Assembly: GCA_022771695.1 (NCBI GenBank)
Contig: JALEKJ010000058.1
Coordinates: 1-64,000 of the forward strand
DNA from: Roseburia sp.
Lineage (GTDB): Bacteria > Bacillota > Clostridia > Lachnospirales > Lachnospiraceae
DNA: 64,000 nt
Direction: 5' to 3'
The notes below the pieces were generated by a model. That model had not been told where the DNA came from and did not search any database. It saw only the letters and a program-made list of their open reading frames with translations. Position numbers and translations under genes: made by a program. This document shows, piece after piece, positions 1-64,000 of this stretch (its first letter is position 1; every line of letters begins with the position of its first letter).

Positions 1-521
1 GAGCACGTCTGGGTTACGGTCTGGCATGCAAGGAGAATGACCTGACGTTTTCCGATATTGCACGGCTTACCGATGTATTTTATATCGGAGGTACGAAGGT
101 GGGCGCATTGTTCGGTGAGGCAGTAGTCATCACGAACGCTGAGCTGAAAGTTGATTTTCGCTATAATATCAAGCAGCGTGGCGGTATGCTTGCAAAGGGA
201 AGATTACTGGGAATCCAGTTTTTGACTTTGTTTGAAGAAAATCGTTATATGGAGATTTCTGCACATGCGGCACGACTGGCTGAGCATTTACAGAAAGAAC
301 TTGCAGCGATGGGGGTGACATTTTTGGTGGATTCCCCAACGAATCAGCAGTTCCCGATTTTGCCGGATGCTGTGCTTTTAGAGCTTGAGAAAAAGTATGT
401 CTATGAATATCAGAAGCGCATTGATGAGGAACACAGTGCAGTGCGGTTTTGTACCTGCTGGGCGACAAAAGAGGAACATGTGGAAGCTCTGATAGCAGAT
501 ATCAGAAGACTGTTGGCATAG
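1..521 (+). CDS. Low-specificity threonine aldolase / beta-eliminating lyase family, 3' part only
   Basis: The reading frame is open from base 3, so the gene begins before the window; about 172 C-terminal residues are present. The family uses pyridoxal phosphate to cleave L-threonine or allo-threonine to glycine and acetaldehyde in the cytoplasm. Visible is DVFYIGGTKVGALFGEAVVI, in which the Lys of GGTKVG matches the PLP-binding lysine of fold-type I aldolases. The C-terminal small domain (residues with CTCWATKEEHVEALI) is complete. The next gene (asparaginase) starts 19 bases downstream on the same strand, so the genes are probably co-transcribed in an amino acid catabolism group. The exact substrate cannot be fixed without the N-terminus. 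Confidence 0.8.
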   Translation, partial: ARLGYGLACKENDLTFSDIARLTDVFYIGGTKVGALFGEAVVITNAELKVDFRYNIKQRGGMLAKGRLLGIQFLTLFEENRYMEISAHAARLAEHLQKELAAMGVTFLVDSPTNQQFPILPDAVLLELEKKYVYEYQKRIDEEHSAVRFCTCWATKEEHVEALIADIRRLLA

Positions 522-540
522 AACGGAGATAGAGACACAT

Positions 541-1563
541 ATGACTCAGAAAAAAAGAATTTTATTGATTGCTACCGGAGGCACGATAGCATCCAAAAAA
601 TCGGACAATGGGTTAAAACCACAGATTGCACCGGAAGAACTGCTGTCATATATTCCACAGGTTGCGGATATCTGCGAGATAGAGGCCATACAGCTTTTAA
701 ATCTCGACAGCTCGAATATGGAGCCGGAGCACTGGAAACTGATGGTACATACGATTAAGGAACATTATGAGGCGTTTGATGGATTCGTGATTGCACATGG
801 CACGGATACAATGGCGTATACGGCTGCGGCACTATCTTATATGATTCAGAATACGACTAAGCCGGTTGTTATTACAGGTGCGCAAAAACCGATTGACCTT
901 GAGATTACGGATGCAAAATCAAATCTGATTGACAGCTTTTTATATGCAGCGGATGAGAAGTCCCAGGGGGTACAGATTGTGTTTGACGGCAAGGTGATTG
1001 CCGGAACCAGAGCGAAAAAGGTGCGTTCGAAAAGCTACAATGCTTTTTCCAGTATTGATTATCCGTGTCTTGCGGTAATCCAGGATATGAACATCATGCG
1101 CTACATCCCAATGCTTCCTTATGAGAGCGAGGTACAGTTTTATGAGGAATTGGATGAAAATGTATTTTTGATGAAGCTGATTCCCGGAATTAAGCCGAGA
1201 GTGTTGCGCAGCATTTTTGAGAATTATGATTGTATCATTGTGGAGAGTTTCGGTGTGGGTGGAATTCCGAAGTCGATTGCCGATGAGTTCTATGCGCTGT
1301 GTCAGGAATACCCGATGAAGCTGGTTGTCATGGCGACGCAGGTGGCACATGAGGGCAGCGATATGACCGTTTATGAAGTAGGACATGACATGAAAGCGTA
1401 TTGCCGTTTTTTAGAGTCCTATGATATGACATTGGAATCCGTCATTGCAAAGGTGATGTGGATGCTTGGCAACTTTGACATCACGCAGGTGGATGCCGAG
1501 GAAATTTTTTATCGGAATATTAATTATGATGTGATTTTTGGCAAGAATCGCAGATGTGAATGA
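541..1563 (+). CDS. ansA: L-asparaginase, type I (cytoplasmic)
   Basis: A 340-residue enzyme hydrolysing asparagine to aspartate and ammonia. The first catalytic threonine lies in ATGGTIASKK (Thr15), and the second Thr-Asp pair is in HGTDTMAYTAAAL (Thr88, Asp89). The GAQKPI segment and the C-terminal domain typical of the AnsA family follow. There is no signal peptide, which suggests the cytoplasmic form. Its stop codon overlaps the start of the symporter gene (ATGA), indicating translational coupling. With the upstream threonine aldolase and downstream AGCS symporter it forms an amino acid uptake and breakdown operon. The closely related GatD-type function is unlikely because no gatE is present. 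Confidence 0.92.
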   Translation: MTQKKRILLIATGGTIASKKSDNGLKPQIAPEELLSYIPQVADICEIEAIQLLNLDSSNMEPEHWKLMVHTIKEHYEAFDGFVIAHGTDTMAYTAAALSYMIQNTTKPVVITGAQKPIDLEITDAKSNLIDSFLYAADEKSQGVQIVFDGKVIAGTRAKKVRSKSYNAFSSIDYPCLAVIQDMNIMRYIPMLPYESEVQFYEELDENVFLMKLIPGIKPRVLRSIFENYDCIIVESFGVGGIPKSIADEFYALCQEYPMKLVVMATQVAHEGSDMTVYEVGHDMKAYCRFLESYDMTLESVIAKVMWMLGNFDITQVDAEEIFYRNINYDVIFGKNRRCE

Positions 1564-2981
1564 ATAGGGTGGGTTATAATAGAATGAATCTGATTACAGA
1601 GATATATAATCTTTTGTGGGGTGATTTACTCACGATTTCATTGCCGGGAGGTAATGTCGTCGGTATCTCCTTTCTGGTACTGATTTTGATTCCTGCCGGA
1701 ATCTATTTTACGGTCCGAACAAGGGTGCTTCCGATACGTTTTTTTCCGGAGATGCTTCGTATTTCAGTGGAGCGGCGCGGCAAGCACAAAGGTGCAATCT
1801 CCGGTTTGCAGGCACTCATCGTGTCAACGGCAACTCGTGTTGGTATGGGAAACATGGTCGGTGTTGTAGCCGCTGTTTCGGCGGGCGGTGCAGGTGCGGT
1901 ATTCTGGATGTGGCTTACGGCGCTGATTGGTTCGTCTACCGCGTTTGTGGAGGCGACGCTCGCACAACTGCATAAGGAGAGAGATCCGTTGTACGGCGGT
2001 TATCGTGGTGGCCCCGCATATTATATTCATGACTTTTTCGCAAAAGGAAAGAAAAAGCGCCACAGTGTGATTGCAGTGTTGTTTGCATTGTCCGGGCTGC
2101 TCTGCTGGTGTGGTGTTAGTCAGGTTATCAGCAATTCTGTGTCGGAGGCATTTTATAATGCATTTGAAGTACCGCCGATTGTATCGACGGTAATCTTGGT
2201 GGCGTTAGCGGCAATTATTGTGTTACGCAAAGATGCGACGATAAAGGTACTTGATGTGATTGTACCGGTTATGGCCGCGTTTTATTTTGTAATTGCATTG
2301 TTTATTATTATAAAAAATATCGGACTGATGCCGGCTGTCATGGAGCGTATTTTTGAGGAGGCATTTGGAGTTCGCCAGGTTGTGTCAGGCGGTTTTGGTG
2401 CTGCACTGATGAATGGTGTGAAACGGGGACTGTTTTCGAATGAAGCAGGTTCCGGTTCAGCGCCCTGCGCAGCGGCAGCGGCAGATGTCAGTCATCCGGC
2501 GAAGGCAGGACTGTTTCAGGCGTTTGGTGTGTTGATTGATACGATTGTTATCTGCACCTGCACGGCGATGATTATGCTTTTGGCACCGGAAGAACTTTTG
2601 GAGGGACTTTCGGGCATGAAGCTTTTGCAGACAGCGATGCATTATCATTTTGGTGAGGTTGGTGTTGTATTTACGGCGATTACATTATGGCTGTTTAGTT
2701 TTTCGACATTTATTGGCATTCTATTTTATGCGCGTTCAAATGTTGCATATTTGTTTGGCGATAACTGGAAGTCTCAGACGGTGTATAAGCTGCTGGCGCT
2801 TTCGATGTTGTTTATCGGCGGATTGGCAACATACACGTTTGTGTGGGACCTTGGAGATATCGGAATCGGGTTGATGACGGTGTTTAATATGATTGCGATT
2901 CTTCCGATGTCAGGGGAAGCGATGCATGCATTGGAAGAATACATTAAGTTGCGGAAGCAAGAGAAGGCACAAGGAAAATAA
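1560..2981 (+). CDS. Sodium:alanine/glycine symporter (AGCS family)
   Basis: A 473-residue polytopic membrane protein importing small neutral amino acids with sodium. Family signatures include the conserved stretch around VSTATRVGMGNMVGVVAAVS, the GGYRGGPAYYI segment, and LFSNEAGSGSAPCAAAAADV, a hallmark of AGCS carriers. Length is normal for the family. The ATG at 1560 overlaps the asparaginase stop by four bases; a second ATG at 1584 would give a slightly shorter N-terminus. It is the last gene of the first operon. Substrate (alanine, glycine or other) cannot be told from sequence alone. Confidence 0.9.
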   Translation: MNRVGYNRMNLITEIYNLLWGDLLTISLPGGNVVGISFLVLILIPAGIYFTVRTRVLPIRFFPEMLRISVERRGKHKGAISGLQALIVSTATRVGMGNMVGVVAAVSAGGAGAVFWMWLTALIGSSTAFVEATLAQLHKERDPLYGGYRGGPAYYIHDFFAKGKKKRHSVIAVLFALSGLLCWCGVSQVISNSVSEAFYNAFEVPPIVSTVILVALAAIIVLRKDATIKVLDVIVPVMAAFYFVIALFIIIKNIGLMPAVMERIFEEAFGVRQVVSGGFGAALMNGVKRGLFSNEAGSGSAPCAAAAADVSHPAKAGLFQAFGVLIDTIVICTCTAMIMLLAPEELLEGLSGMKLLQTAMHYHFGEVGVVFTAITLWLFSFSTFIGILFYARSNVAYLFGDNWKSQTVYKLLALSMLFIGGLATYTFVWDLGDIGIGLMTVFNMIAILPMSGEAMHALEEYIKLRKQEKAQGK

Positions 2982-3002
2982 AAATCATAAATGCGTGTAA
3001 AA

Positions 3003-3037
3003 AACAGCGCAGGATTTTTTGAAAATCCTGCGCTGTT
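3003..3037. terminator. Strong bidirectional hairpin between convergent genes
   Basis: A perfect 16-bp inverted repeat (AACAGCGCAGGATTTT and its complement) with a three-base loop. Read on the minus strand it is followed by an uninterrupted run of six T, so it is best placed as the terminator of the hydrogenase-chemoreceptor gene. On the plus strand the T tract is displaced but could still serve the symporter operon. Confidence 0.85.
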
Positions 3038-3101
3038 GCAGATTTTTGGCATAATACGATAACGAACAGTAGAAGAGTCAAAAGAATTTTAGGAAAAGAA
3101 T

Positions 3102-5003
3102 CTATAAATATTCTTTTTCGGTCAGACTCTCCATAGTGGCTCTCACACTTTTTGAAATCTCATTTACGGTATCTGCGGCAGCATTAATTTCTTCCGTACG
3201 TGCGGCAAGGTCGCTCATATTGTCACTTACAGAATTTACGAGCTCTTTTAGCTGTACAGCACGCCTTAATAAGTCTGAAATGGCTATAGAGATTTCTTCT
3301 TTGTTTGAGAGGCTGTCTGCGGCGGCTTCCTCACAGGAGGTTGATAGGGCTTTCATTTCAGATGCAACGACTGAGAACCCATGACCTGCATCACCTGCTC
3401 TGGCAGCTTCCACGGAAGCGTTCAAAGAGAGCAGACTGGTCTGTTTGGAAATCTTGGTGATGTTTTGATTGTTGGTTCCCAATTCTTCAAGAAGGTGGTC
3501 AATATTGGTAAAGGAATCTGCCATCTGGTTGCAAAAATCACGTATATCTTCCATGGTACTCTGAATGAGACAGGTTTCCTCCGCGGTCTGTCCGTTGCCT
3601 TGTGCGACTTCCGTGATGGAAACATCGAGCTTATCAAAGTCGTTGGCAATAAAAGCGGCAAGCTGTTCATTTTTCTGCTTTGCAAGCTCCGAAAGTGCGA
3701 GAATTTTCTGACTTTCGGCTTCTACCTTTTTCTTTTCATATTGGATACAGTTCTCCGGCGTATTGCATCCATTGTAGATGGCAATCGCCATATCTTTACA
3801 ATTCTGATAGCCACAGGCACCACAGTTAATGTTTTGTTCCGCAGGCGTTTGTTTATTCATTGAGAGAAAAATCTGTGCAAACTCCTGATTGGAAGGCACG
3901 CGGATTGCGGTCTCTTTCGACCTGTCAGTATATGTGCGGATAAAATCATCTAATTTTAATTTGGAAAATCTGCGATTTAAGCGGCGCATGCGCCGTTTGG
4001 GGGAACCGGAACTTCTTTTATGCAGATTGGCGCGCACATGGTTTGCCTCAAAATAAGTATCATCAGACTCGGATTTTGAAGGGCTTACCGCTGTGCCATA
4101 TAAGCAGCCCTGGGCGCAGTTTAAGGCATCCACCATAAATGGCAGCTCTTTGTGTTCGCTTACGCGCTTTTTGTACTGCTCTAAAAATTCATATACATGC
4201 TTTTCTCCTTCGATTTGACGAATGAATAAATGTTCGCCACAGAACCAGTACACATTCTCTTTTAAACCACCCGGCATAGGGTAGATGGCGCCCATTCCAT
4301 ACTCCACCTCATCGGAGGCATCCGGTCCGAATAGATGATTTTTCTGCATATAGTCCATCAGGTGTCGGAAAGTCACGTTGTAATGGACATATCCGTTGGT
4401 ATTTGGATCTTCTATCTCGTTCTTCTTGGCGATGCAAGGACTGATAAAGGCAAGCTTATCAGAGATATGCATATATTTTTTTGCATAGATGGCTGAACAC
4501 ATCATCGGGCTGTGCACCGGAAAAAGCTTTGGAATCAGTTCGGGAATGTATTTTTCTATGTAGCCTACCACCGCAGGACAGGGCTGGGAGATACCGCCTT
4601 CAAAGTGGTATTTTGTAATATACTGGATATAGGCCCATGTGGTAATGTCTGCGCCGGCGGCAACATTGATGAGCCGGTTTGCACCAAGTTGTTTCAGGCC
4701 ACCGAGTACATTTCCATATTCTTTTGGATAATTTGCGCCAAAAGCAGGAGCAATCAAGATAGATATCTGTTCACCGCGCTGCAGATCTGCGAAAAAGCGT
4801 TCGGTATCGTCTTCATAAGAACGGGCATCGTGTTCGCAGGCATCGAAGCAGGAGCCACAGCCGATACATTGCGCCGGATTTACATCAATATGCTGTATGC
4901 CATTCCGGGTTGTAGAGATGTTGGCGGTAATTACAGGGCAGACGGAAATGCATCGATTACAGCCTACACATTTCTCGTTGGTGTAGATTAAGCTTTTAGT
5001 CAT
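3102..5003 (-). CDS. Soluble chemoreceptor with [FeFe]-hydrogenase-like H-cluster sensory domain
   Basis: A 633-residue protein with no membrane segment. Residues 12-22 and 46-56 carry two CxxCxxCxxxC ferredoxin clusters. Residues about 80-310 are an [FeFe]-hydrogenase large-subunit domain: the P1 motif is SQPCP (Cys142), P2 is SPCIAKKNE (Cys190) and P3 is NCAQGC (Cys296, Cys300), so all four H-cluster cysteines remain. The proton-relay cysteine of catalytic TSCCP is replaced by Pro. Residues 394-419 form a further four-cysteine Fe-S motif (CGACGYQNC...). The C-terminus holds an MCP signalling tip (QTSLLSLNASVEAARAGDAG, about residues 521-540). The family role would be sensing H2 or redox state and signalling to CheA in the cytoplasm; that is inference. 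AGGAGG precedes the ATG. It is monocistronic. Confidence 0.88.
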   Translation of the reverse strand: MTKSLIYTNEKCVGCNRCISVCPVITANISTTRNGIQHIDVNPAQCIGCGSCFDACEHDARSYEDDTERFFADLQRGEQISILIAPAFGANYPKEYGNVLGGLKQLGANRLINVAAGADITTWAYIQYITKYHFEGGISQPCPAVVGYIEKYIPELIPKLFPVHSPMMCSAIYAKKYMHISDKLAFISPCIAKKNEIEDPNTNGYVHYNVTFRHLMDYMQKNHLFGPDASDEVEYGMGAIYPMPGGLKENVYWFCGEHLFIRQIEGEKHVYEFLEQYKKRVSEHKELPFMVDALNCAQGCLYGTAVSPSKSESDDTYFEANHVRANLHKRSSGSPKRRMRRLNRRFSKLKLDDFIRTYTDRSKETAIRVPSNQEFAQIFLSMNKQTPAEQNINCGACGYQNCKDMAIAIYNGCNTPENCIQYEKKKVEAESQKILALSELAKQKNEQLAAFIANDFDKLDVSITEVAQGNGQTAEETCLIQSTMEDIRDFCNQMADSFTNIDHLLEELGTNNQNITKISKQTSLLSLNASVEAARAGDAGHGFSVVASEMKALSTSCEEAAADSLSNKEEISIAISDLLRRAVQLKELVNSVSDNMSDLAARTEEINAAADTVNEISKSVRATMESLTEKEYL

Positions 5004-5101
5004 TACCCAAATCCTCCTATGTTTTAGTCTTTAATAGTAATAGTATCTGACATTTTGACATTTTTTGCAATAAAATCTAAAAATAGAATGCATATTTTTT
5101 T

Positions 5102-5133
5102 CAAGACTTAAGGATTATTTAATAATTGTCTTG
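5102..5133. promoter_or_regulatory. Inverted repeat upstream of the ABC/two-component operon
   Basis: CAAGAC (5102-5107) and GTCTTG (5128-5133) form an exact dyad with 20 bases between, enclosing a second near-centred palindrome, ATTATTTAATAAT (5114-5126). A TATACT -10-like hexamer follows at 5135-5140. The position, just before an operon that encodes its own response regulator, suggests a regulator-binding site, but no consensus is matched. Confidence 0.4.
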
Positions 5134-5187
5134 TTATACTCCAAGCAAGCTAGCGAATGCAAAAAGAAAATAAGGAGTAAAAAGAAA

Positions 5188-7560
5188 ATGTTTTTTCGTA
5201 TATTAAAAAAGGATTTGAAGAGAAAGCGGACGATGAATTTTATCTTATTTCTGTTCATCATTTTAGCCACAATGTTTCTTGCCAGCAGTGTCAGCAACCT
5301 GATGGCGGTAACAGGTGCGGTCGATTATTTTATGGAAATATCGAAGGTGCCGGATTACTTTACGTTAGCACTGACAGACGGAACCGAGGATGCCATCGCA
5401 GATTATCTTAGAGACAGCAGTGATGTTGCGGAGTATGAGGTGGTGGATACGTTCAATGTGACAAATGACCGTATCACTATTTCAGAGGCAGCGGATGAGG
5501 AGGCGGATAAGTACGAACGCACAAATACAATGGCTGTACAGGCGGTGCCGGAGAATTTCATGAAGGTATTCGATAGAGAGGACAATCCGATTAAGCTGAA
5601 AAACGGAGAAATTGCATTTCCAAAGGTGGAAGCTGATGCGAACCATCTGGGTATCGGAGACACAGTAAGCATCCGTATCGGCGAGGTCGAACAGGAGTTT
5701 ACGATTGCAGCGATTACGAAAGATGTGGTGTTTGGCAGTCCGATGTTGGGATATAAGCGCCTTTTTATTACAGAGGCGGATTATCAAAGGTTTGCCAAGC
5801 AGGAGAATGTAACACATACGAATATTTATTGTGTGAATTATGCCGATGAAGAAGCCTTTCAGACAGATTGGAAACAGCAGGATTTTAATCTGATTACTAA
5901 TGTTGAAAAAAAACTGGTGTCGATGTGTTATGTGATGGATATGCTGATGGCAGGTATCCTCATTATAGTCAGTATCTGTTTGATTTTAATCGCATTTCTT
6001 GTATTGCGATTTACGATTGTGTTTACGTTGCAGGAAGACTACAAGGAAATCGGAATCATGAAAGCAATCGGTATGAAGGAGGTAGGAATTCGTAGCATTT
6101 ACATGGTAAAATATTTCGGTCTTTCCATATTGGGTGCCATGGTAGGATTGATACTTAGTTTTCCGTTTGGTGAACTGCTTCTCGGACAGGCGATAGTAAA
6201 TCTTGTGGTGGAGGATGCGAGAGAAAACTATCCGGTGCATATCATTTGCGCTGCCGGAATTGTCGGGATTGTGTTGGCATTCTGCTATTCGAGCACCCGA
6301 AAACTCAGACGGTTTTCTGCCATTGATGCAATACGAAACGGTTCTACCGGAGAGCGGTATCAGGTAAAAAATCCTCTGAAGCTTTGGAAGAGAAAGCGGA
6401 TGAATCCGCGGTTGTATATGGCATGCAATGATATCTTGAGCGCACCGAAACGCTTTGCTGTGTTGCTGATTACATTCTGTATCGGCACAATGTTGATTTT
6501 ACTGCCACTTAGTGCACTACATACGCTTAAAAGTGATGGGATTATTAACTTGTTTGGTATGGCTCCTTCCGATGTGTACATTGAGACGGGACATGGGGAT
6601 GATTATGTTGCAGAGAAAAAAGTGGAAGTAATCCAGGCAGATTTGGATGAACTGGAAGAGATTATGAGAGAGCACGGAATAGAGGCAGAGACCGGGGCTG
6701 ATGTAGGGTATATGATTCCATGTTACTCGGATGACCCGGAAGAACTCTATAATTATATGACGTTGCAGGAAATAGGCTCTTGGGAAAGAGCATATGATTT
6801 GCTGGATGGGCGGGAGCCATATTTTGCAAATGAACTTATGATTACGGAGCGCACTGCGGAAGAAATGGGAGTATCCATCGGAGACTCGGTCTATTTCCAA
6901 TATCCAAACGGGGCAAAAGAGTACGTGATTACAGGCACATACCAGTCCATGATGAATATGGGAAACGGATATCGCGTGAGTCGGGCTGCAAAGCTAAGAG
7001 AAGAATATATGTCCGGAGTTTTTGTGTTGCAGGCAGAGGTCGACGATATGGAGAGCGAGGAGGCGTATGAGCAAATCAAAGAGCTGTTCCCGGATTATAA
7101 GATTATGAATGCCGGAGAGTGCGTAGATGGTATGATTGGCGATATCACAGACCAGATGGATATGCTGATTTATGTAATTACAGGAATTGTACTTGTCATC
7201 AACAGTCTTATTACCGTCTTGATGATGAAGACAATGATGGCTAAGGAACGGGGAGATATCGCGCTGTTAAAGAGCATCGGATTCCCAAATCGTGCTCTTA
7301 GAAGTTGGCAGATGTCACGTATTCTGATGCTTCTTGTGGCAGCTATCGTACTTGGAACCTTGTTATCGAAGCTGTTTGGACCGGTCACAGTCGGACAGGT
7401 TTTTGACATGATGGGAGCAACACAGGTCAAACTTTGCGTAAAGCCGTTGGAGGCATATCTTATTTATCCGTTATTGTTGTTAGCAGTAACCGGATTGTCA
7501 GCATTTTTTTGTGCAGGTGGCGTGAAAAACGTAGACGTAAAAGAAGTAAATGTGGAATAA
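5188..7560 (+). CDS. FtsX/MacB-type ABC transporter permease
   Basis: A 790-residue permease. A membrane segment near residues 17-38 precedes a large extracytoplasmic domain. FtsX-like three-helix bundles follow around residues 255-385, then a second ectodomain and a C-terminal FtsX domain ending in the membrane. GIMKAIGMKEVGIRS and ALLKSIGFPNRALRS are the coupling-helix regions typical of the family. I chose the ATG at 5188 because AAGGAG lies 10 bases before it; an upstream TTG has no ribosome site. It overlaps the ATPase reading frame and stands first in an operon with ATPase, response regulator and sensor kinase. That order is usual for peptide-antibiotic sensing and resistance or envelope-stress systems. 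The substrate is unknown. Confidence 0.85.
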   Translation: MFFRILKKDLKRKRTMNFILFLFIILATMFLASSVSNLMAVTGAVDYFMEISKVPDYFTLALTDGTEDAIADYLRDSSDVAEYEVVDTFNVTNDRITISEAADEEADKYERTNTMAVQAVPENFMKVFDREDNPIKLKNGEIAFPKVEADANHLGIGDTVSIRIGEVEQEFTIAAITKDVVFGSPMLGYKRLFITEADYQRFAKQENVTHTNIYCVNYADEEAFQTDWKQQDFNLITNVEKKLVSMCYVMDMLMAGILIIVSICLILIAFLVLRFTIVFTLQEDYKEIGIMKAIGMKEVGIRSIYMVKYFGLSILGAMVGLILSFPFGELLLGQAIVNLVVEDARENYPVHIICAAGIVGIVLAFCYSSTRKLRRFSAIDAIRNGSTGERYQVKNPLKLWKRKRMNPRLYMACNDILSAPKRFAVLLITFCIGTMLILLPLSALHTLKSDGIINLFGMAPSDVYIETGHGDDYVAEKKVEVIQADLDELEEIMREHGIEAETGADVGYMIPCYSDDPEELYNYMTLQEIGSWERAYDLLDGREPYFANELMITERTAEEMGVSIGDSVYFQYPNGAKEYVITGTYQSMMNMGNGYRVSRAAKLREEYMSGVFVLQAEVDDMESEEAYEQIKELFPDYKIMNAGECVDGMIGDITDQMDMLIYVITGIVLVINSLITVLMMKTMMAKERGDIALLKSIGFPNRALRSWQMSRILMLLVAAIVLGTLLSKLFGPVTVGQVFDMMGATQVKLCVKPLEAYLIYPLLLLAVTGLSAFFCAGGVKNVDVKEVNVE

Positions 7561-7579
7561 CAGAAAGGAACAGAAAAAA

Positions 7580-8350
7580 ATGAGTTCATTGGTAGTAAAG
7601 GATTTGTGCAAGACCTATGTGATTAATAAGCGCCAGAACAATGTTCTGCGCAATGTCAATTTGGAAATCAAAGAGGGGGAGATGGTAGCCGTTATGGGAC
7701 CGAGCGGTTCCGGTAAGTCCACACTTCTCTATGCAGTAAGTGGAATGGATGTACCAACAGCAGGAAAAGTAAGTTTTTTTGGCAGAGATATCAGTAGTTT
7801 AAGTGCCTCCGAGATGAGCGATGTGCGTTTAGATGAGATGGGATTTATTTTTCAACAGATGTATATGTTAAAAAATTTAAGCATTTATGATAATATAATT
7901 TTACCGGCATATCAGTCGAAACATGGCAAGGGAAGAGAACGCCGTGCCGAGATTAATCGTCGGGCAACAGAATTGATGCAAAAGCTTGGCATCAGTGAGA
8001 TTGCGGAAAATGACATCAATGAAGTGTCCGGGGGACAACTGCAGAGGGCATGTATCTGTAGAAGTCTCATCAATAACCCGAAGATGATATTTGCAGATGA
8101 GCCAACCGGTGCCCTGAATCAACAGAACTCAAGAGAGGTTATGCGGGAACTAAACCGTATTAATGCAGAGGGGACTACGGTTATGCTGGTAACACATGAC
8201 ATGAAAGTGGCGGCCAAGACCGACCGGGTATTGTATATTGAAGATGGCAACATCAAGGGCGAATACACTTTTGGAAAGTTTACATCCGAGTCAGAGACAA
8301 AAGAGAGGGAACGTCAGATTTCTGCGTGGCTGATGGAGATGGGCTTCTGA
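7580..8350 (+). CDS. ABC transporter ATP-binding protein (MacB/LolD type)
   Basis: A 256-residue nucleotide-binding subunit. Walker A is GPSGSGKST, the ABC signature is VSGGQLQRACICRSL, Walker B is MIFADEPTGALN, and the H-loop histidine is in MLVTHDMKV. It pairs with the FtsX-type permease immediately upstream. I chose the ATG at 7580 (MSSLVVKDL) with GAAAGGA 10 bases upstream rather than an in-frame ATG at 7550 inside the permease end. The response regulator follows after 14 bases, so all four genes form one transcription unit. Confidence 0.9.
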   Translation: MSSLVVKDLCKTYVINKRQNNVLRNVNLEIKEGEMVAVMGPSGSGKSTLLYAVSGMDVPTAGKVSFFGRDISSLSASEMSDVRLDEMGFIFQQMYMLKNLSIYDNIILPAYQSKHGKGRERRAEINRRATELMQKLGISEIAENDINEVSGGQLQRACICRSLINNPKMIFADEPTGALNQQNSREVMRELNRINAEGTTVMLVTHDMKVAAKTDRVLYIEDGNIKGEYTFGKFTSESETKERERQISAWLMEMGF

Positions 8351-8364
8351 TTGGAGGATAGAAT

Positions 8365-9045
8365 ATGACAGATATACTCTTAGTGGAGGATCACGCGGAG
8401 TTAAATACACTCATGTGTGCATTTTTAAGGAAAGCGGGCTATCAGGTGCAGGGGGTCTGCTCCGGTGAGGAGGCACTTGTATTTTTAGAAAAGGAGCAGG
8501 TGAAGCTTGTGATATTGGATGTTATGTTGCCGGGCATGGACGGCTTTGCCACCTGCGCTGCCATACGTGAGGAAAACAGCATACCGATTCTTTTCTTAAG
8601 TGCGCGGGTCGATAAAGAGGACAAGATGAACGGTTTTCTTTTAGGTGCAGATGACTATGTGGAAAAACCGGTGGATATGGATATCCTACAGGCGAAAGTC
8701 ACTGCTCTGATGCGGAGAAATTATGACTTAAAACAGAAGAATACCGTGATTCATTCCGGAGCCTTGTCGATTGACAAAGAGGCAAAGAAGGTTTTCCTGG
8801 ATAACAGGGAACTTTCGCTGACGGTAAAGGAATATGAGCTTCTTTTACTTCTGGTGGAACATCCGGGAAAGACCCTGCACAAGGATTTCCTGTTTCAGCA
8901 GATATGGGGGATTGACAGCTTTAGTGAAAATCAGACACTCACGGTGCATATCAAGATGCTTCGAGATAAAATCGAAGAGGAACCGAAAAAGCCAAGAAGG
9001 ATACAGACTGTGTGGGGAGTAGGGTATCGGTATGAGGAAGTATAA
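8365..9045 (+). CDS. OmpR-family response regulator
   Basis: A 226-residue DNA-binding response regulator. The receiver domain has acidic residues in LLVEDH (Glu8, Asp9), the phospho-acceptor Asp52 in LVILDVMLPGMDG, the conserved Ser in FLSARV and Lys in VEKPVD. A winged-helix C-terminal domain follows (LTVKEYELLLLL...TVWGVGYRYEEV). It overlaps the downstream kinase gene by 14 bases, so the pair is translationally coupled. It most likely controls the upstream ABC transporter genes; the inverted repeat at 5102-5133 is a candidate site. Confidence 0.93.
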   Translation: MTDILLVEDHAELNTLMCAFLRKAGYQVQGVCSGEEALVFLEKEQVKLVILDVMLPGMDGFATCAAIREENSIPILFLSARVDKEDKMNGFLLGADDYVEKPVDMDILQAKVTALMRRNYDLKQKNTVIHSGALSIDKEAKKVFLDNRELSLTVKEYELLLLLVEHPGKTLHKDFLFQQIWGIDSFSENQTLTVHIKMLRDKIEEEPKKPRRIQTVWGVGYRYEEV

Positions 9046-10306
9046 CCGGATGCTAGCAGGGGTAGTGATGAGCTACCTCTGCTTTGCAATAGCATTTTAT
9101 GTGTGGTTTTATCAGCAGCAGGACGTAAAAGACCAAAGGTATAAAGCGGAGATGAATCAGGTGATGCAGGAATTCGCCGATAAGGGGGATTTTTTTGCAA
9201 TGGATATGTCTGAGTTCGCATATATAAAACAGGTAACCTTTTTGCCGCAGGATGAAACGACAGACCCGGAGAGCGTAGCTGCATTTTATCAGAATCAGAA
9301 TGGTGCCCACAGCAGCGTGCAGCCGCTTATCCTGAATCAGGAGATAAGTGGGCTTGTGCGATTTGATTATATGGTGGAAACGAAGAACCAGAGCATTCTT
9401 TTAGCAGTCGAGGGAATGCTTTTTGCGCTGTTCGTGCTTATCATCGGTCTGCTTGTCTATATCCGGATGAGGATTTTAAAACCGTTCCATACGCTTGAAG
9501 AGATGCCTTATGAGCTGGCGAAAGGGCACCTTACAGGGGAGCTTGAGGAGAATAAGAACCGCTATTTTGGCAGATTCCTATGGGGAATTTCCATGCTTCG
9601 GGATACCTTGAATGACGCCAAGGCGAAGGAACTGGCGCTTGTTCGGGATAAGAAGCTTTTGCTGTTGTCTCTATCCCATGATATTAAGATACCGCTTTCT
9701 GCCATCAAGCTCTATGCAAAGGCACTGCGGGAGAATATTTATGACACGAAGGAGGAGCAGTCGCATGCGGCGGAGCAGATTGAGACTCATGCACAGGAGA
9801 TAGAAAATTTTGTGAAAGAAATTATCAATGCTTCGAGTGAGGATGTTGTCTCGATTGAAGTGGAGAACAGTGAGTTTTATTTAAAGGATTATATGGAAAA
9901 GGTGAGGGAAGCTTATGCGCCGAAATGCAGGATTCGCATGACGGAATTTTCGATTGGAACATTCGAGAACCGGCTGCTTAGGGGAGATATGGAGCGGGCG
10001 TTTGAGGTGATGGAGAACTTGCTTGAGAATGCCTTTAAATATGGAGACGGTGTACGGATCGTCATTGATTTTTATGAGGAGGATTACTGTCAAGTTATCC
10101 GGGTGTTTAACTCAGGAAAGCCGGTTGCTTCCACAGAGCTGCCGCATCTGTTTGACAGCTTTTATCGGGGCAGCAATGTGGGAAGTAAGCAGGGCAATGG
10201 TCTTGGACTTTACATCAGCAGGCAGATTATGCAGAAGATGGAGGGAGATATTTTTGCGGAACGGTGTGATGACGGAATGAATTTTTGTCTGGTGTTTCGA
10301 TTGTAA
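9032..10306 (+). CDS. Membrane sensor histidine kinase
   Basis: A 424-residue kinase with two membrane helices (about residues 8-27 and 122-145) flanking a roughly 95-residue extracytoplasmic sensor region. A HAMP-like linker follows. The H-box is LSLSHDIKIPLSAI with His216. The N-box is MENLLENAFKYGDG and the G-boxes are in GNGLGLYIS. Partner of the response regulator just upstream. The sensor loop is larger than the near-absent loop of BceS-type kinases, so signal detection may be direct rather than through the transporter alone. Confidence 0.9.
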   Translation: MRKYNRMLAGVVMSYLCFAIAFYVWFYQQQDVKDQRYKAEMNQVMQEFADKGDFFAMDMSEFAYIKQVTFLPQDETTDPESVAAFYQNQNGAHSSVQPLILNQEISGLVRFDYMVETKNQSILLAVEGMLFALFVLIIGLLVYIRMRILKPFHTLEEMPYELAKGHLTGELEENKNRYFGRFLWGISMLRDTLNDAKAKELALVRDKKLLLLSLSHDIKIPLSAIKLYAKALRENIYDTKEEQSHAAEQIETHAQEIENFVKEIINASSEDVVSIEVENSEFYLKDYMEKVREAYAPKCRIRMTEFSIGTFENRLLRGDMERAFEVMENLLENAFKYGDGVRIVIDFYEEDYCQVIRVFNSGKPVASTELPHLFDSFYRGSNVGSKQGNGLGLYISRQIMQKMEGDIFAERCDDGMNFCLVFRL

Positions 10307-10355
10307 ATAGATTATCATTTTGTTAGGTGAGATTTTTAAGGGGGGGAGAGAGCAC

Positions 10356-11033
10356 ATGAAGAATAAAAAGATACAACTTAAGACAAAACGGTTGTGCATG
10401 GAACCAAAGACACTTGAAGAGCTTCGGAATATTAAGATGAGGGAGAAAGATCCTGAATTGAAAAAGGCATATCAGGATATGATTGATGGGATGGAAGCGC
10501 ACCCGGAGGAATGGCTTTGGTATACCGATTGGACAATTTCACTCAGAAAAGAGAAAATAGCCATCGGTGGGCTGGGATTTAAAGGAGCGCCGGATGAGAA
10601 GGCAGAGGTAGAAATCGGTTACGGCATTGATGAACCATATCGCAGACAGGGATATGGTAAGGAGGCAGTCAATGCGATGCTGGAATGGGCTTTTTCCGAT
10701 GAAAATGTTTATTTTGTCATGGCAGAGACAGCTCCGGAGAATACTGCATCGCAGGAACTTTTGAAAAAAGCCGGTTTTGTGGAAACAGGAGTGCTTGGCG
10801 AAGAGAGACCGCGCTATGAGAAGGAACGACCGGCAGGCGGATATATGGCAACCTATATGTGTCTGGGGCTTAGTGTAGGGATGTGTTTTGGACTTTCTCT
10901 GTTTGATAACCTCGCAATGGGAATGTGTCTTGGTATGGCCATGGGAATTTGTATCGGAGCCGGACTGGATTCGCAGGAGAAAAAGAAGCGAGAGGAAATA
11001 CGAGAGCGGCGCAAAGGAAAGGCACAACAATAG
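10356..11033 (+). CDS. GNAT-family N-acetyltransferase with C-terminal membrane tail
   Basis: A 225-residue protein. Residues about 5-155 form a RimJ/RimL-like GNAT domain with the acetyl-CoA loop in YRRQGYGKEAVNAML and the late motif ETAPENTASQELLKKAGF. Beyond it lies a short glycine-rich hydrophobic region, about residues 165-205 (MCLGLSVGMCFGLSLF, LAMGMCLGMAMGICIGAGL), likely a hairpin of two membrane helices, then a basic tail. I chose the ATG at 10356 with GGGGGAG upstream. The next gene starts 13 bases on. Substrate is unknown; the membrane anchor is unusual for this family. Confidence 0.8.
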   Translation: MKNKKIQLKTKRLCMEPKTLEELRNIKMREKDPELKKAYQDMIDGMEAHPEEWLWYTDWTISLRKEKIAIGGLGFKGAPDEKAEVEIGYGIDEPYRRQGYGKEAVNAMLEWAFSDENVYFVMAETAPENTASQELLKKAGFVETGVLGEERPRYEKERPAGGYMATYMCLGLSVGMCFGLSLFDNLAMGMCLGMAMGICIGAGLDSQEKKKREEIRERRKGKAQQ

Positions 11034-11046
11034 AGAGGGCAGCAAT

Positions 11047-11844
11047 ATGGAACATAAGACAATCAAAAACGAGCGTGGAACCGTGCATTATTGGATTTCA
11101 AGGGGAGAAAATACAGACGCTGCAACCTTGGTATTTACACATGGATTGACGGCAGATCACACCATGTATGAGAAGCAGGTGGAATATTTTAAGGATAAGT
11201 ATACGGTTATTACGTGGGATGTACCGTTGCATGGACTCTCAACACGATATAAAGACTTTTCCTATGAAAATACAGCAAAGGATTTGTGTGCGATATTGGA
11301 CACTGAGCAGATTGATAAGGTGTATCTCGCCGGCATGTCTATGGGAGGATATCCTTCTCAGATGTTCGCTTATATGTATCCGGAGCGTATGTTGGGATTT
11401 GTGGCAATAGATACCACACCGTTTGGGTATCAGTATTATTCCAAGTCAGACCTGTGGTGGTTAAAGCAGGTGGCTCCGATGGCAAAATGGTTTGGAGATG
11501 GCATGCTTCGGAAAAGTATGGCAAAGTCTGTGTCTGTTACCGATTATTCCTATCAGAAAATGATGGAGATGCTTGCACCACTGTCTAAGGCGCAGATGAT
11601 TGAACAGATGGATATTGCGTATGGCAAGTTTGCAGAGGAAAATCAGGATATGACATTGCAGTGTCCGGTGCTTATTCTGCTCGGCGATAAGGATAAGACC
11701 GGAAAAGTAAGTCAGTATTGCCGGGAGTGGGCAAAGCAGACCGGCTATCCGTTACATATCATAAAAAACGCAGCACATTTTTCAAACGGAGACAATGCCA
11801 AGCAGGTAAATCAGGAGATTGAAGATTTCATAAAGAAGGGATAA
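11047..11844 (+). CDS. Alpha/beta-fold hydrolase
   Basis: A 265-residue serine hydrolase. The oxyanion region is TLVFTHGLTADH, the nucleophile elbow is AGMSMGGYPSQ, the acid is in LILLGDKDKTG and the catalytic histidine in IIKNAAHFSNGDN. I chose the ATG at 11047 (MEHKTIKN), preceded by GAGAGGG. It sits between the acetyltransferase and the spermidine-synthase-like gene with gaps of 13 and 7 bases, so the three are probably co-transcribed. The substrate cannot be predicted. Confidence 0.88.
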   Translation: MEHKTIKNERGTVHYWISRGENTDAATLVFTHGLTADHTMYEKQVEYFKDKYTVITWDVPLHGLSTRYKDFSYENTAKDLCAILDTEQIDKVYLAGMSMGGYPSQMFAYMYPERMLGFVAIDTTPFGYQYYSKSDLWWLKQVAPMAKWFGDGMLRKSMAKSVSVTDYSYQKMMEMLAPLSKAQMIEQMDIAYGKFAEENQDMTLQCPVLILLGDKDKTGKVSQYCREWAKQTGYPLHIIKNAAHFSNGDNAKQVNQEIEDFIKKG

Positions 11845-11851
11845 AAAATAA

Positions 11852-13450
11852 ATGCAGCATGATATCTTAAAGAACAAATATTACCTTTATATGACAGAAT
11901 TTTTTGCGGGAATGTCTGTGATGGCGGTGGAATTGGGGGCAAGCCGTTTACTTGCGCCGTATTTCAGTTCCTCCCAGATTGTATGGACGATCATTATTGG
12001 AACGATTATGATTGCGATGGCACTCGGAAATGTGTGGGGCGGCAGACGTGCGGATAAAGACCCAAACCCGGATAAGCTGTATCTGAGGCTGATTGTAGCG
12101 GCTGTGTGGATTGCAGCGATTCCACTCTTGGGAAAATATATTGTCCTCGGAATATCAGGAATTCTGGTGCTGACGGTAAACACGAACTTTTTGATTTGGG
12201 CAGCTTTTCTGGCATGTATGGTAATATTTGTATTTCCGCTGTTTTTATTGGGGACAGTGACACCATCGCTGGTGAAATACACGGTGGACAGCCTTTCTGA
12301 CAGCGGGAAAACAGTAGGAACGCTAGGCGCTTTTAATACCATCGGAAGTATTATCGGCACCTTCCTTCCGACTTTTGTTACGATTCCGGTGGTAGGAACA
12401 GCCGTTACTTTTTTGATTTTTTCCGGAATTCTGTTAGTTTTGGCGCTGATTTATTTTATCAATACCAAAACGAAAAAAGTACCATGTATCGTAGGCGCTG
12501 CGGCGTTTTTGATTTGCAGTATCTTCGGACATTCCGGGAGCTTTGCTTTCTGGGAAAATGACTTGGTGTATGAGGGGGAGTCTGTATACAACTATCTCCA
12601 AGTGAAAGAAGACGAGGCGGATGTGATACTTTCCACCAATGTGTTGTTTGGCGTGCAGTCCATCTTGAAAAAGGAGGAGGGGCTGACCGGAATGTATTAT
12701 GACTATGCATTGGCGGCACCTGTAATGGCGGGAATTGGTGAGAAGGAAAATCTGGAGGTGTTGATTCTTGGAATGGGAACCGGAACCTTTGCCAGACAAT
12801 GTAGAAATTACTTTGACGACGTAGTGATAGAAGGCGTGGAAATTGATGAGAAAATTATAGGTTTGTCGTATGAGTATTTTGAACTGCCGGAAGACATTCC
12901 GGTCGTTGCATATGACGGAAGAGCGTATCTTAACGCAGTGGATAAAAAGTATGATGTGATTATGGTAGATGCGTATCAGGATATTACCATTCCGTTTCAG
13001 ATGTCTACGGAAGAATTCTTTACCATGGTAAAAGAGCATCTGACCGAGGACGGGATTATGGTGGTAAACATGAATATGCATACGGAAAAAGAGGGAAATA
13101 TCAATCAATATCTCTCTGATACGATTGCGAAAGTGTTTCCCGAGGTTTATACCGTAGATGTGGCAGGAACGACGAACCGGGAGCTGTTTGCATCTGTACA
13201 GGAAGGTATCATAGAAGGACTGGAAGATGAAACGAAAAGTCTTAACAATGTCGAGCTAAAAGGGATGATACAGCAGGTGGCAGATCATATGCAGTGCTAT
13301 GAGAAAGGCAATTACCTGTTGACGGATGACAAGGCACCGGTAGAACTGTTAGGAATGCAGGTCATTGATGAACTGATTCAGAGCGAGCTTGGATATTATA
13401 AGGGAATATTCAAAGAAGATGGAATTCGTGGAATCTTGGAAAGTATGTAG
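11852..13450 (+). CDS. Membrane-anchored spermidine-synthase-like protein
   Basis: A 532-residue fusion. Residues about 10-230 contain six or seven hydrophobic helices, and the C-terminal part is a Rossmann methyltransferase-like domain resembling spermidine synthase. Recognisable are ILGMGTGTFARQC, GVEIDEKIIGL, VVAYDGRAYL and VIMVDAYQDITIPFQMSTEEF. Fusions of this kind are common in bacteria, but most lack proven polyamine synthesis. No speD or other polyamine gene is nearby. It is the last gene of its operon. Confidence 0.82.
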   Translation: MQHDILKNKYYLYMTEFFAGMSVMAVELGASRLLAPYFSSSQIVWTIIIGTIMIAMALGNVWGGRRADKDPNPDKLYLRLIVAAVWIAAIPLLGKYIVLGISGILVLTVNTNFLIWAAFLACMVIFVFPLFLLGTVTPSLVKYTVDSLSDSGKTVGTLGAFNTIGSIIGTFLPTFVTIPVVGTAVTFLIFSGILLVLALIYFINTKTKKVPCIVGAAAFLICSIFGHSGSFAFWENDLVYEGESVYNYLQVKEDEADVILSTNVLFGVQSILKKEEGLTGMYYDYALAAPVMAGIGEKENLEVLILGMGTGTFARQCRNYFDDVVIEGVEIDEKIIGLSYEYFELPEDIPVVAYDGRAYLNAVDKKYDVIMVDAYQDITIPFQMSTEEFFTMVKEHLTEDGIMVVNMNMHTEKEGNINQYLSDTIAKVFPEVYTVDVAGTTNRELFASVQEGIIEGLEDETKSLNNVELKGMIQQVADHMQCYEKGNYLLTDDKAPVELLGMQVIDELIQSELGYYKGIFKEDGIRGILESM

Positions 13451-13481
13451 CGCATTGCACTATATGGAGATGAACACAGAA

Positions 13482-13512
13482 AGGTTAACCATTGAGAAAA
13501 AGTGGTTGACAA
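13482..13512 (+). promoter_or_regulatory. BirA (biotin repressor) operator
   Basis: GGTTAACC (left) and GGTTGACAA (right, 13504-13512) form an interrupted dyad separated by 13 bases, matching the general TTGTnAACC...GGTTnACAA pattern of biotin-repressor boxes; the left outer bases deviate and the spacer is slightly short. It overlaps the -35 hexamer of the bioY promoter, which fits repression by BirA-biotinyl-AMP. Confidence 0.7.
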
Positions 13513-13534
13513 TCCAAAGCAAATGGAATAAGAT
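13506..13534 (+). promoter_or_regulatory. bioY promoter
   Basis: TTGACA (13506-13511), 17-base spacer, TAAGAT (13529-13534): a near-consensus housekeeping promoter starting transcription about 50 bases before bioY. The -35 lies inside the right half of the BirA-type box. Confidence 0.75.
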
Positions 13535-13591
13535 TGTCCTTGTGAAAAATGAACGCCTTACGATGGAAGAGTAGGCAGAAAAGAGGAGACT

Positions 13592-14149
13592 ATGAAGATT
13601 TCAACAAAGACAATTGCAACCGTTGGTATGTTTACAGCAGTTTTAAGTGTGCTGTCTATTTTGACCATTCCGATGCCAAGCGGTGTGCCGGTAACGTTAC
13701 AGACATTTGCGATGGCACTCTGTGGCTATGTATTAGGAGCGAAAAAGGGAACTGCATCCACTTTACTTTACATATTGCTGGGAACGATAGGTGTCCCGGT
13801 ATTTGCTGGCATGACAGGAGGACCATCCTGGCTGGTAGGCTACACAGGAGGATTTATCTGGGGATTTATTTTTATGACATTACTCTGTGGAATCGGCATG
13901 AAACAGAAGAATGTGGCAGTACGGGTGGTGCTTGGAATCGCAGGACTGGCAATTTGCCATTTGCTGGGTGTGATTCAGTTTGCTATCGTAGCATCGACAT
14001 CCTTTCCGGCATCTTTTGTAACCGTGTCCGTGCCATATATTTTAAAAGATGTCATTTCTGTTGTAGGTGCCTATCTGGTAGCACTTCCAATCCGCAAAGC
14101 GCTGTTTGCAGGCAATATTCTGACGGAAGAAGTGCGCGCTGCCGCATAA
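13592..14149 (+). CDS. bioY: Biotin transporter substrate-binding component BioY
   Basis: A 185-residue S-component of an ECF transporter with six predicted membrane helices. It shows the BioY signature regions TIPMPSGVPVTLQTFAMAL near the N-terminus and AGMTGGPSWLVGYTGGFIWG in the middle. It captures biotin outside the cell and works with the shared EcfAAT module, which is not in this window. GAGGAG precedes the ATG. A BirA-type operator and strong promoter lie directly upstream, so expression should fall when biotin is plentiful. The DUF1284 gene follows after 62 bases. Confidence 0.95.
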   Translation: MKISTKTIATVGMFTAVLSVLSILTIPMPSGVPVTLQTFAMALCGYVLGAKKGTASTLLYILLGTIGVPVFAGMTGGPSWLVGYTGGFIWGFIFMTLLCGIGMKQKNVAVRVVLGIAGLAICHLLGVIQFAIVASTSFPASFVTVSVPYILKDVISVVGAYLVALPIRKALFAGNILTEEVRAAA

Positions 14150-14211
14150 TCTGTAGCTGATAAGTTTTAGAAAATAAGAAACGTTTGGTGAAAAATCAGA
14201 GGAGAACACAA

Positions 14212-14643
14212 ATGATTGAAAAATTTCGTGCACATCATATTATCTGTACCTCGCTGTATGAGGGGAAGGGATACAGTGGTGCCTTTTGCGAGAATATGAC
14301 AGCGATTGTGAATCGTCTTAGAAGTAATCCGGATGAAAGGCTGATACTTGTGGCAGAGCCGGATATGATTTGCCGGAATTGTCCAAACCGGACAGAGGAC
14401 GGAAAGTGTTCTCACAACGATAATCGAGTCGTAGAAAAAGACCGCCGCGTGATGCGGCGGTTGGAACTTCAGAAAAACACGGTGTATTCCTATCGGGAGA
14501 TGTGCAGACACGCACGCTCCCATATGACCGAAGAAGTTTTTATGGAAAATTGCGGAAAATGTGACTGGCGTAAGCAGGGGCTGTGCAGATATGAGGATTT
14601 GATTGCACAACTGGATGCCTGCATCAATGCGTCTTCCGATTGA
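14212..14643 (+). CDS. DUF1284-family Cys-rich protein
   Basis: A 143-residue protein beginning MIEKFRAHHIICTSLYEGKG, typical of DUF1284. Cysteines recur in pairs (CRNCPNRTEDGKC and CGKCDWRKQGLC), suggesting an Fe-S cluster or zinc site. I chose the ATG at 14212, preceded by AGAGGAG. Function is not established. It follows bioY on the same strand and may share its promoter. Its last 20 bases overlap the end of the convergent CLC gene. Confidence 0.78.
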   Translation: MIEKFRAHHIICTSLYEGKGYSGAFCENMTAIVNRLRSNPDERLILVAEPDMICRNCPNRTEDGKCSHNDNRVVEKDRRVMRRLELQKNTVYSYREMCRHARSHMTEEVFMENCGKCDWRKQGLCRYEDLIAQLDACINASSD

Positions 14644-15886
14644 TATAATTTGTCTTATACTTAGAGTAAACAATCTTCTGGCTGTGATATAAGCCGTAAT
14701 ACCCGGAGAGCATGTAGCTGAAAGCAATCGCAAGCAGGAAATAGGGCATACCCTCATACCCGAACAACTCAAAGCTGATGAGCAGCGAAGTAATCGGGCA
14801 GTTTGTGACACCGCAGAATACGGCTGACATACCGACTGCAGTACACAGGACAGGAGAGAAACCAAGCAAATTTCCAAACAAGCAGCCAAAAGAAGCACCA
14901 ATAAAGAAGGTCGGGACGATTTCACCGCCTTTATATCCGGCACCGAGTGTGACAGCAGTAAATATCATTTTCAAGAGAAATGTCTGCCACGCGACGGTGC
15001 CGTTTTTCATGCATGCTTCAATGACCGGCATGCCGGCACCGTTGTAGGTCTGGTCGCCGACAAGGAGTGTCAGGATAATGACCAGACAGCCTCCGACAAA
15101 AATGCGTACATAGGCATTTTTAAAAAACTTTTTATAAAGATATTCTGCCTGATGAAGCAGAATGCAGAACAAGACACTGACCAATGCACAAAGAATTGCT
15201 AGCAGTGTTATTTTCATGGCATTTTTAACCGTAAAGGCAGGGATTTTGCCAAGCGGGAAGCTTTCCGCAGTTACACCAAACGAAGATGCGATGCCGTGTG
15301 CAACCAGAGCTGCGATAACACACGGAACAAGTGCAGAGTAATGCATGATTCCGACACTTACCACTTCCATAGAAAAGATGGCGGCAGCCATCGGAGTGCC
15401 GAACAATGCGGAGAAAGCAGCACTCATGCCACACATAATCATAATGTGCTTGTCCTTTTCGTCAAAGTGGAAGAGACGTCCGAGCCCGTTGCCGATGCTG
15501 CCGCCTAATTGTAATGCGGCACCTTCTCTGCCGGCAGAACCACCGAATAGGTGTGTAATCAATGTGGAGAAAAAGATAAGCGGTGCCATGCGAAACGGCA
15601 GCTCGTCGCCGGAATGGATGGCAGAGAGCACCAGGTTCGTACCGGAATCCCTCTCGTCACGAAGCAAGCGATAGGCACCTACGATGAGAAGTCCGCCGAT
15701 TGGAAGCAGCCAGATAATCCAAGGATTCTTTGTGCGCACCAAAGTCACGACTGACATACCAAAGTAAAAGAGTGTGCCTACAGAACCGACGACTGCGCCG
15801 GATAATATAGAAAAGACAACCCATTTGAGGGAGGCTGTCATTTCATCAAGCATATGCTTGAATTTGTTTTTTATGATTTCTTTCAT
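14624..15886 (-). CDS. CLC-family anion antiporter, fluoride-type (CLC-F-like)
   Basis: A 420-residue polytopic CLC protein. The gating glutamate is in GGSAGREGAALQLGGS, and the later GEIVPTFFIG segment corresponds to the GxFxP motif. At the place where chloride CLCs have GSGIP it reads SGTNLVLSAI, resembling the GNNLI-type replacement in fluoride/proton antiporters, and the following MAPLIFFSTLITHLFGGSAG also fits that clade. The likely job is export of toxic fluoride; chloride transport is the alternative. I saw no fluoride riboswitch in the 225 bases upstream. The ribosome site is weak. Confidence 0.8.
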   Translation of the reverse strand: MKEIIKNKFKHMLDEMTASLKWVVFSILSGAVVGSVGTLFYFGMSVVTLVRTKNPWIIWLLPIGGLLIVGAYRLLRDERDSGTNLVLSAIHSGDELPFRMAPLIFFSTLITHLFGGSAGREGAALQLGGSIGNGLGRLFHFDEKDKHIMIMCGMSAAFSALFGTPMAAAIFSMEVVSVGIMHYSALVPCVIAALVAHGIASSFGVTAESFPLGKIPAFTVKNAMKITLLAILCALVSVLFCILLHQAEYLYKKFFKNAYVRIFVGGCLVIILTLLVGDQTYNGAGMPVIEACMKNGTVAWQTFLLKMIFTAVTLGAGYKGGEIVPTFFIGASFGCLFGNLLGFSPVLCTAVGMSAVFCGVTNCPITSLLISFELFGYEGMPYFLLAIAFSYMLSGYYGLYHSQKIVYSKYKTNYINRKTH

Positions 15887-16008
15887 GAGGTGAAAAGTCT
15901 TACCTTTCTGTCATTTGCAAATAGCATGGATGCATATGACGAATTCATTCATATATACAAAAGTTTAACATTTCCTTAGCACTTCTGCAAGAGTTCTCCT
16001 AATGAAGA

Positions 16009-16085
16009 TGACAAGAAAAGTTGTCAAAAATCCTTGACAAAGAAAGTTGTCACACATATAATGAGAATGACAAGAAAAGTTGTCA
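16009..16085. promoter_or_regulatory. Three identical HTH operators, TGACAA-N6-TTGTCA
   Basis: Perfect 18-bp dyads at 16009-16026, 16035-16052 and 16068-16085, with spacers GAAAAG, AGAAAG and GAAAAG. Centres are 26 and 33 bases apart. The middle copy covers the -35 and spacer of the promoter, and the last lies near the start of transcription. They precede the small HTH gene, so autoregulation is likely. Confidence 0.85.
16034..16062 (+). promoter_or_regulatory. Consensus promoter of the small HTH operon
   Basis: TTGACA (16034-16039), 17-base spacer, TATAAT (16057-16062): a perfect housekeeping promoter lying within the triple operator array, as expected for a tightly repressed strong promoter. 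Confidence 0.88.
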
Positions 16086-16111
16086 TGCAATGAAAGAATA
16101 GGAGAAAAACC

Positions 16112-16327
16112 ATGCCATTATATAACCATTTAAAAGAATATCGTGCAAAGATTGATGTCAATCAGCAGGAGATGGGCAAACTGGTGGGGGTTTCCAGACA
16201 GACCATCAGCCAGATTGAGCGGGGCGATTATTCACCGTCCGTAACCTTGGCACTTAAGATTGCAAAGGTATTTGGAGTCTCGGTGGAGGATATATTTGAA
16301 TATGAGGAGGAAGCGACAGATGAATAG
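16112..16327 (+). CDS. Small XRE-family HTH regulator (YozG-like)
   Basis: A 71-residue stand-alone helix-turn-helix protein (LKEYRAKIDVNQQEMGKLVGVSRQTISQIERGDYSPS...). Such regulators typically repress their own operon together with membrane-protein genes. RBS GGAGAAAAACC precedes the ATG. Three perfect dyads in its promoter are the probable targets. The start of the next gene overlaps its end by eight bases, so the two are coupled. Confidence 0.92.
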   Translation: MPLYNHLKEYRAKIDVNQQEMGKLVGVSRQTISQIERGDYSPSVTLALKIAKVFGVSVEDIFEYEEEATDE

Positions 16328-17150
16328 GGAAGAGATGACAAACAATACGGAGTTGCAAGGAGAGATGCAGAATACGAAAGCTGCGGAGAATGACAGAGAA
16401 GATAAAAAGGCCTTTAAGAAAATGATTCTTTTTACAGTAATCTGTGGAATAGTGGGATTTTTTTCGGGGATGTTTGCAGCGGGTACAGAAGACGGATTTG
16501 CACAGTTTGCGGAAGTGTTAAAATCAGGTGTTTGTGTGGTGGCACCATTTGGTAATCTGTTTTTTGGAACAATTACATGGATTGCCTGCGCGGGTTGGAT
16601 GAGACAAAGCCGTAGGGTGTATGCAGCGTGGGATGGAGAGGATGAGGATGTCATTGAGCAGGCTGAGTTGAAACTGAGCTATGGAATTTGCCTGACTTCT
16701 GTTAATATGATTATCGGCTTTTTCTTTTTTGGACTTGGCATATATACGCTGGACTTTACGCAGTTAAGACAGCAGGCGGCATTGATTAATCTTGCAATAA
16801 TATTCGTCGGATTTTTTTATTCGCTGATTATCAATACGATTCTCCAGAAAAATTTGGTAAACTTTACAAAAGAGATTAATCCGGAGAAACAGGGAAGTGT
16901 CTATGACCTCAGATTTCAGAAAATCTGGATGGAAAGCTGTGATGAGTCAGAAAAACTGCAGACCTATCAGGCAGGATTTGCTGCGATGCAGACCGGAAGT
17001 TATACTTGTATTGGATTATTAATAGTATGCATTATTGGAATGATGTCGTGGGACTTTGGAATTATTCCGATGATTATGGTTGTTGCCATCTGGCTGGTCC
17101 TTGTTATCCGGTATAATGCAGAATGCATACGCCTTTCTAAGCGTTCTTAA
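16320..17150 (+). CDS. DUF3169-like membrane protein
   Basis: A 276-residue protein with a charged N-terminus of about 35 residues and six hydrophobic helices (for example ILFTVICGIVGFFSGMF and MIIGFFFFGLGIYTL). The pairing with a small YozG-type HTH gene is typical of DUF3169 proteins; I infer the family from this and the overall layout. I chose the ATG at 16320, overlapping the end of the HTH gene. Function is unknown. Confidence 0.65.
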   Translation: MNREEMTNNTELQGEMQNTKAAENDREDKKAFKKMILFTVICGIVGFFSGMFAAGTEDGFAQFAEVLKSGVCVVAPFGNLFFGTITWIACAGWMRQSRRVYAAWDGEDEDVIEQAELKLSYGICLTSVNMIIGFFFFGLGIYTLDFTQLRQQAALINLAIIFVGFFYSLIINTILQKNLVNFTKEINPEKQGSVYDLRFQKIWMESCDESEKLQTYQAGFAAMQTGSYTCIGLLIVCIIGMMSWDFGIIPMIMVVAIWLVLVIRYNAECIRLSKRS

Positions 17151-17246
17151 TATGCAGAAATCGGTGCGTTAGAAATATGAACTATGATAAAGACGCATTT
17201 TTAAAGACAAATTTAAAAGTAAAAATTGTTCACAGAGGAAAAGCAA

Positions 17247-17903
17247 ATGAATAAGAAGCAAAAAAAGCAGAGTGGTGAGGATAATCGAAAGCTGACAAAA
17301 GCAGAAGAACTTCGCAAAGAGAAGTATGAGACGATGAGAGAGCAGCTTTTGGCACAGGGTTATAGAGAGCGGGATATGACAATCGGCATTGTATATGCCA
17401 ATGTGATGGCGATCGTGATAGGCTTGCCAATTATTCTTCCGTTTATTATTTTGTTTATAAAATTTAGTCCGGCGACTTTAGATGACTTGACAAATACGAA
17501 TTTTGTATGGTTTTGGATATTGTTTATAGCAGGTACTGTTGTACATGAGTTGATTCACGGAACCGTCTGGGCAATTTTTGCAAAAGGGCATTTTAAGTCC
17601 ATTCAGTTTGGCTATATTGCGGAGTATGTGACACCGTATTGTTGCTGCATGGAGACACTTTCCAAGAGTCCTTATATAATCGGAGCATTAGCTCCGACGG
17701 TATTGCTTGGCATTTTGCCATGCCTGATTGCGATAGCTAACGGTTCGTGGATGTTGCTCATTCTGGGATGTTTGATGATAATTGGCGGTGGCGGAGATAT
17801 GACGATTGTATTAAAACTGCTTCGTTATCACAGTGAGTGTAGAGAGGTTTTGTATATTGATCATCCGTATAAGTGCGGAACAATGATTTTTGAGAGAGAC
17901 TAA
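17247..17903 (+). CDS. DUF3267-like membrane zincin
   Basis: A 218-residue integral membrane protein with HELIHGTVWAIFAKG in the middle, the HExxH zinc motif of gluzincin-like proteases, followed by GYIAEYVTPYCCC. Several helices flank it. DUF3267 proteins have this arrangement; substrates are unknown. I chose the ATG at 17247, preceded by AGAGG. It lies 96 bases after the DUF3169-like gene and is probably part of the same HTH-regulated group, closed by the terminator that follows. Confidence 0.72.
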   Translation: MNKKQKKQSGEDNRKLTKAEELRKEKYETMREQLLAQGYRERDMTIGIVYANVMAIVIGLPIILPFIILFIKFSPATLDDLTNTNFVWFWILFIAGTVVHELIHGTVWAIFAKGHFKSIQFGYIAEYVTPYCCCMETLSKSPYIIGALAPTVLLGILPCLIAIANGSWMLLILGCLMIIGGGGDMTIVLKLLRYHSECREVLYIDHPYKCGTMIFERD

Positions 17904-17906
17904 TAC

Positions 17907-17950
17907 AAAACGTGCAAATTGCGTTGCGAAGACGTTTTTTGCACGTTTTT
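17907..17950 (+). terminator. Intrinsic terminator after the HTH operon
   Basis: AAAACGTGCAAA (17907-17918) pairs with TTTGCACGTTTT (17938-17949), giving a stem that ends in a run of T. Confidence 0.75.
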
Positions 17951-18014
17951 TGTGCATATATACCAAAAACAGGAAACGTAACTTGGCGATAATGTGGAAA
18001 TTGTAAATGGGGTA

Positions 18015-18043
18015 TTGCAATTTAGGCGATGTGAAACTATAAT
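18015..18043 (+). promoter_or_regulatory. Promoter of the sugar ABC importer
   Basis: TTGCAA (18015-18020), 17-base spacer, TATAAT (18038-18043). Transcription would start near 18050, just before two LacI-type operators. Confidence 0.72.
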
Positions 18044-18055
18044 TCAAGTATCAAC

Positions 18056-18091
18056 TGAAAACGTTTCCGGTAATGATACCGGTAACGTTAC
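18056..18091. promoter_or_regulatory. Tandem LacI/CcpA-type operators
   Basis: TGAAAACGTTTCC (18056-18068) and GGTAACGTTAC (18081-18091) are palindromes with the central CG of LacI-family sites, 24 bases apart centre to centre. A further dyad, CCGGTAATGATACCGG, spans the gap. They sit just downstream of the promoter, in a roadblock position. The LacI-family gene at 21533 is the obvious candidate regulator; CcpA is possible for the first. Confidence 0.7.
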
Positions 18092-18130
18092 AAAAATGTT
18101 GAAACAACTATTTTTAGGAGGGTGTATTTT

Positions 18131-19552
18131 ATGAAAAGAAAAGTGTTATCTGTAATGCTCGCAGCAACTATGACAGCAACCTTGTTTGCTGGCTGTGGTG
18201 ACAAGACAGAAGAACCGGCAAGCACAGGTGATGCAGCAGCAACAACCGAGCAGAGTGGCGACACAGCAGAGGCTCCGGCAGGTACAGGTTCTGTTTACAT
18301 GCTGAACTTTAAACCGGAGATTGACCAGCAGTGGAAAGACCTCGCAGCAATTTACACAGAGCAGACCGGTGTAGAGGTAAACGTTTTAACAGCAGCAGAG
18401 GGAACCTACAGCACAACATTACAGTCAGAGATGGCTAAGGATGAGGCTCCTACAATCTTCAATATCGGTAATGTAACAGCAGCACAGACATGGAACGATT
18501 ACACATTGGATCTTTCCGATTCTGCATTATATGATCATTTGGCAGATAAGTCTCTTGTTATCAACTATGACGGTAAGGTAGCCGCTGTGGCAAACTGCTA
18601 CGAGTGCTACGGTATCATCTATAACAAGACAATTTTAAAGGATTACTGTACGTTAGACGGAGCAGTTATCTCTTCCGTAGATGAGATTAACAACTTAGAT
18701 ACGTTAGAGGCAGTCGCAGAAGATATCAACAACCGTGTTGATGAGATTAACGATGCATTGGGAACACACCTTACAGGTGCATTTGCTTCCGCAGGTCTTG
18801 ACAGCGGATCTTCTTGGAGATTCTCCGGACATCTTGCAGGTGTAGAACTTTATTATGAGTTCTTGGATGACGGATGTGACTTAATCGCAGGTGAAGGTGA
18901 AATTAAAGGAACATACCTTGATAACTTCAAACGTGTTTGGGATATGTATGTAGGAACATCCTCTGCAGATCCTAAGACACTTGAGGGCGGTACTTACAAT
19001 GCTGAGATGGAATTCGGTATGGGTGAAGCAGTATTCTTCCAGAATGGTAACTGGGAGTACTCAGGACTTACCAACCCGGACAATGGTTATGAAGTAACAG
19101 ACGAAGATCTTGGTATGATGCCAATTTACTTCGGTGTTGACGATGCAAATCAGGGTCTCTGCGTTGGTACAGAGAACTACTGGGCAGTGAACTCTCAGGC
19201 TTCTCAGGAAGACATTGATGCTACATTAGCATTCTTAGAGTGGGTTATCACTTCTGACGAGGGACGTGATGCAATCACAAACCAGATGGGACTTTCTGCT
19301 CCATTTGATACCTTTACAGGTGACTTTGAGTCTGCAAACGCATTCGTAAAAGATAACAACGCTTACATGGCAGCAGGAAAGACTGCAGTAGCTTGGAGCT
19401 TTAACGCAACTCCAAACGTTGATGACTGGAGAGCTGGCGTAGTTGCTCCATTAACAGCTTATACAAACGGAACCGGCGAATGGGATGAAGTTGTAGATGC
19501 ATTTGTTAACGGATGGGCTACACAGTGGACTCTTGCTGAAGAGGCAAAATAA
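18131..19552 (+). CDS. Maltose/maltodextrin-type ABC transporter substrate-binding lipoprotein
   Basis: A 473-residue extracellular binding protein. The N-terminus MKRKVLSVMLAATMTATLF precedes the lipobox AGC, so the mature protein is anchored through Cys. A Thr/Ala/Glu-rich linker follows, then a family 1 solute-binding domain (IYTEQTGVEVNVLTAA, ...). I chose the ATG at 18131, with AGGAGGG nine bases upstream. The permeases follow, and malQ plus a LacI regulator are next, which points to maltodextrins. The usual MsmK-type ATPase is absent from this cluster and must be supplied elsewhere. Confidence 0.88.
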   Translation: MKRKVLSVMLAATMTATLFAGCGDKTEEPASTGDAAATTEQSGDTAEAPAGTGSVYMLNFKPEIDQQWKDLAAIYTEQTGVEVNVLTAAEGTYSTTLQSEMAKDEAPTIFNIGNVTAAQTWNDYTLDLSDSALYDHLADKSLVINYDGKVAAVANCYECYGIIYNKTILKDYCTLDGAVISSVDEINNLDTLEAVAEDINNRVDEINDALGTHLTGAFASAGLDSGSSWRFSGHLAGVELYYEFLDDGCDLIAGEGEIKGTYLDNFKRVWDMYVGTSSADPKTLEGGTYNAEMEFGMGEAVFFQNGNWEYSGLTNPDNGYEVTDEDLGMMPIYFGVDDANQGLCVGTENYWAVNSQASQEDIDATLAFLEWVITSDEGRDAITNQMGLSAPFDTFTGDFESANAFVKDNNAYMAAGKTAVAWSFNATPNVDDWRAGVVAPLTAYTNGTGEWDEVVDAFVNGWATQWTLAEEAK

Positions 19553-19588
19553 GAAGTAGCACATAAGTGGTAATTGATTGATTTGTCT

Positions 19589-19626
19589 AAAAAGGAGTGA
19601 GTGATTGATTTGCTTGCTCCTTTTTT
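19589..19626 (+). terminator. Intra-operon hairpin between binding protein and permease genes
   Basis: AAAAAGGAGTGAG (19589-19601) pairs, with two wobbles, with CTTGCTCCTTTTT (19613-19625), followed by more T. It would terminate or protect part of the transcripts, giving more binding protein than permease. Confidence 0.7.
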
Positions 19627-19643
19627 AGAAGAAAGAGGGCATT

Positions 19644-20501
19644 ATGGAAAAGGCGATAAAAAAATATTTTCCAATATTTGTACTTCCAACATTGATTGCA
19701 TTTACAATCGGATTCATTGTTCCGTTTGTATATGGTATCTTTTTATCATTTTGTAAATTCACCACGGTAGTTGATTGGAAGTGGGTTGGATTTAGCAATT
19801 ATTTGAAAATCTTTTTTGTAAATGGCGAGTTAGATACGACATTTATTCATTCTTTGTGGTATACCGCATTGTTTACGATTGTATCGGTAATCATTATTAA
19901 TCTTGTATCCTTTGCAATTGCAATGGCATTGACCAAAGGCATTAAGGGCACCAATGTTTTCCGTACCGTATTCTTCATGCCGAACTTAATTGGTGGTATT
20001 GTATTAAGTTATATCTGGTTAATGTTATTTAACAGTGTACTTGCAAACTTCTCTAAGACCATCGTATCAACTGAATGGTACGCATTCTGGGGACTCATTA
20101 TTGTAGTGTGCTGGCAGCAGATAGGATATATGATGATTATTTATGTCGCGGGTATCCAAAATATCCCGGGAGAACTGATTGAGGCAGCCAAAATTGATGG
20201 TGCCAACGCGCTTCAGGTATTAAAGAACGTCACAATTCCAATGCTGATGCCGACAATTACTGTTTGTACATTCTTGACATTAACAAACGGCTTTAAATTA
20301 TTCGACCAGAACTTAGCGTTAACGGGTGGTAACCCGGGTAAGATGTCACAGCTTTTGGCATTGAACATCTATGACACTATGTACGGAACGACAGGCTGGC
20401 AGGGTGTTGGTCAGGCGAAAGCAGTTATCTTCTTTATTCTTGTGGCTCTTATTTCACTTGCACAGAATAAGCTGACAACCAGTAAGGAGGTGCAGAGCTA
20501 A
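19644..20501 (+). CDS. Sugar ABC transporter permease (MalF type)
   Basis: A 285-residue permease with six predicted helices and the EAA coupling loop (GELIEAAKIDGANALQVLKN). It forms the channel with the next gene's product. Its stop codon overlaps the next start by one base (TAATG). It follows the binding protein after a hairpin that probably lowers its expression. Confidence 0.9.
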   Translation: MEKAIKKYFPIFVLPTLIAFTIGFIVPFVYGIFLSFCKFTTVVDWKWVGFSNYLKIFFVNGELDTTFIHSLWYTALFTIVSVIIINLVSFAIAMALTKGIKGTNVFRTVFFMPNLIGGIVLSYIWLMLFNSVLANFSKTIVSTEWYAFWGLIIVVCWQQIGYMMIIYVAGIQNIPGELIEAAKIDGANALQVLKNVTIPMLMPTITVCTFLTLTNGFKLFDQNLALTGGNPGKMSQLLALNIYDTMYGTTGWQGVGQAKAVIFFILVALISLAQNKLTTSKEVQS

Positions 20502-21406
20502 TGGCAAAACAGAGCGAAGAGGTAAGTGCAGTACGAAGAGCAAGACATGGCGGCTTGCTCACCGCACTTTTTACAGTTATCAGTATTATTTGGATTTCAC
20601 CGCTGTTTTTGGTTCTAATGAACTCCTTTAAAAAGAAGGCTTTCATTTTTCGCAATCCATTTTCGATAAGTGCCAATCCCTTATCTGATGGATGGGATGC
20701 ATTTGTAGAGGGAATTGAAAGAGCGTTTCATGGCTGGACTAACTATGCAAATGCAATTAAACTGACAAACTTCTTTGATGCATTTGGAACCTCCCTGTTT
20801 ATTACGGTTGTTTCCGTAATTGTGATTATTGTCTGCACATCCATGTGTGCATGGTATATTACCAGAGTACATAACAAGGTGACAAAAGGCATTTATATGT
20901 TGTGCCTGTTTTCCATGATTGTACCGTTCCAGATGGTAATGTTTACATTATCAAAGTTTGCAAACATGTTGAAACTGAGTAATCCGGTAGGTATTGTCGT
21001 TGTATATCTGGGATTTGGCGCAGGATTAGCAGTATTTATGTTTACCGGATTTGTCAAGGGAATATCCTTAGAAATTGAAGAGGCAGCTATGATTGATGGA
21101 TGTAATCCGCTTCAGACATTTTTCTGGGTTGTATTTCCAATCTTGAAACCAACCACGGTTACCGTGGCAATTTTGCAGGCAATGTGGATTTGGAATGACT
21201 ATTTGCTTCCGAGCCTGGTTTTGAATATCAATAAGTATAAGACGCTTCCAATAGCAATTCAGTACTTAAAACAGAGCCATGGACAGTTGGATTGGGGTGC
21301 AATGATGGCGGTATTAGTACTGGCCATTATCCCGATTGTAGCATTCTATATGGCATGCCAGAAATATATCATCGAAGGTGTTCTTGCAGGTGCGGTGAAA
21401 GGCTAG
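20501..21406 (+). CDS. Sugar ABC transporter permease (MalG type)
   Basis: A 301-residue permease with six helices and the EAA loop (LEIEEAAMIDGCNPLQTFFW). Partner of the MalF-type permease, overlapping it by one base. No ATPase gene follows, as is common in Firmicutes that share one MsmX-type ATPase among sugar importers. Confidence 0.9.
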   Translation: MAKQSEEVSAVRRARHGGLLTALFTVISIIWISPLFLVLMNSFKKKAFIFRNPFSISANPLSDGWDAFVEGIERAFHGWTNYANAIKLTNFFDAFGTSLFITVVSVIVIIVCTSMCAWYITRVHNKVTKGIYMLCLFSMIVPFQMVMFTLSKFANMLKLSNPVGIVVVYLGFGAGLAVFMFTGFVKGISLEIEEAAMIDGCNPLQTFFWVVFPILKPTTVTVAILQAMWIWNDYLLPSLVLNINKYKTLPIAIQYLKQSHGQLDWGAMMAVLVLAIIPIVAFYMACQKYIIEGVLAGAVKG

Positions 21407-21429
21407 ATGAGACAGAAATTGGAAAGTGC

Positions 21430-21459
21430 TTGCAGAAAAGTGTATGACTTTGCTATCAT
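21430..21459 (+). promoter_or_regulatory. Promoter of the LacI-type regulator gene
   Basis: TTGCAG (21430-21435), 18-base spacer, TATCAT (21454-21459). Reasonable fit to a housekeeping promoter, allowing expression of the regulator apart from the transporter genes. Confidence 0.5.
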
Positions 21460-21532
21460 ATATTGCGGTAAGTAAAGTGAAAGAGGTTTCACTTTGGCGC
21501 TTGCAAAGAACATGAGATGGGTAGGAAAAAAT

Positions 21533-22543
21533 ATGGTTACGATAAAAGATATTGCAAGAGAGTCAGGCTATTCTATCAGCACCGTTTCCCGTGTGTTGAA
21601 TCACAGAAACGATGTCAGTCCGGACGCAAAGAAAAAAATTGAAGAAGTGGTGGCAGAGTTTAACTTTGTACCAAACAACAATGCGAAACATTTAAAGCAG
21701 AGCAATTCCAAGACAATCGGTGTTTTAGTCAAGGGTATTTCGAATATGCTTTTTGCCAGCATTGTCGAGGAAATTCAGAAGATGATTGAGAAGACAGAGT
21801 ATACGCTCGTAGTATCTTATCTCGATGAGGATGCGGACGAGGTGGAACAGGCAATATTGCTTTGTCGTGAGCGGAAGCCCCTGGGACTTTTGTTCCTCGG
21901 TGGTAATCCGGAATATTTTAAAAAAGAATTTTCGGATGTGGATGTACCGTGTGTGTTGGTATCCAACCGTGCAAATCAAATGGGATTTGATAATCTGTCC
22001 AGTGTGGCGACAGATGATATCGCAGCAGCGCGCTGCGCTGTGGATGCGCTGTTTGAAGCGGGGCATAAAAAAATCGGAATTCTGGGTGGTAATATTGAGA
22101 AATCTTATACCAGTCATCAGCGTTTCTGCGGTTGCAATGAGAGCTTTGCAGCACACGGAGAGAAACTGGATATGGAACATTGCTATGAAAAGGTACATTT
22201 CTCTTTTGACAGTGCGTATCGAGGTATGAATCGCTTGGTTGAGAAATTCCCGGATGTGACGGCTGTGTTTGCAATGTCGGATGTGATGGCAATCGGTGCC
22301 ATTCGTGCTTTGCGAGATAAGGGTTATCGCGTGCCGGAGGATATTTCCGTTATCGGATTTGACGGTACAACATTGGCAGAATATTATAATCCGAAACTTG
22401 CAACAGTAAAACAGCAATATCAGACACTTGCTACCAGAAGTGTCGAGATATTGTTTGGTCAGATTGAACTGAAAAAGGATGCCATTCATGAGATTGTTCC
22501 ATTTGAATTTGTAAGCGGGGAGAGTATTCAGGTAATAAAATAG
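21533..22543 (+). CDS. LacI-family transcriptional regulator
   Basis: A 336-residue repressor. The HTH and hinge are MVTIKDIARESGYSISTVSR followed by VLNHRNDVSP, and the C-terminal periplasmic-binding-like sensor domain includes GVLVKGISNMLFASIVEEI and VIGFDGTTLAEYYNP. I chose the ATG at 21533 because the HTH begins there; a longer form from 21494 adds 13 unlikely residues. It is placed between the importer and malQ, and probably senses a maltodextrin and binds the tandem operators at 18056-18091. Confidence 0.9.
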   Translation: MVTIKDIARESGYSISTVSRVLNHRNDVSPDAKKKIEEVVAEFNFVPNNNAKHLKQSNSKTIGVLVKGISNMLFASIVEEIQKMIEKTEYTLVVSYLDEDADEVEQAILLCRERKPLGLLFLGGNPEYFKKEFSDVDVPCVLVSNRANQMGFDNLSSVATDDIAAARCAVDALFEAGHKKIGILGGNIEKSYTSHQRFCGCNESFAAHGEKLDMEHCYEKVHFSFDSAYRGMNRLVEKFPDVTAVFAMSDVMAIGAIRALRDKGYRVPEDISVIGFDGTTLAEYYNPKLATVKQQYQTLATRSVEILFGQIELKKDAIHEIVPFEFVSGESIQVIK

Positions 22544-22578
22544 AACCACGTAAGTGGTAATTATGGAGGCAGTTAGTT

Positions 22579-24138
22579 ATGAGAAGCAGTGGTGTGTTGA
22601 TGCATATTTCTTCTTTGCCATCACCGTATGGAATCGGTACGATGGGAAAAGAAGCCAGAAAGTTTGCGGATTTTTTGGAAAAGTCGGGACAAAAATATTG
22701 GCAGATTCTTCCAATCTGTCCGACAAGCTATGGAGATTCTCCCTATCAGTCATTCTCAAGCTTTGCAGGGAATCCATATTTTATCGATTTGGAATATCTT
22801 TGTAAAGAGAAGTTATTGACAAAAAAAGAGTGTGATTCGTTCCCGTGGGGCAAGAATCCGATGTACGTGGATTATGGGATTATGTATGAATCCCGCTATA
22901 AATTATTAAAGCTTGCATATGCGCGCTTTAACAAGAAAGAGCCGGAAGATTTTAAGGCATTTTGCGAGAAAGAGTCAGAGTGGCTTTCGGACTATGCGTT
23001 GTTTATGGCGTTAAAGGATGCCAACGGCGGTGTTGCTTGGTTTGAATGGGATAAGGATTTAAAGACGAGAAAACCAGAAGCATTGGAAGCAGCAAGAAAA
23101 GAATATGCCGAAGACATTCGTTTCTACCAGATGTTACAGTATCTGTTCTTCAAACAGTGGTGGGATTTGAAGGCATATGTCAATAAAAAAGGTATTGAGA
23201 TTATCGGGGATGTGCCAATCTATGTAGCCGGAGACAGCGCAGATGTGTGGGCGAACCCGACACAGTTTTACTTAGATAAAGATTTGAATCCGATTGACGT
23301 GGCAGGTTGCCCGCCGGATGCTTTTTCGGCGGATGGACAGCTTTGGGGTAATCCGTTATTCCGTTGGGATGTCATGAAAAAGGATGGATATTCCTGGTGG
23401 ACCAGACGAATCGCAGCAATGTCAAAGCTTTATGATATCGTGCGTATTGATCATTTCCGCGGATTTGATTCTTACTATGCGATTCCGGCCAAAGACAAGA
23501 CGGCTAAGAACGGTGAGTGGCGCAAGGGTCCGGGCATGGATTTATTCCGCGCGCTTGAAAAGAAACTGGGCAAGTTAAATATTATCGTGGAAGATTTGGG
23601 ATTTTTGACACCATCCGTTTTAAAACTGGTGGCAGATTCCGGATTCCCTGGCATGAAAGTTATCCAGTTTGCGTTTGATTCGAGAGAGGGCAGCAACTAT
23701 CTGCCTCACACATATACAGAACACTGTGTGGTTTATACCGGAACACACGACAATGATACCTTGCTTGGATGGATGAAAACTGCTCCAAAGCAGAGCGTGA
23801 AATTTGCGAAGGAGTACTTAAATCTTACCGAGGAAGAGGGCTATAACTGGGGGATGATGCGTGGGGCATGGTCCTCGGTTGGTGAGCTTGCCATCGTTCC
23901 GATGCAGGACATTATCGGTCTTGATTCCAAGGCACGTATGAATACCCCGTCTACCTTAGGCGGAAACTGGCAGTGGCGTGCGACTGCAGACCAGATTACC
24001 GGCAAATTGGCAAAACGTATCTATAGTTATATGGAGATGTATGGAAGATTGCCGGAAAAGGAAGTGGCAGATACGAAGGAAAAGCCGAAAAAAAGTGACA
24101 AAAAAGCGACAGAAAAGTCAAATGAAAGAAAGAAATAA
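22579..24138 (+). CDS. malQ: 4-alpha-glucanotransferase (amylomaltase)
   Basis: A 519-residue GH77 enzyme transferring maltosyl units between alpha-1,4-glucans in the cytoplasm. Characteristic segments are SPYQSFSSFAGNPYFIDLEY, IGDVPIYVAGDSADVWANP, VRIDHFRGFDSYYAIP (catalytic Asp), IVEDLGFLTPSV (catalytic Glu) and YTGTHDNDTLLGW. The C-terminus carries an extra Lys-rich tail. GGAGG precedes the ATG. A short inverted repeat ACCAC-GTAA-GTGGT lies just upstream. It processes the sugars brought in by the upstream importer. Confidence 0.95.
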   Translation: MRSSGVLMHISSLPSPYGIGTMGKEARKFADFLEKSGQKYWQILPICPTSYGDSPYQSFSSFAGNPYFIDLEYLCKEKLLTKKECDSFPWGKNPMYVDYGIMYESRYKLLKLAYARFNKKEPEDFKAFCEKESEWLSDYALFMALKDANGGVAWFEWDKDLKTRKPEALEAARKEYAEDIRFYQMLQYLFFKQWWDLKAYVNKKGIEIIGDVPIYVAGDSADVWANPTQFYLDKDLNPIDVAGCPPDAFSADGQLWGNPLFRWDVMKKDGYSWWTRRIAAMSKLYDIVRIDHFRGFDSYYAIPAKDKTAKNGEWRKGPGMDLFRALEKKLGKLNIIVEDLGFLTPSVLKLVADSGFPGMKVIQFAFDSREGSNYLPHTYTEHCVVYTGTHDNDTLLGWMKTAPKQSVKFAKEYLNLTEEEGYNWGMMRGAWSSVGELAIVPMQDIIGLDSKARMNTPSTLGGNWQWRATADQITGKLAKRIYSYMEMYGRLPEKEVADTKEKPKKSDKKATEKSNERKK

Positions 24139-24141
24139 TGC

Positions 24142-24180
24142 AAAATAGGACAGGATGAAAAAACATCCTGTCCTATTTTT
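24142..24180 (+). terminator. Intrinsic terminator after malQ
   Basis: AAAATAGGACAGGATG (24142-24157) is perfectly complementary to CATCCTGTCCTATTTT (24164-24179), loop of A, followed by TT. A strong 16-bp stem. Confidence 0.9.
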
Positions 24181-24209
24181 TGACAGAAAAGAGATGTTGC
24201 ATTTAGAAA

Positions 24210-24238
24210 TTGAGTTTTTATACGCGTCATGGTAAAAT
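24210..24238 (+). promoter_or_regulatory. Promoter of the lipid kinase gene
   Basis: TTGAGT (24210-24215), 17-base spacer, TAAAAT (24233-24238), 35 bases before the ATG. Confidence 0.6.
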
Positions 24239-24272
24239 AAATACAGAATATTTTATACATAGGAGCGGGAAA

Positions 24273-25211
24273 ATGCTGTATTTTATTGTCAATAAGAAGT
24301 CGAGAAGCGGAAAAGGTGCGGATGTCTGGCAAGAAGTACAGACAGCACTGGAGGAAAAACAGGTTCACTATAAGGCATGGATTACGGAATATGAGGGACA
24401 TGCGACGGAGCTTGCAAGAGAAATCTGCGAACAGCCGGATGAGGGCATCTGTCTGGTAGTTTTAGGCGGTGACGGAACAGCCAATGAGGTCATTAACGGG
24501 ATGACACATTTTGATAAGGTTCGTTTTGGTACGATTCCGACAGGTTCAGGAAATGATCTGGCAAGAGGTCTTGGAATCAATGGAACACCGATTGAATGCT
24601 TGGAGAAAATCCTCGCTTGCATAGAAGAGGACAGAGAGAAGTGCGATACGATGGATTTGGGACAGGTAAGCTGGAACGGCGGCAAGGAGCCGAGGCTTTT
24701 TGCTATCAGTGCAGGATTGGGATTGGATGCGTTGGTATGCAAAAAAGCTTTAAAGTCCAAGGTAAAAGATTTTTTGAATAAGATTCATCTGGGTAAGCTC
24801 ACCTATGTTGTCTTGACCATACAGTCCTTGTTTACAATGAAGACGGCAGATGCAGCGGTGCATTTTGATGAGAAAGGACAGCGGAATTATAAGAAGAATA
24901 TTGCACTTGCAGTGATGAATTTTAAAGCTGAGGGAGGCGGAGTTCCGTTTGCACCAAAGGCCGATGCCAAGGACGGAAAGCTGTCAGCCTGCAGTATTTA
25001 TCGAATTTCAAAGCTGCGTGCATTTTTCTCACTTCCATTTTTGGTTGCAGGGAAACATCTGTGGATTCCGGGTTTCGAATTGAATGACTGCAAGGAGTGC
25101 AGAATACATATCAGCGATTCGATGGTTCTCCATGCTGACGGAGAATATTGCGGCGATGTGACAGATGCGACATTTGTCTGCTTGCCGGGAAGATTGCGTA
25201 TATTAATCTAA
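24273..25211 (+). CDS. Diacylglycerol/lipid kinase (DagK/YegS family)
   Basis: A 312-residue kinase that phosphorylates diacylglycerol or a related lipid. The nucleotide loop is LVVLGGDGTANEVINGM, followed by FGTIPTGSGNDLARGLGI, both family hallmarks. I chose the ATG at 24273 with AGGAG eight bases before it. The spoIVA gene follows after 63 bases that hold a hairpin and a probable sporulation promoter, so the two genes need not be co-expressed. Confidence 0.9.
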   Translation: MLYFIVNKKSRSGKGADVWQEVQTALEEKQVHYKAWITEYEGHATELAREICEQPDEGICLVVLGGDGTANEVINGMTHFDKVRFGTIPTGSGNDLARGLGINGTPIECLEKILACIEEDREKCDTMDLGQVSWNGGKEPRLFAISAGLGLDALVCKKALKSKVKDFLNKIHLGKLTYVVLTIQSLFTMKTADAAVHFDEKGQRNYKKNIALAVMNFKAEGGGVPFAPKADAKDGKLSACSIYRISKLRAFFSLPFLVAGKHLWIPGFELNDCKECRIHISDSMVLHADGEYCGDVTDATFVCLPGRLRILI

Positions 25212-25219
25212 GAATCAAG

Positions 25220-25248
25220 GAATAAATAAAAAGCCCCTTTCATACATT
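25220..25248 (+). promoter_or_regulatory. Sigma-E-type promoter of spoIVA
   Basis: CATACATT (25241-25248) exactly fits the sigma-E -10 (CATACAnT). Fourteen bases upstream is GAATAAA (25220-25226), matching five of seven positions of the KMATATT -35. In Bacillus subtilis spoIVA is a sigma-E gene. Transcription would start near 25254. Confidence 0.65.
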
Positions 25249-25267
25249 TTAGTAAGTATGGAAGGGG
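25234..25267 (+). promoter_or_regulatory. Hairpin covering the spoIVA ribosome site
   Basis: CCCCTTTCATAC (25234-25245) pairs with GTATGGAAGGGG (25256-25267) with one G-U pair. The right arm contains the spoIVA Shine-Dalgarno (GAAGGGG), and the left arm contains the sigma-E-type -10. Only transcripts reading through from the lipid kinase gene would contain both arms. Confidence 0.6.
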
Positions 25268-25274
25268 TATTTTC

Positions 25275-26759
25275 ATGGATATCAATCAAAAAAAAGAATT
25301 TGATTTATACAAGGACATTCAGAACCGCACCAACGGTGAAGTATATCTGGGAATTGTCGGTCCCGTCCGAACAGGAAAATCTACTTTTATCAAGCGCTTT
25401 ATGGATTTGATGGTATTGCCGTTTATGGAGGATGAGCATACAAAAGAGCGGACGATTGATGAATTGCCGCAGTCTGCACAGGGAAAGACTATCATGACGA
25501 CAGAACCCAAATTCATTCCGAAGGATGCCGCAGAAATTGTACTTCCTGATGATACAAAGGTAAAAATACGCTTGATTGATTGTGTGGGCTTTATGGTAGA
25601 CGGAGCCACCGGACACATGGAGGGTAACGCAAGCCGTATGGTAAAAACCCCATGGTTTGACTATGAGATTCCATTTGTGGAGGCAGCCTCCATTGGAACA
25701 GAAAAAGTAATCAGAGGTCATGCTACGATTGGAATTATAGTGACCACGGATGGTTCTATCGGTGAACTGGAGCGAAGCAGCTACATAGATGCAGAGGAAA
25801 AGACGGTACAGGAGCTGGCCGAAATCGGAAAACCATATGTCATTGTGTTAAATTCGAAGAAGCCATACAGTGACGAGACGACAAAGCTGGTTGACGAGCT
25901 GAAAGAAAAGTATGGAACAGCGGTTATTCCGGTGAACTGCGAGCAGATGCGCAAGGATGATGTCTATCGCATATTGGAGAGTATCTTGTATGAATTTCCG
26001 GTTGTGCGGGTAGAATTTTTTATCCCGAAGTGGGCAGAAATGCTAGAGACCACACATCCGATGAAAGCAGAAATCATAAAAATGGCAGCAGACATTCTTG
26101 GAAGTATGCGAAAGACCAAAGATGTTTACGCACAGAGTTTTGCACCGGAGCAGTATGTGTCAAGAGTTAAGGTGGAAGAATTAGACCTGGCAAGCGGATG
26201 TGTAAAAATCTGCATGGACGTTGCAGAAAAGTATTATTACGAGAATTTGAGCGAATTGGCAGGTGTGCCGATTTCCGGAGAGTATGAGCTGATTGCGTTG
26301 ATCAAGGAGATGGCAGAGCGCAAGGAATCCTACGAAAAAGTGGCAGATGCGTTTGAAGCGGTACAGGTGAAAGGCTATAGTGTAGTAGGCCCCGGGCTTT
26401 CTGATATCAAGATGGAAGAGCCGGTATTGATTCGCCACGGAAATAAATTCGGTGTAAAGATGCGGGCGATTTCGCCATCCATACATATGATTAAAGCAAA
26501 CATTGAAACAGAAATCGCGCCGATTGTGGGAAGCGAAGAACAGGCAAACGATCTCATCTCTTACATCAGGCAGGGACAGCAGAGCGAGGAAGGCGCCTGG
26601 GAGACAAATATCTTCGGAAAATCCGTCGGAGAACTGATGGAGGACGGTATTCGTAATAAAATAGCGATGATGGATGATGAATGTCAGATGAAATTACAGG
26701 ATACCATGCAGAAAATTGTCAATGACAACAATGGCGGAATGGTATGCATCATCATTTAA
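25275..26759 (+). CDS. spoIVA: Stage IV sporulation protein A
   Basis: A 494-residue ATPase that polymerises on the forespore surface as the basement layer of the spore coat. It starts MDINQKKEFDLYKDIQNRTN, and Walker A is GPVRTGKSTF (residues 29-38); the C-terminus ends in hydrophobic GGMVCIII, needed for membrane contact in the known protein. Length matches the family. Shows that the organism carries endospore genes. Its stop codon shares bases with the stop codon of the convergent unknown gene. Confidence 0.97.
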   Translation: MDINQKKEFDLYKDIQNRTNGEVYLGIVGPVRTGKSTFIKRFMDLMVLPFMEDEHTKERTIDELPQSAQGKTIMTTEPKFIPKDAAEIVLPDDTKVKIRLIDCVGFMVDGATGHMEGNASRMVKTPWFDYEIPFVEAASIGTEKVIRGHATIGIIVTTDGSIGELERSSYIDAEEKTVQELAEIGKPYVIVLNSKKPYSDETTKLVDELKEKYGTAVIPVNCEQMRKDDVYRILESILYEFPVVRVEFFIPKWAEMLETTHPMKAEIIKMAADILGSMRKTKDVYAQSFAPEQYVSRVKVEELDLASGCVKICMDVAEKYYYENLSELAGVPISGEYELIALIKEMAERKESYEKVADAFEAVQVKGYSVVGPGLSDIKMEEPVLIRHGNKFGVKMRAISPSIHMIKANIETEIAPIVGSEEQANDLISYIRQGQQSEEGAWETNIFGKSVGELMEDGIRNKIAMMDDECQMKLQDTMQKIVNDNNGGMVCIII

Positions 26760-27328
26760 CGATTGGGGACTCCCTTCCTTTTCTCAGCGTCCTCGTCTGT
26801 TTCCGGAAGTGACTGGTATGCATCAGATTGTTTAAATTCCTTCATTGCATCATCGTATGCGGCGACAATATATTCTTTCATCGGGTCATTCTCTGGAATC
26901 ATGGTGAGTGCATCGGAATAGATTGTCGCTGCGCTTTGCTTGGAGGTACTGTGCTTTAAGCGTACTTCTAATGATTCACGCATACTCTGTATTCTGGCAG
27001 CCTGCTGATAAAGTATCGGGTCCTCTGCCTGTAAGAAACGCATCTCTTCGCCGGTCAGTTTCTGACCGCTTTTTAGTTTCGCACGGATTTTTGCGAGATA
27101 GGTCTGTTTTTCTTCGTCCGTCATGCCGCAGGCAGGGCTTAGAAGCTCGGAGATATTTTCTGTGATGGAAAACGTATCGTAACCCGAAGCGTCAGAATAA
27201 TCAGCACTGTTCCGATGTAGACCGATATTGGATTCCCCAAGATTTTTCAAGATACGTTCAGTGACAGGTCTCTGTTCTTTGTTCGGATGAAGTATCCGGT
27301 TTATTCCCTCTAAATTTAATGTCTGCAT
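26756..27328 (-). CDS. Hypothetical soluble protein
   Basis: A 190-residue, charged, helix-rich protein with no membrane segment or signal peptide. I do not recognise the family. The middle (MTDEEKQTYLAKIRAKLKSG, then LTGEEMRFLQAEDPILYQQAARIQSMRESL) looks like helical hairpins. A good AGGAGG precedes the ATG, and coding is well kept over the whole length, so it is a real gene. It converges on spoIVA with four shared bases at the stop codons and diverges from the phosphorylase gene. A spore role is possible by position only. Confidence 0.7.
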   Translation of the reverse strand: MQTLNLEGINRILHPNKEQRPVTERILKNLGESNIGLHRNSADYSDASGYDTFSITENISELLSPACGMTDEEKQTYLAKIRAKLKSGQKLTGEEMRFLQAEDPILYQQAARIQSMRESLEVRLKHSTSKQSAATIYSDALTMIPENDPMKEYIVAAYDDAMKEFKQSDAYQSLPETDEDAEKRKGVPNR

Positions 27329-27427
27329 GAGAAAAATCCTCCTTTTAAACTATATCGTCTAAAATATGGAAAAACTAAGAGAAGTATGATAAAATAATAG
27401 GACGAGAAGAAAAGGAGAGGTTATTAC

Positions 27428-28261
27428 ATGAATCCAGTATATGAAAAATTATTAAAATGCTATGAGTGCTATAAAGCGAAGATTGATTTTACACCGAAGG
27501 TGGCATTGGTGCTTGGATCCGGTCTGGGTGATTTTGGTGAGACAATCCGCGTGGTAGATACGTTGGACTACCATGATATTGACGGATTCCCGGTATCGAC
27601 CGTGCCGGGACATGCCGGAAGATTTATTTTCGGCTATGTTGGAGATGTCCCTGTGGTATGTATGCAGGGCAGGGTACACTATTACGAGGGGTATGAGATG
27701 TCCGATGTTGTGCTTCCGGCACGACTGATGAAGATGATGGGCGCAGAGGTGTTGTTCCTTACCAATGCAGCCGGTGGTGTGAAGCAAGGCTTTCATGCGG
27801 GGGATTTGATGCTGATTACGGGACAGATTGCAAGTTTCGTTCCGTCTCCGCTGCGTGGGGTGAATATTGATGAGCTTGGGGTACGTTTCCCGGATATGAG
27901 CCAGATTTACGATTTGGATTTACAGCGCATCGTTCGAAAAACGGCATTAGAGCTTGGCATTGATATCAAAGAAGGCACTTATTTACAGTTCAGCGGTCCA
28001 CAGTATGAGTCTCCGCAGGAGATTACGATGAGCAGAACTTTAGGTGCAGATGCAGTCGGAATGAGTACTGCCTGTGAAGCGATTGCAGCAAAGCACATGG
28101 GGATGAAGGTGCTTGGTATTTCCTGCATTTCCAATTTGGCATCCGGTATTTCGCCGGTTCCTCTTTCCCACAAAGAAGTGCAGGAAGTGGCAGACGAGGT
28201 GGCACCGAAGTTTAAAGCACTTGTCACAGAGGTTATCAAACAGATAGGAGAAAGAGAATAA
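27428..28261 (+). CDS. punA: Purine nucleoside phosphorylase (trimeric type)
   Basis: A 277-residue enzyme splitting inosine or guanosine with phosphate into base and ribose-1-phosphate. Signatures are LGSGLGDFGETI, STVPGHAGRFIFG, MQGRVHYYEGY, FLTNAAGGV and GPQYESPQEI. AGGAGAGG precedes the ATG. The deaminase gene starts one base after its stop, so purine salvage steps are coupled. Confidence 0.94.
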   Translation: MNPVYEKLLKCYECYKAKIDFTPKVALVLGSGLGDFGETIRVVDTLDYHDIDGFPVSTVPGHAGRFIFGYVGDVPVVCMQGRVHYYEGYEMSDVVLPARLMKMMGAEVLFLTNAAGGVKQGFHAGDLMLITGQIASFVPSPLRGVNIDELGVRFPDMSQIYDLDLQRIVRKTALELGIDIKEGTYLQFSGPQYESPQEITMSRTLGADAVGMSTACEAIAAKHMGMKVLGISCISNLASGISPVPLSHKEVQEVADEVAPKFKALVTEVIKQIGERE

Positions 28262-28262
28262 G

Positions 28263-29561
28263 ATGAATACACGTTTTTACAATGCAAAAATATTAAAGCT
28301 TGCAGAAAATCATAAGTTTGAGATTATTGAGGGTGAGCTCTGGGTGAAGGGCAATACCATCTGCTACATTGGGGATGGCAAAGATGTAGATGGAGTATGT
28401 AAGGGTGAAGAAATCCTTATCTGGGACAGAGAGATTGATGTGGCGGGCAATCTGTTGATGCCGGGCTTTAAGAATGCACATACACACACTGCGATGACAT
28501 TTCTGCGCTCTTATGCGGATGATTTGCCATTGCACGACTGGCTGAATAAGCAGGTATTTCCGAAAGAGGGACAGCTTACCGGGGATGATGTATATTGGTT
28601 GAATATCCTTGGTATCATGGAATATTTGACCAGTGGTATCACATCTAACTTTGATATGTATATGTACTCTAAGATGGGAGCGCAGTCCTCTGCAAAGGTT
28701 GGTTTTAGAACCGTGCAGACAAGTGGTCTTAACAATTTTGGTGGTACACCGGAAACGATGGAGGAGGAGTATCACTTTGTCAATGAATTAAGTGATTTGA
28801 CATCTTTTCTTGTGGGATTCCACGCAGAATATACGACTTCCATGGAGCTTATGGAGGGCGTTGCAAAGCTGGCACAGAAAGTAAAGTCCCCGGCCTGGGT
28901 ACACAATTCCGAGACAAAGAGCGAGGTGGAGGACTGTAAAAAGCGTTGGGGCATGACACCGACGCAGCTTACGGACAGCCTTGGTATGTATGAGTACGGC
29001 GGTGGCGGTTACCATTGTGTATGGTTCGAGGAGCCTGATTTTGAAATTTTCAAAAAGCGTGGTATGACTGCAGTCACGAATCCGGCATCGAACTTAAAGC
29101 TTGCATCCGGTATCTGCCCGACGAAGCGTTTTGTAGATGAGGGAATTGCAATGGCAATCGGTACGGATGGTCCGGCAAGCAATAACTGCTTGGATATGTT
29201 CCGGGAGATGTTCTTAACTTCCACACTGGCAAAAGTGCGCGAGATGGATGCAGAGTGTGTGTGCGCGGACGAGATTCTTTACATGGCGACCGCAGGCGGT
29301 GCACATGCCATGTGCTTAGACGACTGTGACAGTCTTGCAGTCGGCAAGAAAGCGGATATTGTGATGATTGACTTAAAGCAGCCGAATATGCAGCCGGAGA
29401 ACAATATTGTGAAGAATCTGGTTTACAGCGGCAGTAAGCAGAATGTTAAGATGACGATGATTAACGGTAAGGTGCTCTATGAAGACAACCGCTTTGATAT
29501 CGGATTTGATCCGAATGAAATTTATACCAAGGCAAATGCAATTATTCGCCGTATGCATTGA
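28263..29561 (+). CDS. Amidohydrolase: adenosine / S-adenosylhomocysteine / methylthioadenosine deaminase type
   Basis: A 432-residue metal-dependent deaminase of the MtaD/TrzN group. Metal ligands are seen in MPGFKNAHTHTAMTFLRSYA, in VGFHAEY, in GGGYHCVWF and in AIGTDGPASNNCLDMFREM. Such enzymes deaminate adenosine-containing compounds or guanine. The gene directly follows the purine nucleoside phosphorylase, favouring a nucleoside substrate whose inosine-type product is then phosphorolysed. The exact substrate is unproven. Confidence 0.85.
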   Translation: MNTRFYNAKILKLAENHKFEIIEGELWVKGNTICYIGDGKDVDGVCKGEEILIWDREIDVAGNLLMPGFKNAHTHTAMTFLRSYADDLPLHDWLNKQVFPKEGQLTGDDVYWLNILGIMEYLTSGITSNFDMYMYSKMGAQSSAKVGFRTVQTSGLNNFGGTPETMEEEYHFVNELSDLTSFLVGFHAEYTTSMELMEGVAKLAQKVKSPAWVHNSETKSEVEDCKKRWGMTPTQLTDSLGMYEYGGGGYHCVWFEEPDFEIFKKRGMTAVTNPASNLKLASGICPTKRFVDEGIAMAIGTDGPASNNCLDMFREMFLTSTLAKVREMDAECVCADEILYMATAGGAHAMCLDDCDSLAVGKKADIVMIDLKQPNMQPENNIVKNLVYSGSKQNVKMTMINGKVLYEDNRFDIGFDPNEIYTKANAIIRRMH

Positions 29562-29645
29562 GAAAATATTTATATCAGAGCGTTTTCTCAAGGAAGTTTA
29601 CCAAAACAGCAGACTTCTGATGCTGTTGAAAATGGAGTATGAAAT

Positions 29646-30401
29646 ATGCAGGTAATATTTATACATCACAGTTGCTTTGTGGTCGAAGTGGATGAGAAGG
29701 TCCTTATTTTTGACTGGTTTGACGGTGACCGGGTAGAAGGATTCCATTTTGGCGGCGTTCTTCCGGCATATGAACCGGATACACCGGTTTATGTATTTGC
29801 CAGCCATAAGCACCGGGATCATTTTGATATGGATGTGCTGCATTTGGCAGAGCGATATCCGAGGGTTCAGTTTATCTTTTCTAAAGATTGCAAGATGAGT
29901 CCCAACTTTTTGAAAAAGCATGGATTTACACCGGATATCAATGAGAAGATTACTTATGTCAATGCCGGTGCAAAATACCATGTGGAGGGGCTGAATATTG
30001 AAACATTGCGTTCCACAGATGCAGGGGTAGCGTTTTATGTGGAGACAAACGGAGCTTCCTTCTTTCATGCAGGCGATTTAAATAACTGGAAATGGGATGG
30101 AGCGGGAGACCTCGTGAACGGCATGATGGAGACGAATTACAAGGCACAGATTAGGCGGCTATCCGATAAGAAGATTCATCTTGCGTTTGTTCCGATGGAC
30201 CCGAGGCAGGAGCAATATCAGTTCCTTGGAATGGATTACTTTTTAAAGCATACGGATGCAGACTATGTTTTCCCGATGCATATGTGGAAGGATTATTCCG
30301 GTATCGCGGAATACAAAAGACAGATTTCCAATGCGGCAATGGCGTCGCGTATTGTGGATATCAAATGTGAGAACCAGATATTTGAAATACGTGAGGAATA
30401 A
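29646..30401 (+). CDS. Metallo-beta-lactamase-fold hydrolase
   Basis: A 251-residue protein with FASHKHRDHFDMDVL, the HxHxDH zinc motif, an upstream GVLPAY region, and FFHAGDLNNWKWDG holding the later metal Asp. This is the UlaG/YcbL-like minimal MBL fold. The substrate is unknown. It begins 84 bases after the deaminase gene on the same strand. Confidence 0.82.
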   Translation: MQVIFIHHSCFVVEVDEKVLIFDWFDGDRVEGFHFGGVLPAYEPDTPVYVFASHKHRDHFDMDVLHLAERYPRVQFIFSKDCKMSPNFLKKHGFTPDINEKITYVNAGAKYHVEGLNIETLRSTDAGVAFYVETNGASFFHAGDLNNWKWDGAGDLVNGMMETNYKAQIRRLSDKKIHLAFVPMDPRQEQYQFLGMDYFLKHTDADYVFPMHMWKDYSGIAEYKRQISNAAMASRIVDIKCENQIFEIREE

Positions 30402-30439
30402 TGTTTGTAGCAGGTATGTATATTATCGTATATGGGTAC

Positions 30440-30469
30440 TTGACGATAATAAAACAGTTGCGCTATACT
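30440..30469 (+). promoter_or_regulatory. Promoter upstream of the small membrane peptide and alaS
   Basis: TTGACG (30440-30445), 18-base spacer, TATACT (30464-30469). The roughly 70-base leader contains GCGGGA and TCCCGC segments that could pair, and two similar GCGGGATT...AGAAAGG stretches. Confidence 0.6.
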
Positions 30470-30544
30470 TATTTAGTTGCGGGATTCTTCATTAGAAAGG
30501 CAGTATATTGCTCCCGCGGGATTATAGAAAGGTAGGAGAGAGCA

Positions 30545-30697
30545 ATGGCATTTTTGGGATGGTTTGTGCACTATTTACTGATTTTTGTTGTTTTGGCAGC
30601 GATAGCAGGTCTTGGCATTTTCGTGGGCAAGAAGTTGAGCGATAAGAAAACTGCAAAGATGGCAGAAGAAGCTGCAGATGCAGAAGAAGTAAAATAA
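30545..30697 (+). CDS. Small single-span membrane protein (50 aa)
   Basis: ATG at 30545 preceded by AGGAGAG opens a 50-codon frame: MAFLGWFVHYLLIFVVLAAI, then AGLGIFVGKKLSDKK and an acidic tail ending EEVK. One membrane helix, residues about 8-27, is followed by positive charges and a helical charged tail. It has its own promoter and ribosome site and stands 45 bases before alaS. I do not recognise a family; vestigial or accessory membrane peptides of this shape are common in Lachnospiraceae-like genomes (inference). Confidence 0.72.
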   Translation: MAFLGWFVHYLLIFVVLAAIAGLGIFVGKKLSDKKTAKMAEEAADAEEVK

Positions 30698-30742
30698 TAT
30701 CATATATTTATATTACAACAGAGAGTTTTGGAGGAATTAGTC

Positions 30743-33403
30743 GTGAAGAAGTTTTATGGAGAGAACGAACTGCGCAGAATGTATCTGGAGTTCTTCGAGA
30801 GCAAGGATCATTTGAAGATGAACAGTTTTTCGCTGGTGCCACACAATGACAACAGCTTATTACTCATCAACGCAGGTATGGCACCATTGAAGCCTTATTT
30901 TACCGGACAGGAGATTCCACCAAGGAGAAGAGTAACGACATGTCAGAAGTGTATCCGTACCGGCGATATTGAGAACGTTGGTAAGACGGCAAGACATCTG
31001 ACCTTCTTTGAGATGCTTGGGAACTTCTCTTTTGGTGATTATTTTAAACATGAGGCGATTGCTTGGTCATGGGAATTTTTAACCAAGGTTCTTGGCCTGG
31101 AAGAGGACAGGCTGTATCCGTCCATTTATGGGGAAGATGACGAGGCGTTTGAAATCTGGAACAAAGAGATTGGGGTTCCGGCAGACCGCATCACCAGATT
31201 CTACAGAGATCCGGAGACGGGCGAGTGCGATAATTTCTGGGAGCATGGTGCAGGTCCGTGTGGCCCGTGTTCCGAGATTTATTATGACCGTGGCGAGAAA
31301 TACGGCTGTGGCAAACCGGATTGTAAAGTGGGCTGTGACTGCGACCGTTTTATGGAAGTATGGAATAACGTGTTTACACAGTTCAATGGAGACGGCAAGG
31401 GCGGTTACGAGGAACTTGAACAGAAGAATATTGATACCGGTATGGGACTGGAGCGTCTGGCGGTTGTGATGCAGGACGTAGATTCTGTTTTTGATATTGA
31501 TACGATGAAAGCAATTCGTGATAAGGTATGCGAACTTTCCGGAAAGACCTACCAGCAGGATGCACTGGATGATGTGTCTATCCGTCTGATTACGGATCAT
31601 ATCCGTTCCGCTACATTTATGGTTTCCGATGGTATCATGCCGTCCAATGAGGGACGCGGCTACGTATTGCGCCGTATCATCCGTCGTGCAGCAAGACACG
31701 GCAGAATGCTTGGCATTGACGGAACCTTTATGGCGACACTTTCTGCAACTGTGATTGCAGAGAGCAAGGACGGCTATCCGGAGCTTGACGAGAAAAAGGA
31801 CTACATCTTTAAAGTGTTAACTCAGGAAGAGGAGAAGTTTAATAAGACCATCGATCAGGGACTTTCTATCTTATCTGAGATGGAAGCAGAGATGGCAGCA
31901 AAGGGCGAGAAAGTATTGTCCGGCGAGAATGCATTTAAGCTTTATGATACCTATGGCTTCCCAATCGACCTGACACAGGAGATTTTGGAAGAAAAGGGAT
32001 TTACCATTGATGAGGAAGGCTTTAAGAAAGCGATGGAGGTACAGCGTAATACAGCAAGAGCTGCCCGTAAAGTGACAAACTATATGGGAGCGGATGTGAC
32101 TGTTTACGAATCCATTGATCCGTCGATTACTTCCGAATTCGTTGGCTATGATAAGTTGCAGGAAACCTCTAAGGTTTCTGTTCTGACAACAGAGACAGAG
32201 ATTGTGGAGGCACTCTCTGACGGCGAGATTGGTACGATTATCGTAGACCAGACCCCGTTCTATGCAACCATGGGTGGACAGCAGGGAGACAAGGGCATCA
32301 TTCGCACGGCTTCCGGTGAATTTAAGGTAGAAGATACCGTGAAGCTGTTGGGTGGAAAAGTTGGGCATATTGGTAAGATGGTCAGCGGCATGATTAAGAC
32401 AGGGGATGAGGTGGAACTCATCGTTGATGCGGAGCTTCGTGCAAAGACCTGTAAGAACCATTCTGCAACGCACTTGTTACAGAAAGCATTACGTGAAGTA
32501 TTAGGTACACATGTAGAGCAGGCAGGCTCCTACCAGGATGGCGAACGTACACGTTTTGATTTTAGCCATTTTGCAGCGATGACAGCAGATGAGCTTGCTC
32601 GCGTGGAGCATTTGGTTAATCAGAAGATTGCTGAGAGCATTCCGGTAGAGACGAATGTTATGACTGTGGAAGAAGCAAAGAAGACCGGTGCGATGGCACT
32701 CTTTGGCGAAAAGTATGGTGAGACGGTTCGCGTTGTTTCCATGGGAGACTTCTCCAAGGAGTTCTGTGGCGGTACTCATGTAAAGAATACTGCAGATATC
32801 ACAGCATTTAAGATTGTATCTGAGAGCGGTGTGGCTGCAGGTGTACGCCGTATCGAAGCACTGACAGGAGATAATGTATTTGCTTACTATCAGAAGATGG
32901 AAGAGGAACTTGCGGCTGCAGCGAAAGCTGCAAAGGCTACACCGGCAACTCTGGTAGAGAAGATTGAACATTTGATGGCAGAAATCAAGGCATTGCAGAG
33001 CGAGAATGAGTCCTTAAAGAGCAAGGCTGCAAAGGATGCACTTGGTGATGTTATGGATCAGGTAGAGGAAGTAAACGGCGTGAAGCTGCTTGCGACCAGT
33101 GTATCCGGTGTTGATATGAACGGTCTGCGTGATCTTGGCGATCAGTTAAAGGAGAAGCTTGGCGAGGGTGTGGTTGTCTTAGCATCCGAAGCGGATGGAA
33201 AGGTGAACCTTATTGCGATGGTGACAGATGGCGCGATGGCAAAGGGCGCTCATGCAGGCAACCTTATTAAAGCGATTGCCGGAAAAGTTGGCGGTGGCGG
33301 CGGTGGTCGTCCGAATATGGCACAGGCCGGCGGTAAGAATCCGGCAGGCATTCTGGATGCGATTGCGGAGGCAAAAGTAGCACTTGCTAATCAAGTGGCA
33401 TAG
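30743..33403 (+). CDS. alaS: Alanyl-tRNA synthetase
   Basis: An 886-residue class II synthetase. Visible are the catalytic domain (MAPLKPYFTGQEIPPRR, GNFSFGDYFKHEAI), the editing domain zinc motif (NHSATHLL and CGGTHV) and the C-terminal DHHA1 domain with the glycine-rich stretch GGGGGGRPNMAQAGG. I chose the GTG at 30743 because GGAGGA lies seven bases upstream; the TTG at 30728 overlaps that site. No T-box leader is present, so regulation is not by uncharged tRNA at this promoter. Confidence 0.97.
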   Translation: MKKFYGENELRRMYLEFFESKDHLKMNSFSLVPHNDNSLLLINAGMAPLKPYFTGQEIPPRRRVTTCQKCIRTGDIENVGKTARHLTFFEMLGNFSFGDYFKHEAIAWSWEFLTKVLGLEEDRLYPSIYGEDDEAFEIWNKEIGVPADRITRFYRDPETGECDNFWEHGAGPCGPCSEIYYDRGEKYGCGKPDCKVGCDCDRFMEVWNNVFTQFNGDGKGGYEELEQKNIDTGMGLERLAVVMQDVDSVFDIDTMKAIRDKVCELSGKTYQQDALDDVSIRLITDHIRSATFMVSDGIMPSNEGRGYVLRRIIRRAARHGRMLGIDGTFMATLSATVIAESKDGYPELDEKKDYIFKVLTQEEEKFNKTIDQGLSILSEMEAEMAAKGEKVLSGENAFKLYDTYGFPIDLTQEILEEKGFTIDEEGFKKAMEVQRNTARAARKVTNYMGADVTVYESIDPSITSEFVGYDKLQETSKVSVLTTETEIVEALSDGEIGTIIVDQTPFYATMGGQQGDKGIIRTASGEFKVEDTVKLLGGKVGHIGKMVSGMIKTGDEVELIVDAELRAKTCKNHSATHLLQKALREVLGTHVEQAGSYQDGERTRFDFSHFAAMTADELARVEHLVNQKIAESIPVETNVMTVEEAKKTGAMALFGEKYGETVRVVSMGDFSKEFCGGTHVKNTADITAFKIVSESGVAAGVRRIEALTGDNVFAYYQKMEEELAAAAKAAKATPATLVEKIEHLMAEIKALQSENESLKSKAAKDALGDVMDQVEEVNGVKLLATSVSGVDMNGLRDLGDQLKEKLGEGVVVLASEADGKVNLIAMVTDGAMAKGAHAGNLIKAIAGKVGGGGGGRPNMAQAGGKNPAGILDAIAEAKVALANQVA

Positions 33404-33466
33404 TATCAAAAAGGGCAACAGCTTGTGGGTTAATTGTCAGAATTTTTCTGTTTTTTAGAAAAACAG

Positions 33467-33494
33467 TTGACGAATGAAAATATTGTGTTATAAT
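33467..33494 (+). promoter_or_regulatory. rpsU promoter
   Basis: TTGACG (33467-33472), 16-base spacer, TATAAT (33489-33494), giving a leader of about 70 bases in which CAGTTG and CAACTG could pair just before the GGAGGGAGG ribosome site. Confidence 0.7.
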
Positions 33495-33572
33495 GCTTTA
33501 TAGTGCAATGAATATGACCCAAACAGTTGAATATGCACAATACGCAACTGGAGGGAGGTTAGGTGTGAGATA

Positions 33573-33749
33573 ATGTCTAGTGTAATTGTAAAAGAGAACG
33601 AGACTTTAGATAGCGCTTTACGTCGTTTCAAGAGAAACTGCGCAAAGGCAGGTATCCAGCAGGAGATTCGTAAGAGAGAGCATTACGAGAAGCCAAGCGT
33701 TAAGCGTAAGAAGAAATCTGAAGCAGCTAGAAAAAGAAAATACAACTAA
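33573..33749 (+). CDS. rpsU: Small ribosomal subunit protein bS21
   Basis: A 58-residue basic protein ([20 protein letters not shown], then [20 protein letters not shown] and a Lys/Arg-rich tail), a clear S21. It binds near the 3' end of 16S rRNA and helps initiation. GGAGGGAGG lies upstream, somewhat far from the ATG. It has its own promoter and a strong terminator, so it is a single-gene unit. Confidence 0.97.
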
Positions 33750-33756
33750 TGTATTG

Positions 33757-33788
33757 AAAAGAGGTATCGCTATGCGATACCTCTTTTT
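33757..33788. terminator. Bidirectional terminator after rpsU
   Basis: AAAAGAGGTATCGC (33757-33770) and GCGATACCTCTTTT (33774-33787) form a perfect 14-bp stem with three-base loop and T run; the reverse strand also ends in T, serving the convergent LUD gene. Confidence 0.9.
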
Positions 33789-33836
33789 GTGCAAAAGAAA
33801 ATTTCAAGCCACTGTACATGAGTGCGGCTGCACATT

Positions 33837-34475
33837 TTAATATCCCAGTTCTTCTCCGATTAAAATAACTTTAATGCGCCCCTCGATACCGCTTCGTCTT
33901 GTGATGACAACCTGATTGCAGATACAGTCAGGAGAGAGACAGTCCGCACAGACTCCGGTAGCAGAGCAAGGGGTCTTTTTGTTAAGACGCTTACAGTTCA
34001 TTGGAGTAGCTATGCTGTGTACGCGGCTGATTGCTTCATCCACATTCGCTGCAACCTTGTTCATGCCTGCCATGATGATGACATTCTCCGGACCGTAAAT
34101 GAGTGCTGCAACGCGGTTTCCGGTGCCATCGATGTTGATAAGCTCGCCGTCTACTGTGATAGCATTGGTGCTCATGAAGTAAAAGTCGGAAGAAAGTGCA
34201 TCATGATACATCTGTTTGGTTTCTTCTGGTGTTTTTGCAGTCGCGCGGTCAATCAGACGGATGTTTGGGTCGTGACGCAGGGCGGTAAGCATTCCGGTTT
34301 CTTCTAAAGTCATGGAGCCGCCAAAGGAGACGGTACATCCTTCTGTTAAATAGGAAAAAGCTTTTTTTTCCGCTTCCTCGATGGTTGCGCAATAGCAGCC
34401 TTCCATTTTTCGTTTAGCAAGGTTTTGAATGATTGTATTTGCGAGTGTCTCGTAGTGCATCTCTTTTGGATTCAT
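33837..34475 (-). CDS. LUD-domain (lactate-utilisation-like) protein
   Basis: A 212-residue protein with the LUD/DUF162 core (TVSFGGSMTLEETGMLTAL, AITVDGELINIDGTGNRVAA, NVIIMAGMNKVAANVDEAI). The C-terminus has clustered cysteines (CSATGVCADCLSPDCIC) that could hold an Fe-S cluster or zinc. The LutC-like fold suggests a role in organic-acid oxidation, but no LutA or LutB partner is near. A stand-alone copy of this type is common in Clostridia. The ribosome site AGGGAGG precedes the ATG. Confidence 0.8.
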   Translation of the reverse strand: MNPKEMHYETLANTIIQNLAKRKMEGCYCATIEEAEKKAFSYLTEGCTVSFGGSMTLEETGMLTALRHDPNIRLIDRATAKTPEETKQMYHDALSSDFYFMSTNAITVDGELINIDGTGNRVAALIYGPENVIIMAGMNKVAANVDEAISRVHSIATPMNCKRLNKKTPCSATGVCADCLSPDCICNQVVITRRSGIEGRIKVILIGEELGY

Positions 34476-34544
34476 GGTGATACCTCCCTATATATAATAA
34501 AATTGATACGTGTATTAATATTAGAAATAGTATAGCACTCGGCT

Positions 34545-34572
34545 TGACTTTTTTCCACAAGCAGATAAAATG
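34545..34572 (+). promoter_or_regulatory. Promoter of the ABC exporter gene
   Basis: TTGACT (34545-34550), 16-base spacer, TAAAAT (34567-34572), about 50 bases before the ATG. Confidence 0.55.
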
Positions 34573-34621
34573 AAAGAAGTTGTTTTAAGTTAGAAAGTAG
34601 ATTGCAGCAAGGAGGACATGC

Positions 34622-36358
34622 ATGAGTCAGAATTTAAAAAAAATGCTTTCCTATTATAAACCGTATCGTGGAATTTTCTGGGCGGATATGTTTTTTGCCA
34701 CGGTATCCGCGGGAATTGCGTTGGCGCTTCCGCTTGTGATTCGTTATGTGACATCGACACTGATTTACCTGGATACAGCAGAGATATTACATCAGATAAA
34801 AATAATTGCGGTGGTTCTTTTTGCGATGGTGGCAGTAGACTGTTATAGCAAGTTTTTTATCTCAAATTATGGGCATGTCATGGGGGCAAAGATTGAGTAT
34901 AACATGCGTGCGGAAATATTTAACCATTTTCAGAAACTGTCGTTTGGATTCTATGACAACCAGAAAGTGGGCCAGTTGATGTCCCGTATTACGACGGATT
35001 TGTTCGATATTACGGAGCTGATGCACCATGGACCGGAAAATATTATTCTGTCCGTGATTAAGATTGTGGGAGCTTTTGTCATTTTGATGGGAATCAATCC
35101 GATGCTTGCACTGGCGGCATTTATCGTATTGCCGTTTATGTTCGCATATGCATATTTCCTCAACGGAAAGATGCGCCGCGCATTTAAGCAGAATCGTATC
35201 CGAATCGCGGAAATCAATGCACAGATTGAGGATAACCTGTCCGGTATCCGCGTAGTAAAGTCTTTTGCAAATGAAGAGATTGAAAATGGGAAGTTTAAGG
35301 TCGGAAATGACGGCTTTCTCTCTGCGAAAAAGAACAGCTATCATTATATGGGAAGCTTTCATGCGGGATTGGGGGCGTTCACAACACTGATTCAGGTGAA
35401 TGTGATTGTGGCAGGCTCGATTCTGATTGCAAAAGGAAGTGTAAATATCAGCGACTTGGTGACATTCCTTCTTTACATCAGTGTATTTACGGATCCGGTG
35501 CGTACATTGATTGATTTTACAGAACAGTTCCAGAACGGCTATACTGGATTTGAGCGTTTCTGCGAGATTATGGAAATTGAGCCGGATATCAAGGATAAAG
35601 AGAATGCGATAGAACTTAAAGACGTAAAAGGAAACATCACATTTGAGAATGTTTCTTTCCAGTATGAGGAGAATACGGAACGCGTCTTGAAGAATATTAA
35701 CTTATATGTTCCGGCGGGATCGTATATGGCGCTTGTCGGCTCTTCCGGTGCCGGTAAGAGTACGCTTTGCTCACTCATTCCGCGCTTTTATGATGTGACG
35801 GGCGGCGCAGTAAAGATTGACGGCAAGGATGTGCGGGATTTGCGATTAAAGAGCCTCCGAGACCACATCGGAATTGTACAGCAGGATGTCTATCTGTTTG
35901 TTGGAACGGTCTATGACAACATCCGTTACGGCAGACCGGATGCGACCAGAGAAGAGGTTATTGAGGCTGCGAAAAATGCGAATGCACATGAGTTTATCAT
36001 GTCACTGCCAAACGGCTATGAGACTGACATTGGACAGCGCGGTATCAAGCTTTCCGGCGGACAGAAACAGCGCCTTTCGATTGCGCGTGTATTCCTTAAA
36101 AATCCTCCAATTTTGATTTTTGATGAGGCAACCTCTGCGCTTGATAACGAGAGCGAGAAAGTGGTGCAGGATTCTCTTGAGAAGCTGGCGAAGAACCGTA
36201 CCACGTTCGTGATTGCGCACCGACTTTCCACGATAAAGAATGCCGAGAAAATCTTGGTTCTCACCGATGAGGGCATTGAGGAAGAGGGAACTCATGAGGA
36301 GCTCCTTGCGAAGGGCGGAATCTATGAGAAACTATATAACATGCAATTTCATAAATAA
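34622..36358 (+). CDS. ABC exporter, fused membrane and ATPase domains (MsbA/BmrA type)
   Basis: A 578-residue half-transporter. Residues about 15-310 have six membrane helices; the ATPase has Walker A GSSGAGKST, signature LSGGQKQRLSIARV, Walker B ILIFDEATSALD and H-loop IAHRLSTI. It would work as a homodimer exporting a lipid, drug or peptide; substrate unknown. AAGGAGG precedes the ATG. Its stop is followed at once by the structured repeat element. Confidence 0.9.
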   Translation: MSQNLKKMLSYYKPYRGIFWADMFFATVSAGIALALPLVIRYVTSTLIYLDTAEILHQIKIIAVVLFAMVAVDCYSKFFISNYGHVMGAKIEYNMRAEIFNHFQKLSFGFYDNQKVGQLMSRITTDLFDITELMHHGPENIILSVIKIVGAFVILMGINPMLALAAFIVLPFMFAYAYFLNGKMRRAFKQNRIRIAEINAQIEDNLSGIRVVKSFANEEIENGKFKVGNDGFLSAKKNSYHYMGSFHAGLGAFTTLIQVNVIVAGSILIAKGSVNISDLVTFLLYISVFTDPVRTLIDFTEQFQNGYTGFERFCEIMEIEPDIKDKENAIELKDVKGNITFENVSFQYEENTERVLKNINLYVPAGSYMALVGSSGAGKSTLCSLIPRFYDVTGGAVKIDGKDVRDLRLKSLRDHIGIVQQDVYLFVGTVYDNIRYGRPDATREEVIEAAKNANAHEFIMSLPNGYETDIGQRGIKLSGGQKQRLSIARVFLKNPPILIFDEATSALDNESEKVVQDSLEKLAKNRTTFVIAHRLSTIKNAEKILVLTDEGIEEEGTHEELLAKGGIYEKLYNMQFHK

Positions 36359-36361
36359 TGA

Positions 36362-36553
36362 GCCGTGCCAAGACGTAAAGCTACAAACATTTATGCTTGC
36401 ATGAAAATGTTTGTAGCTTTGCGGATTGATGGGGCGAATGCCCTTGAGCGAGAGAGCTTGCTCTCGAGCGCAGAGCACGGCGGAGTAAATATGCGGATTG
36501 ATGGGGCGAATGCCCCTGAGCGAGAGAGCTTGCTCTCGAGCGCAGAGCACGGC
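36362..36553 (+). ncRNA. Structured RNA-like repeat element, copy A
   Basis: Between the exporter gene and cobW-like gene lie 320 bases without a coding gene. They hold GCCGTGC (36362-36368), then a 16-bp perfect hairpin (36377-36392 with 36405-36420) capped by ATG-CTTG-CAT. TTGATGGGGCGAATGCC follows, then a hairpin GAGAG-CTTG-CTCTC, and GCACGGC (36475-36481 and again 36547-36553), which complements the first segment. The same order of conserved blocks recurs at 51991-52108 with different stem sequences. No promoter is seen directly before it, so it would be read as the 3' part of the exporter transcript. It is not a known family that I can name. Confidence 0.55.
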
Positions 36554-36558
36554 GGAGT
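36421..36558 (+). repeat. 72-base tandem duplication inside element A
   Basis: The stretch from 36421 to 36486 is repeated at 36493-36558 with one base difference (CCCTTGAG against CCCCTGAG). Each unit contains GGGGCGAATGCCC, a CUUG-capped hairpin and GCACGGC, so element A has one 5' arm and two alternative 3' arms. Confidence 0.9.
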
Positions 36559-36606
36559 GGTTGCAGGGGCTAATTTATAAAAATATTATGAAATCATCCA
36601 GAAGAT

Positions 36607-36635
36607 TTGCAAATATTAACAAAAACGAGTAGAAT
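36607..36635 (+). promoter_or_regulatory. Promoter of the CobW-like GTPase gene
   Basis: TTGCAA (36607-36612), 17-base spacer, TAGAAT (36630-36635). It lies downstream of the repeat element, so the main transcript of the GTPase gene would not contain that element. Confidence 0.65.
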
Positions 36636-36678
36636 AAATATGTTTTGGAGTTGTGATTTGGAAAGGAAGCGAAATGCT

Positions 36679-37857
36679 ATGACAAAGATTGATATTATTT
36701 CAGGATTCTTAGGAGCAGGTAAGACCACGTTTATTAAAAAAATGTTGGACGAGGTATTTACAGGAGAGAAAATCGTCTTAATTGAGAATGAATTTGGCGA
36801 GATTGGTATCGATGGAGGCTTTTTAAAGGATGCAGGTATCGAGATTACAGAGATGAATTCCGGTTGCATCTGTTGTTCTCTGGTAGGAGATTTTGGAAAG
36901 AATCTGCACGAGGTAATTCATAAATTCCATCCGGACCGTATCTTGATTGAACCGTCCGGCGTTGGCAAACTCTCGGATGTCATGAAGTCTGTGATTGATG
37001 TGGAAAAGGAAGAGGATGTCAAATTAAACGGACTCATCACGGTTGTTAATGCGCTTAAGGCAAGTAAGCAGATGAAAGCTTTTGGCGAGTTCTTCAACAA
37101 TCAGATTGAGTATGCAACTACGGTTGTTTTGAGCCGCACACAGAATGCGACGCCGGAGCAGTTAGAGCTTTGCGTGAAGCAGATTCAGGCATTGAATGGA
37201 AAAGCAGCGATTATTACGACTCCGTGGGATTCCATTAAGGGCGAGCAGATTTTAAAGGTTGTAGAGGGACAGGAATCGTTAGAGATGAAGCTGATGGAAG
37301 AGCAGCATGCGCATGAGGAAGAACATCACCATGAACATGATGAGAATTGCACTTGTGGCTGTCATGAGCATGACCACGAGCATGAGCACCATCACGAGCA
37401 CGATGAGCATCATCATGACCACGACGAGCATGAGCATGATCACGAGCACGATGAGCATCATCACGACCACGGCGAGCATGAGCACGATGAGCACGAGCAT
37501 CATCATCATGAGCATGATGAAAATTGTACCTGCGGCTGCCATGACCATGAGCATGAGCACCATCATCATCACCATGCAGATGAGGTGTTTACAAGCTGGG
37601 GTAAGGAGACACCACATAAGTTCACAAAGGAGAAGATTGAAGATATCTTAAAGACACTTTGTGAGACCGACGATTACGGTGTTATTTTACGTGCGAAAGG
37701 CATGGTCGAGGACGTGAGCGGTTCTTGGATTTATTTTGACATGGTTCCGGGCGAATATGAGTTGCGTGACGGAGAGCCAGACTATACGGGACGTCTCTGT
37801 GTCATCGGAACGAATATTGAGGAGCACAGACTGGAAGAATTGTTTGAACTCGCATAG
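36679..37857 (+). CDS. CobW/COG0523 G3E GTPase with His-rich metal-binding insert
   Basis: A 392-residue putative metallochaperone. Walker A is GFLGAGKTT (residues 9-17), and the metal motif GCICC is at 62-66. Residues 210-299 are almost entirely His, Asp and Glu and contain two copies of NCTCGCH (223-229, 282-288). The CobW C-terminal domain follows. The usual NKxD is replaced by SRTQ. Such proteins insert or distribute zinc, cobalt or nickel; which metal is not shown, as no Zur or NikR site was recognised. I chose the ATG at 36679 with AAAGGA upstream. A second G3E gene follows after 14 bases. Confidence 0.9.
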   Translation: MTKIDIISGFLGAGKTTFIKKMLDEVFTGEKIVLIENEFGEIGIDGGFLKDAGIEITEMNSGCICCSLVGDFGKNLHEVIHKFHPDRILIEPSGVGKLSDVMKSVIDVEKEEDVKLNGLITVVNALKASKQMKAFGEFFNNQIEYATTVVLSRTQNATPEQLELCVKQIQALNGKAAIITTPWDSIKGEQILKVVEGQESLEMKLMEEQHAHEEEHHHEHDENCTCGCHEHDHEHEHHHEHDEHHHDHDEHEHDHEHDEHHHDHGEHEHDEHEHHHHEHDENCTCGCHDHEHEHHHHHHADEVFTSWGKETPHKFTKEKIEDILKTLCETDDYGVILRAKGMVEDVSGSWIYFDMVPGEYELRDGEPDYTGRLCVIGTNIEEHRLEELFELA

Positions 37858-37871
37858 GAGAGGATTGGAAT

Positions 37872-38822
37872 ATGCAGGAAATACCGATTTATTTATTTAC
37901 CGGATTTATGGACAGCGGTAAGACAACTCTGATAAAAGAGACTCTTTTTGAGAATGGTTTTGCAGAGGAAGGAAAGAGCCTTATCATCTGTTGTGAGGAT
38001 GGTGAGGTAGAGTATGACGAGACAGAATTGCAGAAAATAAATGCCAAACTTGTCATGATTGAAAATGAGGAAGAGTTTACCACAGAGCGTTTAGAAGAGA
38101 TTCACACATCGTATCTGCCGGACCAGATTTTCTTAGAGTACAACGGTACCTGGGGAATGGATACACTGATGGAGACAAAGCTTCCGAGAGGCTGGACGAT
38201 TATTCAGTCACTTGCGACGGTAGATGCGACGACTTTCGATATGTATCTTAGCAATATGCGCGCTATGATTATGGAACAGCTTTTTTCAGCGGATGTGGTC
38301 ATCTTTAACCGTTGTGATGACAGCACGGACAAGGGCAAATACCGTCGTAACGTGAAGGCGTTAAATCGTAAGGCACAGCTTGTCTATGAGCGTGCAGATG
38401 GAACACTTGATGAGCGTCCGGAAGAACTGCCGTTTGATATCTCGGGAGATGAGATTGAAATTACGGATGCGGACTATGCTATCTGGTATATGGATTGTAT
38501 GGAGAATCCGAAGAAGTATGTCGGCAAGAAGGTGAAGTTTTTAGCGCTTGTGTATAATCCGGACAAGTTGAAAAAAGGTGTGTTTGTGCCGGGCAGGTTT
38601 GCGATGACTTGTTGCGTGGAGGATGTGACGTTTATCGGTTTTAAGTGCAAATATCCGGATGAAGATATGATACCGCACAAGTCATGGATTCACATCACGG
38701 CGGAAGTGCGCTTAGAGTTTGCAAAGGAATACAAGGGTAAGGGACCGGTGCTATATCCGGTATCCATTGAGCCGGCAGAGAAGCCGGCGACACCGGAAGA
38801 GGAACTGGTATATTTTTCATAG
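37872..38822 (+). CDS. G3E GTPase fused to a DUF1980-like OB domain
   Basis: A 316-residue protein. Residues 1-165 are a CobW-like GTPase (Walker A GFMDSGKTT at 11-19, NRCD at 146-149) without the CxCC metal motif; only LIICCEDGE is present. Residues about 215-310 (YVGKKVKFLALVYNP, GVFVPGRFAMTCCVEDVTFI) resemble the C-terminal domain of the TIGR03943/DUF1980 family, which accompanies metal-related permeases. AGGAGAGGA precedes the ATG. It directly follows the His-rich GTPase gene, and the pair probably act in one metal-handling pathway. Confidence 0.8.
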   Translation: MQEIPIYLFTGFMDSGKTTLIKETLFENGFAEEGKSLIICCEDGEVEYDETELQKINAKLVMIENEEEFTTERLEEIHTSYLPDQIFLEYNGTWGMDTLMETKLPRGWTIIQSLATVDATTFDMYLSNMRAMIMEQLFSADVVIFNRCDDSTDKGKYRRNVKALNRKAQLVYERADGTLDERPEELPFDISGDEIEITDADYAIWYMDCMENPKKYVGKKVKFLALVYNPDKLKKGVFVPGRFAMTCCVEDVTFIGFKCKYPDEDMIPHKSWIHITAEVRLEFAKEYKGKGPVLYPVSIEPAEKPATPEEELVYFS

Positions 38823-38856
38823 AAATTTTTATTCGAGAAAATTAATATTATCGATG

Positions 38857-38897
38857 AAAGCAGTGATATTCGCGATAAGCGAATGTCGCTGCTTTTT
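38857..38897 (+). terminator. Intrinsic terminator after the GTPase pair
   Basis: AAAGCAGTGATATTCGC (38857-38873) pairs with GCGAATGTCGCTGCTTT (38879-38895) with two G-U pairs, followed by T. Confidence 0.85.
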
Positions 38898-38946
38898 ATA
38901 TGTATATAGAGATATTGCTATGATTGTGAGAAAATCGGATAACATA

Positions 38947-38975
38947 TTTACAAACGGTTTAAAAAGGAATAATAT
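38947..38975 (+). promoter_or_regulatory. Promoter of the chemoreceptor gene
   Basis: TTTACA (38947-38952), 17-base spacer, TAATAT (38970-38975). Looks like a housekeeping promoter rather than a sigma-28 flagellar promoter. Confidence 0.55.
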
Positions 38976-38991
38976 AAATATAACCATAAAA

Positions 38992-39005
38992 TGAAAGCGC
39001 TTACA
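38992..39005. promoter_or_regulatory. cre-type catabolite operator
   Basis: TGAAAGCGCTTACA fits every position of the CcpA cre consensus TGWAANCGNTNWCA. It lies about 10-25 bases after the predicted transcription start and 30 bases before the chemoreceptor ATG, a roadblock position. A LacI-family sugar regulator could also bind it. Confidence 0.75.
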
Positions 39006-39034
39006 CAATGCAAAGAGAAAAAAGGAGATAACAG

Positions 39035-41161
39035 ATGAAAAAGAAACTTGGGCTGGGACCCAAAATGATACTAAGTTTTTTGGTTGCAATAGCTGGAAGT
39101 ATTTTGATTTGTGGATTGATTACTTACTCAAAAACCGAAAATGCATTAAACAGCAACATGAGTTTGACGAGTGAACAGACGCTAAGCAGTGCACTAAGTA
39201 GTTTGCAGACTTATGAGAAAACCATTAGCTTACCGGTGGATTTGCTGACAAGGAAGACTTCTATCAAGCAGTTGGAATATGAGGAACAGTTTGATTTGTA
39301 CATTTCGAATGTGCAGGACGAACTGGTAGCGGCCTGTAAGGTGACAAACGGTGCGGTAAGAAGCTACTATGCGACTTCCAGCGGAAAGCTGATTACCGGC
39401 TGGGTACAGTACGAGGAAAACGGCGATAAGACGGCGATGAATACCATCGAAGAAGGCGTTGACTTAACTTCTAGAGATTGGTATGCAAATTGTCAGGGCA
39501 GAAAAGCAAAAATAAATTCGATTTTTAGTTACATTACAAAGCCATATGAGGACCCACAAACTGGCAAGATGATTTTTACGGTTTCGCAGGAAGTAAAATA
39601 TAAAGATGTAGTGATGGGTGTTGTGGCGATGGATATTGATGCTTCGGTTTTGGAGGAGTATGTAAAAAATATCAAGTTGCTCAACACGGGATTTGCTCTG
39701 TTAGTCGATGCAGAGGGTAATATTATTATAAACAGTGAGAAGAATCAGTTCGCAGAGGGAGCATTAGCAGAGATGGAATTCTGGACACCGATTTCCTCTG
39801 AACTGCTTGCGTTAGAGGAGCAGAAACTTTCCTTGGAGGAGGCAGGAGATGAGACGGCAGAGGATGTGATACTGCGTTCAACTTATACGATGAATGACGG
39901 CAAAAACGATTGGGTTATCACTGCAATGACAGACCAGGTGACCGGATGGAAATTGGTTGGAGTAATTAGTGATCAGGAAAATGCTGCGAATTTAACAAGT
40001 ATCAATGGCGCATTATTAGTTGCCGGTGTATTTGGTATTGTGTTTGGTGTCGTTATTGGTCTTATGACAGCATTAAACCTTGTACGTGAGATTAAAAAGA
40101 TTCAGAGCGTTACCAGAAAAGTGGCAGACGGTGATTTCACTGAGACGATTCAGGTGACAAGAGGAGACGAGTTTGGTGAGCTTGAGAAGAATTTCAATGA
40201 AATGGTGCTTGACGTGTCCAATGTCATTCGGGAAGTAGAAGAGAAATCAAATCATATTCTGGGGGCATCTGATAAGATTTCTGAGATTGCAGGTGATACA
40301 AGAAGTACCATGGGACAGGTTGCGGAGGCTATCGGCAGTGTGGCAGAAGGTGCTGTCAGACAAGCTGAGAGCACACAGGAAGCAAACGGTGAAGTTGATA
40401 ATCTAAATGTGAGCTTAGAGTCTACGCGAGAGTATGTACGGAAAATCGATGCTATGGCGGAAGAGGCAACCGGCATGAGTTCGGAGGGCTTAGAGAGTGT
40501 TGAAGATTTGATTGAAAAATCAGAGAAAACGGCAGAAAAATCAAAGGTTTCTTTAAACGTTATCAATGAAATGGTAAGCAGTATTGATAAAATATTCTAT
40601 ATTTCCGATGCGATTGCAGACATTACGTCACAGACGAATCTGTTGTCCTTAAATGCATCAATTGAGGCGGCGCGCGCAGGTGAAATGGGCAAAGGATTTG
40701 CAGTAGTGGCTGATGAGATACGTAAACTGGCAGATGAATCAAAAAAATCTACCGACGAGATTAAGGAAATCATCACAGAGATTACCGAGAAATCCAAAAT
40801 AGTAGAAGAAACCATGCAGGAAAACGAATTGCTTCAGCGTGAGCAACAGCAGGCTATTACACGCACGCAGGAGTTGTTTAAGCAAATTATCGGGCATATT
40901 AGCCAGTTTGGTGCCGGTATGGAGCATATTAACCAATTAAACGACAATATGTCGGAAAACAGGGATTCAGTTGTGAAAAGAATGGAGACTATCGCACAGG
41001 TGTCTGAGCAGTCTGCGGCGGCGACAGAAGAGGTGAATGCATCCGCTGATCAAGTGAATGCTACGATGGCAGATATTACGGACTATACAAGAGCCTTACA
41101 GGATATTGCACAGGAACTACGTAAGACGATAGAGAAATTTAAACTCACGGAAGAAAATTAA
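39035..41161 (+). CDS. Methyl-accepting chemotaxis protein, dCache type
   Basis: A 708-residue transmembrane chemoreceptor. A membrane helix at about 10-30 is followed by a roughly 290-residue extracellular Cache-type sensor ([29 protein letters not shown]). A second helix lies near 325-345, then HAMP ([20 protein letters not shown]) and the signalling tip ([20 protein letters not shown]). Cache domains usually bind amino acids or organic acids; the ligand is unknown. AAAGGAGA precedes the ATG. The cre-type site upstream links expression to carbon status. Confidence 0.92.
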
Positions 41162-41170
41162 AATATATGG

Positions 41171-41199
41171 TTGACAAAAATACGTTAATGTATTAAAGT
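41171..41199 (+). promoter_or_regulatory. Promoter of the T-box/trpXYZ unit
   Basis: TTGACA (41171-41176), 17-base spacer, TAAAGT (41194-41199), starting transcription near 41206 at the beginning of the T-box leader. Confidence 0.75.
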
Positions 41200-41205
41200 A
41201 TGACC

Positions 41206-41488
41206 TAACAAGAAAAACCGTTGAGAAAGAGTAGTAGGCATCTATTTGATATTACAGAGAGCTGCAGGTGGTGGAATTGCAGTATGGAGAGAGTTGCTGA
41301 ATGGACTTTTGAGGGCGACCTGAACCAGAAGCTGGTGTAGGAGTCGCCGGGAACCGGACCCGTTATCCATCCGGCGTGTATGTTAGTACATGAATGAGTG
41401 GGCTATTGATAGTCAAGATGAGTGGTACCGCGATAATAACCAGTTTATTACCGTCTCAGACAAGAACATTGTTTGAGACGGTTTTTTT
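41206..41488 (+). promoter_or_regulatory. T-box riboswitch, tryptophan specifier
   Basis: This fills most of the 395 non-coding bases before the lipoprotein gene. Stem I shows AGAGAGC and a GGTGG-type terminal loop. The invariant T-box sequence TGGTACCGCG is at 41423-41432. The terminator is CCGTCTCAGACAA (41451-41463) with TTGTTTGAGACGG (41469-41481) plus T run. The specifier loop reads GAA-TGG-AC, placing TGG (Trp) at 41302-41304. Uncharged tRNA-Trp would stabilise the antiterminator and turn on the transporter. Specifier placement is by eye and fits the genes downstream. Confidence 0.9.
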
Positions 41489-41556
41489 GTACCATAGCTC
41501 AAACCTCCGAATCAACGCGGATTTTCAAAACTATTTTAAAATCTGGAGGAAAAAAG

Positions 41557-42660
41557 ATGAAAAGAAAAATGATGGCAGTAGTACTGATGATGACAATGAC
41601 AGCAGCAACCGTGTGTGGCTGCGGTAGTGACAAAGGTTCGGACGGACCGACCGCGGAGCTTGCAGCTACATCCGGCAGTGCGGCGGAAACTGCAACAGAG
41701 AGGCAGAATGCAGATGCGACAGCAGGTGCTGTTTACAAGGTTGGAATCGTACAGTATGTGGATGATGCTTCTTTGAATCAGATTGAGCAGGCGATTGAGG
41801 CAGAGCTGGATGCGAAGGGAGCAGAGCTTGGTGTGACATTTGATTATGCAGACTATACGTTTAACGGTCAGGCAGACCAGACCATTTTGACACAGATTGC
41901 GGCAGATTTGATTGCAGATGATGTGGATATTATTATTCCGATTGCAACGCCGACAGCGGTTGTGATGCAGAGTGCAACGGAGGAAAATCAGATACCGGTT
42001 GTATTCTCGGCAGTTTCAGATCCGGCAGGTGCGGGACTTGTGGCAGATAACAACGCACCGGGGGCGAACGTTACCGGAACCTCAGATGCAATTGATACAA
42101 AGGCAATTTTTGATTTAATCCTTGCAGCCAATCCGGATACTGCAAAGGTGGGGCTCTTGTACGATAAGAGTCAGGCTTCTTCCTTAGGTGCTATCAAGGA
42201 TGCCAAGGCATACTGTGACGAAAACGGAATTTCATATGTGGAGAAAACCGGCACAACGGCTGCAGAGGTACAGGCGGCGGCAGACGCCTTGGTTGCAGAA
42301 GGTGTGGATGCGGTATTTACACCACAGGATAACACTATTATGACAGCAGAACTTTCCATTTTTGAAAAATTCATTGATGCCGGAATTCCACATTACACCG
42401 GAGCGGATTCCTTTGCATTAAACGGTGCGTTCTGTGGTTATGGTGTCAATTATGAAGACCTTGGAACCGTGACCGCAGATATGGTTATTGAAATTCTGGT
42501 GAATGGGGCAAATCCTGCAGGGACACCTGTGCAGACTTTGGAGCGCGGTATCGTCACCGTCAATACAGAAACAGCAGAAGCAATCGGACTTAACTATTCG
42601 GTATTTAAAGATATGTGTTCCGAACTGGTAGAGACGGTTACCGCAGAAAACTTTGAATAA
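41557..42660 (+). CDS. trpX: TrpX-type substrate-binding lipoprotein
   Basis: A 367-residue ABC substrate-binding protein of the PF04392 type. Signal peptide MKRKMMAVVLMMTMTAATVC with a lipobox ending at Cys near residue 20-22 (VCGCG). The fold is seen in KVGIVQYVDDASLNQIEQAI, IIPIATPTAVVMQ and GLLYDKSQASSLGAIKDAK. GGAGG precedes the ATG at 41557. Being first behind a Trp T-box, with permease and ATPase following, it fits the predicted TrpXYZ tryptophan importer; related systems carry other ligands, so the T-box is the main evidence. Confidence 0.87.
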   Translation: MKRKMMAVVLMMTMTAATVCGCGSDKGSDGPTAELAATSGSAAETATERQNADATAGAVYKVGIVQYVDDASLNQIEQAIEAELDAKGAELGVTFDYADYTFNGQADQTILTQIAADLIADDVDIIIPIATPTAVVMQSATEENQIPVVFSAVSDPAGAGLVADNNAPGANVTGTSDAIDTKAIFDLILAANPDTAKVGLLYDKSQASSLGAIKDAKAYCDENGISYVEKTGTTAAEVQAAADALVAEGVDAVFTPQDNTIMTAELSIFEKFIDAGIPHYTGADSFALNGAFCGYGVNYEDLGTVTADMVIEILVNGANPAGTPVQTLERGIVTVNTETAEAIGLNYSVFKDMCSELVETVTAENFE

Positions 42661-42675
42661 ATTAGGAGTTACATT

Positions 42676-43644
42676 ATGGGTTCAATCATCACGTTATCCA
42701 TTGTACAGAGCGCATTGGAGCTTGGCTTTATCTATGCGCTCGTGGCACTGGCACTTTTTATATCCTTTAGCATATTAAATATTGCAGACCTGTCAACGGA
42801 TGGCTGCTTTACCTTGGGCTGTGCTGTCTGTGCGACCGTAACGCTGGCAGGTCATCCGGTTCTGGGGCTGGTTGCGGCGATGGCGGCAGGTGTCTGTTCG
42901 GGCTTTGTGACGGCATTTTTGCAGACAAAGATGGGAATACAGTCAATTCTGGCAGGAATTATCGTAAACACCGGATTATACACGATAAACATTGCGGTGA
43001 TGGGATTTGCGTCCAATGTCAACCTGTTTGCCTGCGATTCTCTTTTTACTTGGGCAAAGGATGCCATCGGAGGAACCTGGTATAAATTGATTGTCTCAGC
43101 AGTCATTGTCATTCTGGTTGGGATTCTGATTTCGCTTTTTTTAAATACGAGATTAGGTCTCTCTATCCGGGCGACCGGTGACAATCCGGATATGGTGCGT
43201 GCTTCAAGTATCAATACAAGTGCTATGATAACGATTGGACTTTGCGTGGCAAATGCCCTGACTGCACTCTCAGGCGGACTTTTGGCGCAGTATCAGAAGT
43301 CCTGTGATATCAATCTTGGAACCGGTATGGTGACAATCGCATTGGCAAGTCTAATCATCGGTGAGTCAATTATCGGGAAAGGCAGTATGTTAAAACGCGT
43401 GACAGGTGTTATTTTAGGAAGCTGTCTGTATCGTTTTATTGTGGCAGTGGCACTTCGCATGAATGTGCCGGCGGAATGCTTAAAGCTTGTTTCTGCTATG
43501 ATTGTGGCGGTGGCGATTGCGCTTCCGTATCTGAAAAAACAATCTGCATTTTATAAGCAAAAACGTGCCGCAAAGGCAGAAAATCAGATTTACATCAAGG
43601 AACTGCTGCGCGAAGAAAAAGAGGGAAAAGGAGGAGATGAGTGA
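42676..43644 (+). CDS. trpY: TrpY-type ABC transporter permease
   Basis: A 322-residue membrane protein of the branched-chain amino acid/ribose permease fold (LFISFSILNIADLSTDGCFT, GLSIRATGDNPDMVRASSI). About eight to nine helices are predicted. AGGAG precedes the ATG 15 bases after the binding protein gene. Middle gene of the T-box-controlled transporter. Confidence 0.87.
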   Translation: MGSIITLSIVQSALELGFIYALVALALFISFSILNIADLSTDGCFTLGCAVCATVTLAGHPVLGLVAAMAAGVCSGFVTAFLQTKMGIQSILAGIIVNTGLYTINIAVMGFASNVNLFACDSLFTWAKDAIGGTWYKLIVSAVIVILVGILISLFLNTRLGLSIRATGDNPDMVRASSINTSAMITIGLCVANALTALSGGLLAQYQKSCDINLGTGMVTIALASLIIGESIIGKGSMLKRVTGVILGSCLYRFIVAVALRMNVPAECLKLVSAMIVAVAIALPYLKKQSAFYKQKRAAKAENQIYIKELLREEKEGKGGDE

Positions 43645-43645
43645 T

Positions 43646-44473
43646 ATGGCAGAGAAGAATGCGATGCTGATTATGAAAAATGTCACCAAGACCTTCAATC
43701 CCGGAACGGTTAATGAAAAGTGTGCTTTGGATAATGTAAATCTGAGTTTGGAAAAGGGAGATTTTGCAACGATTGTCGGAAGCAACGGGGCGGGAAAATC
43801 CACGCTTTTTAATGCGATTACCGGTTCTTTCTTTGCGGACAGAGGGTTAATCATGTTAGGCGGTGAGGATATTACATACCAGAAAGAGCATGTCAGAAGC
43901 AAGGTCATTGGGCATCTGTTTCAGGACCCGCTAAAAGGAACAGCACCACACATGACCATCGAGGAAAATATGGCGCTTGCCTATCTGCGTACTACGACAT
44001 CAAAGAATGCATATTTTAGCAGAATTAAAGCATCTGATAAGAAGAAATTCAGGGAACAGTTAGCGCTTCTTGATATGGGTTTGGAAGACAGGATGAAACA
44101 GCCGGTGGGACTTTTGTCGGGCGGACAGAGACAGGCGTTGACACTGCTGATGGCAACGATGGTGACGCCGAAGATTCTTCTTTTGGATGAGCATACCGCA
44201 GCGTTAGACCCGGCGACAGCAGAGAAAGTTCTTGCTTTGACAAAGCAGATTGTGGCAGAGAGGGAGATTACCTGTCTTATGGTAACGCATAACATGCATC
44301 AGGCACTTGAACTGGGAAATCGTACATTGATGATGGATGCCGGTAATATTGTTCTGGATGTGCGGGGCGAGGAACGGGCATCAATGACAGTGGATGACTT
44401 GTTGGAACAGTTTGCGCTTCGTGCGGGGAAGTCGATGGACAACGACAGGATTCTATTCTCAAAAGTCGAATAA
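43646..44473 (+). CDS. trpZ: TrpZ-type ABC transporter ATPase
   Basis: A 275-residue ATPase. Walker A is GSNGAGKST, signature LLSGGQRQALTLLMA, Walker B ILLLDEHTAALD and H-loop LMVTHNMHQAL. The ATG at 43646 stands 11 bases after AAGGAGG; an ATG at 43637 is also possible and would overlap the permease gene. Energises the TrpXY pair. Confidence 0.88.
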   Translation: MAEKNAMLIMKNVTKTFNPGTVNEKCALDNVNLSLEKGDFATIVGSNGAGKSTLFNAITGSFFADRGLIMLGGEDITYQKEHVRSKVIGHLFQDPLKGTAPHMTIEENMALAYLRTTTSKNAYFSRIKASDKKKFREQLALLDMGLEDRMKQPVGLLSGGQRQALTLLMATMVTPKILLLDEHTAALDPATAEKVLALTKQIVAEREITCLMVTHNMHQALELGNRTLMMDAGNIVLDVRGEERASMTVDDLLEQFALRAGKSMDNDRILFSKVE

Positions 44474-44494
44474 TAGACATAAATAGAAAATATG

Positions 44495-44525
44495 GGAAAA
44501 GCCGTTGAATTATAGCGGCTTTTCC
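44495..44525 (+). terminator. Intrinsic terminator after trpZ
   Basis: GGAAAAGCCG (44495-44504) pairs with CGGCTTTTCC (44516-44525), with a T-rich stretch after it. Confidence 0.7.
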
Positions 44526-44644
44526 TTTATTATAAGTAATTGAGGGCAAAATAAGGGCTTACGTTATAGCTTATTTTTCCATAATATGAATGTTCATTTC
44601 AGAGGGGATTGGAATAGAACAGTAAAAGATAGAGGAGGTTATTT

Positions 44645-45523
44645 ATGTATCCGATTGTTAAAAGAGAAAAATTGGCAGATAAGATTTATCTTATGGATGT
44701 CAAAGCACCGCGTGTAGCGCAATATTGCGAGCCGGGACAGTTCGTAATCGTAAAGATTGACGAAGTAGGAGAGCGCATTCCACTGACCATCTGTGATTAC
44801 GACAGAGAAGCCGGTACGATTACCATTGTATTTCAGACGGTTGGCACATCTACGGAGCGTATGGTTGCGTTAAAAGAGGGAGATGCATTTCAGGATTTTG
44901 TTGGACCGTTAGGATGTCCGTCAGATTTGATTAATGAGGACATAGAGGAACTTAAGAAAAAGAAAATTTTGTTCGTAGCAGGCGGTGTCGGAACTGCACC
45001 GGTATATCCACAGGTGAAGTGGCTGCATGAGCATGGAGTTGACTGTGATGTCATCATGGGTTCCAGAAGCAAGGATTTATTGATCTTAGAGGAGGAAATG
45101 AAAAAGGTTGCTACAAATCTTTATGTGACTACCGATGATGGTTCTTACGGCTTTAAGGGAACTGGTACAGCACAGCTTCAGGAACTCTGGGACAATGGCA
45201 AGCGTTATGACCACTGTGTTGCCATCGGACCAATGATTATGATGAAGTTTGTCTGCAAGCTGACCAAGGAACTTGGTATTCCGACCGTTGTATCTATGAA
45301 TCCTATCATGGTAGACGGAACCGGTATGTGTGGAGCCTGTCGTTTGATCGTTGGGGACGAAGTAAAGTTTGCCTGTGTAGACGGACCTGAATTTGACGGC
45401 CATCTGGTAGACTTTGATCAGGCAATGCAGCGTCAGAGACAGTACAAGACAGAAGAAGGTAGAGCAATGCTAAAATTACAGGAAGGCGATACACACCACG
45501 GCGGATGTGGAAACTGTGAATAA
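44645..45523 (+). CDS. nfnA: NfnA-type ferredoxin-NADP reductase subunit (FAD, [2Fe-2S])
   Basis: A 292-residue flavoprotein. FAD-binding region IPLTICDYDREAGT, NAD(P)-binding region ILFVAGGVGTAPVYPQ, and C-terminal DGTGMCGACRLIVGDEVKFAC with the [2Fe-2S] cysteines. With the next gene's product it forms either the electron-bifurcating NADH-dependent ferredoxin:NADP oxidoreductase or a sulfide-dehydrogenase-like pair. GGAGG precedes the ATG. The gene pair spacing is 13 bases. Confidence 0.88.
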   Translation: MYPIVKREKLADKIYLMDVKAPRVAQYCEPGQFVIVKIDEVGERIPLTICDYDREAGTITIVFQTVGTSTERMVALKEGDAFQDFVGPLGCPSDLINEDIEELKKKKILFVAGGVGTAPVYPQVKWLHEHGVDCDVIMGSRSKDLLILEEEMKKVATNLYVTTDDGSYGFKGTGTAQLQELWDNGKRYDHCVAIGPMIMMKFVCKLTKELGIPTVVSMNPIMVDGTGMCGACRLIVGDEVKFACVDGPEFDGHLVDFDQAMQRQRQYKTEEGRAMLKLQEGDTHHGGCGNCE

Positions 45524-45536
45524 GGAGAGGTTAAGG

Positions 45537-46922
45537 ATGGACGTATTAAATAGAGTTCCGGTTCGTGAGCAGGAGCCGGTGGTTCGTGCGGCGAACTTTG
45601 AAGAGGTATGTTTGGGCTATAATGAAGAAGAGGCAATGGCAGAGGCAGCACGTTGTCTGAATTGTAAGAATGCACAGTGTATGAAGGGCTGCCCGGTATC
45701 CATTGATATCCCGGGATTTATCGCACAGGTAAAGGAAGGAAACTTTGAAGAGGCATATCAGGTTATCAGCAAGTCTTCTGCATTGCCGGCTGTCTGCGGA
45801 CGTGTATGTCCACAGGAGAATCAGTGCGAGGGCAAATGTATTCGTGGTATCAAGGGCGAACCTGTCGCAATCGGTAAATTAGAGCGTTTTGTGGCTGACT
45901 GGGCAAGAGAGCATGGCATCAAGCCTAAGAAAGCCGAGACTATGAATGGACATAAGGTCGCAGTCATCGGTTCCGGTCCTGCAGGTCTTACCTGCGCAGG
46001 TGATTTGGCGAAGATGGGATATGACGTAACAATTTTTGAGGCGCTGCATGAGGCAGGCGGTGTATTGGTATACGGTATTCCGGAATTCCGTCTTCCGAAG
46101 CAGAAGGTCGTAGCAGCAGAGGTTGAGAATGTAAAAGCGCTCGGTGTTAAGATTGAGACCAATGTGGTTATCGGTAAATCCGTTACCATTGACGAATTGA
46201 TGGAGAACGAAGGTTTTGAGGCAGTGTTTATCGGTTCCGGTGCAGGCTTGCCTAGATTTATGGGAATCCCGGGAGAGCAGGCGATGGGCGTATTTTCCGC
46301 CAATGAGTATTTGACCAGAAACAATCTGATGAAAGCGTTCTTAGAGGATTATGATACTCCGATTAAGGCCGGAAAGAAAGTAATCGTAGTGGGTGGCGGT
46401 AATGTTGCCATGGATGCGGCAAGAACGGCAAAGCGTCTCGGCGCGGAGGTACATATCGTATACCGTCGTGGTGAGGAGGAACTTCCTGCACGTAGAGAGG
46501 AAGTGCATCACGCAAAAGAAGAGGGCATCATTTTTGATCTTCTTCAGAATCCGACAGAGCTTCTCGTGGATGAGGATGGCTGCGTAAAGGGTGCGAAGGT
46601 CATCAAGATGGAGCTTGGAGAGCCGGATGAGTCCGGAAGAAGAAGTCCGGTAGAGATTCCGGGGTCTGAGTATGTGATTGAGGCAGATACCGTAATCATG
46701 TCTCTTGGTACATCGCCGAACCCACTGATTTCTTCCACGACAAAGGGACTTGAAATCAACCGCAGAAAGTGTATCGTTGCAGAGGAAGAAAACGGTGCAA
46801 CATCCAAGGCTGGCGTATTTGCCGGCGGAGATGCCGTAACCGGAGCTGCAACCGTTATTCTTGCGATGGGAGCTGGAAAAGCAGCGGCAAAAGGTATTGA
46901 TGAATATTTGCGTACAAAGTAA
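45537..46922 (+). CDS. nfnB: NfnB-type / glutamate synthase small-subunit-like oxidoreductase
   Basis: A 461-residue protein. The N-terminus holds two [4Fe-4S] clusters (CLNCKNAQCMKGCP and CGRVCPQENQCEGKC), then an FAD fold (VAVIGSGPAGLTCAGDLAKM) and an NADPH fold (VIVVGGGNVAMDAARTAKRL). I chose the ATG at 45537 with AAGGAGAGG upstream. Pairing with the NfnA-type gene supports electron bifurcation linking NADH, NADPH and ferredoxin, central in anaerobic Clostridia. A stand-alone GltD role is less likely because no gltB is adjacent. Confidence 0.9.
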   Translation: MDVLNRVPVREQEPVVRAANFEEVCLGYNEEEAMAEAARCLNCKNAQCMKGCPVSIDIPGFIAQVKEGNFEEAYQVISKSSALPAVCGRVCPQENQCEGKCIRGIKGEPVAIGKLERFVADWAREHGIKPKKAETMNGHKVAVIGSGPAGLTCAGDLAKMGYDVTIFEALHEAGGVLVYGIPEFRLPKQKVVAAEVENVKALGVKIETNVVIGKSVTIDELMENEGFEAVFIGSGAGLPRFMGIPGEQAMGVFSANEYLTRNNLMKAFLEDYDTPIKAGKKVIVVGGGNVAMDAARTAKRLGAEVHIVYRRGEEELPARREEVHHAKEEGIIFDLLQNPTELLVDEDGCVKGAKVIKMELGEPDESGRRSPVEIPGSEYVIEADTVIMSLGTSPNPLISSTTKGLEINRRKCIVAEEENGATSKAGVFAGGDAVTGAATVILAMGAGKAAAKGIDEYLRTK

Positions 46923-46942
46923 ATAGGTTCTTAAAAAGAGAG

Positions 46943-46975
46943 GGAGTGGAGTTCTAAGAATTCCGCTCCTTTTTT
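46943..46975 (+). terminator. Intrinsic terminator after nfnB
   Basis: GGAGTGGAGTTCT and AGAATTCCGCTCC pair with two wobbles, followed by a run of T ending near 46975. Confidence 0.75.
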
Positions 46976-46990
46976 GCATCATAGGAATTT

Positions 46991-47064
46991 ATTATCAAAA
47001 GCGCTTGACTATTATCAAAAACGATAGTATTATCAAAAATAAGAATAATATTATGATTGATAAT
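46991..47064. promoter_or_regulatory. ATTATCAA repeat operators and promoter
   Basis: ATTATCAAAA occurs at 46991-47000, 47011-47020 and 47029-47038, and its complement TTGATAAT at 47057-47064. A promoter TTGACT (47005-47010), 17 bases, TATTAT (47028-47033) lies among them, so binding would block polymerase. The gene just downstream encodes a winged-helix regulator, the likely ligand of these sites. Confidence 0.75.
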
Positions 47065-47078
47065 AAAGGAGGTGTGAC

Positions 47079-47600
47079 ATGGATATTAAGTCACTCACAG
47101 ATGTGATGATGAATCCGGTGCGCCAGCGAATCATTCAGTATCTGATGCTGCATGAAAAGGGAACTGTAGGTGAGATACAAAAAGAGTTGTCGGATGTTCC
47201 GGTTGCCAGCCTATACAGACACATGAAGAAACTGTATGATGCAGGATGCATTCAGGTCATAGAAGAGAAAAGTGTTCGCGGAGCTACGGAGAAAACTTAT
47301 TCCTTAGTACAAAATCCTTTACAGAAAGAACCGGATATTCAGGACATTTCGGCACTGATTTACACATCACTTTTGTCTTTACAGGCATCTTTTCTCAGAT
47401 ATTTTGCGAGTGAAGATGCGGATCCGCAAAGGGATATGATGGCGCTTCAGACTTCAACCCTTTTGCTTACCGATGAAGAGTACATGGAACTGCTACAGCA
47501 GATTGGCACAGCCATCGCCAAGAATATCGACAATAAGCCGACAGAGGGAAGAAAAATGCGTCGTCTTACATTTGTTTCATCGCCGAATGAAGAGGGATAA
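47079..47600 (+). CDS. ArsR-like winged-helix transcriptional regulator
   Basis: A 173-residue regulator with an N-terminal winged helix (LTDVMMNPVRQRIIQYLMLH, then VPVASLYRHMKKLYDAGCI). A helical C-terminal domain follows that is probably for dimerisation or signal binding. It lacks the classical metal cysteines of ArsR/SmtB. AAAGGAGGTG precedes the ATG. It leads an operon with an ABC ATPase and permease, and probably represses it through the ATTATCAA repeats. Confidence 0.82.
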   Translation: MDIKSLTDVMMNPVRQRIIQYLMLHEKGTVGEIQKELSDVPVASLYRHMKKLYDAGCIQVIEEKSVRGATEKTYSLVQNPLQKEPDIQDISALIYTSLLSLQASFLRYFASEDADPQRDMMALQTSTLLLTDEEYMELLQQIGTAIAKNIDNKPTEGRKMRRLTFVSSPNEEG

Positions 47601-47621
47601 CATGTTAAGGAGGAGCGAGAT

Positions 47622-48347
47622 ATGCTTACAATTAAAAATTTGACCAAACATTACAAAGGCAGTAACAAGGGTGTTACAAACCTGAATCTAGAGATAGAAG
47701 CGGGTGATATTTATGGGTTTATCGGACACAACGGTGCAGGAAAGACCACCACGATTAAGTGTATAACCGGGATTCATGAATTTGATGAGGGTGAAATCTT
47801 TGTGGACGGATTATCTGTAAAGACAGATGCGATGGCATGCAAGCAGCGGATGGCATATATTCCGGATAATCCCGATCTTTATGAGTATATGACAGGAATT
47901 CAGTATTTGAACTTTATTGCAGACATTTTTGAAGTATCCGCGGTGGAAAGAGAGGAGAGAATCCGCAACTTTGCAGATGCGTTTGAAATCACAGCATCTT
48001 TGGGAGATTTGATTTCTTCTTATTCCCATGGAATGAAACAAAAGTTGGCGATTATATCTGCATTGGTACATAAGCCAAAGCTGTTGATTTTAGATGAGCC
48101 GTTTGTGGGATTGGACCCGAAGGCTGCGGTTATCTTAAAGGACATCATGCATCAGATTTGTGCGGATGGCGGAGCAATCTTTTTTTCCACACATGTATTG
48201 GATGTGGCAGAAAAGCTTTGCAATAAAGTCGCCATTATAAAGGGTGGAGAATTGATTGCATCAGGCAGGATGGATGAGATTGTGACAGACGGAGAATCCT
48301 TAGAATCCATTTTCATGGAGGTGGTTGACCATGCTAAGGCAGATTAG
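47622..48347 (+). CDS. ABC-2 type transporter ATPase
   Basis: A 241-residue ATPase. Walker A is GHNGAGKTT, Walker B LLILDEPFVGLD and H-loop FFSTHVLDVA; the signature reads SSYSHGMKQKLAIISAL, with His in place of the second Gly, as is common in this ABC-2 group. AGGAGGAG precedes the ATG. The permease gene overlaps its end by 17 bases. Confidence 0.88.
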   Translation: MLTIKNLTKHYKGSNKGVTNLNLEIEAGDIYGFIGHNGAGKTTTIKCITGIHEFDEGEIFVDGLSVKTDAMACKQRMAYIPDNPDLYEYMTGIQYLNFIADIFEVSAVEREERIRNFADAFEITASLGDLISSYSHGMKQKLAIISALVHKPKLLILDEPFVGLDPKAAVILKDIMHQICADGGAIFFSTHVLDVAEKLCNKVAIIKGGELIASGRMDEIVTDGESLESIFMEVVDHAKAD

Positions 48348-49920
48348 AATCTTGACAAAAGCGCAGCTTTGTAATTTCTTGAATATCAATGTGGCACGAT
48401 TTTCAAAAGACAGGAAGAAGAAAAACGGCATGATAGCCATGGGTCTGGTATGGGTCATGCTGATTGCGATGTTGAGCTTTTATGTGGGTGCGCTTTCTTA
48501 TGGGTACATATCCATCGGATTAGAGCGTGTGCTTCCGATGTACTTAAGTATGATTTCTGGGATATTAATTTTCTTTTTCGGAATGTTGAAAGCAGGAAGC
48601 GTTATTTTTCAACGAAATTCTTATGAAATATTATGTTCCCTTCCGGTGTCACAGACGGTAATTGTTGTGAGTCGATTTCTTAGTATGTATCTTGGAAATG
48701 TAATATTGGCGTTGGCGGTTATGATTCCGGGCATTGCGGTATATGGGTATCTGCTTCATCCGGGGATGCAATTCTATTTTCTGGGCGTGATAGGAACATT
48801 GTTTCTTCCGTTGTTGCCGATGACGGCTGCCGTATTGTTTGGTGCGTTGATTATAGGTGTTTCATCGAGAATGAAGCATAAAAGTCTGGTGGCAACGGCT
48901 TTATCAATGGTGTTGGTGATTGGTGTGATGTTGTTTAGCGCAGGAATTTCGGAGATGGAAGGGGAGATCACCGGTGAAATGCTAAAGGATTTCTCAGGTG
49001 TGGTGACCGCGATGATTGAGAAACTATATCCACCGGCTGTCTGGCTTGGAAATGCAATGGTGGAAGGAAGTATTTTATCCGGGATGCTGTATTTTGGTGT
49101 TTCCATTTCCGTGTTTGTGGTAATGGTCATACTGGTAGCTTCGAATTTCAGACGTATTTGCGGAGGGCTATTCAGTACGACGGCAAAGCATAATTATCAG
49201 ATGACGGAGTTGAAGCGAACGACCGTTTTGCGTGCATTATACACCAAAGAATTGAAACGGTATTTTTCGTCCAGTATTTATACGACAAATACCATTATAG
49301 GTCCGCTTATGATGGTACTGATTGCCGGAGTGGTATTTTTTGCCGGAACAGAACAGATAGAGCGTGTGCTTCCGATTGAGGGTGGTATTACGGCGTTAAT
49401 GCCATTTATGCTGGCTGCGTCCGCATGCCTCATGACAACAACCTGTACATCCATTTCGATGGAGGGAAAGGAATGGTGGATTATAAAAAGCCTGCCGATT
49501 CAGACAAAGACGGTATTTGACAGCAAGATATTACTGAATCTTTCGCTGATGGCACCGTTCTTTGTGGTCGCAGAAATCTTATCGATTCTTGCACTAAAGC
49601 CGGAGGGAATGGAACTGTTTTGGCTGCTTTTCCTGCCGATGGTATTTATGATATTTGCGTGTGTATTTGGAATTACTGTAAATCTGCGATTCCTGAATTT
49701 GGATTGGGAGAACGAGGTGACAGTGGTAAAACAGAGTGCATCAGCGATGATTGGTGGATTAGGGGGCTGTCTGGTGATTATTCTTTGTGCTTTACCGGTG
49801 GCATTCATAACGCAAGCATCAAGGAACATCATAAGATTAATCATTGCGCTTGCTATAATGGGAGTTACTTTGTGGCTCTATCAAAGAAATGTAAAAACCG
49901 AATTAGCGACAATCGGATAA
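48331..49920 (+). CDS. ABC-2 type transporter permease
   Basis: A 529-residue integral membrane protein with about twelve hydrophobic helices (for example AMLSFYVGALSYGYISIGL and LGNVILALAVMIPGIAVYGY). It pairs with the ATPase before it as an efflux pump of unknown substrate. I chose the ATG at 48331 (MLRQIRILTK), with GGAGGTGG upstream inside the ATPase gene. Confidence 0.83.
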   Translation: MLRQIRILTKAQLCNFLNINVARFSKDRKKKNGMIAMGLVWVMLIAMLSFYVGALSYGYISIGLERVLPMYLSMISGILIFFFGMLKAGSVIFQRNSYEILCSLPVSQTVIVVSRFLSMYLGNVILALAVMIPGIAVYGYLLHPGMQFYFLGVIGTLFLPLLPMTAAVLFGALIIGVSSRMKHKSLVATALSMVLVIGVMLFSAGISEMEGEITGEMLKDFSGVVTAMIEKLYPPAVWLGNAMVEGSILSGMLYFGVSISVFVVMVILVASNFRRICGGLFSTTAKHNYQMTELKRTTVLRALYTKELKRYFSSSIYTTNTIIGPLMMVLIAGVVFFAGTEQIERVLPIEGGITALMPFMLAASACLMTTTCTSISMEGKEWWIIKSLPIQTKTVFDSKILLNLSLMAPFFVVAEILSILALKPEGMELFWLLFLPMVFMIFACVFGITVNLRFLNLDWENEVTVVKQSASAMIGGLGGCLVIILCALPVAFITQASRNIIRLIIALAIMGVTLWLYQRNVKTELATIG

Positions 49921-49922
49921 AA

Positions 49923-49948
49923 AAGCGCCGACCGTTAGGCCGGCGCTT
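49923..49948 (-). terminator. Terminator of the convergent YtrA-like operon
   Basis: AAGCGCCG (49923-49930) and CGGCGCTT (49941-49948), extended by CC/GG pairs, form a GC-rich stem. Read on the minus strand it is followed by six T, so it mainly serves the minus-strand operon; it also lies right after the plus-strand permease stop. Confidence 0.85.
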
Positions 49949-49965
49949 AACATTTAAACAGATAA

Positions 49966-50799
49966 TTAATCCAGATTTAGATGCCGTTTTTGGATGACAA
50001 TGCAGGTAATATAAAACGCAACTGTGAATATGACAGATACGATTGCACTTCCAATCATTGGTGGAGTTGTTATCATGTCTGCAAAGGTTTCGATTCCATC
50101 CATGTTGTCAAAAACAGAACCGCCGGTCAGCAATAACACGATAGTCCCCACGGTCTGTTCAACGAAGTAGATGGCAATGCCGGCTATGATGGCACCGACA
50201 ATTTTGTGCTGGTTGAACAACTGTCCGATGGAGATGCTGACAAATACCATAAGCAGATAGCTCAGACAGGAAAAGGCGAGCAATAGGAACATCATAAAAA
50301 TAAACTGTCCGAGTGTCATACCGAAGACACTTATAAATTCTCCCTGCATCAGCGCAAAGTCTGAACCAACGACGACTTCATGGAAGAGTTCGCCACGTGT
50401 AGCACCAATCAGAATGCCAAGGAGCGAAAAATAGAACAGAACCATCGATCCCATCATCCATACCCAGGAGGTAATCAGTTTCGCATGAAAGAGCGTCCGA
50501 GGTTTTACCGGCAGTGTGTGTGTCAGATATCCCTGGTCAGAGTACATCGTCTTATAAAAATGAATGCATACGTATATATAGGTCACAACAAACAATGCAA
50601 AGATGGACAGAATATACAGCATGATAGATGAAATGAATAAAAGCTCAATGATTGGGGGTAATTCTGCGGTGTCTGACTGTATGGCATCGGTGGAAAGACC
50701 TAAGGAGCCGAGCAGTGTGGTGATAATCAGTACCCCATAGATGGTCAGCATCACTTTTGCCGTATTTTTAAATTCGTATTTCAATAATTTCCCTAGCAT
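49966..50799 (-). CDS. ABC-2 type transporter permease
   Basis: A 277-residue protein with six predicted helices (LTIYGVLIITTLLGSLGL, MLYILSIFALFVVTYIYVCI and others). Last gene of the GntR-ATPase-permease operon; its ATG lies within the end of the ATPase gene (seven-base overlap). Substrate unknown. Confidence 0.82.
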   Translation of the reverse strand: MLGKLLKYEFKNTAKVMLTIYGVLIITTLLGSLGLSTDAIQSDTAELPPIIELLFISSIMLYILSIFALFVVTYIYVCIHFYKTMYSDQGYLTHTLPVKPRTLFHAKLITSWVWMMGSMVLFYFSLLGILIGATRGELFHEVVVGSDFALMQGEFISVFGMTLGQFIFMMFLLLAFSCLSYLLMVFVSISIGQLFNQHKIVGAIIAGIAIYFVEQTVGTIVLLLTGGSVFDNMDGIETFADMITTPPMIGSAIVSVIFTVAFYITCIVIQKRHLNLD

Positions 50800-51491
50800 C
50801 TGAATACCTCCCTGAAAAGTGTATCGACAGATTTTCCTTGATTCTCGCGGATGTCATCGACAGAAGAAGTAAGGCGTATCTGTCCGTTTTGGATGAAGAT
50901 GACTTCGTCTAAAATATTCTCGATATCTGCAATCAAGTGCGTTGATATCAGAATAGAAGCCTCGGGCTCATAATTGGAGAGAATTACATTCAGAATATAA
51001 TCTCTGGCGGCAGGGTCCACACCTGCAATCGGTTCGTCTAAGACATAAAGGTCCGCGTGACGGCTCATGACAAGGATGAGCTGTACCTTTTCCTTCGTTC
51101 CCTTCGACATGGATTTTAAGCGGGTCTTTGGATTAATCTGTAATTTTTCCAACATGCCATAAGCACGGTTGGAATCAAAATCCTCGTAGAAATCGGCAAA
51201 GAAAGCGATAACATCGGATACACGCTGATTCATATTCAGATATGTGTGATCCGGTAAATAAGAGATGTGCTTCTTACTCTCTACACCGATCGGCTGCTGA
51301 CGCATATAAAGCGTGCCGGAGGTGGGGGTAAGGAGTCCGTTTATCATCTTGATAAGCGTTGTTTTGCCACTTCCGTTCGGACCTAAAAGGCCTATGATAT
51401 GTCCGCTTTCAATGGTGAGATTGATGTGGTCGATGGCGGTCACGTGTCCGTAAGCTTTGGTTAAATCCTTACATTCTAATAAGGTGCTCAT
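50793..51491 (-). CDS. ABC transporter ATPase (YtrB-like)
   Basis: A 232-residue ATPase with Walker A GPNGSGKTT, signature-region MSKGTKEKVQLILVMSR (degenerate), Walker B LYVLDEPIAGVD and H-loop ISTHLIADIE. It overlaps the regulator gene by four bases (ATGA) and the permease gene by seven. The arrangement resembles the Bacillus ytr operon, which responds to cell-wall antibiotics; the function here is inferred from order only. Confidence 0.87.
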   Translation of the reverse strand: MSTLLECKDLTKAYGHVTAIDHINLTIESGHIIGLLGPNGSGKTTLIKMINGLLTPTSGTLYMRQQPIGVESKKHISYLPDHTYLNMNQRVSDVIAFFADFYEDFDSNRAYGMLEKLQINPKTRLKSMSKGTKEKVQLILVMSRHADLYVLDEPIAGVDPAARDYILNVILSNYEPEASILISTHLIADIENILDEVIFIQNGQIRLTSSVDDIRENQGKSVDTLFREVFRC

Positions 51492-51859
51492 TTCGTGTCT
51501 CCTTTCATTGTCTGATTCATGAGAGAGAGTATCTCCTCGTTTTTATAGCCGAGCTTTTGCATCAGCTCCAGAAATTCGTTAATTTTTTCTCTTGCAAGAG
51601 AAGCTTTCAATTCTTCAATCATAGTGGTGTCCTCCGTGATGTAGCGGCCACTGGTACGCATAGAATATACCAGGCCGGTGCGCTCGAGTTCCGTAAATGC
51701 TTTTTGCATTGTGTTGGGGTTGACTGCTGCTTCGCCGGCTAAGTCGCGAACGGAGGGCAGTTTATCGCCGGGAGCATATTTCCCGGAAATGATATCCATC
51801 TGGATACGTTCCACAATCTGCAGGAAAATTGGTCTGTCTGAATCAAGATTCCAAGCCAT
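51488..51859 (-). CDS. GntR-family regulator, YtrA type
   Basis: A 123-residue regulator with the GntR winged helix (QIVERIQMDIISGKYAPGDK, LPSVRDLAGEAAVNPNTMQK) and the short C-terminal tail of the YtrA subfamily. AGGTG precedes the ATG. The 90 bases upstream contain an imperfect dyad (GTACTAATG...CAATGATAC, about 51891-51917) that may be its operator. It probably represses its own operon. Confidence 0.88.
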   Translation of the reverse strand: MAWNLDSDRPIFLQIVERIQMDIISGKYAPGDKLPSVRDLAGEAAVNPNTMQKAFTELERTGLVYSMRTSGRYITEDTTMIEELKASLAREKINEFLELMQKLGYKNEEILSLMNQTMKGDTK

Positions 51860-51947
51860 GTATTCACCTCATTTCTAATATGGTTAACTGTACTAATGAA
51901 ATAATACAATGATACAAAGGAAAAGTCAACAACATTTTGCAGAATAG

Positions 51948-51975
51948 TTGAAACAGAAGGAAAATGTGGTATAAT
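51948..51975 (+). promoter_or_regulatory. Promoter of element B / methyltransferase
   Basis: TTGAAA (51948-51953), 16-base spacer, TATAAT (51970-51975). The start of transcription near 51982 falls just before the structured element, making it the 5' leader of the methyltransferase gene or a separate RNA. Confidence 0.68.
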
Positions 51976-51990
51976 GAGCGTATGCAGTGA

Positions 51991-52108
51991 GCTGTGCCAA
52001 AACTGTTAGAGGCAAATCGACTGCTTGCAGGTGAATTTGACTATAACAGTTTTGATAGGGCGAATGCCAGAAATCTCGGAAAATGAATATTTCCCGAGTG
52101 AGCACGGC
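51991..52108 (+). ncRNA. Structured RNA-like element, copy B
   Basis: GCTGTGC (51991-51997) complements GCACGGC (52102-52108) with one wobble, closing the element. Inside is an 11-bp stem (51998-52008 with 52044-52054) carrying a second hairpin CTG-CTTG-CAG. Then comes TTGATAGGGCGAATGCC, and a hairpin with CTCGG and CCGAG. Conserved blocks match copy A at 36362-36553 while the stem sequences differ, so base pairing rather than sequence is kept. It sits between a good promoter and a methyltransferase gene. Riboswitch, small RNA or mobile repeat are all possible. Confidence 0.6.
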
Positions 52109-52132
52109 AGTAGGAAAAGGGAAAGAGGTTGA

Positions 52133-52756
52133 GTGATATTGGATGGTAAGAAGTATGACTTATGGTCAGACGGATATGGTGCAGCCGTACACTTGTTGAA
52201 TGATAAGGACGAGTATCCGGTTGCCGGTTATGCTACGGTGCTAAGTGAAGTATATAATATGGTGCGTGAGTCAGATGCGAAGAAGATATTGGATGTTGGC
52301 TTTGGTACCGGTATTGTTACAAAGAAACTGTATGGGGATGGCTATGAGCTTTACGGTGTTGATTCGTCGGAGCAGATGGTAGAAGCGGGAAAAGAATTTA
52401 TGCCGAAAGCAAAGCTTGTTATGGCAGACTATTCATTGGGATTGCCGCTTCACTTGATTCAGGAAAAATATGATATGATTATTAGTGTCTATGCATTCCA
52501 CCATCTGGATCATTATGAGCAGGAGCACTTAATTGAGGATATGTTGCGTCAGCTTTCTCCGGGTGGACAGATTATCATCGGCGGACTTGCATTTGAGACG
52601 ATTGCAGACATGAAGGAATTGCGCAAGCAGACCAAGGATAATTGGTTATACAAAGGTATGTACATGTTGTATGATGAGTTGGACAAGGTGTTTTCCAATG
52701 TGACATGGACAAAGATTTCCAAATGCGCGGGCATTGTTACCATTACAAAAGAATAA
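52133..52756 (+). CDS. Class I SAM-dependent methyltransferase
   Basis: A 207-residue methyltransferase. The SAM motif I is ILDVGFGTGIVTKKL, followed by YGVDSSEQMVEAGKEF and YDMIISVYAFHHLDHYEQEHL. Substrate unknown. The start is taken as GTG at 52133, a few bases after AAGAGG; a TTG at 52139 is possible. The structured leader directly upstream raises the possibility of regulation at the RNA level. Confidence 0.85.
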   Translation: MILDGKKYDLWSDGYGAAVHLLNDKDEYPVAGYATVLSEVYNMVRESDAKKILDVGFGTGIVTKKLYGDGYELYGVDSSEQMVEAGKEFMPKAKLVMADYSLGLPLHLIQEKYDMIISVYAFHHLDHYEQEHLIEDMLRQLSPGGQIIIGGLAFETIADMKELRKQTKDNWLYKGMYMLYDELDKVFSNVTWTKISKCAGIVTITKE

Positions 52757-52775
52757 ACAGGATGCGATATAAATG

Positions 52776-52806
52776 AAAAGCAGGGAGTACAATCCTTGCT
52801 TTTTTG
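52776..52806 (+). terminator. Intrinsic terminator after the methyltransferase gene
   Basis: AAAAGCAGGGA and TCCTTGCTTTT form a stem with a six-base loop, followed by T. Confidence 0.8.
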
Positions 52807-52915
52807 TTATGCAATAGGAAGTTGTGAACTATTGCAAAAAAGCACTTTTGTTCCTTAAACTGTCGCAGTTTTTGCCGATATATAAAGCAGGAAAGGAATG
52901 GGGAGAAAAAGAGTT

Positions 52916-54094
52916 ATGGCATTGCAGAAAGTGAAGGCAATTTCCGGCGCGGCTGCTGAAGGAGGAATTGACGGGAAGAGGGGGCAAGAAAAAAGCAAGC
53001 AGTGGAGTGCGCGGTTTTTAGAACTATTAGTGCGCGAGTTTGAGGAGGAAGAGTATCGGCAGAAGTATGAGGGAAAACATCATTCGGAGAGGGAAAGTGA
53101 AGAAAGGCAGTCGGAGGATGAATATGAATTTGACCGGCGGATTGTGGTTAAAGGGGAGGAGAAGGTCCCCGTGGATTGGGATTCCTTTGAGATGACCAGA
53201 GACTTCACAGAACCGATTCTGATGTCGGAGCTTTATGAGGATATTATTGACCAAGTGAAATCGGTGGGAAATTGGCGTGCGAATATCCTTTATAAAATTG
53301 CGAGTGCAATTATGCAGGATTACTATACGAAGGCATTGGGGATGCGTGCGGTAGGAGAACTTTTTCTCGGATGTTATCAGAAGTGTGTTGAGAAAAATAA
53401 ACAGATTGCAGCATCCAAGGAAAAGAAGCAGGAGATATTGGCAACATTGTACGAGTATTTTTCGAGAGTGAATGCCAGAAAGTGTATTGCAGCGAACGAG
53501 CGGGAAGGACGTGGACTTGTAGAGAACTGTGGACTTTCCTGGGCGGGGACGACATACTATTCTTCTGAGTACTATTATACATGGGGAAAGATGCAGCGTC
53601 TGTTTCAGAAAAAATGCAGAGAAATCGCAAGAAAAGAACAACTTGCGGAGATTTCTTTTGAAAGGATTGAGCGAGAAACGCAATTTTTGCATGTCGGAGG
53701 CTTGTCTTTTCACAGTGTTTTTGTCTGGGCGCAGCAAAAGGACAATCATCCGGGTGCCCAATATGGTATGAGAGAACTGCAACGTGTGCCGCCGAAAAAT
53801 TTTATTTATCTTTACCGAAACCATTTTGCTAAAAATGAAAAGAGCGGAATACTGTTATTGGAAGAGGGGATGAAAAGGAGTGTCCGGGCGGAAGAAGGCT
53901 TGTGGAGAAGCTTTACCTTGGAAGATGGAAGAGATTATCACAATGGCATGAGTTACCTCTTGGAGGGAAGCATTATAGACGAACAGGACGAGACGCTCTA
54001 CGGAGATGCAATGGGATTTTTGCAAAACTTTATTTTATACCGTGTATCCGGATGTGTAGAGTTCCTTTTGGTAGGAGGAAACGCTACACAGTAA
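52916..54094 (+). CDS. Hypothetical protein, charged and soluble
   Basis: A 392-residue protein that I do not recognise. Residues about 20-75 are highly charged and low in complexity (FEEEEYRQKYEGKHHSERES), followed by a compact part rich in aromatic residues (GLSWAGTTYYSSEYYYTWGK). No signal peptide, membrane helix or known catalytic motif was seen. I chose the ATG at 52916 with GGGGAG upstream; ATG at 52898 is an alternative. It has its own intergenic region and is not clearly in an operon. Confidence 0.65.
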   Translation: MALQKVKAISGAAAEGGIDGKRGQEKSKQWSARFLELLVREFEEEEYRQKYEGKHHSERESEERQSEDEYEFDRRIVVKGEEKVPVDWDSFEMTRDFTEPILMSELYEDIIDQVKSVGNWRANILYKIASAIMQDYYTKALGMRAVGELFLGCYQKCVEKNKQIAASKEKKQEILATLYEYFSRVNARKCIAANEREGRGLVENCGLSWAGTTYYSSEYYYTWGKMQRLFQKKCREIARKEQLAEISFERIERETQFLHVGGLSFHSVFVWAQQKDNHPGAQYGMRELQRVPPKNFIYLYRNHFAKNEKSGILLLEEGMKRSVRAEEGLWRSFTLEDGRDYHNGMSYLLEGSIIDEQDETLYGDAMGFLQNFILYRVSGCVEFLLVGGNATQ

Positions 54095-54098
54095 AAAA

Positions 54099-54139
54099 CA
54101 GAGAAAATAATGGAAAAAAACAGAGAAAATAATGGAAAA
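54099..54139 (+). repeat. 22-base direct repeat before the chemoreceptor gene
   Basis: CAGAGAAAATAATGGAAAA occurs at 54099-54117 and 54121-54139, with a degenerate third copy (CAGTAGAAAAAAG) after it. It is an A-rich tract just upstream of a TATAAT hexamer at 54177-54182; it could act as an UP-element-like or bending tract. Confidence 0.6.
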
Positions 54140-54212
54140 CAGTAGAAAAAAGTTAAAAAATGTAATATGATTATATTATAATACCGCGAAAATGTTTCAG
54201 GAGGAAGATGCA

Positions 54213-55709
54213 ATGGAGGATAAAGAGATAAAATTTCGTTATAATGATGTGACAGAGCGATATAGAAGGATGAACAGGGTGTACATGATGGCTTCATCTT
54301 TGCTGTGGATGATGATAGCTATTTACATGATATTTAAGTTGATGGTATCCAGTATTGTACCGATGACGGCTTATGGTAATATTGTTTTTTCCATTGCTTT
54401 TGCAGCGGCGAATGCGGTTATTTACTTCAAGGATAAGGCGAGCACGCGCTTGAAGATGACTGTGGCAATCGGTATTGCAATTGAGCTTTTTTTAGTAGGC
54501 GCACAGACAGATGCAGAGTTTATATTTTTCTCTCTGCTAGGAATTTTGGCGTTGCAGATTCCTTATTACGATATGAAGACATACAAGAAATTTTGCATTA
54601 CTTATGTGGTACTCTACACTTTTGTTATAATTGTGCGTGCCATAAAGGGAATCGGTGTGCAGGATGTCGACGCAATGTGCCGTACAATATGTATGTATTT
54701 GATGTTTTTTGTGCTATATAAGGTTGGAAGCATTGCGAAGGAATTCAGCGACCACGCGCTCGGCTCGGTAGAGGAGCAGAGTGGTAAGCAGAAAGTTATG
54801 TTGGATGGCATCTTAGATATTTCCAAGACGGTGCAGGATGAGACGGTAAAGAGCAGTGATCTTGTAGATGAGCTTGTAAATGCAACAGAGTCTGTCGCTG
54901 AGAGTATGAGACAGATTTCTTCAGCGGCAAATACAACTGCGCATAATATCGAGGAACAGAATACGATGACGCAGAGTATTCAGACTGCAATTGATGAGAC
55001 CGGAGAGCGCTCAAAGAGGATGGTTGGTATTGCAACGGATTCCAATGAGAGCATTCATGAAAATATTCAGGTAATGGAAGAACTGAAGGCGCAGTCTGAG
55101 CAGATTGCTGCGACAAACCACGAAGTGACAGAGTCGATGAACCGTTTACAGAACAAGACCAAAGAAGTGGAAGAGATTGCCGGAATGATTTTGAATATTT
55201 CAAGTCAGACAAATCTTCTTGCGTTGAATGCGTCCATTGAGAGTGCACATGCCGGGGAGGCTGGACGTGGATTTGCGGTTGTAGCAGATCAGATTAGACA
55301 GCTCGCAGAGCAGACCAGAAGTTCGACAGAAGAGATTACACGGATTATCAATGAACTGAATGCGAATGCCAATGAAGTCGTAGCTTCGGTACAGAACTCA
55401 GTAGAGGCAGCAGAAAGTCAGAATGAAAAGATTATGGCAGCGGCTGAGACATTTGAAAAGCTGAATATCAATATGACGCAGTTGATAGAGAATATCAATG
55501 GTATGGACCAGCAAATTTTGGGATTATCAGATTCAAACAACCGGATTGTCGAGAATATTTCGCATCTGTCTGCGGCAACAGAGCAGGTAACTGCAAGTGC
55601 AGAACAGGTTCGCGAGATGAGTGAGCAGAATTTAAGCTATGCAGAAGACGTCAAGGGCGCAATCGGCTTGATTCATAATAAGACAGACGATATGAAGCAG
55701 TATATTTAG
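54213..55709 (+). CDS. Methyl-accepting chemotaxis protein with six-helix membrane sensor
   Basis: A 498-residue chemoreceptor whose N-terminal 165 residues have about six membrane helices and very short loops ([47 protein letters not shown]...), with no extracellular sensor. The MCP domain has the tip [20 protein letters not shown]. Such receptors may sense membrane state, small hydrophobic ligands or energy. I chose the ATG at 54213 because CAGGAGGA lies seven bases upstream. Confidence 0.9.
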
Positions 55710-55729
55710 GGATAAGTAACGATATGAAT

Positions 55730-55772
55730 AAAAGACAGGACTTATAACAAAACTTTTAAGTCCTGTCTTTTT
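55730..55772. terminator. Bidirectional terminator
   Basis: AAAAGACAGGACTTA and TAAGTCCTGTCTTTT pair perfectly around a 12-base loop, with T on both reading directions, between the convergent chemoreceptor and aminotransferase genes. Confidence 0.85.
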
Positions 55773-55786
55773 GAATTTCTTGCAAT

Positions 55787-56887
55787 TTAGGACTCTACCG
55801 CGTGAAGTAGACATGCTAAGAGCTTGTCATTGTCTTCCGGATTCATGAAACAGAAACGGACATACTTATTGTCAAGGAATGGGAAGGTGGAACAGTCACG
55901 AATCATCATCTTTTCACGGATTGCGAGGTCAAAAAGATCTTGTGATGTAAGGTCATCTTTTAAAATGCGCACTAAGATAAAGTTTCCGCTTGGTTCGTAC
56001 ACCTTAAAGTCAGGATGCTTCTTTAAGATATCATAGATACGCGAACGTTCACCGGAAATCAACTCTTTGGTTGCCTTAATATATGTGGTGTCTGCGAACA
56101 TAGTCTCTCCGGCAACGACAGCGAGAGAGTTAATGGTCCATGGATTCTTTCGCGTATTAATTGCCTTGATTAAATCCCGGTTACCGGTAATTGCATAGCC
56201 GAGGCGAAGACCCGGGGCAGCAAAAAATTTGGAGGTGCCGCGCAGGATAATGATATTATTATAGTAGTTCGTAAGTGGAACAGCAGATATTTCGTCCATG
56301 TTGTCCGCAAATTCGACATAGGTCTCATCTACCATGACATAGATGTCGTGCTGTTTACATGCGTCTAAAATATAGCGCATCTCTTTTCTGGTAATGGAGG
56401 ATGAAGTAGGGTTGTTCGGATTACAAACTACAAGCAGGTCAATGCTTTCATTCAAATGTGAGAGAAAATCTTCCACATCCAGACGGAAGTTGTCCTTTTC
56501 GCGGAGCGGATAATACAAAGTCGTACCACCGCCTAATGCAATCTCGCGCTCATATTCCGAGTAGGTGGGACCAATGACAAGTGCTTTCTTTGGATGTTCG
56601 ATTTGGATAAAAAGTGAAATAAGCTCGGTAGAGCCGTTACCAACGATGACATGCTCCGGTTCTGTGTCACAATAGGTGGCAATGCATCTGCGCAGAGAGG
56701 TATATTCTCTGTCAGGGTAAGACGTAATGACATCAATCTTTTCTGCTAGCTCGCCGCGCAAGAGTGGCGATACGCCAAGTGGATTTACGTTTGCCGAGAA
56801 ACTCACGATATCCTCTTTGTGAATGCCATAAATCTCTTCTATTTTTTCTAAATCACTTCCGTGAAAGTGGTCTTTGTGTTTTAGCAT
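55787..56887 (-). CDS. Class I/II aminotransferase-fold enzyme, CobD/HisC type
   Basis: A 366-residue PLP enzyme. The start MLKHKDHFHGSDLEKIEEIY with SFSANVNPLGVSPLL resembles threonine-phosphate decarboxylase CobD; VVCNPNNPTS, MVDETYVEFAD and the lysine in RGTSKFFAAPGLRLGYA are common to CobD and histidinol-phosphate aminotransferases. No cobalamin or histidine genes are near, so the function is open. I chose the ATG at 56887 with GGAGG upstream; an upstream TTG would overlap that site. Confidence 0.82.
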   Translation of the reverse strand: MLKHKDHFHGSDLEKIEEIYGIHKEDIVSFSANVNPLGVSPLLRGELAEKIDVITSYPDREYTSLRRCIATYCDTEPEHVIVGNGSTELISLFIQIEHPKKALVIGPTYSEYEREIALGGGTTLYYPLREKDNFRLDVEDFLSHLNESIDLLVVCNPNNPTSSSITRKEMRYILDACKQHDIYVMVDETYVEFADNMDEISAVPLTNYYNNIIILRGTSKFFAAPGLRLGYAITGNRDLIKAINTRKNPWTINSLAVVAGETMFADTTYIKATKELISGERSRIYDILKKHPDFKVYEPSGNFILVRILKDDLTSQDLFDLAIREKMMIRDCSTFPFLDNKYVRFCFMNPEDNDKLLACLLHAVES

Positions 56888-56964
56888 TGATAACTCCTCC
56901 AAATTAGTTTATAATCTATTATAGTCATTGCGGATAAAAAAGCAATAGAAAAGCAGGTGTCGAT

Positions 56965-59900
56965 TTGCGTAAACGGATACAGCAGCTAGCAAGAGGAAAG
57001 TTCGAATACGCCAGACCACTTCTTTCATTTTCGACGGATAAGGTTGACATTGAGGTGTTAGAAGGCAAGGACTACACGGGAGATTTTGTCATAACCAGTG
57101 CGAATCGTGTGCCGATGCGGGGGATTATCTATACCTCGAATGAGAGAATGGAATGTCTGACTCCTCAGTTTGAAGGGGAAGAAGTACGGATTCGGTATCA
57201 ATTTCACAGCAATGGATTAGTGGAAGGGGATATTCAAAAAGGTGAGTTTTATATTATCTGTAACCAGGGAGAATATAACCTTTCTTTTGTTGCGTCCATT
57301 TCTAAATTGTATGCCGAGGCATCTACAGGGAAAATCCGTAACCTAAATGATTTTGCAGAACTCGCAAAACATAGTGCAGCGGAAGCGCAGCATCTGTTTT
57401 ATTCGAAGAATTTTAAGAACATATTAAAGCCGGAAGAAGTGCGGGAACGCCTTTTGTATGAAGGCTTGAGCAAAGGTCCTGTATCAGGACAGAAGGTCGA
57501 GGAGTTCCTGCTTGGTATACACAAGAAGAACCGGGTAGAAGTCAAAGCGGAAGATACTACAGCGGAATTCTACGAAGTGACGGAGTCACGGAAAGAGACA
57601 TTAAACCTACAGCGCAAGCATTGGGGGTATGTTGGTATTAAGGTGAAGTCTGACGCTGATTTCCTTGTGCCGGTAAAGCCATATCTGACCGAAGAGGATT
57701 TTATCGGAAGTGTCTGCCCATTTGAGTATTATATCAGAGAGGATGCACTGCATGCGGGAAAGAATTTTGGGAAGCTGATATTTGAGATGCCCGGCAGTGA
57801 GTTCTCGTTTGAGGTTTGTGCTTCCCGGACGGTGAGAAGAGAGGGCTTGGTTCGGTCGGAACATCGGGAGATATGTGAGGGTAAGGCACGCCTGATGAAG
57901 CTTTACATGGATTATCGTCTGAAGAAAATTGTGACCGGCGCATGGGCAAACCAGTCAATTGAGATATTGGACCATATGATGGCTATCGAGCCGGACAGAG
58001 AGATTTATCCGTTGATGAAGGCACAGGCGCTGATTGTGAATAAACAGCGGCAGGAAGCTTCGTGGATTATGGAAGATTTCAAGCGTGGATGTACGAACCG
58101 GGAGACTCCGGAGTGGGGATATTATTTGTATTTGTGCACACTGGTAGAGCGAGAACCGTCTTATGTGGACCGGATGGCGGAGGAGATAGAAATCCTTTTT
58201 AAGAAAAATTCGGATAGTTCGCTACTTTTCTGGGTGCTTTTGTTTGTCCGGGATTCGTATTACCGCAACAATGCAAGACGCTACAAGGCAATCGAACAGT
58301 GGGTGGCGATGGGGAATCATAGTCCGTATCTGTATTTGGAGGCATATTATCTGCTTTGGCAGGACCCTTATCTGTTGGGAAAGCTGGGCAGTTTTGAGAT
58401 AGCGGTACTTAACTGGGCGAGAAAGCAGGAAGCGATTTCCAAGGATATCGCACTTCAGGTCATGCATGCTGTGACGGATTTACGTGAATTTGACTTATTT
58501 GTATATCATATACTGGAAGAATGTTATCGTGTGAATGCTAAGGATGAGATGCTGGCAGTAATCTGCGGCTATCTGATTAAAGGGCAGCGTTATGAACACT
58601 GTTACCATAAATGGTATGAGCTTGGTATTGAACATGAAATCCGCATTACCGGTCTCTATGAGGCGTATCAGATGTCATTGGACGGCAGTCAGATAGGTAA
58701 TGTTCCAAAGATGATACAAATGTACTTTCAGTATGATAGCGCGTTGCCATATCAGCAGAAAGCTACGCTCTTTGTGAATATTATTGCCGGAAGGGCACGA
58801 CAACCGGAGGTGTATCAGAAATATCGCAGAGCGATGGAGCAGTTTGCAATGGAGCAGATTGAAGCGGGACATATCGGAGACAATCTGGCAATCATTTATG
58901 ATGAGATGCTCCGGGCAGGTGTCCTGAATCAGGAACTGGCGTATCGTCTGTCAGATATTCTTTTTGTGCATAAGCTTACCTGTATGGACAAACGTGTTTC
59001 GCAGGTCCAGATTTGGCACAAGGAGTTAGCAGAGCCACAGACGGTTCCGGTAGTAAATGGCAAGGCGTACTTTGCAGCATACACAAAGAACTACGTTATT
59101 GTACTTGAGGACACCGAAGGAAATCGTTTTTGTGAGAGTATCGCATGCCAAGATGAAGCACTGATGCATCCTGCGGCGTACATAGAACGTTGCCTCTCCT
59201 TTGCACCGGATGAATGGTCATACGCACTTTACTGGTTTGGCGAAAGGGGTAAATTACAGGAAACCGTAGAGGAGAGAGAGCAATACTTCGCTGTATTGCT
59301 TCAGGAAAAGCAGATTAGCACAGTATTTAAACAGGACCTTCTGTTGGAATTACTGTTTCGTTATCAACGGAGAGAGTATGATTTCTCACTCAAAGATAAT
59401 GCGTTGAATCAATATTTGGGGGAAGCGGACCTTGGAACAATGTATGTCTCTGTCAGACGGCGCTTAGCTGAACTGTTGACAGAAGCGCATCTCTATGAGA
59501 AAGCATATCGTATGGTGCAGTTGGATGGTTATGACTATCTTGGCAATGCCGCGCGTGTTGCACTTTGTAGCTATGCGATTACGAATATCAGTTTCGAGGA
59601 GGATGATTTTCTGTTGGGCTTTGCAACCAGTACTTTTTTGCAGGATAAGTATAATGATGTTATTTTGATTTATCTGTGTAAGTATTATAATGCGGCAACG
59701 AAGATGATGGCAAAACTTTGGCGGGCAGCCGGAGAGTTTCAGATTGATACCTTTGACTTGGAGGAACGCATTTTAACGCAGATGCTTTATACGACGGATT
59801 ATACACCATATGCTGAACAGATATATGACAGCTACTATGCAGGTGGCGGCAGAGAACTTATTTGTCTGGCATATCTGTCCTATTTTGCCAACAGTTACCT

Positions 59901-60519
59901 GCGGCAGGATGCACTGGTTCCGGGGCATGTATTTATACAGATTCAGGAGCGTTATCTGGCAGAACAGGAATTAAATGAGGCGTGTCGTCTGGGACTACTA
60001 AAGTACCTGGCAGAGAAGAGCAGTCTTACCGAGAAACAAGTACAGATTGCGGATGCGCTGCTTGCAGAATATGTGGCAAAGAACATTTGCTTTGAGTTTT
60101 ATCGAAAGTTTGACCGTAAACTTATTTTGAAGTACCATCTGTATGATAAGTTTTTCTTAGAATATCATTCAGAGCCGGGCAAACGGGTCAAGGTGAATTT
60201 TCGTATGGATAAGGGCTCTTATCAGACGGAAGACTTGGTCGAGATGTATGACGGTATTTATGTCAAAGAGTTTATATTGTTCTTTGGAGAGACTGTGCAG
60301 TATTATATTACAGAGGCAGAAGGGATGGAGTCGGCTGTTATTGAGAGCAACTGTATCAGCAATAATGATGTGCTTGAGAATGACAATCAAGGGCGCTATG
60401 TCATGTTGAACGAGATGCTTTTACAGGATACTCTGGGTGATGAAGGGCTGTTAAAGCGTCAGATGAAGAATTATTACGGTATGACAAAAGTTACGGAAGA
60501 AGTATTCAAATTGTTATAG
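56965..60519 (+). CDS. Giant scaffold-like protein, DUF5717-like
   Basis: An 1184-residue protein with no signal peptide or membrane helix. Residues about 20-115 look like a beta-sandwich (VDIEVLEGKDYTGDFVITSA, EGDIQKGEFYIICNQGEYNL), and a second beta domain lies near 215-290. Residues about 300-1060 are helical-repeat like (IEILDHMMAIEPDREIYPLM, KAQALIVNKQRQEASWIM). A beta-rich C-terminus follows (RVKVNFRMDKGSYQTEDLVE). It begins with TTG at 56965, with AGGTG six bases upstream. I connect it to DUF5717 from memory of Lachnospiraceae annotation; function unknown. It leads a four-gene cluster with an Hsp70-like gene 19 bases downstream. Confidence 0.72.
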   Translation: MRKRIQQLARGKFEYARPLLSFSTDKVDIEVLEGKDYTGDFVITSANRVPMRGIIYTSNERMECLTPQFEGEEVRIRYQFHSNGLVEGDIQKGEFYIICNQGEYNLSFVASISKLYAEASTGKIRNLNDFAELAKHSAAEAQHLFYSKNFKNILKPEEVRERLLYEGLSKGPVSGQKVEEFLLGIHKKNRVEVKAEDTTAEFYEVTESRKETLNLQRKHWGYVGIKVKSDADFLVPVKPYLTEEDFIGSVCPFEYYIREDALHAGKNFGKLIFEMPGSEFSFEVCASRTVRREGLVRSEHREICEGKARLMKLYMDYRLKKIVTGAWANQSIEILDHMMAIEPDREIYPLMKAQALIVNKQRQEASWIMEDFKRGCTNRETPEWGYYLYLCTLVEREPSYVDRMAEEIEILFKKNSDSSLLFWVLLFVRDSYYRNNARRYKAIEQWVAMGNHSPYLYLEAYYLLWQDPYLLGKLGSFEIAVLNWARKQEAISKDIALQVMHAVTDLREFDLFVYHILEECYRVNAKDEMLAVICGYLIKGQRYEHCYHKWYELGIEHEIRITGLYEAYQMSLDGSQIGNVPKMIQMYFQYDSALPYQQKATLFVNIIAGRARQPEVYQKYRRAMEQFAMEQIEAGHIGDNLAIIYDEMLRAGVLNQELAYRLSDILFVHKLTCMDKRVSQVQIWHKELAEPQTVPVVNGKAYFAAYTKNYVIVLEDTEGNRFCESIACQDEALMHPAAYIERCLSFAPDEWSYALYWFGERGKLQETVEEREQYFAVLLQEKQISTVFKQDLLLELLFRYQRREYDFSLKDNALNQYLGEADLGTMYVSVRRRLAELLTEAHLYEKAYRMVQLDGYDYLGNAARVALCSYAITNISFEEDDFLLGFATSTFLQDKYNDVILIYLCKYYNAATKMMAKLWRAAGEFQIDTFDLEERILTQMLYTTDYTPYAEQIYDSYYAGGGRELICLAYLSYFANSYLRQDALVPGHVFIQIQERYLAEQELNEACRLGLLKYLAEKSSLTEKQVQIADALLAEYVAKNICFEFYRKFDRKLILKYHLYDKFFLEYHSEPGKRVKVNFRMDKGSYQTEDLVEMYDGIYVKEFILFFGETVQYYITEAEGMESAVIESNCISNNDVLENDNQGRYVMLNEMLLQDTLGDEGLLKRQMKNYYGMTKVTEEVFKLL

Positions 60520-60538
60520 ACACCAGAGGGATAATGCA

Positions 60539-61783
60539 ATGGAAAACCATTTCTATCTTGGCATCGATCTGGACGACCAGAATGCGGTGATTAGCTTTTA
60601 TGAACTGAATATGAAAGAGCCGGAGACGCTTAGTATGGTGACAGGAAGCGAAGTTTATCAGATTCCGGTATTGCTTACCAAGAAAAAAGGAATCGGACAG
60701 TGGTTCATCGGAGAGGAAGCCGGACGCCTTGCGATACATCAAGGAGAGGAAGGGACGGCGAAGCTTTTAACCCGTGCCTTAAAGAAGGAAATGGTTTATG
60801 TGGATGGTGAGCGCTATCCTGCAGGTGAGCTTTTATGTCTTTATTTAAAAAAGTTACTTCTTCTGGCGGGAAGCTTAGGAAAAAGTCAGCGCCCGGATAA
60901 ACTGGTTGTTTGCTTGGATAAGCTTTCGCGGGAAGTGATACAGTTGTTTGCAGAAATTACACCGAAGCTTGGATTGGATGAAAAACAGGTTACGATGCTT
61001 GACCGCAAGGAATGCTTTTACTATTTTGCTTATCATCAATCAAAGGACCTGACGCTGCATGATGTGTATCTGTTTGACTATCGGGGGGAAGATGTGCGTT
61101 GCTGCAGACTGATAAAACATCAGAATACAAAGCCACAGCTTGTTACACTTTCGGAAGAAGTGCGTAGAATCGGGGAAAACAGTAAGGATGAATCGTTTTT
61201 GCGTATTTTAAAGGATTGTTTTGCCGGACGAATTGTGTCGTCTTCCTATCTGACCGGAGAGGGCTTTGATGGTGGATGGCTGAAGCAGGCGGTTTCATTT
61301 TTATGTCAGGGACGCAGGGCATTTTTAGGGAAGAATCTTTATTCCAAGGGTGCCTGTTATGCCGCTGCCGTGCTGGATGGACAAAAGGAATGGCAGTATG
61401 TCTATCTCGGTGATAATGAGATGAAGGTCAATGTCAGTCTGAAAATTTATAACAAAGGGTCTATGGAATTTTTGACATTGATTAGTGCCGGAGATAATTG
61501 GTATGAGACAGTAGGAGAATGCGAAGTCATCTTGGATGGAACACCGGAGATTGCGTTCTGGCTGCAGTCGCCGAACAGTAAGAATGCAAAAATTGAGCGC
61601 TTAGAGCTTTCCGATTTGCCAAAGCGTCCGAATAAGACAACGAGGCTTCGCATTGTCGCGAAACCACTGTCAGATGCGAGGGTCCAGATACAGATTCGAG
61701 ACCTTGGGTTTGGAGAGATTTTTAAAAGTTCTGACAAGGTATGGGAGTATGTGATGTCATTTACGGAAGACAGGGAGGGCTAG
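60539..61783 (+). CDS. Hsp70/actin-fold protein, DUF5716-like
   Basis: A 414-residue protein. The N-terminal half shows an ASKHA ATPase layout: phosphate-1 YLGIDLDDQNAVISF, phosphate-2 VYLFDYRGEDVRCC, and adenosine-type loop SSYLTGEGFDGGWL followed by NLYSKGACYAAAV. The last 140 residues are beta-rich (VSLKIYNKGSMEFLTLI, RLRIVAKPLSDARVQIQI), like a substrate-binding domain. It is shorter and more diverged than DnaK. The next gene starts one base after its stop. A chaperone-like or polymer-forming role is inference; the DUF5716 link is from memory. Confidence 0.75.
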   Translation: MENHFYLGIDLDDQNAVISFYELNMKEPETLSMVTGSEVYQIPVLLTKKKGIGQWFIGEEAGRLAIHQGEEGTAKLLTRALKKEMVYVDGERYPAGELLCLYLKKLLLLAGSLGKSQRPDKLVVCLDKLSREVIQLFAEITPKLGLDEKQVTMLDRKECFYYFAYHQSKDLTLHDVYLFDYRGEDVRCCRLIKHQNTKPQLVTLSEEVRRIGENSKDESFLRILKDCFAGRIVSSSYLTGEGFDGGWLKQAVSFLCQGRRAFLGKNLYSKGACYAAAVLDGQKEWQYVYLGDNEMKVNVSLKIYNKGSMEFLTLISAGDNWYETVGECEVILDGTPEIAFWLQSPNSKNAKIERLELSDLPKRPNKTTRLRIVAKPLSDARVQIQIRDLGFGEIFKSSDKVWEYVMSFTEDREG

Positions 61784-61784
61784 T

Positions 61785-62597
61785 ATGGGAGAGTTGATTT
61801 TATGCAACCAGATGTTAGCTGCGCTTCCGTATTATATTGAAGAAGCGGCTTTAGGCATTTATTCGTTAGAGGAATTGAGCTATTACATTGAGAACAACCT
61901 GTATCTTCTGGAAGCGAATTTTATGAGTGAGGAGCTGTGTACGTGGATAGACAAAGAGTTGCAGCTTCACGAAGCTGCAGCAAAACTACGGGAAATCTAT
62001 CGAGGAGATGGGACGCTTTCAGAATTCGTGGAGTGTATCTTAAAGCAATCCGGTTATCTAAGTACAGCACAGATACAACAGATTGTTAGGGCGCTAAAGG
62101 ATATGGAGAACAAATCCGAGTTTGAGTGTATCAAGATGAAAGCAGACCGTTATGTCGAGAATCATCGCTATATCAATGCAATTTATGAGTATTGTAAACT
62201 TCTAAGCATGAAAGATGAGCCAAATGAGATTTTGATTGGAAATGTATGGCATAATCTGGGATGCGCATATGCAGGATTGTTCTTGTTTCGTGAGGCTGCT
62301 GTGTGTTATAAGCACGCCTATGAGTTAAATGAGAATCCGGAGTCTATGCGGGAGTGCCTGTATGCCTACCGCTGTATGCATGATGGGCAGGGGTTCCGCG
62401 AGACGGCAGCAGAGCTTGATGTGGATGAGGAAATGCTTCTTGATATCGGAAGAATATTGAATGAAACGAGCAGAATGGAGGATATCTGTCAATTTGAGCA
62501 GAGCTTGGAGGAATTGTTCGCAATGGAAAAAGAACAGGAAATTGGTGGGATTGTGACGGAGTGGAAAGATACCTATCGAAAAAATTGCAGAATATAA
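61785..62597 (+). CDS. TPR-like helical protein
   Basis: A 270-residue soluble protein. Residues about 115-190 look like tetratricopeptide repeats (ADRYVENHRYINAIYEYCKL, WHNLGCAYAGLFLFREAAVC, YKHAYELNENPESMREC). The N-terminal part is helical and acidic. No enzyme motif was found. It lies one base after the Hsp70-like gene and 11 before the coiled-coil gene, so it is part of the same unit and may be the co-chaperone or adaptor. Confidence 0.75.
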   Translation: MGELILCNQMLAALPYYIEEAALGIYSLEELSYYIENNLYLLEANFMSEELCTWIDKELQLHEAAAKLREIYRGDGTLSEFVECILKQSGYLSTAQIQQIVRALKDMENKSEFECIKMKADRYVENHRYINAIYEYCKLLSMKDEPNEILIGNVWHNLGCAYAGLFLFREAAVCYKHAYELNENPESMRECLYAYRCMHDGQGFRETAAELDVDEEMLLDIGRILNETSRMEDICQFEQSLEELFAMEKEQEIGGIVTEWKDTYRKNCRI

Positions 62598-62608
62598 GGA
62601 AGTAACAT

Positions 62609-63775
62609 ATGTTTTTTTGGAAGAGGAAAAAAGAAAAAAGTTTTGAAAAAAAGTTTGGCGAGTTGGAAGCAACCGTACTTTCGGAGAAAGATTATAAGAA
62701 CACACGAAAAATTGAACAGTATGTGGTAGAACGCTTAGAGCAGATGATTGAGCTGACAAAGGAAATCGAGGATGAGAAGTCAGAATATCGCATGGTGACA
62801 TCCTATCTGAATGATATCCAGTTGCTTGAGGAGATGCCGGAAGAAGAACACAAGAAGATTGAGGAAATTGCGGTCAATGTGGTGCAGTTGAATGCTGCGC
62901 GTACGGAGTTTTTAAATTCAGCCAAGAAGCTTTCTGACGCACAGTTTGCGCAGCTTGAACAGATGGAAGCAGAGATGCCGGTAGCCATCAAACGTTTGTC
63001 TGCAAATGAAATGTACCGGGATACCTTACAAAAAGATATGAAGTATCTGGAGCGCGAGAAGTCTGAGTGGGTGCTTCGCAAGGAGTATCTGACTCATCAG
63101 ATGAGTCGGTTGCGATATCTCCTATACGTCATGGTCGGTGTTGCTGCGACGGCAGCGGTGGTGATTGGGATGCTGCAGATTGTTTTAGAGATGGATATGT
63201 TCTATGGCTGGATGGGCTGGATTTTTGCTACGGCAATTCTTATCTGCGCGATTTATCTTCGCATGCAAAGCGATCGTGAAGAAATTGCGCAGGCAGAGCG
63301 TTGCCAGAATCGTGCAATCCTGCTGCAGAATAAAGTCAAGATAAAATACGTTAACATAGAAAATGCTGTGGAGTATGCATGTGAGAAATATCATGTGGAG
63401 AGTGCGGCAGAACTCAATCAGCAGTGGGAATATTATCTGGAAGCAGTAAAAGAACGTGAGAAATATCAACGTACGAATGAAGATTTAGAGTACTTTAAGG
63501 GGAGATTAGTGCGCGTTCTGTCGCAATACAAGTTTTATGACGCGCAGGTTTGGGTGACACAGGCACTTGCACTTGTTGACCCGAAAGAGATGGTAGAGGT
63601 TAAGCATGGGCTGATTAACCGCAGACAGAAGCTTCGAGGAAGAATCGAGTATAATATGAACATCGTAAAAGAGCAAAAAACGGAAGCGGAGCAGCTATTA
63701 GATAAGGTTGGCGATATGCGTCCGCAGGTTGAGCAGATTTTATTTGCAATTGACAAGCTGAGTGAAAACCAATAA
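62609..63775 (+). CDS. Coiled-coil membrane protein
   Basis: A 388-residue protein starting MFFWKRKKEKSFEKKFGELE. Residues about 40-165 and 225-385 are long charged helices likely to form coiled coils. Two membrane helices lie at about 170-193 and 199-217, so both arms would face the cytoplasm. No known family. Fourth gene of the Hsp70-like cluster, and the only one with a membrane anchor. The cotJA-like gene starts 70 bases downstream. Confidence 0.75.
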   Translation: MFFWKRKKEKSFEKKFGELEATVLSEKDYKNTRKIEQYVVERLEQMIELTKEIEDEKSEYRMVTSYLNDIQLLEEMPEEEHKKIEEIAVNVVQLNAARTEFLNSAKKLSDAQFAQLEQMEAEMPVAIKRLSANEMYRDTLQKDMKYLEREKSEWVLRKEYLTHQMSRLRYLLYVMVGVAATAAVVIGMLQIVLEMDMFYGWMGWIFATAILICAIYLRMQSDREEIAQAERCQNRAILLQNKVKIKYVNIENAVEYACEKYHVESAAELNQQWEYYLEAVKEREKYQRTNEDLEYFKGRLVRVLSQYKFYDAQVWVTQALALVDPKEMVEVKHGLINRRQKLRGRIEYNMNIVKEQKTEAEQLLDKVGDMRPQVEQILFAIDKLSENQ

Positions 63776-63845
63776 CAGAAGATATGCACCATCTGAGATT
63801 TTAGAACATAGAATATTATGAAGTGAATTTCAGAGAGGATGCCTT

Positions 63846-64000
63846 ATGAGAAACTATACGATGCCGCAAACTGCAGAACGCGGTTGTGGACGTAGAACTG
63901 AAACGTCTTTTACTAGAGATGAATACGTACTTGCGATGGCATATGTGCCATGGCAGTACTTTACAAACGTATATGAACCGGATAAGGCCCTTGAGATAGG
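63846..64000 (+). CDS. cotJA: Spore coat protein CotJA-like, 5' part only
   Basis: ATG at 63846, preceded by AGAGAGGA, opens a frame that runs off the window. The 51 visible residues include FTRDEYVLAMAYVPWQYFTN followed by VYEPDKALEI, the conserved CotJA pattern. In Bacillus it is a small inner-coat protein made in the mother cell, normally followed by cotJB and cotJC. A weak sigma-E-like -10 (CATAGAAT, 63807-63814) lies upstream, without a convincing -35. Confidence 0.85.
   Translation, partial: MRNYTMPQTAERGCGRRTETSFTRDEYVLAMAYVPWQYFTNVYEPDKALEI

Follow-up and report, generated by a model that had tools for sequence, protein, structure and literature searches.

The four genes p1 to p4 near the end of the window (the whole 64,000-nucleotide stretch of Roseburia DNA analysed here) form a conserved unit found almost throughout the Lachnospiraceae, in which p2 appears from its profile and modelled fold to be a pseudo-Hsp70 that has lost its ATPase residues. 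The cluster is read here, tentatively and with a little less than even confidence, as what is left, in the Lachnospiraceae, of a dedicated Hsp70 machine; in this remnant p2 would serve as an Ssz1-like, membrane-anchored hub that perhaps recruits DnaK.

All four open reading frames put forward by the sequence-only reading, an annotation made by a model from the DNA letters, were confirmed on the + strand at exactly the coordinates it gave, separated by 19, 1 and 11 bases (Table 1). That p1 to p4 form one transcription unit, as was claimed from these spacings, is plausible, with short gaps and no terminator-like site on the + strand between the four genes. Four terminator-like sites lie within p1 itself. 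A promoter-like site is present upstream of p1; across the region 12 such sites were observed versus 14.8 in shuffles, which is not above chance. The cotJA-type gene said to adjoin the cluster is indeed there, starting at 63846, 70 bases downstream of p4.

Table 1. Coordinates of the cluster genes and of features within and upstream of them.
Feature	Position	Strand	Remarks
Promoter-like site TTGATA-17-TATAAT, upstream of p1	56887..56915	+	11/12 consensus positions
p1	56965..60519	+	DUF5717 scaffold, 1184 aa, TTG start
p1 residues 19-114, first PapD/ASH/MSP-like domain	57019..57306	+	
p1 residues 188-288, second beta-sandwich, probably also of PapD/ASH/MSP-like kind	57526..57828	+	
p1 residues 296-662, alpha-solenoid (TPR-like)	57850..58950	+	structure model
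p2	60539..61783	+	DUF5716 pseudo-Hsp70, 414 aa; NBD fold lacking subdomain IIB, followed by SBD-beta; lid-less
p2 approx. residues 205-217, site of the missing ~80 IIB-equivalent residues	61150..61190	+	exact place approximate
p3	61785..62597	+	TPR-type protein, 270 aa
p4	62609..63775	+	coiled-coil protein, 388 aa, two-helix membrane hairpin

The product of p1 matches the Pfam families DUF5717_N (E 5.4e-278) and DUF5717 (E 1e-96), reaching the gathering score. Its structure model (pLDDT 87.2, pTM 0.57) agrees with the layout described earlier, a protein of 1184 residues with beta and helical-repeat domains, and predicts two PapD/ASH/MSP-like beta-sandwiches, two alpha-solenoid stretches, two further beta domains and a C-terminal helical hairpin, which gives DUF5717 an architecture. 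Searched by sequence against solved structures, p1 gave one weak TPR match (GmaR, 7x9s, E 0.0064) and three others above 0.2. The VIA-align list was dominated by the N-terminal beta domains and barely tested the remainder of the protein. The structure alignment of p1 comprised the window protein and 53 of the 80 named relatives; alignment A3, of 16 p1 proteins, was too divergent as a seed for the named-genome scan. In Pfam, the TPR matches of p3 are weak, concern one repeat and fall under the cut-off; the protein is a shortened ortholog of a multi-TPR protein of about 387 aa from related families. Nothing above the cut-off was found in Pfam for p4, in which residues 171-189 and 197-215 form hydrophobic segments. 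The TPR partner and the coiled-coil membrane protein of the sequence-only reading were both recognised in these two products.

Among the 200 genera sampled of one family, which its named relatives identify as the Lachnospiraceae, DUF5717 (p1) was detected in 196 (98%). Across the phylum it was detected in 4 of 299 genomes, all four of them Lachnospiraceae; within the order there is a weak match in G555 (E 3e-4), and outside it a single weak one (G639, E 2e-4). Judged by these profile matches, the cluster is near-core in the Lachnospiraceae and confined to its order save for the one weak match. One of the four family genomes without a p1 match, G327, has at its locus L191 a sole cluster-type gene, a frame of 298 aa that lies at one end and weakly matches the p3 type (1.4e-9). 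Gene order is conserved far beyond chance for p1-p2-p3, which are colinear in 21/21 loci (the window and 20 family loci taken mostly from the best p1 scores, not at random), with p4 next in 15 of these. In 80 named loci, where several contigs end early, p1 is present in 79, p2 in 80, p3 in 78 and p4 in 71; p4 was not found after p3 in 6/21 loci and in 9/80, several of the nine lying on cut contigs. Frequent separation of the four genes, which the sequence-only reading had named as evidence against itself, is not seen within the Lachnospiraceae, and its idea of a dedicated machine is supported. In f126, a related family of the same order, the components are often spread over separate contigs, although genomes with p1 also have the Hsp70-like genes. 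The four proteins evolve fast, with a mean identity of 31-37% over 17 family loci.

DUF5716_C is matched by p2 (E 5.7e-106, reaching the gathering score) and by all 68 p2 proteins compared, namely that of the window and those of 67 of the 80 named relatives, the same set being used for the structure alignment. The protein has the make-up of an Hsp70, an actin-like NBD followed by SBD-beta, and the SBD-beta half is retained and confidently folded in the structure model. Pfam HSP70 matched 0/68 at E 0.01, a profile comparison with the Hsp70-A alignment alone gave 16% probability (E 0.0016), and no match to a solved structure was found from the p2 sequence. With no HSP70 profile match and a weak Hsp70-A comparison, the link to Hsp70 rests on the Hsp70-B intermediates described below and on the fold; taken from profiles and model together, DUF5716 belongs to the Hsp70 superfamily. 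The sequence-only reading had called p2 an ASKHA-fold ATPase with a beta-rich tail, of which the Hsp70/actin fold and the tail stand and the ATPase falls. K70 and E171 are kept in 0/68 and T199 in 3/68, and both the TT pair of the first phosphate loop and the GGGT loop are missing from all 68; this is the loss of ATP-site residues across the Hsp70-like family that had been set down beforehand as grounds for abandoning that reading.

Also missing from p2, in 68/68, are about 80 residues matching subdomain IIB, the distance from the phosphate-2 to the adenosine motif being 60-75 residues in all 68 versus 133-152 in 13 HspB proteins and 143 in the genome's own DnaK. Subdomain IIB is the lobe of Hsp70 that closes over the nucleotide and that GrpE rotates. 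The helical lid is absent as well: a median of 164 residues lies beyond the adenosine motif, versus 306 in DnaK, and the model shows no helix beyond residue 279. In being a lid-less Hsp70 with lost ATPase residues, p2 resembles the Ssz1/RAC type.

In other families of the order, a larger homologous operon encodes the DUF5717 scaffold, Hsp70-A, a long protein with a GrpE domain at its end, Hsp70-B, -C and -D and a TPR protein, joined in some cases by the coiled-coil membrane protein; in the one scanned (L094) Hsp70-D is fused to vWA. The tree and residue counts for the four Hsp70s cover 13 of 18 non-family loci, those with four clean Hsp70 frames; L084, L086, L095 and L096, with incomplete sets, were left out, and L079, whose genes for Hsp70-D, the GrpE-type protein and the TPR protein are split into short frames, is shown apart. 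Hsp70-A, -C and -D each have K70, E171, T199 and GGGT in 13/13. The corresponding counts for Hsp70-B are 0/13, 1/13, 0/13 and 0/13, and the Hsp70-B of L094 matches Pfam HSP70 at 1.9e-16. Tree and profile comparison place the window p2 as a descendant of this second paralog, in which the catalytic Lys is already absent, as in p2. Across families, Hsp70-A, -C and -D are slow-evolving (68-70% mean identity), and p1, Hsp70-B, the long GrpE-type protein and p3 fast-evolving (24-31%).

The Lachnospiraceae loci examined have neither Hsp70-A, -C and -D nor the GrpE-type protein, and the long GrpE-type protein was not found in a profile search of 60 Lachnospiraceae genomes. A partial match in G327 (a 538-aa frame) was dropped, locus L191 being without the cluster save for the weak p3-type frame; five further frames, of 206-245 aa, matched weakly over the C-terminal GrpE domain only and were taken as ordinary GrpE, and two in the class sample likewise covered only that part. 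Many Lachnospiraceae genomes have a further Hsp70 besides DnaK, in frames of about 560-660 aa. The absence of Hsp70-A, -C and -D refers to the family loci and to 20 of these extra Hsp70 places (in 19 genomes), of which 19 gave Hsp70 frames, none grouping with A, C or D in a quick FastTree tree with five rows per group, and the 20th a longer, unrelated and uninformative frame. Near the base of the family, the coupled loss was compared in L097 and L098, early-branching or divergent members, and in one sister, L079.

It would seem from these comparisons that an ancestral full operon lost Hsp70-A, -C, -D and the GrpE-type protein in the Lachnospiraceae and retained p1-p2-p3, usually with p4, p2 itself probably losing the stretch that matches the lobe rotated by GrpE. 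In the resulting assembly p4 would be the anchor at the inner face of the membrane and p1 the scaffold holding p2 and p3. Rather than cycling nucleotide, p2 would act by analogy with Ssz1, as an atypical lid-less Hsp70 within a complex that docks a canonical Hsp70. The docked partner in the full version would be Hsp70-A, -C or -D, served by the operon's own GrpE, and in the Lachnospiraceae the housekeeping DnaK/GrpE, conjecturally recruited for membrane-proximal clients; given the further Hsp70 of many Lachnospiraceae genomes, DnaK is not the sole possible partner.

Several observations sit uneasily with p2 as a hub. The analogy to RAC lacks a J partner, no J-domain protein being among the matches listed for ten operon proteins (seven encoded at L094, the p1 proteins of two further loci and an additional GrpE-type protein; for the TPR protein, the best 25 of 32 matches). 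Fast evolution of p1 to p4 is unusual for a chaperone hub, p4 is not always found after p3, the Pfam HSP70 and Hsp70-A comparisons with p2 are poor, and the mostly acidic D8 and D194 positions would allow nucleotide binding.

A less likely alternative is that p1 to p4, once their chaperone partners had gone, turned into a purely structural complex beneath the membrane that works independently of nucleotide, serving as a scaffold for the envelope, division or the cytoskeleton, in which p2 is reused as a building block and not as a co-chaperone. The loss from p2 of the ATPase residues and the IIB stretch fits this, as do the PapD/ASH/MSP-like and solenoid domains of p1, folds common in structural assemblies, the two-segment membrane hairpin of p4, and retention in 196/200 genera independently of sporulation and motility. 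A mere spacer, on the other hand, would need neither the kept and, in the model, confidently folded SBD-beta nor DUF5716_C in 68/68, and the order-wide relatives are clear chaperone sets. Improbable is a sensor or switch in which p2 binds nucleotide without hydrolysis and its state is passed on by p1, p3 and p4, a membrane stress response being one conceivable target. As judged from the alignment, p2 may bind nucleotide, since position D8 is acidic in 68/68 (D in 54, E in 14) and D194 is D or E in 55/68, and G341 is kept in 68/68; against this, G342 is kept in 1/68, Lys70, the TT pair and the GGGT loop are gone from every p2, and so is the lobe that closes over the nucleotide.

There is very little to recommend an NTP-dependent conflict or defence system of the GAP1-N2 GTPase-centric kind, with HSP70, GrpE and TPR parts (eLife 2020). 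Section 29 of PMC7159879 describes a theme in firmicutes and actinobacteria of HSP70, GrpE, a second HSP70 without the peptide-binding domain and an FNIII protein with TPR or DnaJ; HSP70, GrpE and TPR genes occur together in the full operon of the related families but are not combined at the loci of the Lachnospiraceae, and the fast evolution of p1, Hsp70-B, GrpE-long and p3 against the slow A, C and D would suit such a system. GAP1-N2 was, however, absent from 16/16 cluster-bearing genomes, with the Corynebacterium glutamicum control positive, none of the window's p1 to p4 has a PADLOC match, and a presence in 196/200 genera is not patchy. PADLOC PDC-M61B matches to L094 Hsp70-A (E 4e-5) and Hsp70-D (1.7e-6) fall within the general Hsp70 domain. 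Least credible is a sporulation (coat or cortex) machine, hinted at earlier from the nearby cotJA: cotJA lies near 8/80 loci and cotJB near 10/80, but most loci have no cotJ nearby, the recurrent neighbours read as housekeeping genes, and SpoIVA goes unmatched in 63 of the 196 genomes with p1 (200 genomes: both 133, p1 only 63, SpoIVA only 2, neither 2; threshold E 0.001, one of the 135 positives being below its cut-off). The phyletic profile likewise gave no support to a motility role, FliG_N being absent from 25 of 58 p1-bearing genomes (60 genomes: both 33, p1 only 25, FliG only 1, neither 1).

In sum, the conserved unit, the dedicated machine and the component types of the sequence-only reading are supported, and its ATPase and the links to sporulation and motility are not. 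Its statement that no function has been assigned is borne out among the matches listed in searches of the literature on DUF5717, DUF5716, multi-Hsp70 clusters and family signature genes, none of which describes the cluster. The one paper listed for DUF5716 concerns curcuma. In the gut of humans and animals, the Lachnospiraceae rank with the dominant butyrate-forming families, and a cluster that occurs in 98% of their sampled genera, with no function given in the papers listed, is a hole in their basic cell biology. Comparison with related families makes the evolution of the machine testable, the conserved ATP-driven members having been lost and the fast-changing partners kept; within one family, both the gene for the exchange factor and the lobe on which that factor acts are gone. 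Less likely than the hub, and to be entertained with caution, is a stronger version, in which the Lachnospiraceae, starting from a membrane chaperone machine with four Hsp70s, GrpE and vWA, dropped every ATP-driven part and the exchange factor and cut the exchange lobe; the dead core would then have been retained beneath the membrane as a nearly indispensable structure that does without nucleotide. If true, the full operon of the sister families would represent a novel type of machine with multiple Hsp70s.

With regard to known families and systems, p1 and p2 score well beyond the cut-offs of DUF5717_N, DUF5717 and DUF5716_C (PF18984, PF18983, PF18980), for which Pfam gives no function; the present comparison links DUF5716 with the Hsp70 superfamily and with a larger operon. 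The GAP1-N2 systems, as described in section 29 of PMC7159879, resemble the cluster in having operons with HSP70, a partial second HSP70, GrpE, TPR- or beta-repeat proteins and membrane parts, and differ in that the cluster has no GAP1-N2 (0/16), four Hsp70s in the full operon and a near-universal presence in the family. Ssz1 of the yeast ribosome-associated complex has an Hsp70 fold with SBD-beta, no lid and no efficient ATPase, and is a stable complex subunit; p2 shares the lid-less fold with SBD-beta and the loss of ATPase residues, and by analogy would also belong to a complex. Unlike Ssz1, the p2 cluster is bacterial, shows no J-domain partner among the operon-protein matches listed, lacks IIB and includes a membrane hairpin protein. 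Closest to the DnaK-GrpE-DnaJ machine is the full operon, in which Hsp70-A, -C and -D keep the ATPase residues tested and the long protein has a C-terminal GrpE domain; it differs in that scaffold and TPR protein replace the J-protein, a vWA fusion is present and each operon has four Hsp70s, of which the Lachnospiraceae have only the pseudo-Hsp70.

The four open reading frames of the cluster, their common strand and their spacings of 19, 1 and 11 bases were confirmed, as was the cotJA gene downstream, 70 bases past gene 4. In Pfam searches the scaffold (p1) consists of DUF5717_N and DUF5717, the pseudo-Hsp70 (p2) matches DUF5716_C, the TPR-type protein (p3) gives TPR matches for one repeat below threshold, and the coiled-coil membrane protein (p4) has no family above the cut-off; an NCBIfam search gave nothing useful. 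A hydrophobic hairpin of two segments is present in window p4, and no such segment is found in window p1, p2 or p3. Relatives of p4 have two hydrophobic segments (55/70), one (8/70) or three (7/70). At least one borderline segment is seen in 6/70 relatives of p1, 18/78 of p2 and 0/78 of p3, and those of p1 and p2 are taken to be buried strands or helices.

DUF5717_N was detected in 4 of 299 genomes sampled across the phylum, all four in the window's own family, and within that family in 196 of 200 genomes, one per genus (163/165 of those of good quality). A wider p1 profile matched 10 of 245 genomes of the class, nine within the family and one, weakly, outside it. The family is called Lachnospiraceae because of the titles of the named relatives (80 kept of 365), which are Lachnospiraceae, Roseburia, Agathobacter, Kineothrix, Lachnotalea and similar, with some just Clostridiales, Eubacterium or bacterium, and because the nearest is a Roseburia, with 54% identity in p2. 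Genes p1, p2 and p3 are adjacent and colinear in 21/21 loci, with p4 next in 15/21; in the 80 named loci, where several contigs end early, p1 is present in 79, p2 in 80, p3 in 78 and p4 in 71. Housekeeping genes recur as neighbours, namely, by names read from the sequences, a HisC/MalY-like aminotransferase, RarA, ValRS, FolC, PurF and PurB. A cotJA gene is nearby in 8/80.

The sequence-only reading had suggested comparing the cluster's distribution with that of sporulation and motility genes, and the phyletic profiles argue against a link to either. In the 200 family genomes searched for DUF5717_N, a SpoIVA profile matched 135 (134 above the cut-off); p1 and SpoIVA occur together in 133, p1 without a SpoIVA match in 63, SpoIVA only in 2 and neither in 2. 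FliG_N matched 34 of 60 family genomes, with 33 having both it and p1, 25 p1 only, one FliG only and one neither. The window's genome does have sporulation genes, since SpoIVA lies in the window. Its third cotJ gene, cotJC, on the direct continuation of the contig past the window end (L038), stops after about 31 codons, and the gene of a large serine recombinase follows, as if this sporulation gene had been interrupted by the insertion of a mobile element. A tblastn search with one relative's cotJC gave no other match, either in the window or in the 15.3 kb that remain of its contig. In Roseburia hominis An869 cotJC is likewise truncated, at about 60 codons and at another site.

Outside the family but within the order, DUF5716_C matches fall in paired Hsp70-like genes of about 520 and 550 aa. 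Eighteen such loci were read for gene content, and the operon runs p1 (whole or split in two), Hsp70-A, a long GrpE-domain protein, Hsp70-B, C and D, then a TPR protein. The p4 ortholog is found in 4/18 loci, with ValRS behind in 3. Four clean Hsp70 frames are present in 13 of the 18; a fourteenth, L079, has the same gene order, three of its genes being fragmented into short frames, the parts are dispersed in L084 and L086, and L095 and L096 are partial. Three further loci (L193-L195) have the same gene set where contig or locus ends permit. In locus L094 Pfam HSP70 matches A (1.8e-77), C (2.5e-57) and D (2.5e-95), D additionally having a vWA domain (1.3e-10); B matches both DUF5716_C (1.8e-25) and HSP70 (1.9e-16), the long protein ends in a GrpE domain (1.4e-14), and the p3 ortholog has many TPRs. 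No J-domain is among the Pfam matches listed for the operon proteins. The vWA of L094 Hsp70-D contains, by eye, a DTTGSM motif. In four genomes of family f144 (G531, locus L081; G562; G571; G590) p1 is a single frame of about 1330 aa; many other related genomes have a p1 frame of about 890-930 aa, preceded, where read, by a separate beta-domain frame of about 390 aa.

Features of the window and its continuation, and of the operon in related families
Feature	Length	Location	Strand
SpoIVA gene		window, about 25275-26759	
T-box leader RNA		window 41212-41461	+
cotJA		window, start 63846	
cotJC, truncated		L038:324-416	
Large serine recombinase gene		L038:452-1936	opposite
cotJC, R. hominis An869, truncated		L121:12600-12836	
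Hsp70-A	~557 aa		
Long protein between A and B (GrpE-type)	~560-645 aa		
Hsp70-B	457-565 aa		
Hsp70-C	~545 aa		
Hsp70-D	~690 aa		
Hsp70-D with vWA, locus L094		L094:9518-11674	
TPR protein, p3 ortholog	382-393 aa		

Among 116 genomes of the order, DUF5716_C was found in 59 and p1 in 63, all 59 lying within the 63. Of the four with p1 and no DUF5716_C match, G540 and G561 have the operon, its B being divergent, the sequence of G501 stops before B, and the p1 match of G555 is weak. In family f126 the operon pieces are often on separate contigs (e.g. G500, G521, G592), and despite this p1 and the Hsp70 parts are retained in the same genomes.

In an IQ-TREE phylogeny of 78 proteins, with a long-branch warning for L097, L098, L095 and others, Hsp70-A, C and D each form one group, and a 100/100 branch parts B and p2 from A, C, D and DnaK. 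B is not one group unless p2 is included, the B of L079 grouping with all p2 (100/99). Alignment with hhalign gave a probability of 100% for p2 against B (E 2.6e-52, 417 columns) and just 16% (E 0.0016) against A alone. Pfam HSP70 matched 0/68 p2 proteins. The catalytic positions are given in E. coli DnaK numbering, mapped onto the organism's own DnaK. D8, the TT pair, K70, E171, D194, the GGGT loop and G341/G342 are kept in 13/13 each of A, C and D. Of 13 B proteins, none keeps K70, the TT pair or the GGGT loop, one keeps E171 and 12 keep D8. The sequence-only reading had described an ATPase, but the ATP-site residues are lost from the p2 family: K70, E171, the TT pair and the GGGT loop are each kept in 0/68, T199 in 3 and G342 in 1. 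Position 8 is Asp in 54 and Glu in 14, position 194 Asp in 32 and Glu in 23, and G341 is kept in 68/68. The phosphate-2 and adenosine motifs are 60-75 residues apart in 68/68 p2 (71-72 in the divergent family members L097 and L098), compared with 133-152 in the 13 B, 139 in L079 B and 143 in DnaK. By our own mapping, the missing stretch corresponds to subdomain IIB, which passages of PMC10825016 describe as the lobe that nucleotide exchange factors bind and rotate.

A full-length match to the long GrpE-type protein was not found in 60 family genomes, and family loci (80 named and 21 others) gave no match to it, A or D in their frames. DnaK is present in family genomes, often with a further Hsp70 (some match in 59/60). 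Of 20 places with such a further Hsp70, 19 gave an Hsp70 frame; none lies inside the A, C or D groups, and their scores against the profiles of A, C and D do not exceed 323 bits, where undoubted copies reach 801-1074. The loss of the active parts therefore holds for the loci and the sampled genomes, rather than for every genome. Across the 13 full loci Hsp70-A, C and D average 70%, 68% and 70% pairwise identity, while B averages 31%, p3 29%, and the GrpE-type protein and the main p1 frame 24% each; within the family (17 loci) the averages are 33% for p1, 37% for p2, 31% for p3 and 37% for p4. The parts lost from the family are the slow-evolving ones and those kept the fast-evolving ones. Over the loci of the order (L079-L094 and others) these two speeds amount to about 70% identity between families for A, C and D and 24-31% for their operon partners. 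In 17 family members p3 is 249-299 aa, against the longer ortholog tabulated for related families.

The evidence shows p2 to be an Hsp70-type protein that is reduced and dead in its nucleotide cycle, and that has been retained together with scaffold, TPR and membrane hairpin proteins. The most economical role for it would be that of Ssz1 of the yeast ribosome-associated complex, which parts of PMC8476630 describe as an atypical Hsp70 that binds ATP but hydrolyses it little or not at all, lacks SBD-alpha, is part of a stable complex and offers its NBD as a docking surface for a canonical Hsp70. The canonical partner of the B-type protein in the full operon would then be A, C or D, and in the window's genome DnaK, the only full-length candidate, may dock with p2. 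Protein p4 would anchor the assembly to the membrane, and p1, p2 and p3 would contact one another. The strongest rival to this reading is that the p1-p4 set is purely structural and does no chaperone work. In the open-licence literature no paper on DUF5717 and nothing relevant on DUF5716 was found, and no such cluster appeared in the papers listed. The closest published theme, described in PMC7159879, is the HSP70-GrpE group within the GAP1-N2 GTPase-centric systems, whose defining GAP1-N2 domain is absent from 16/16 genomes tested here.
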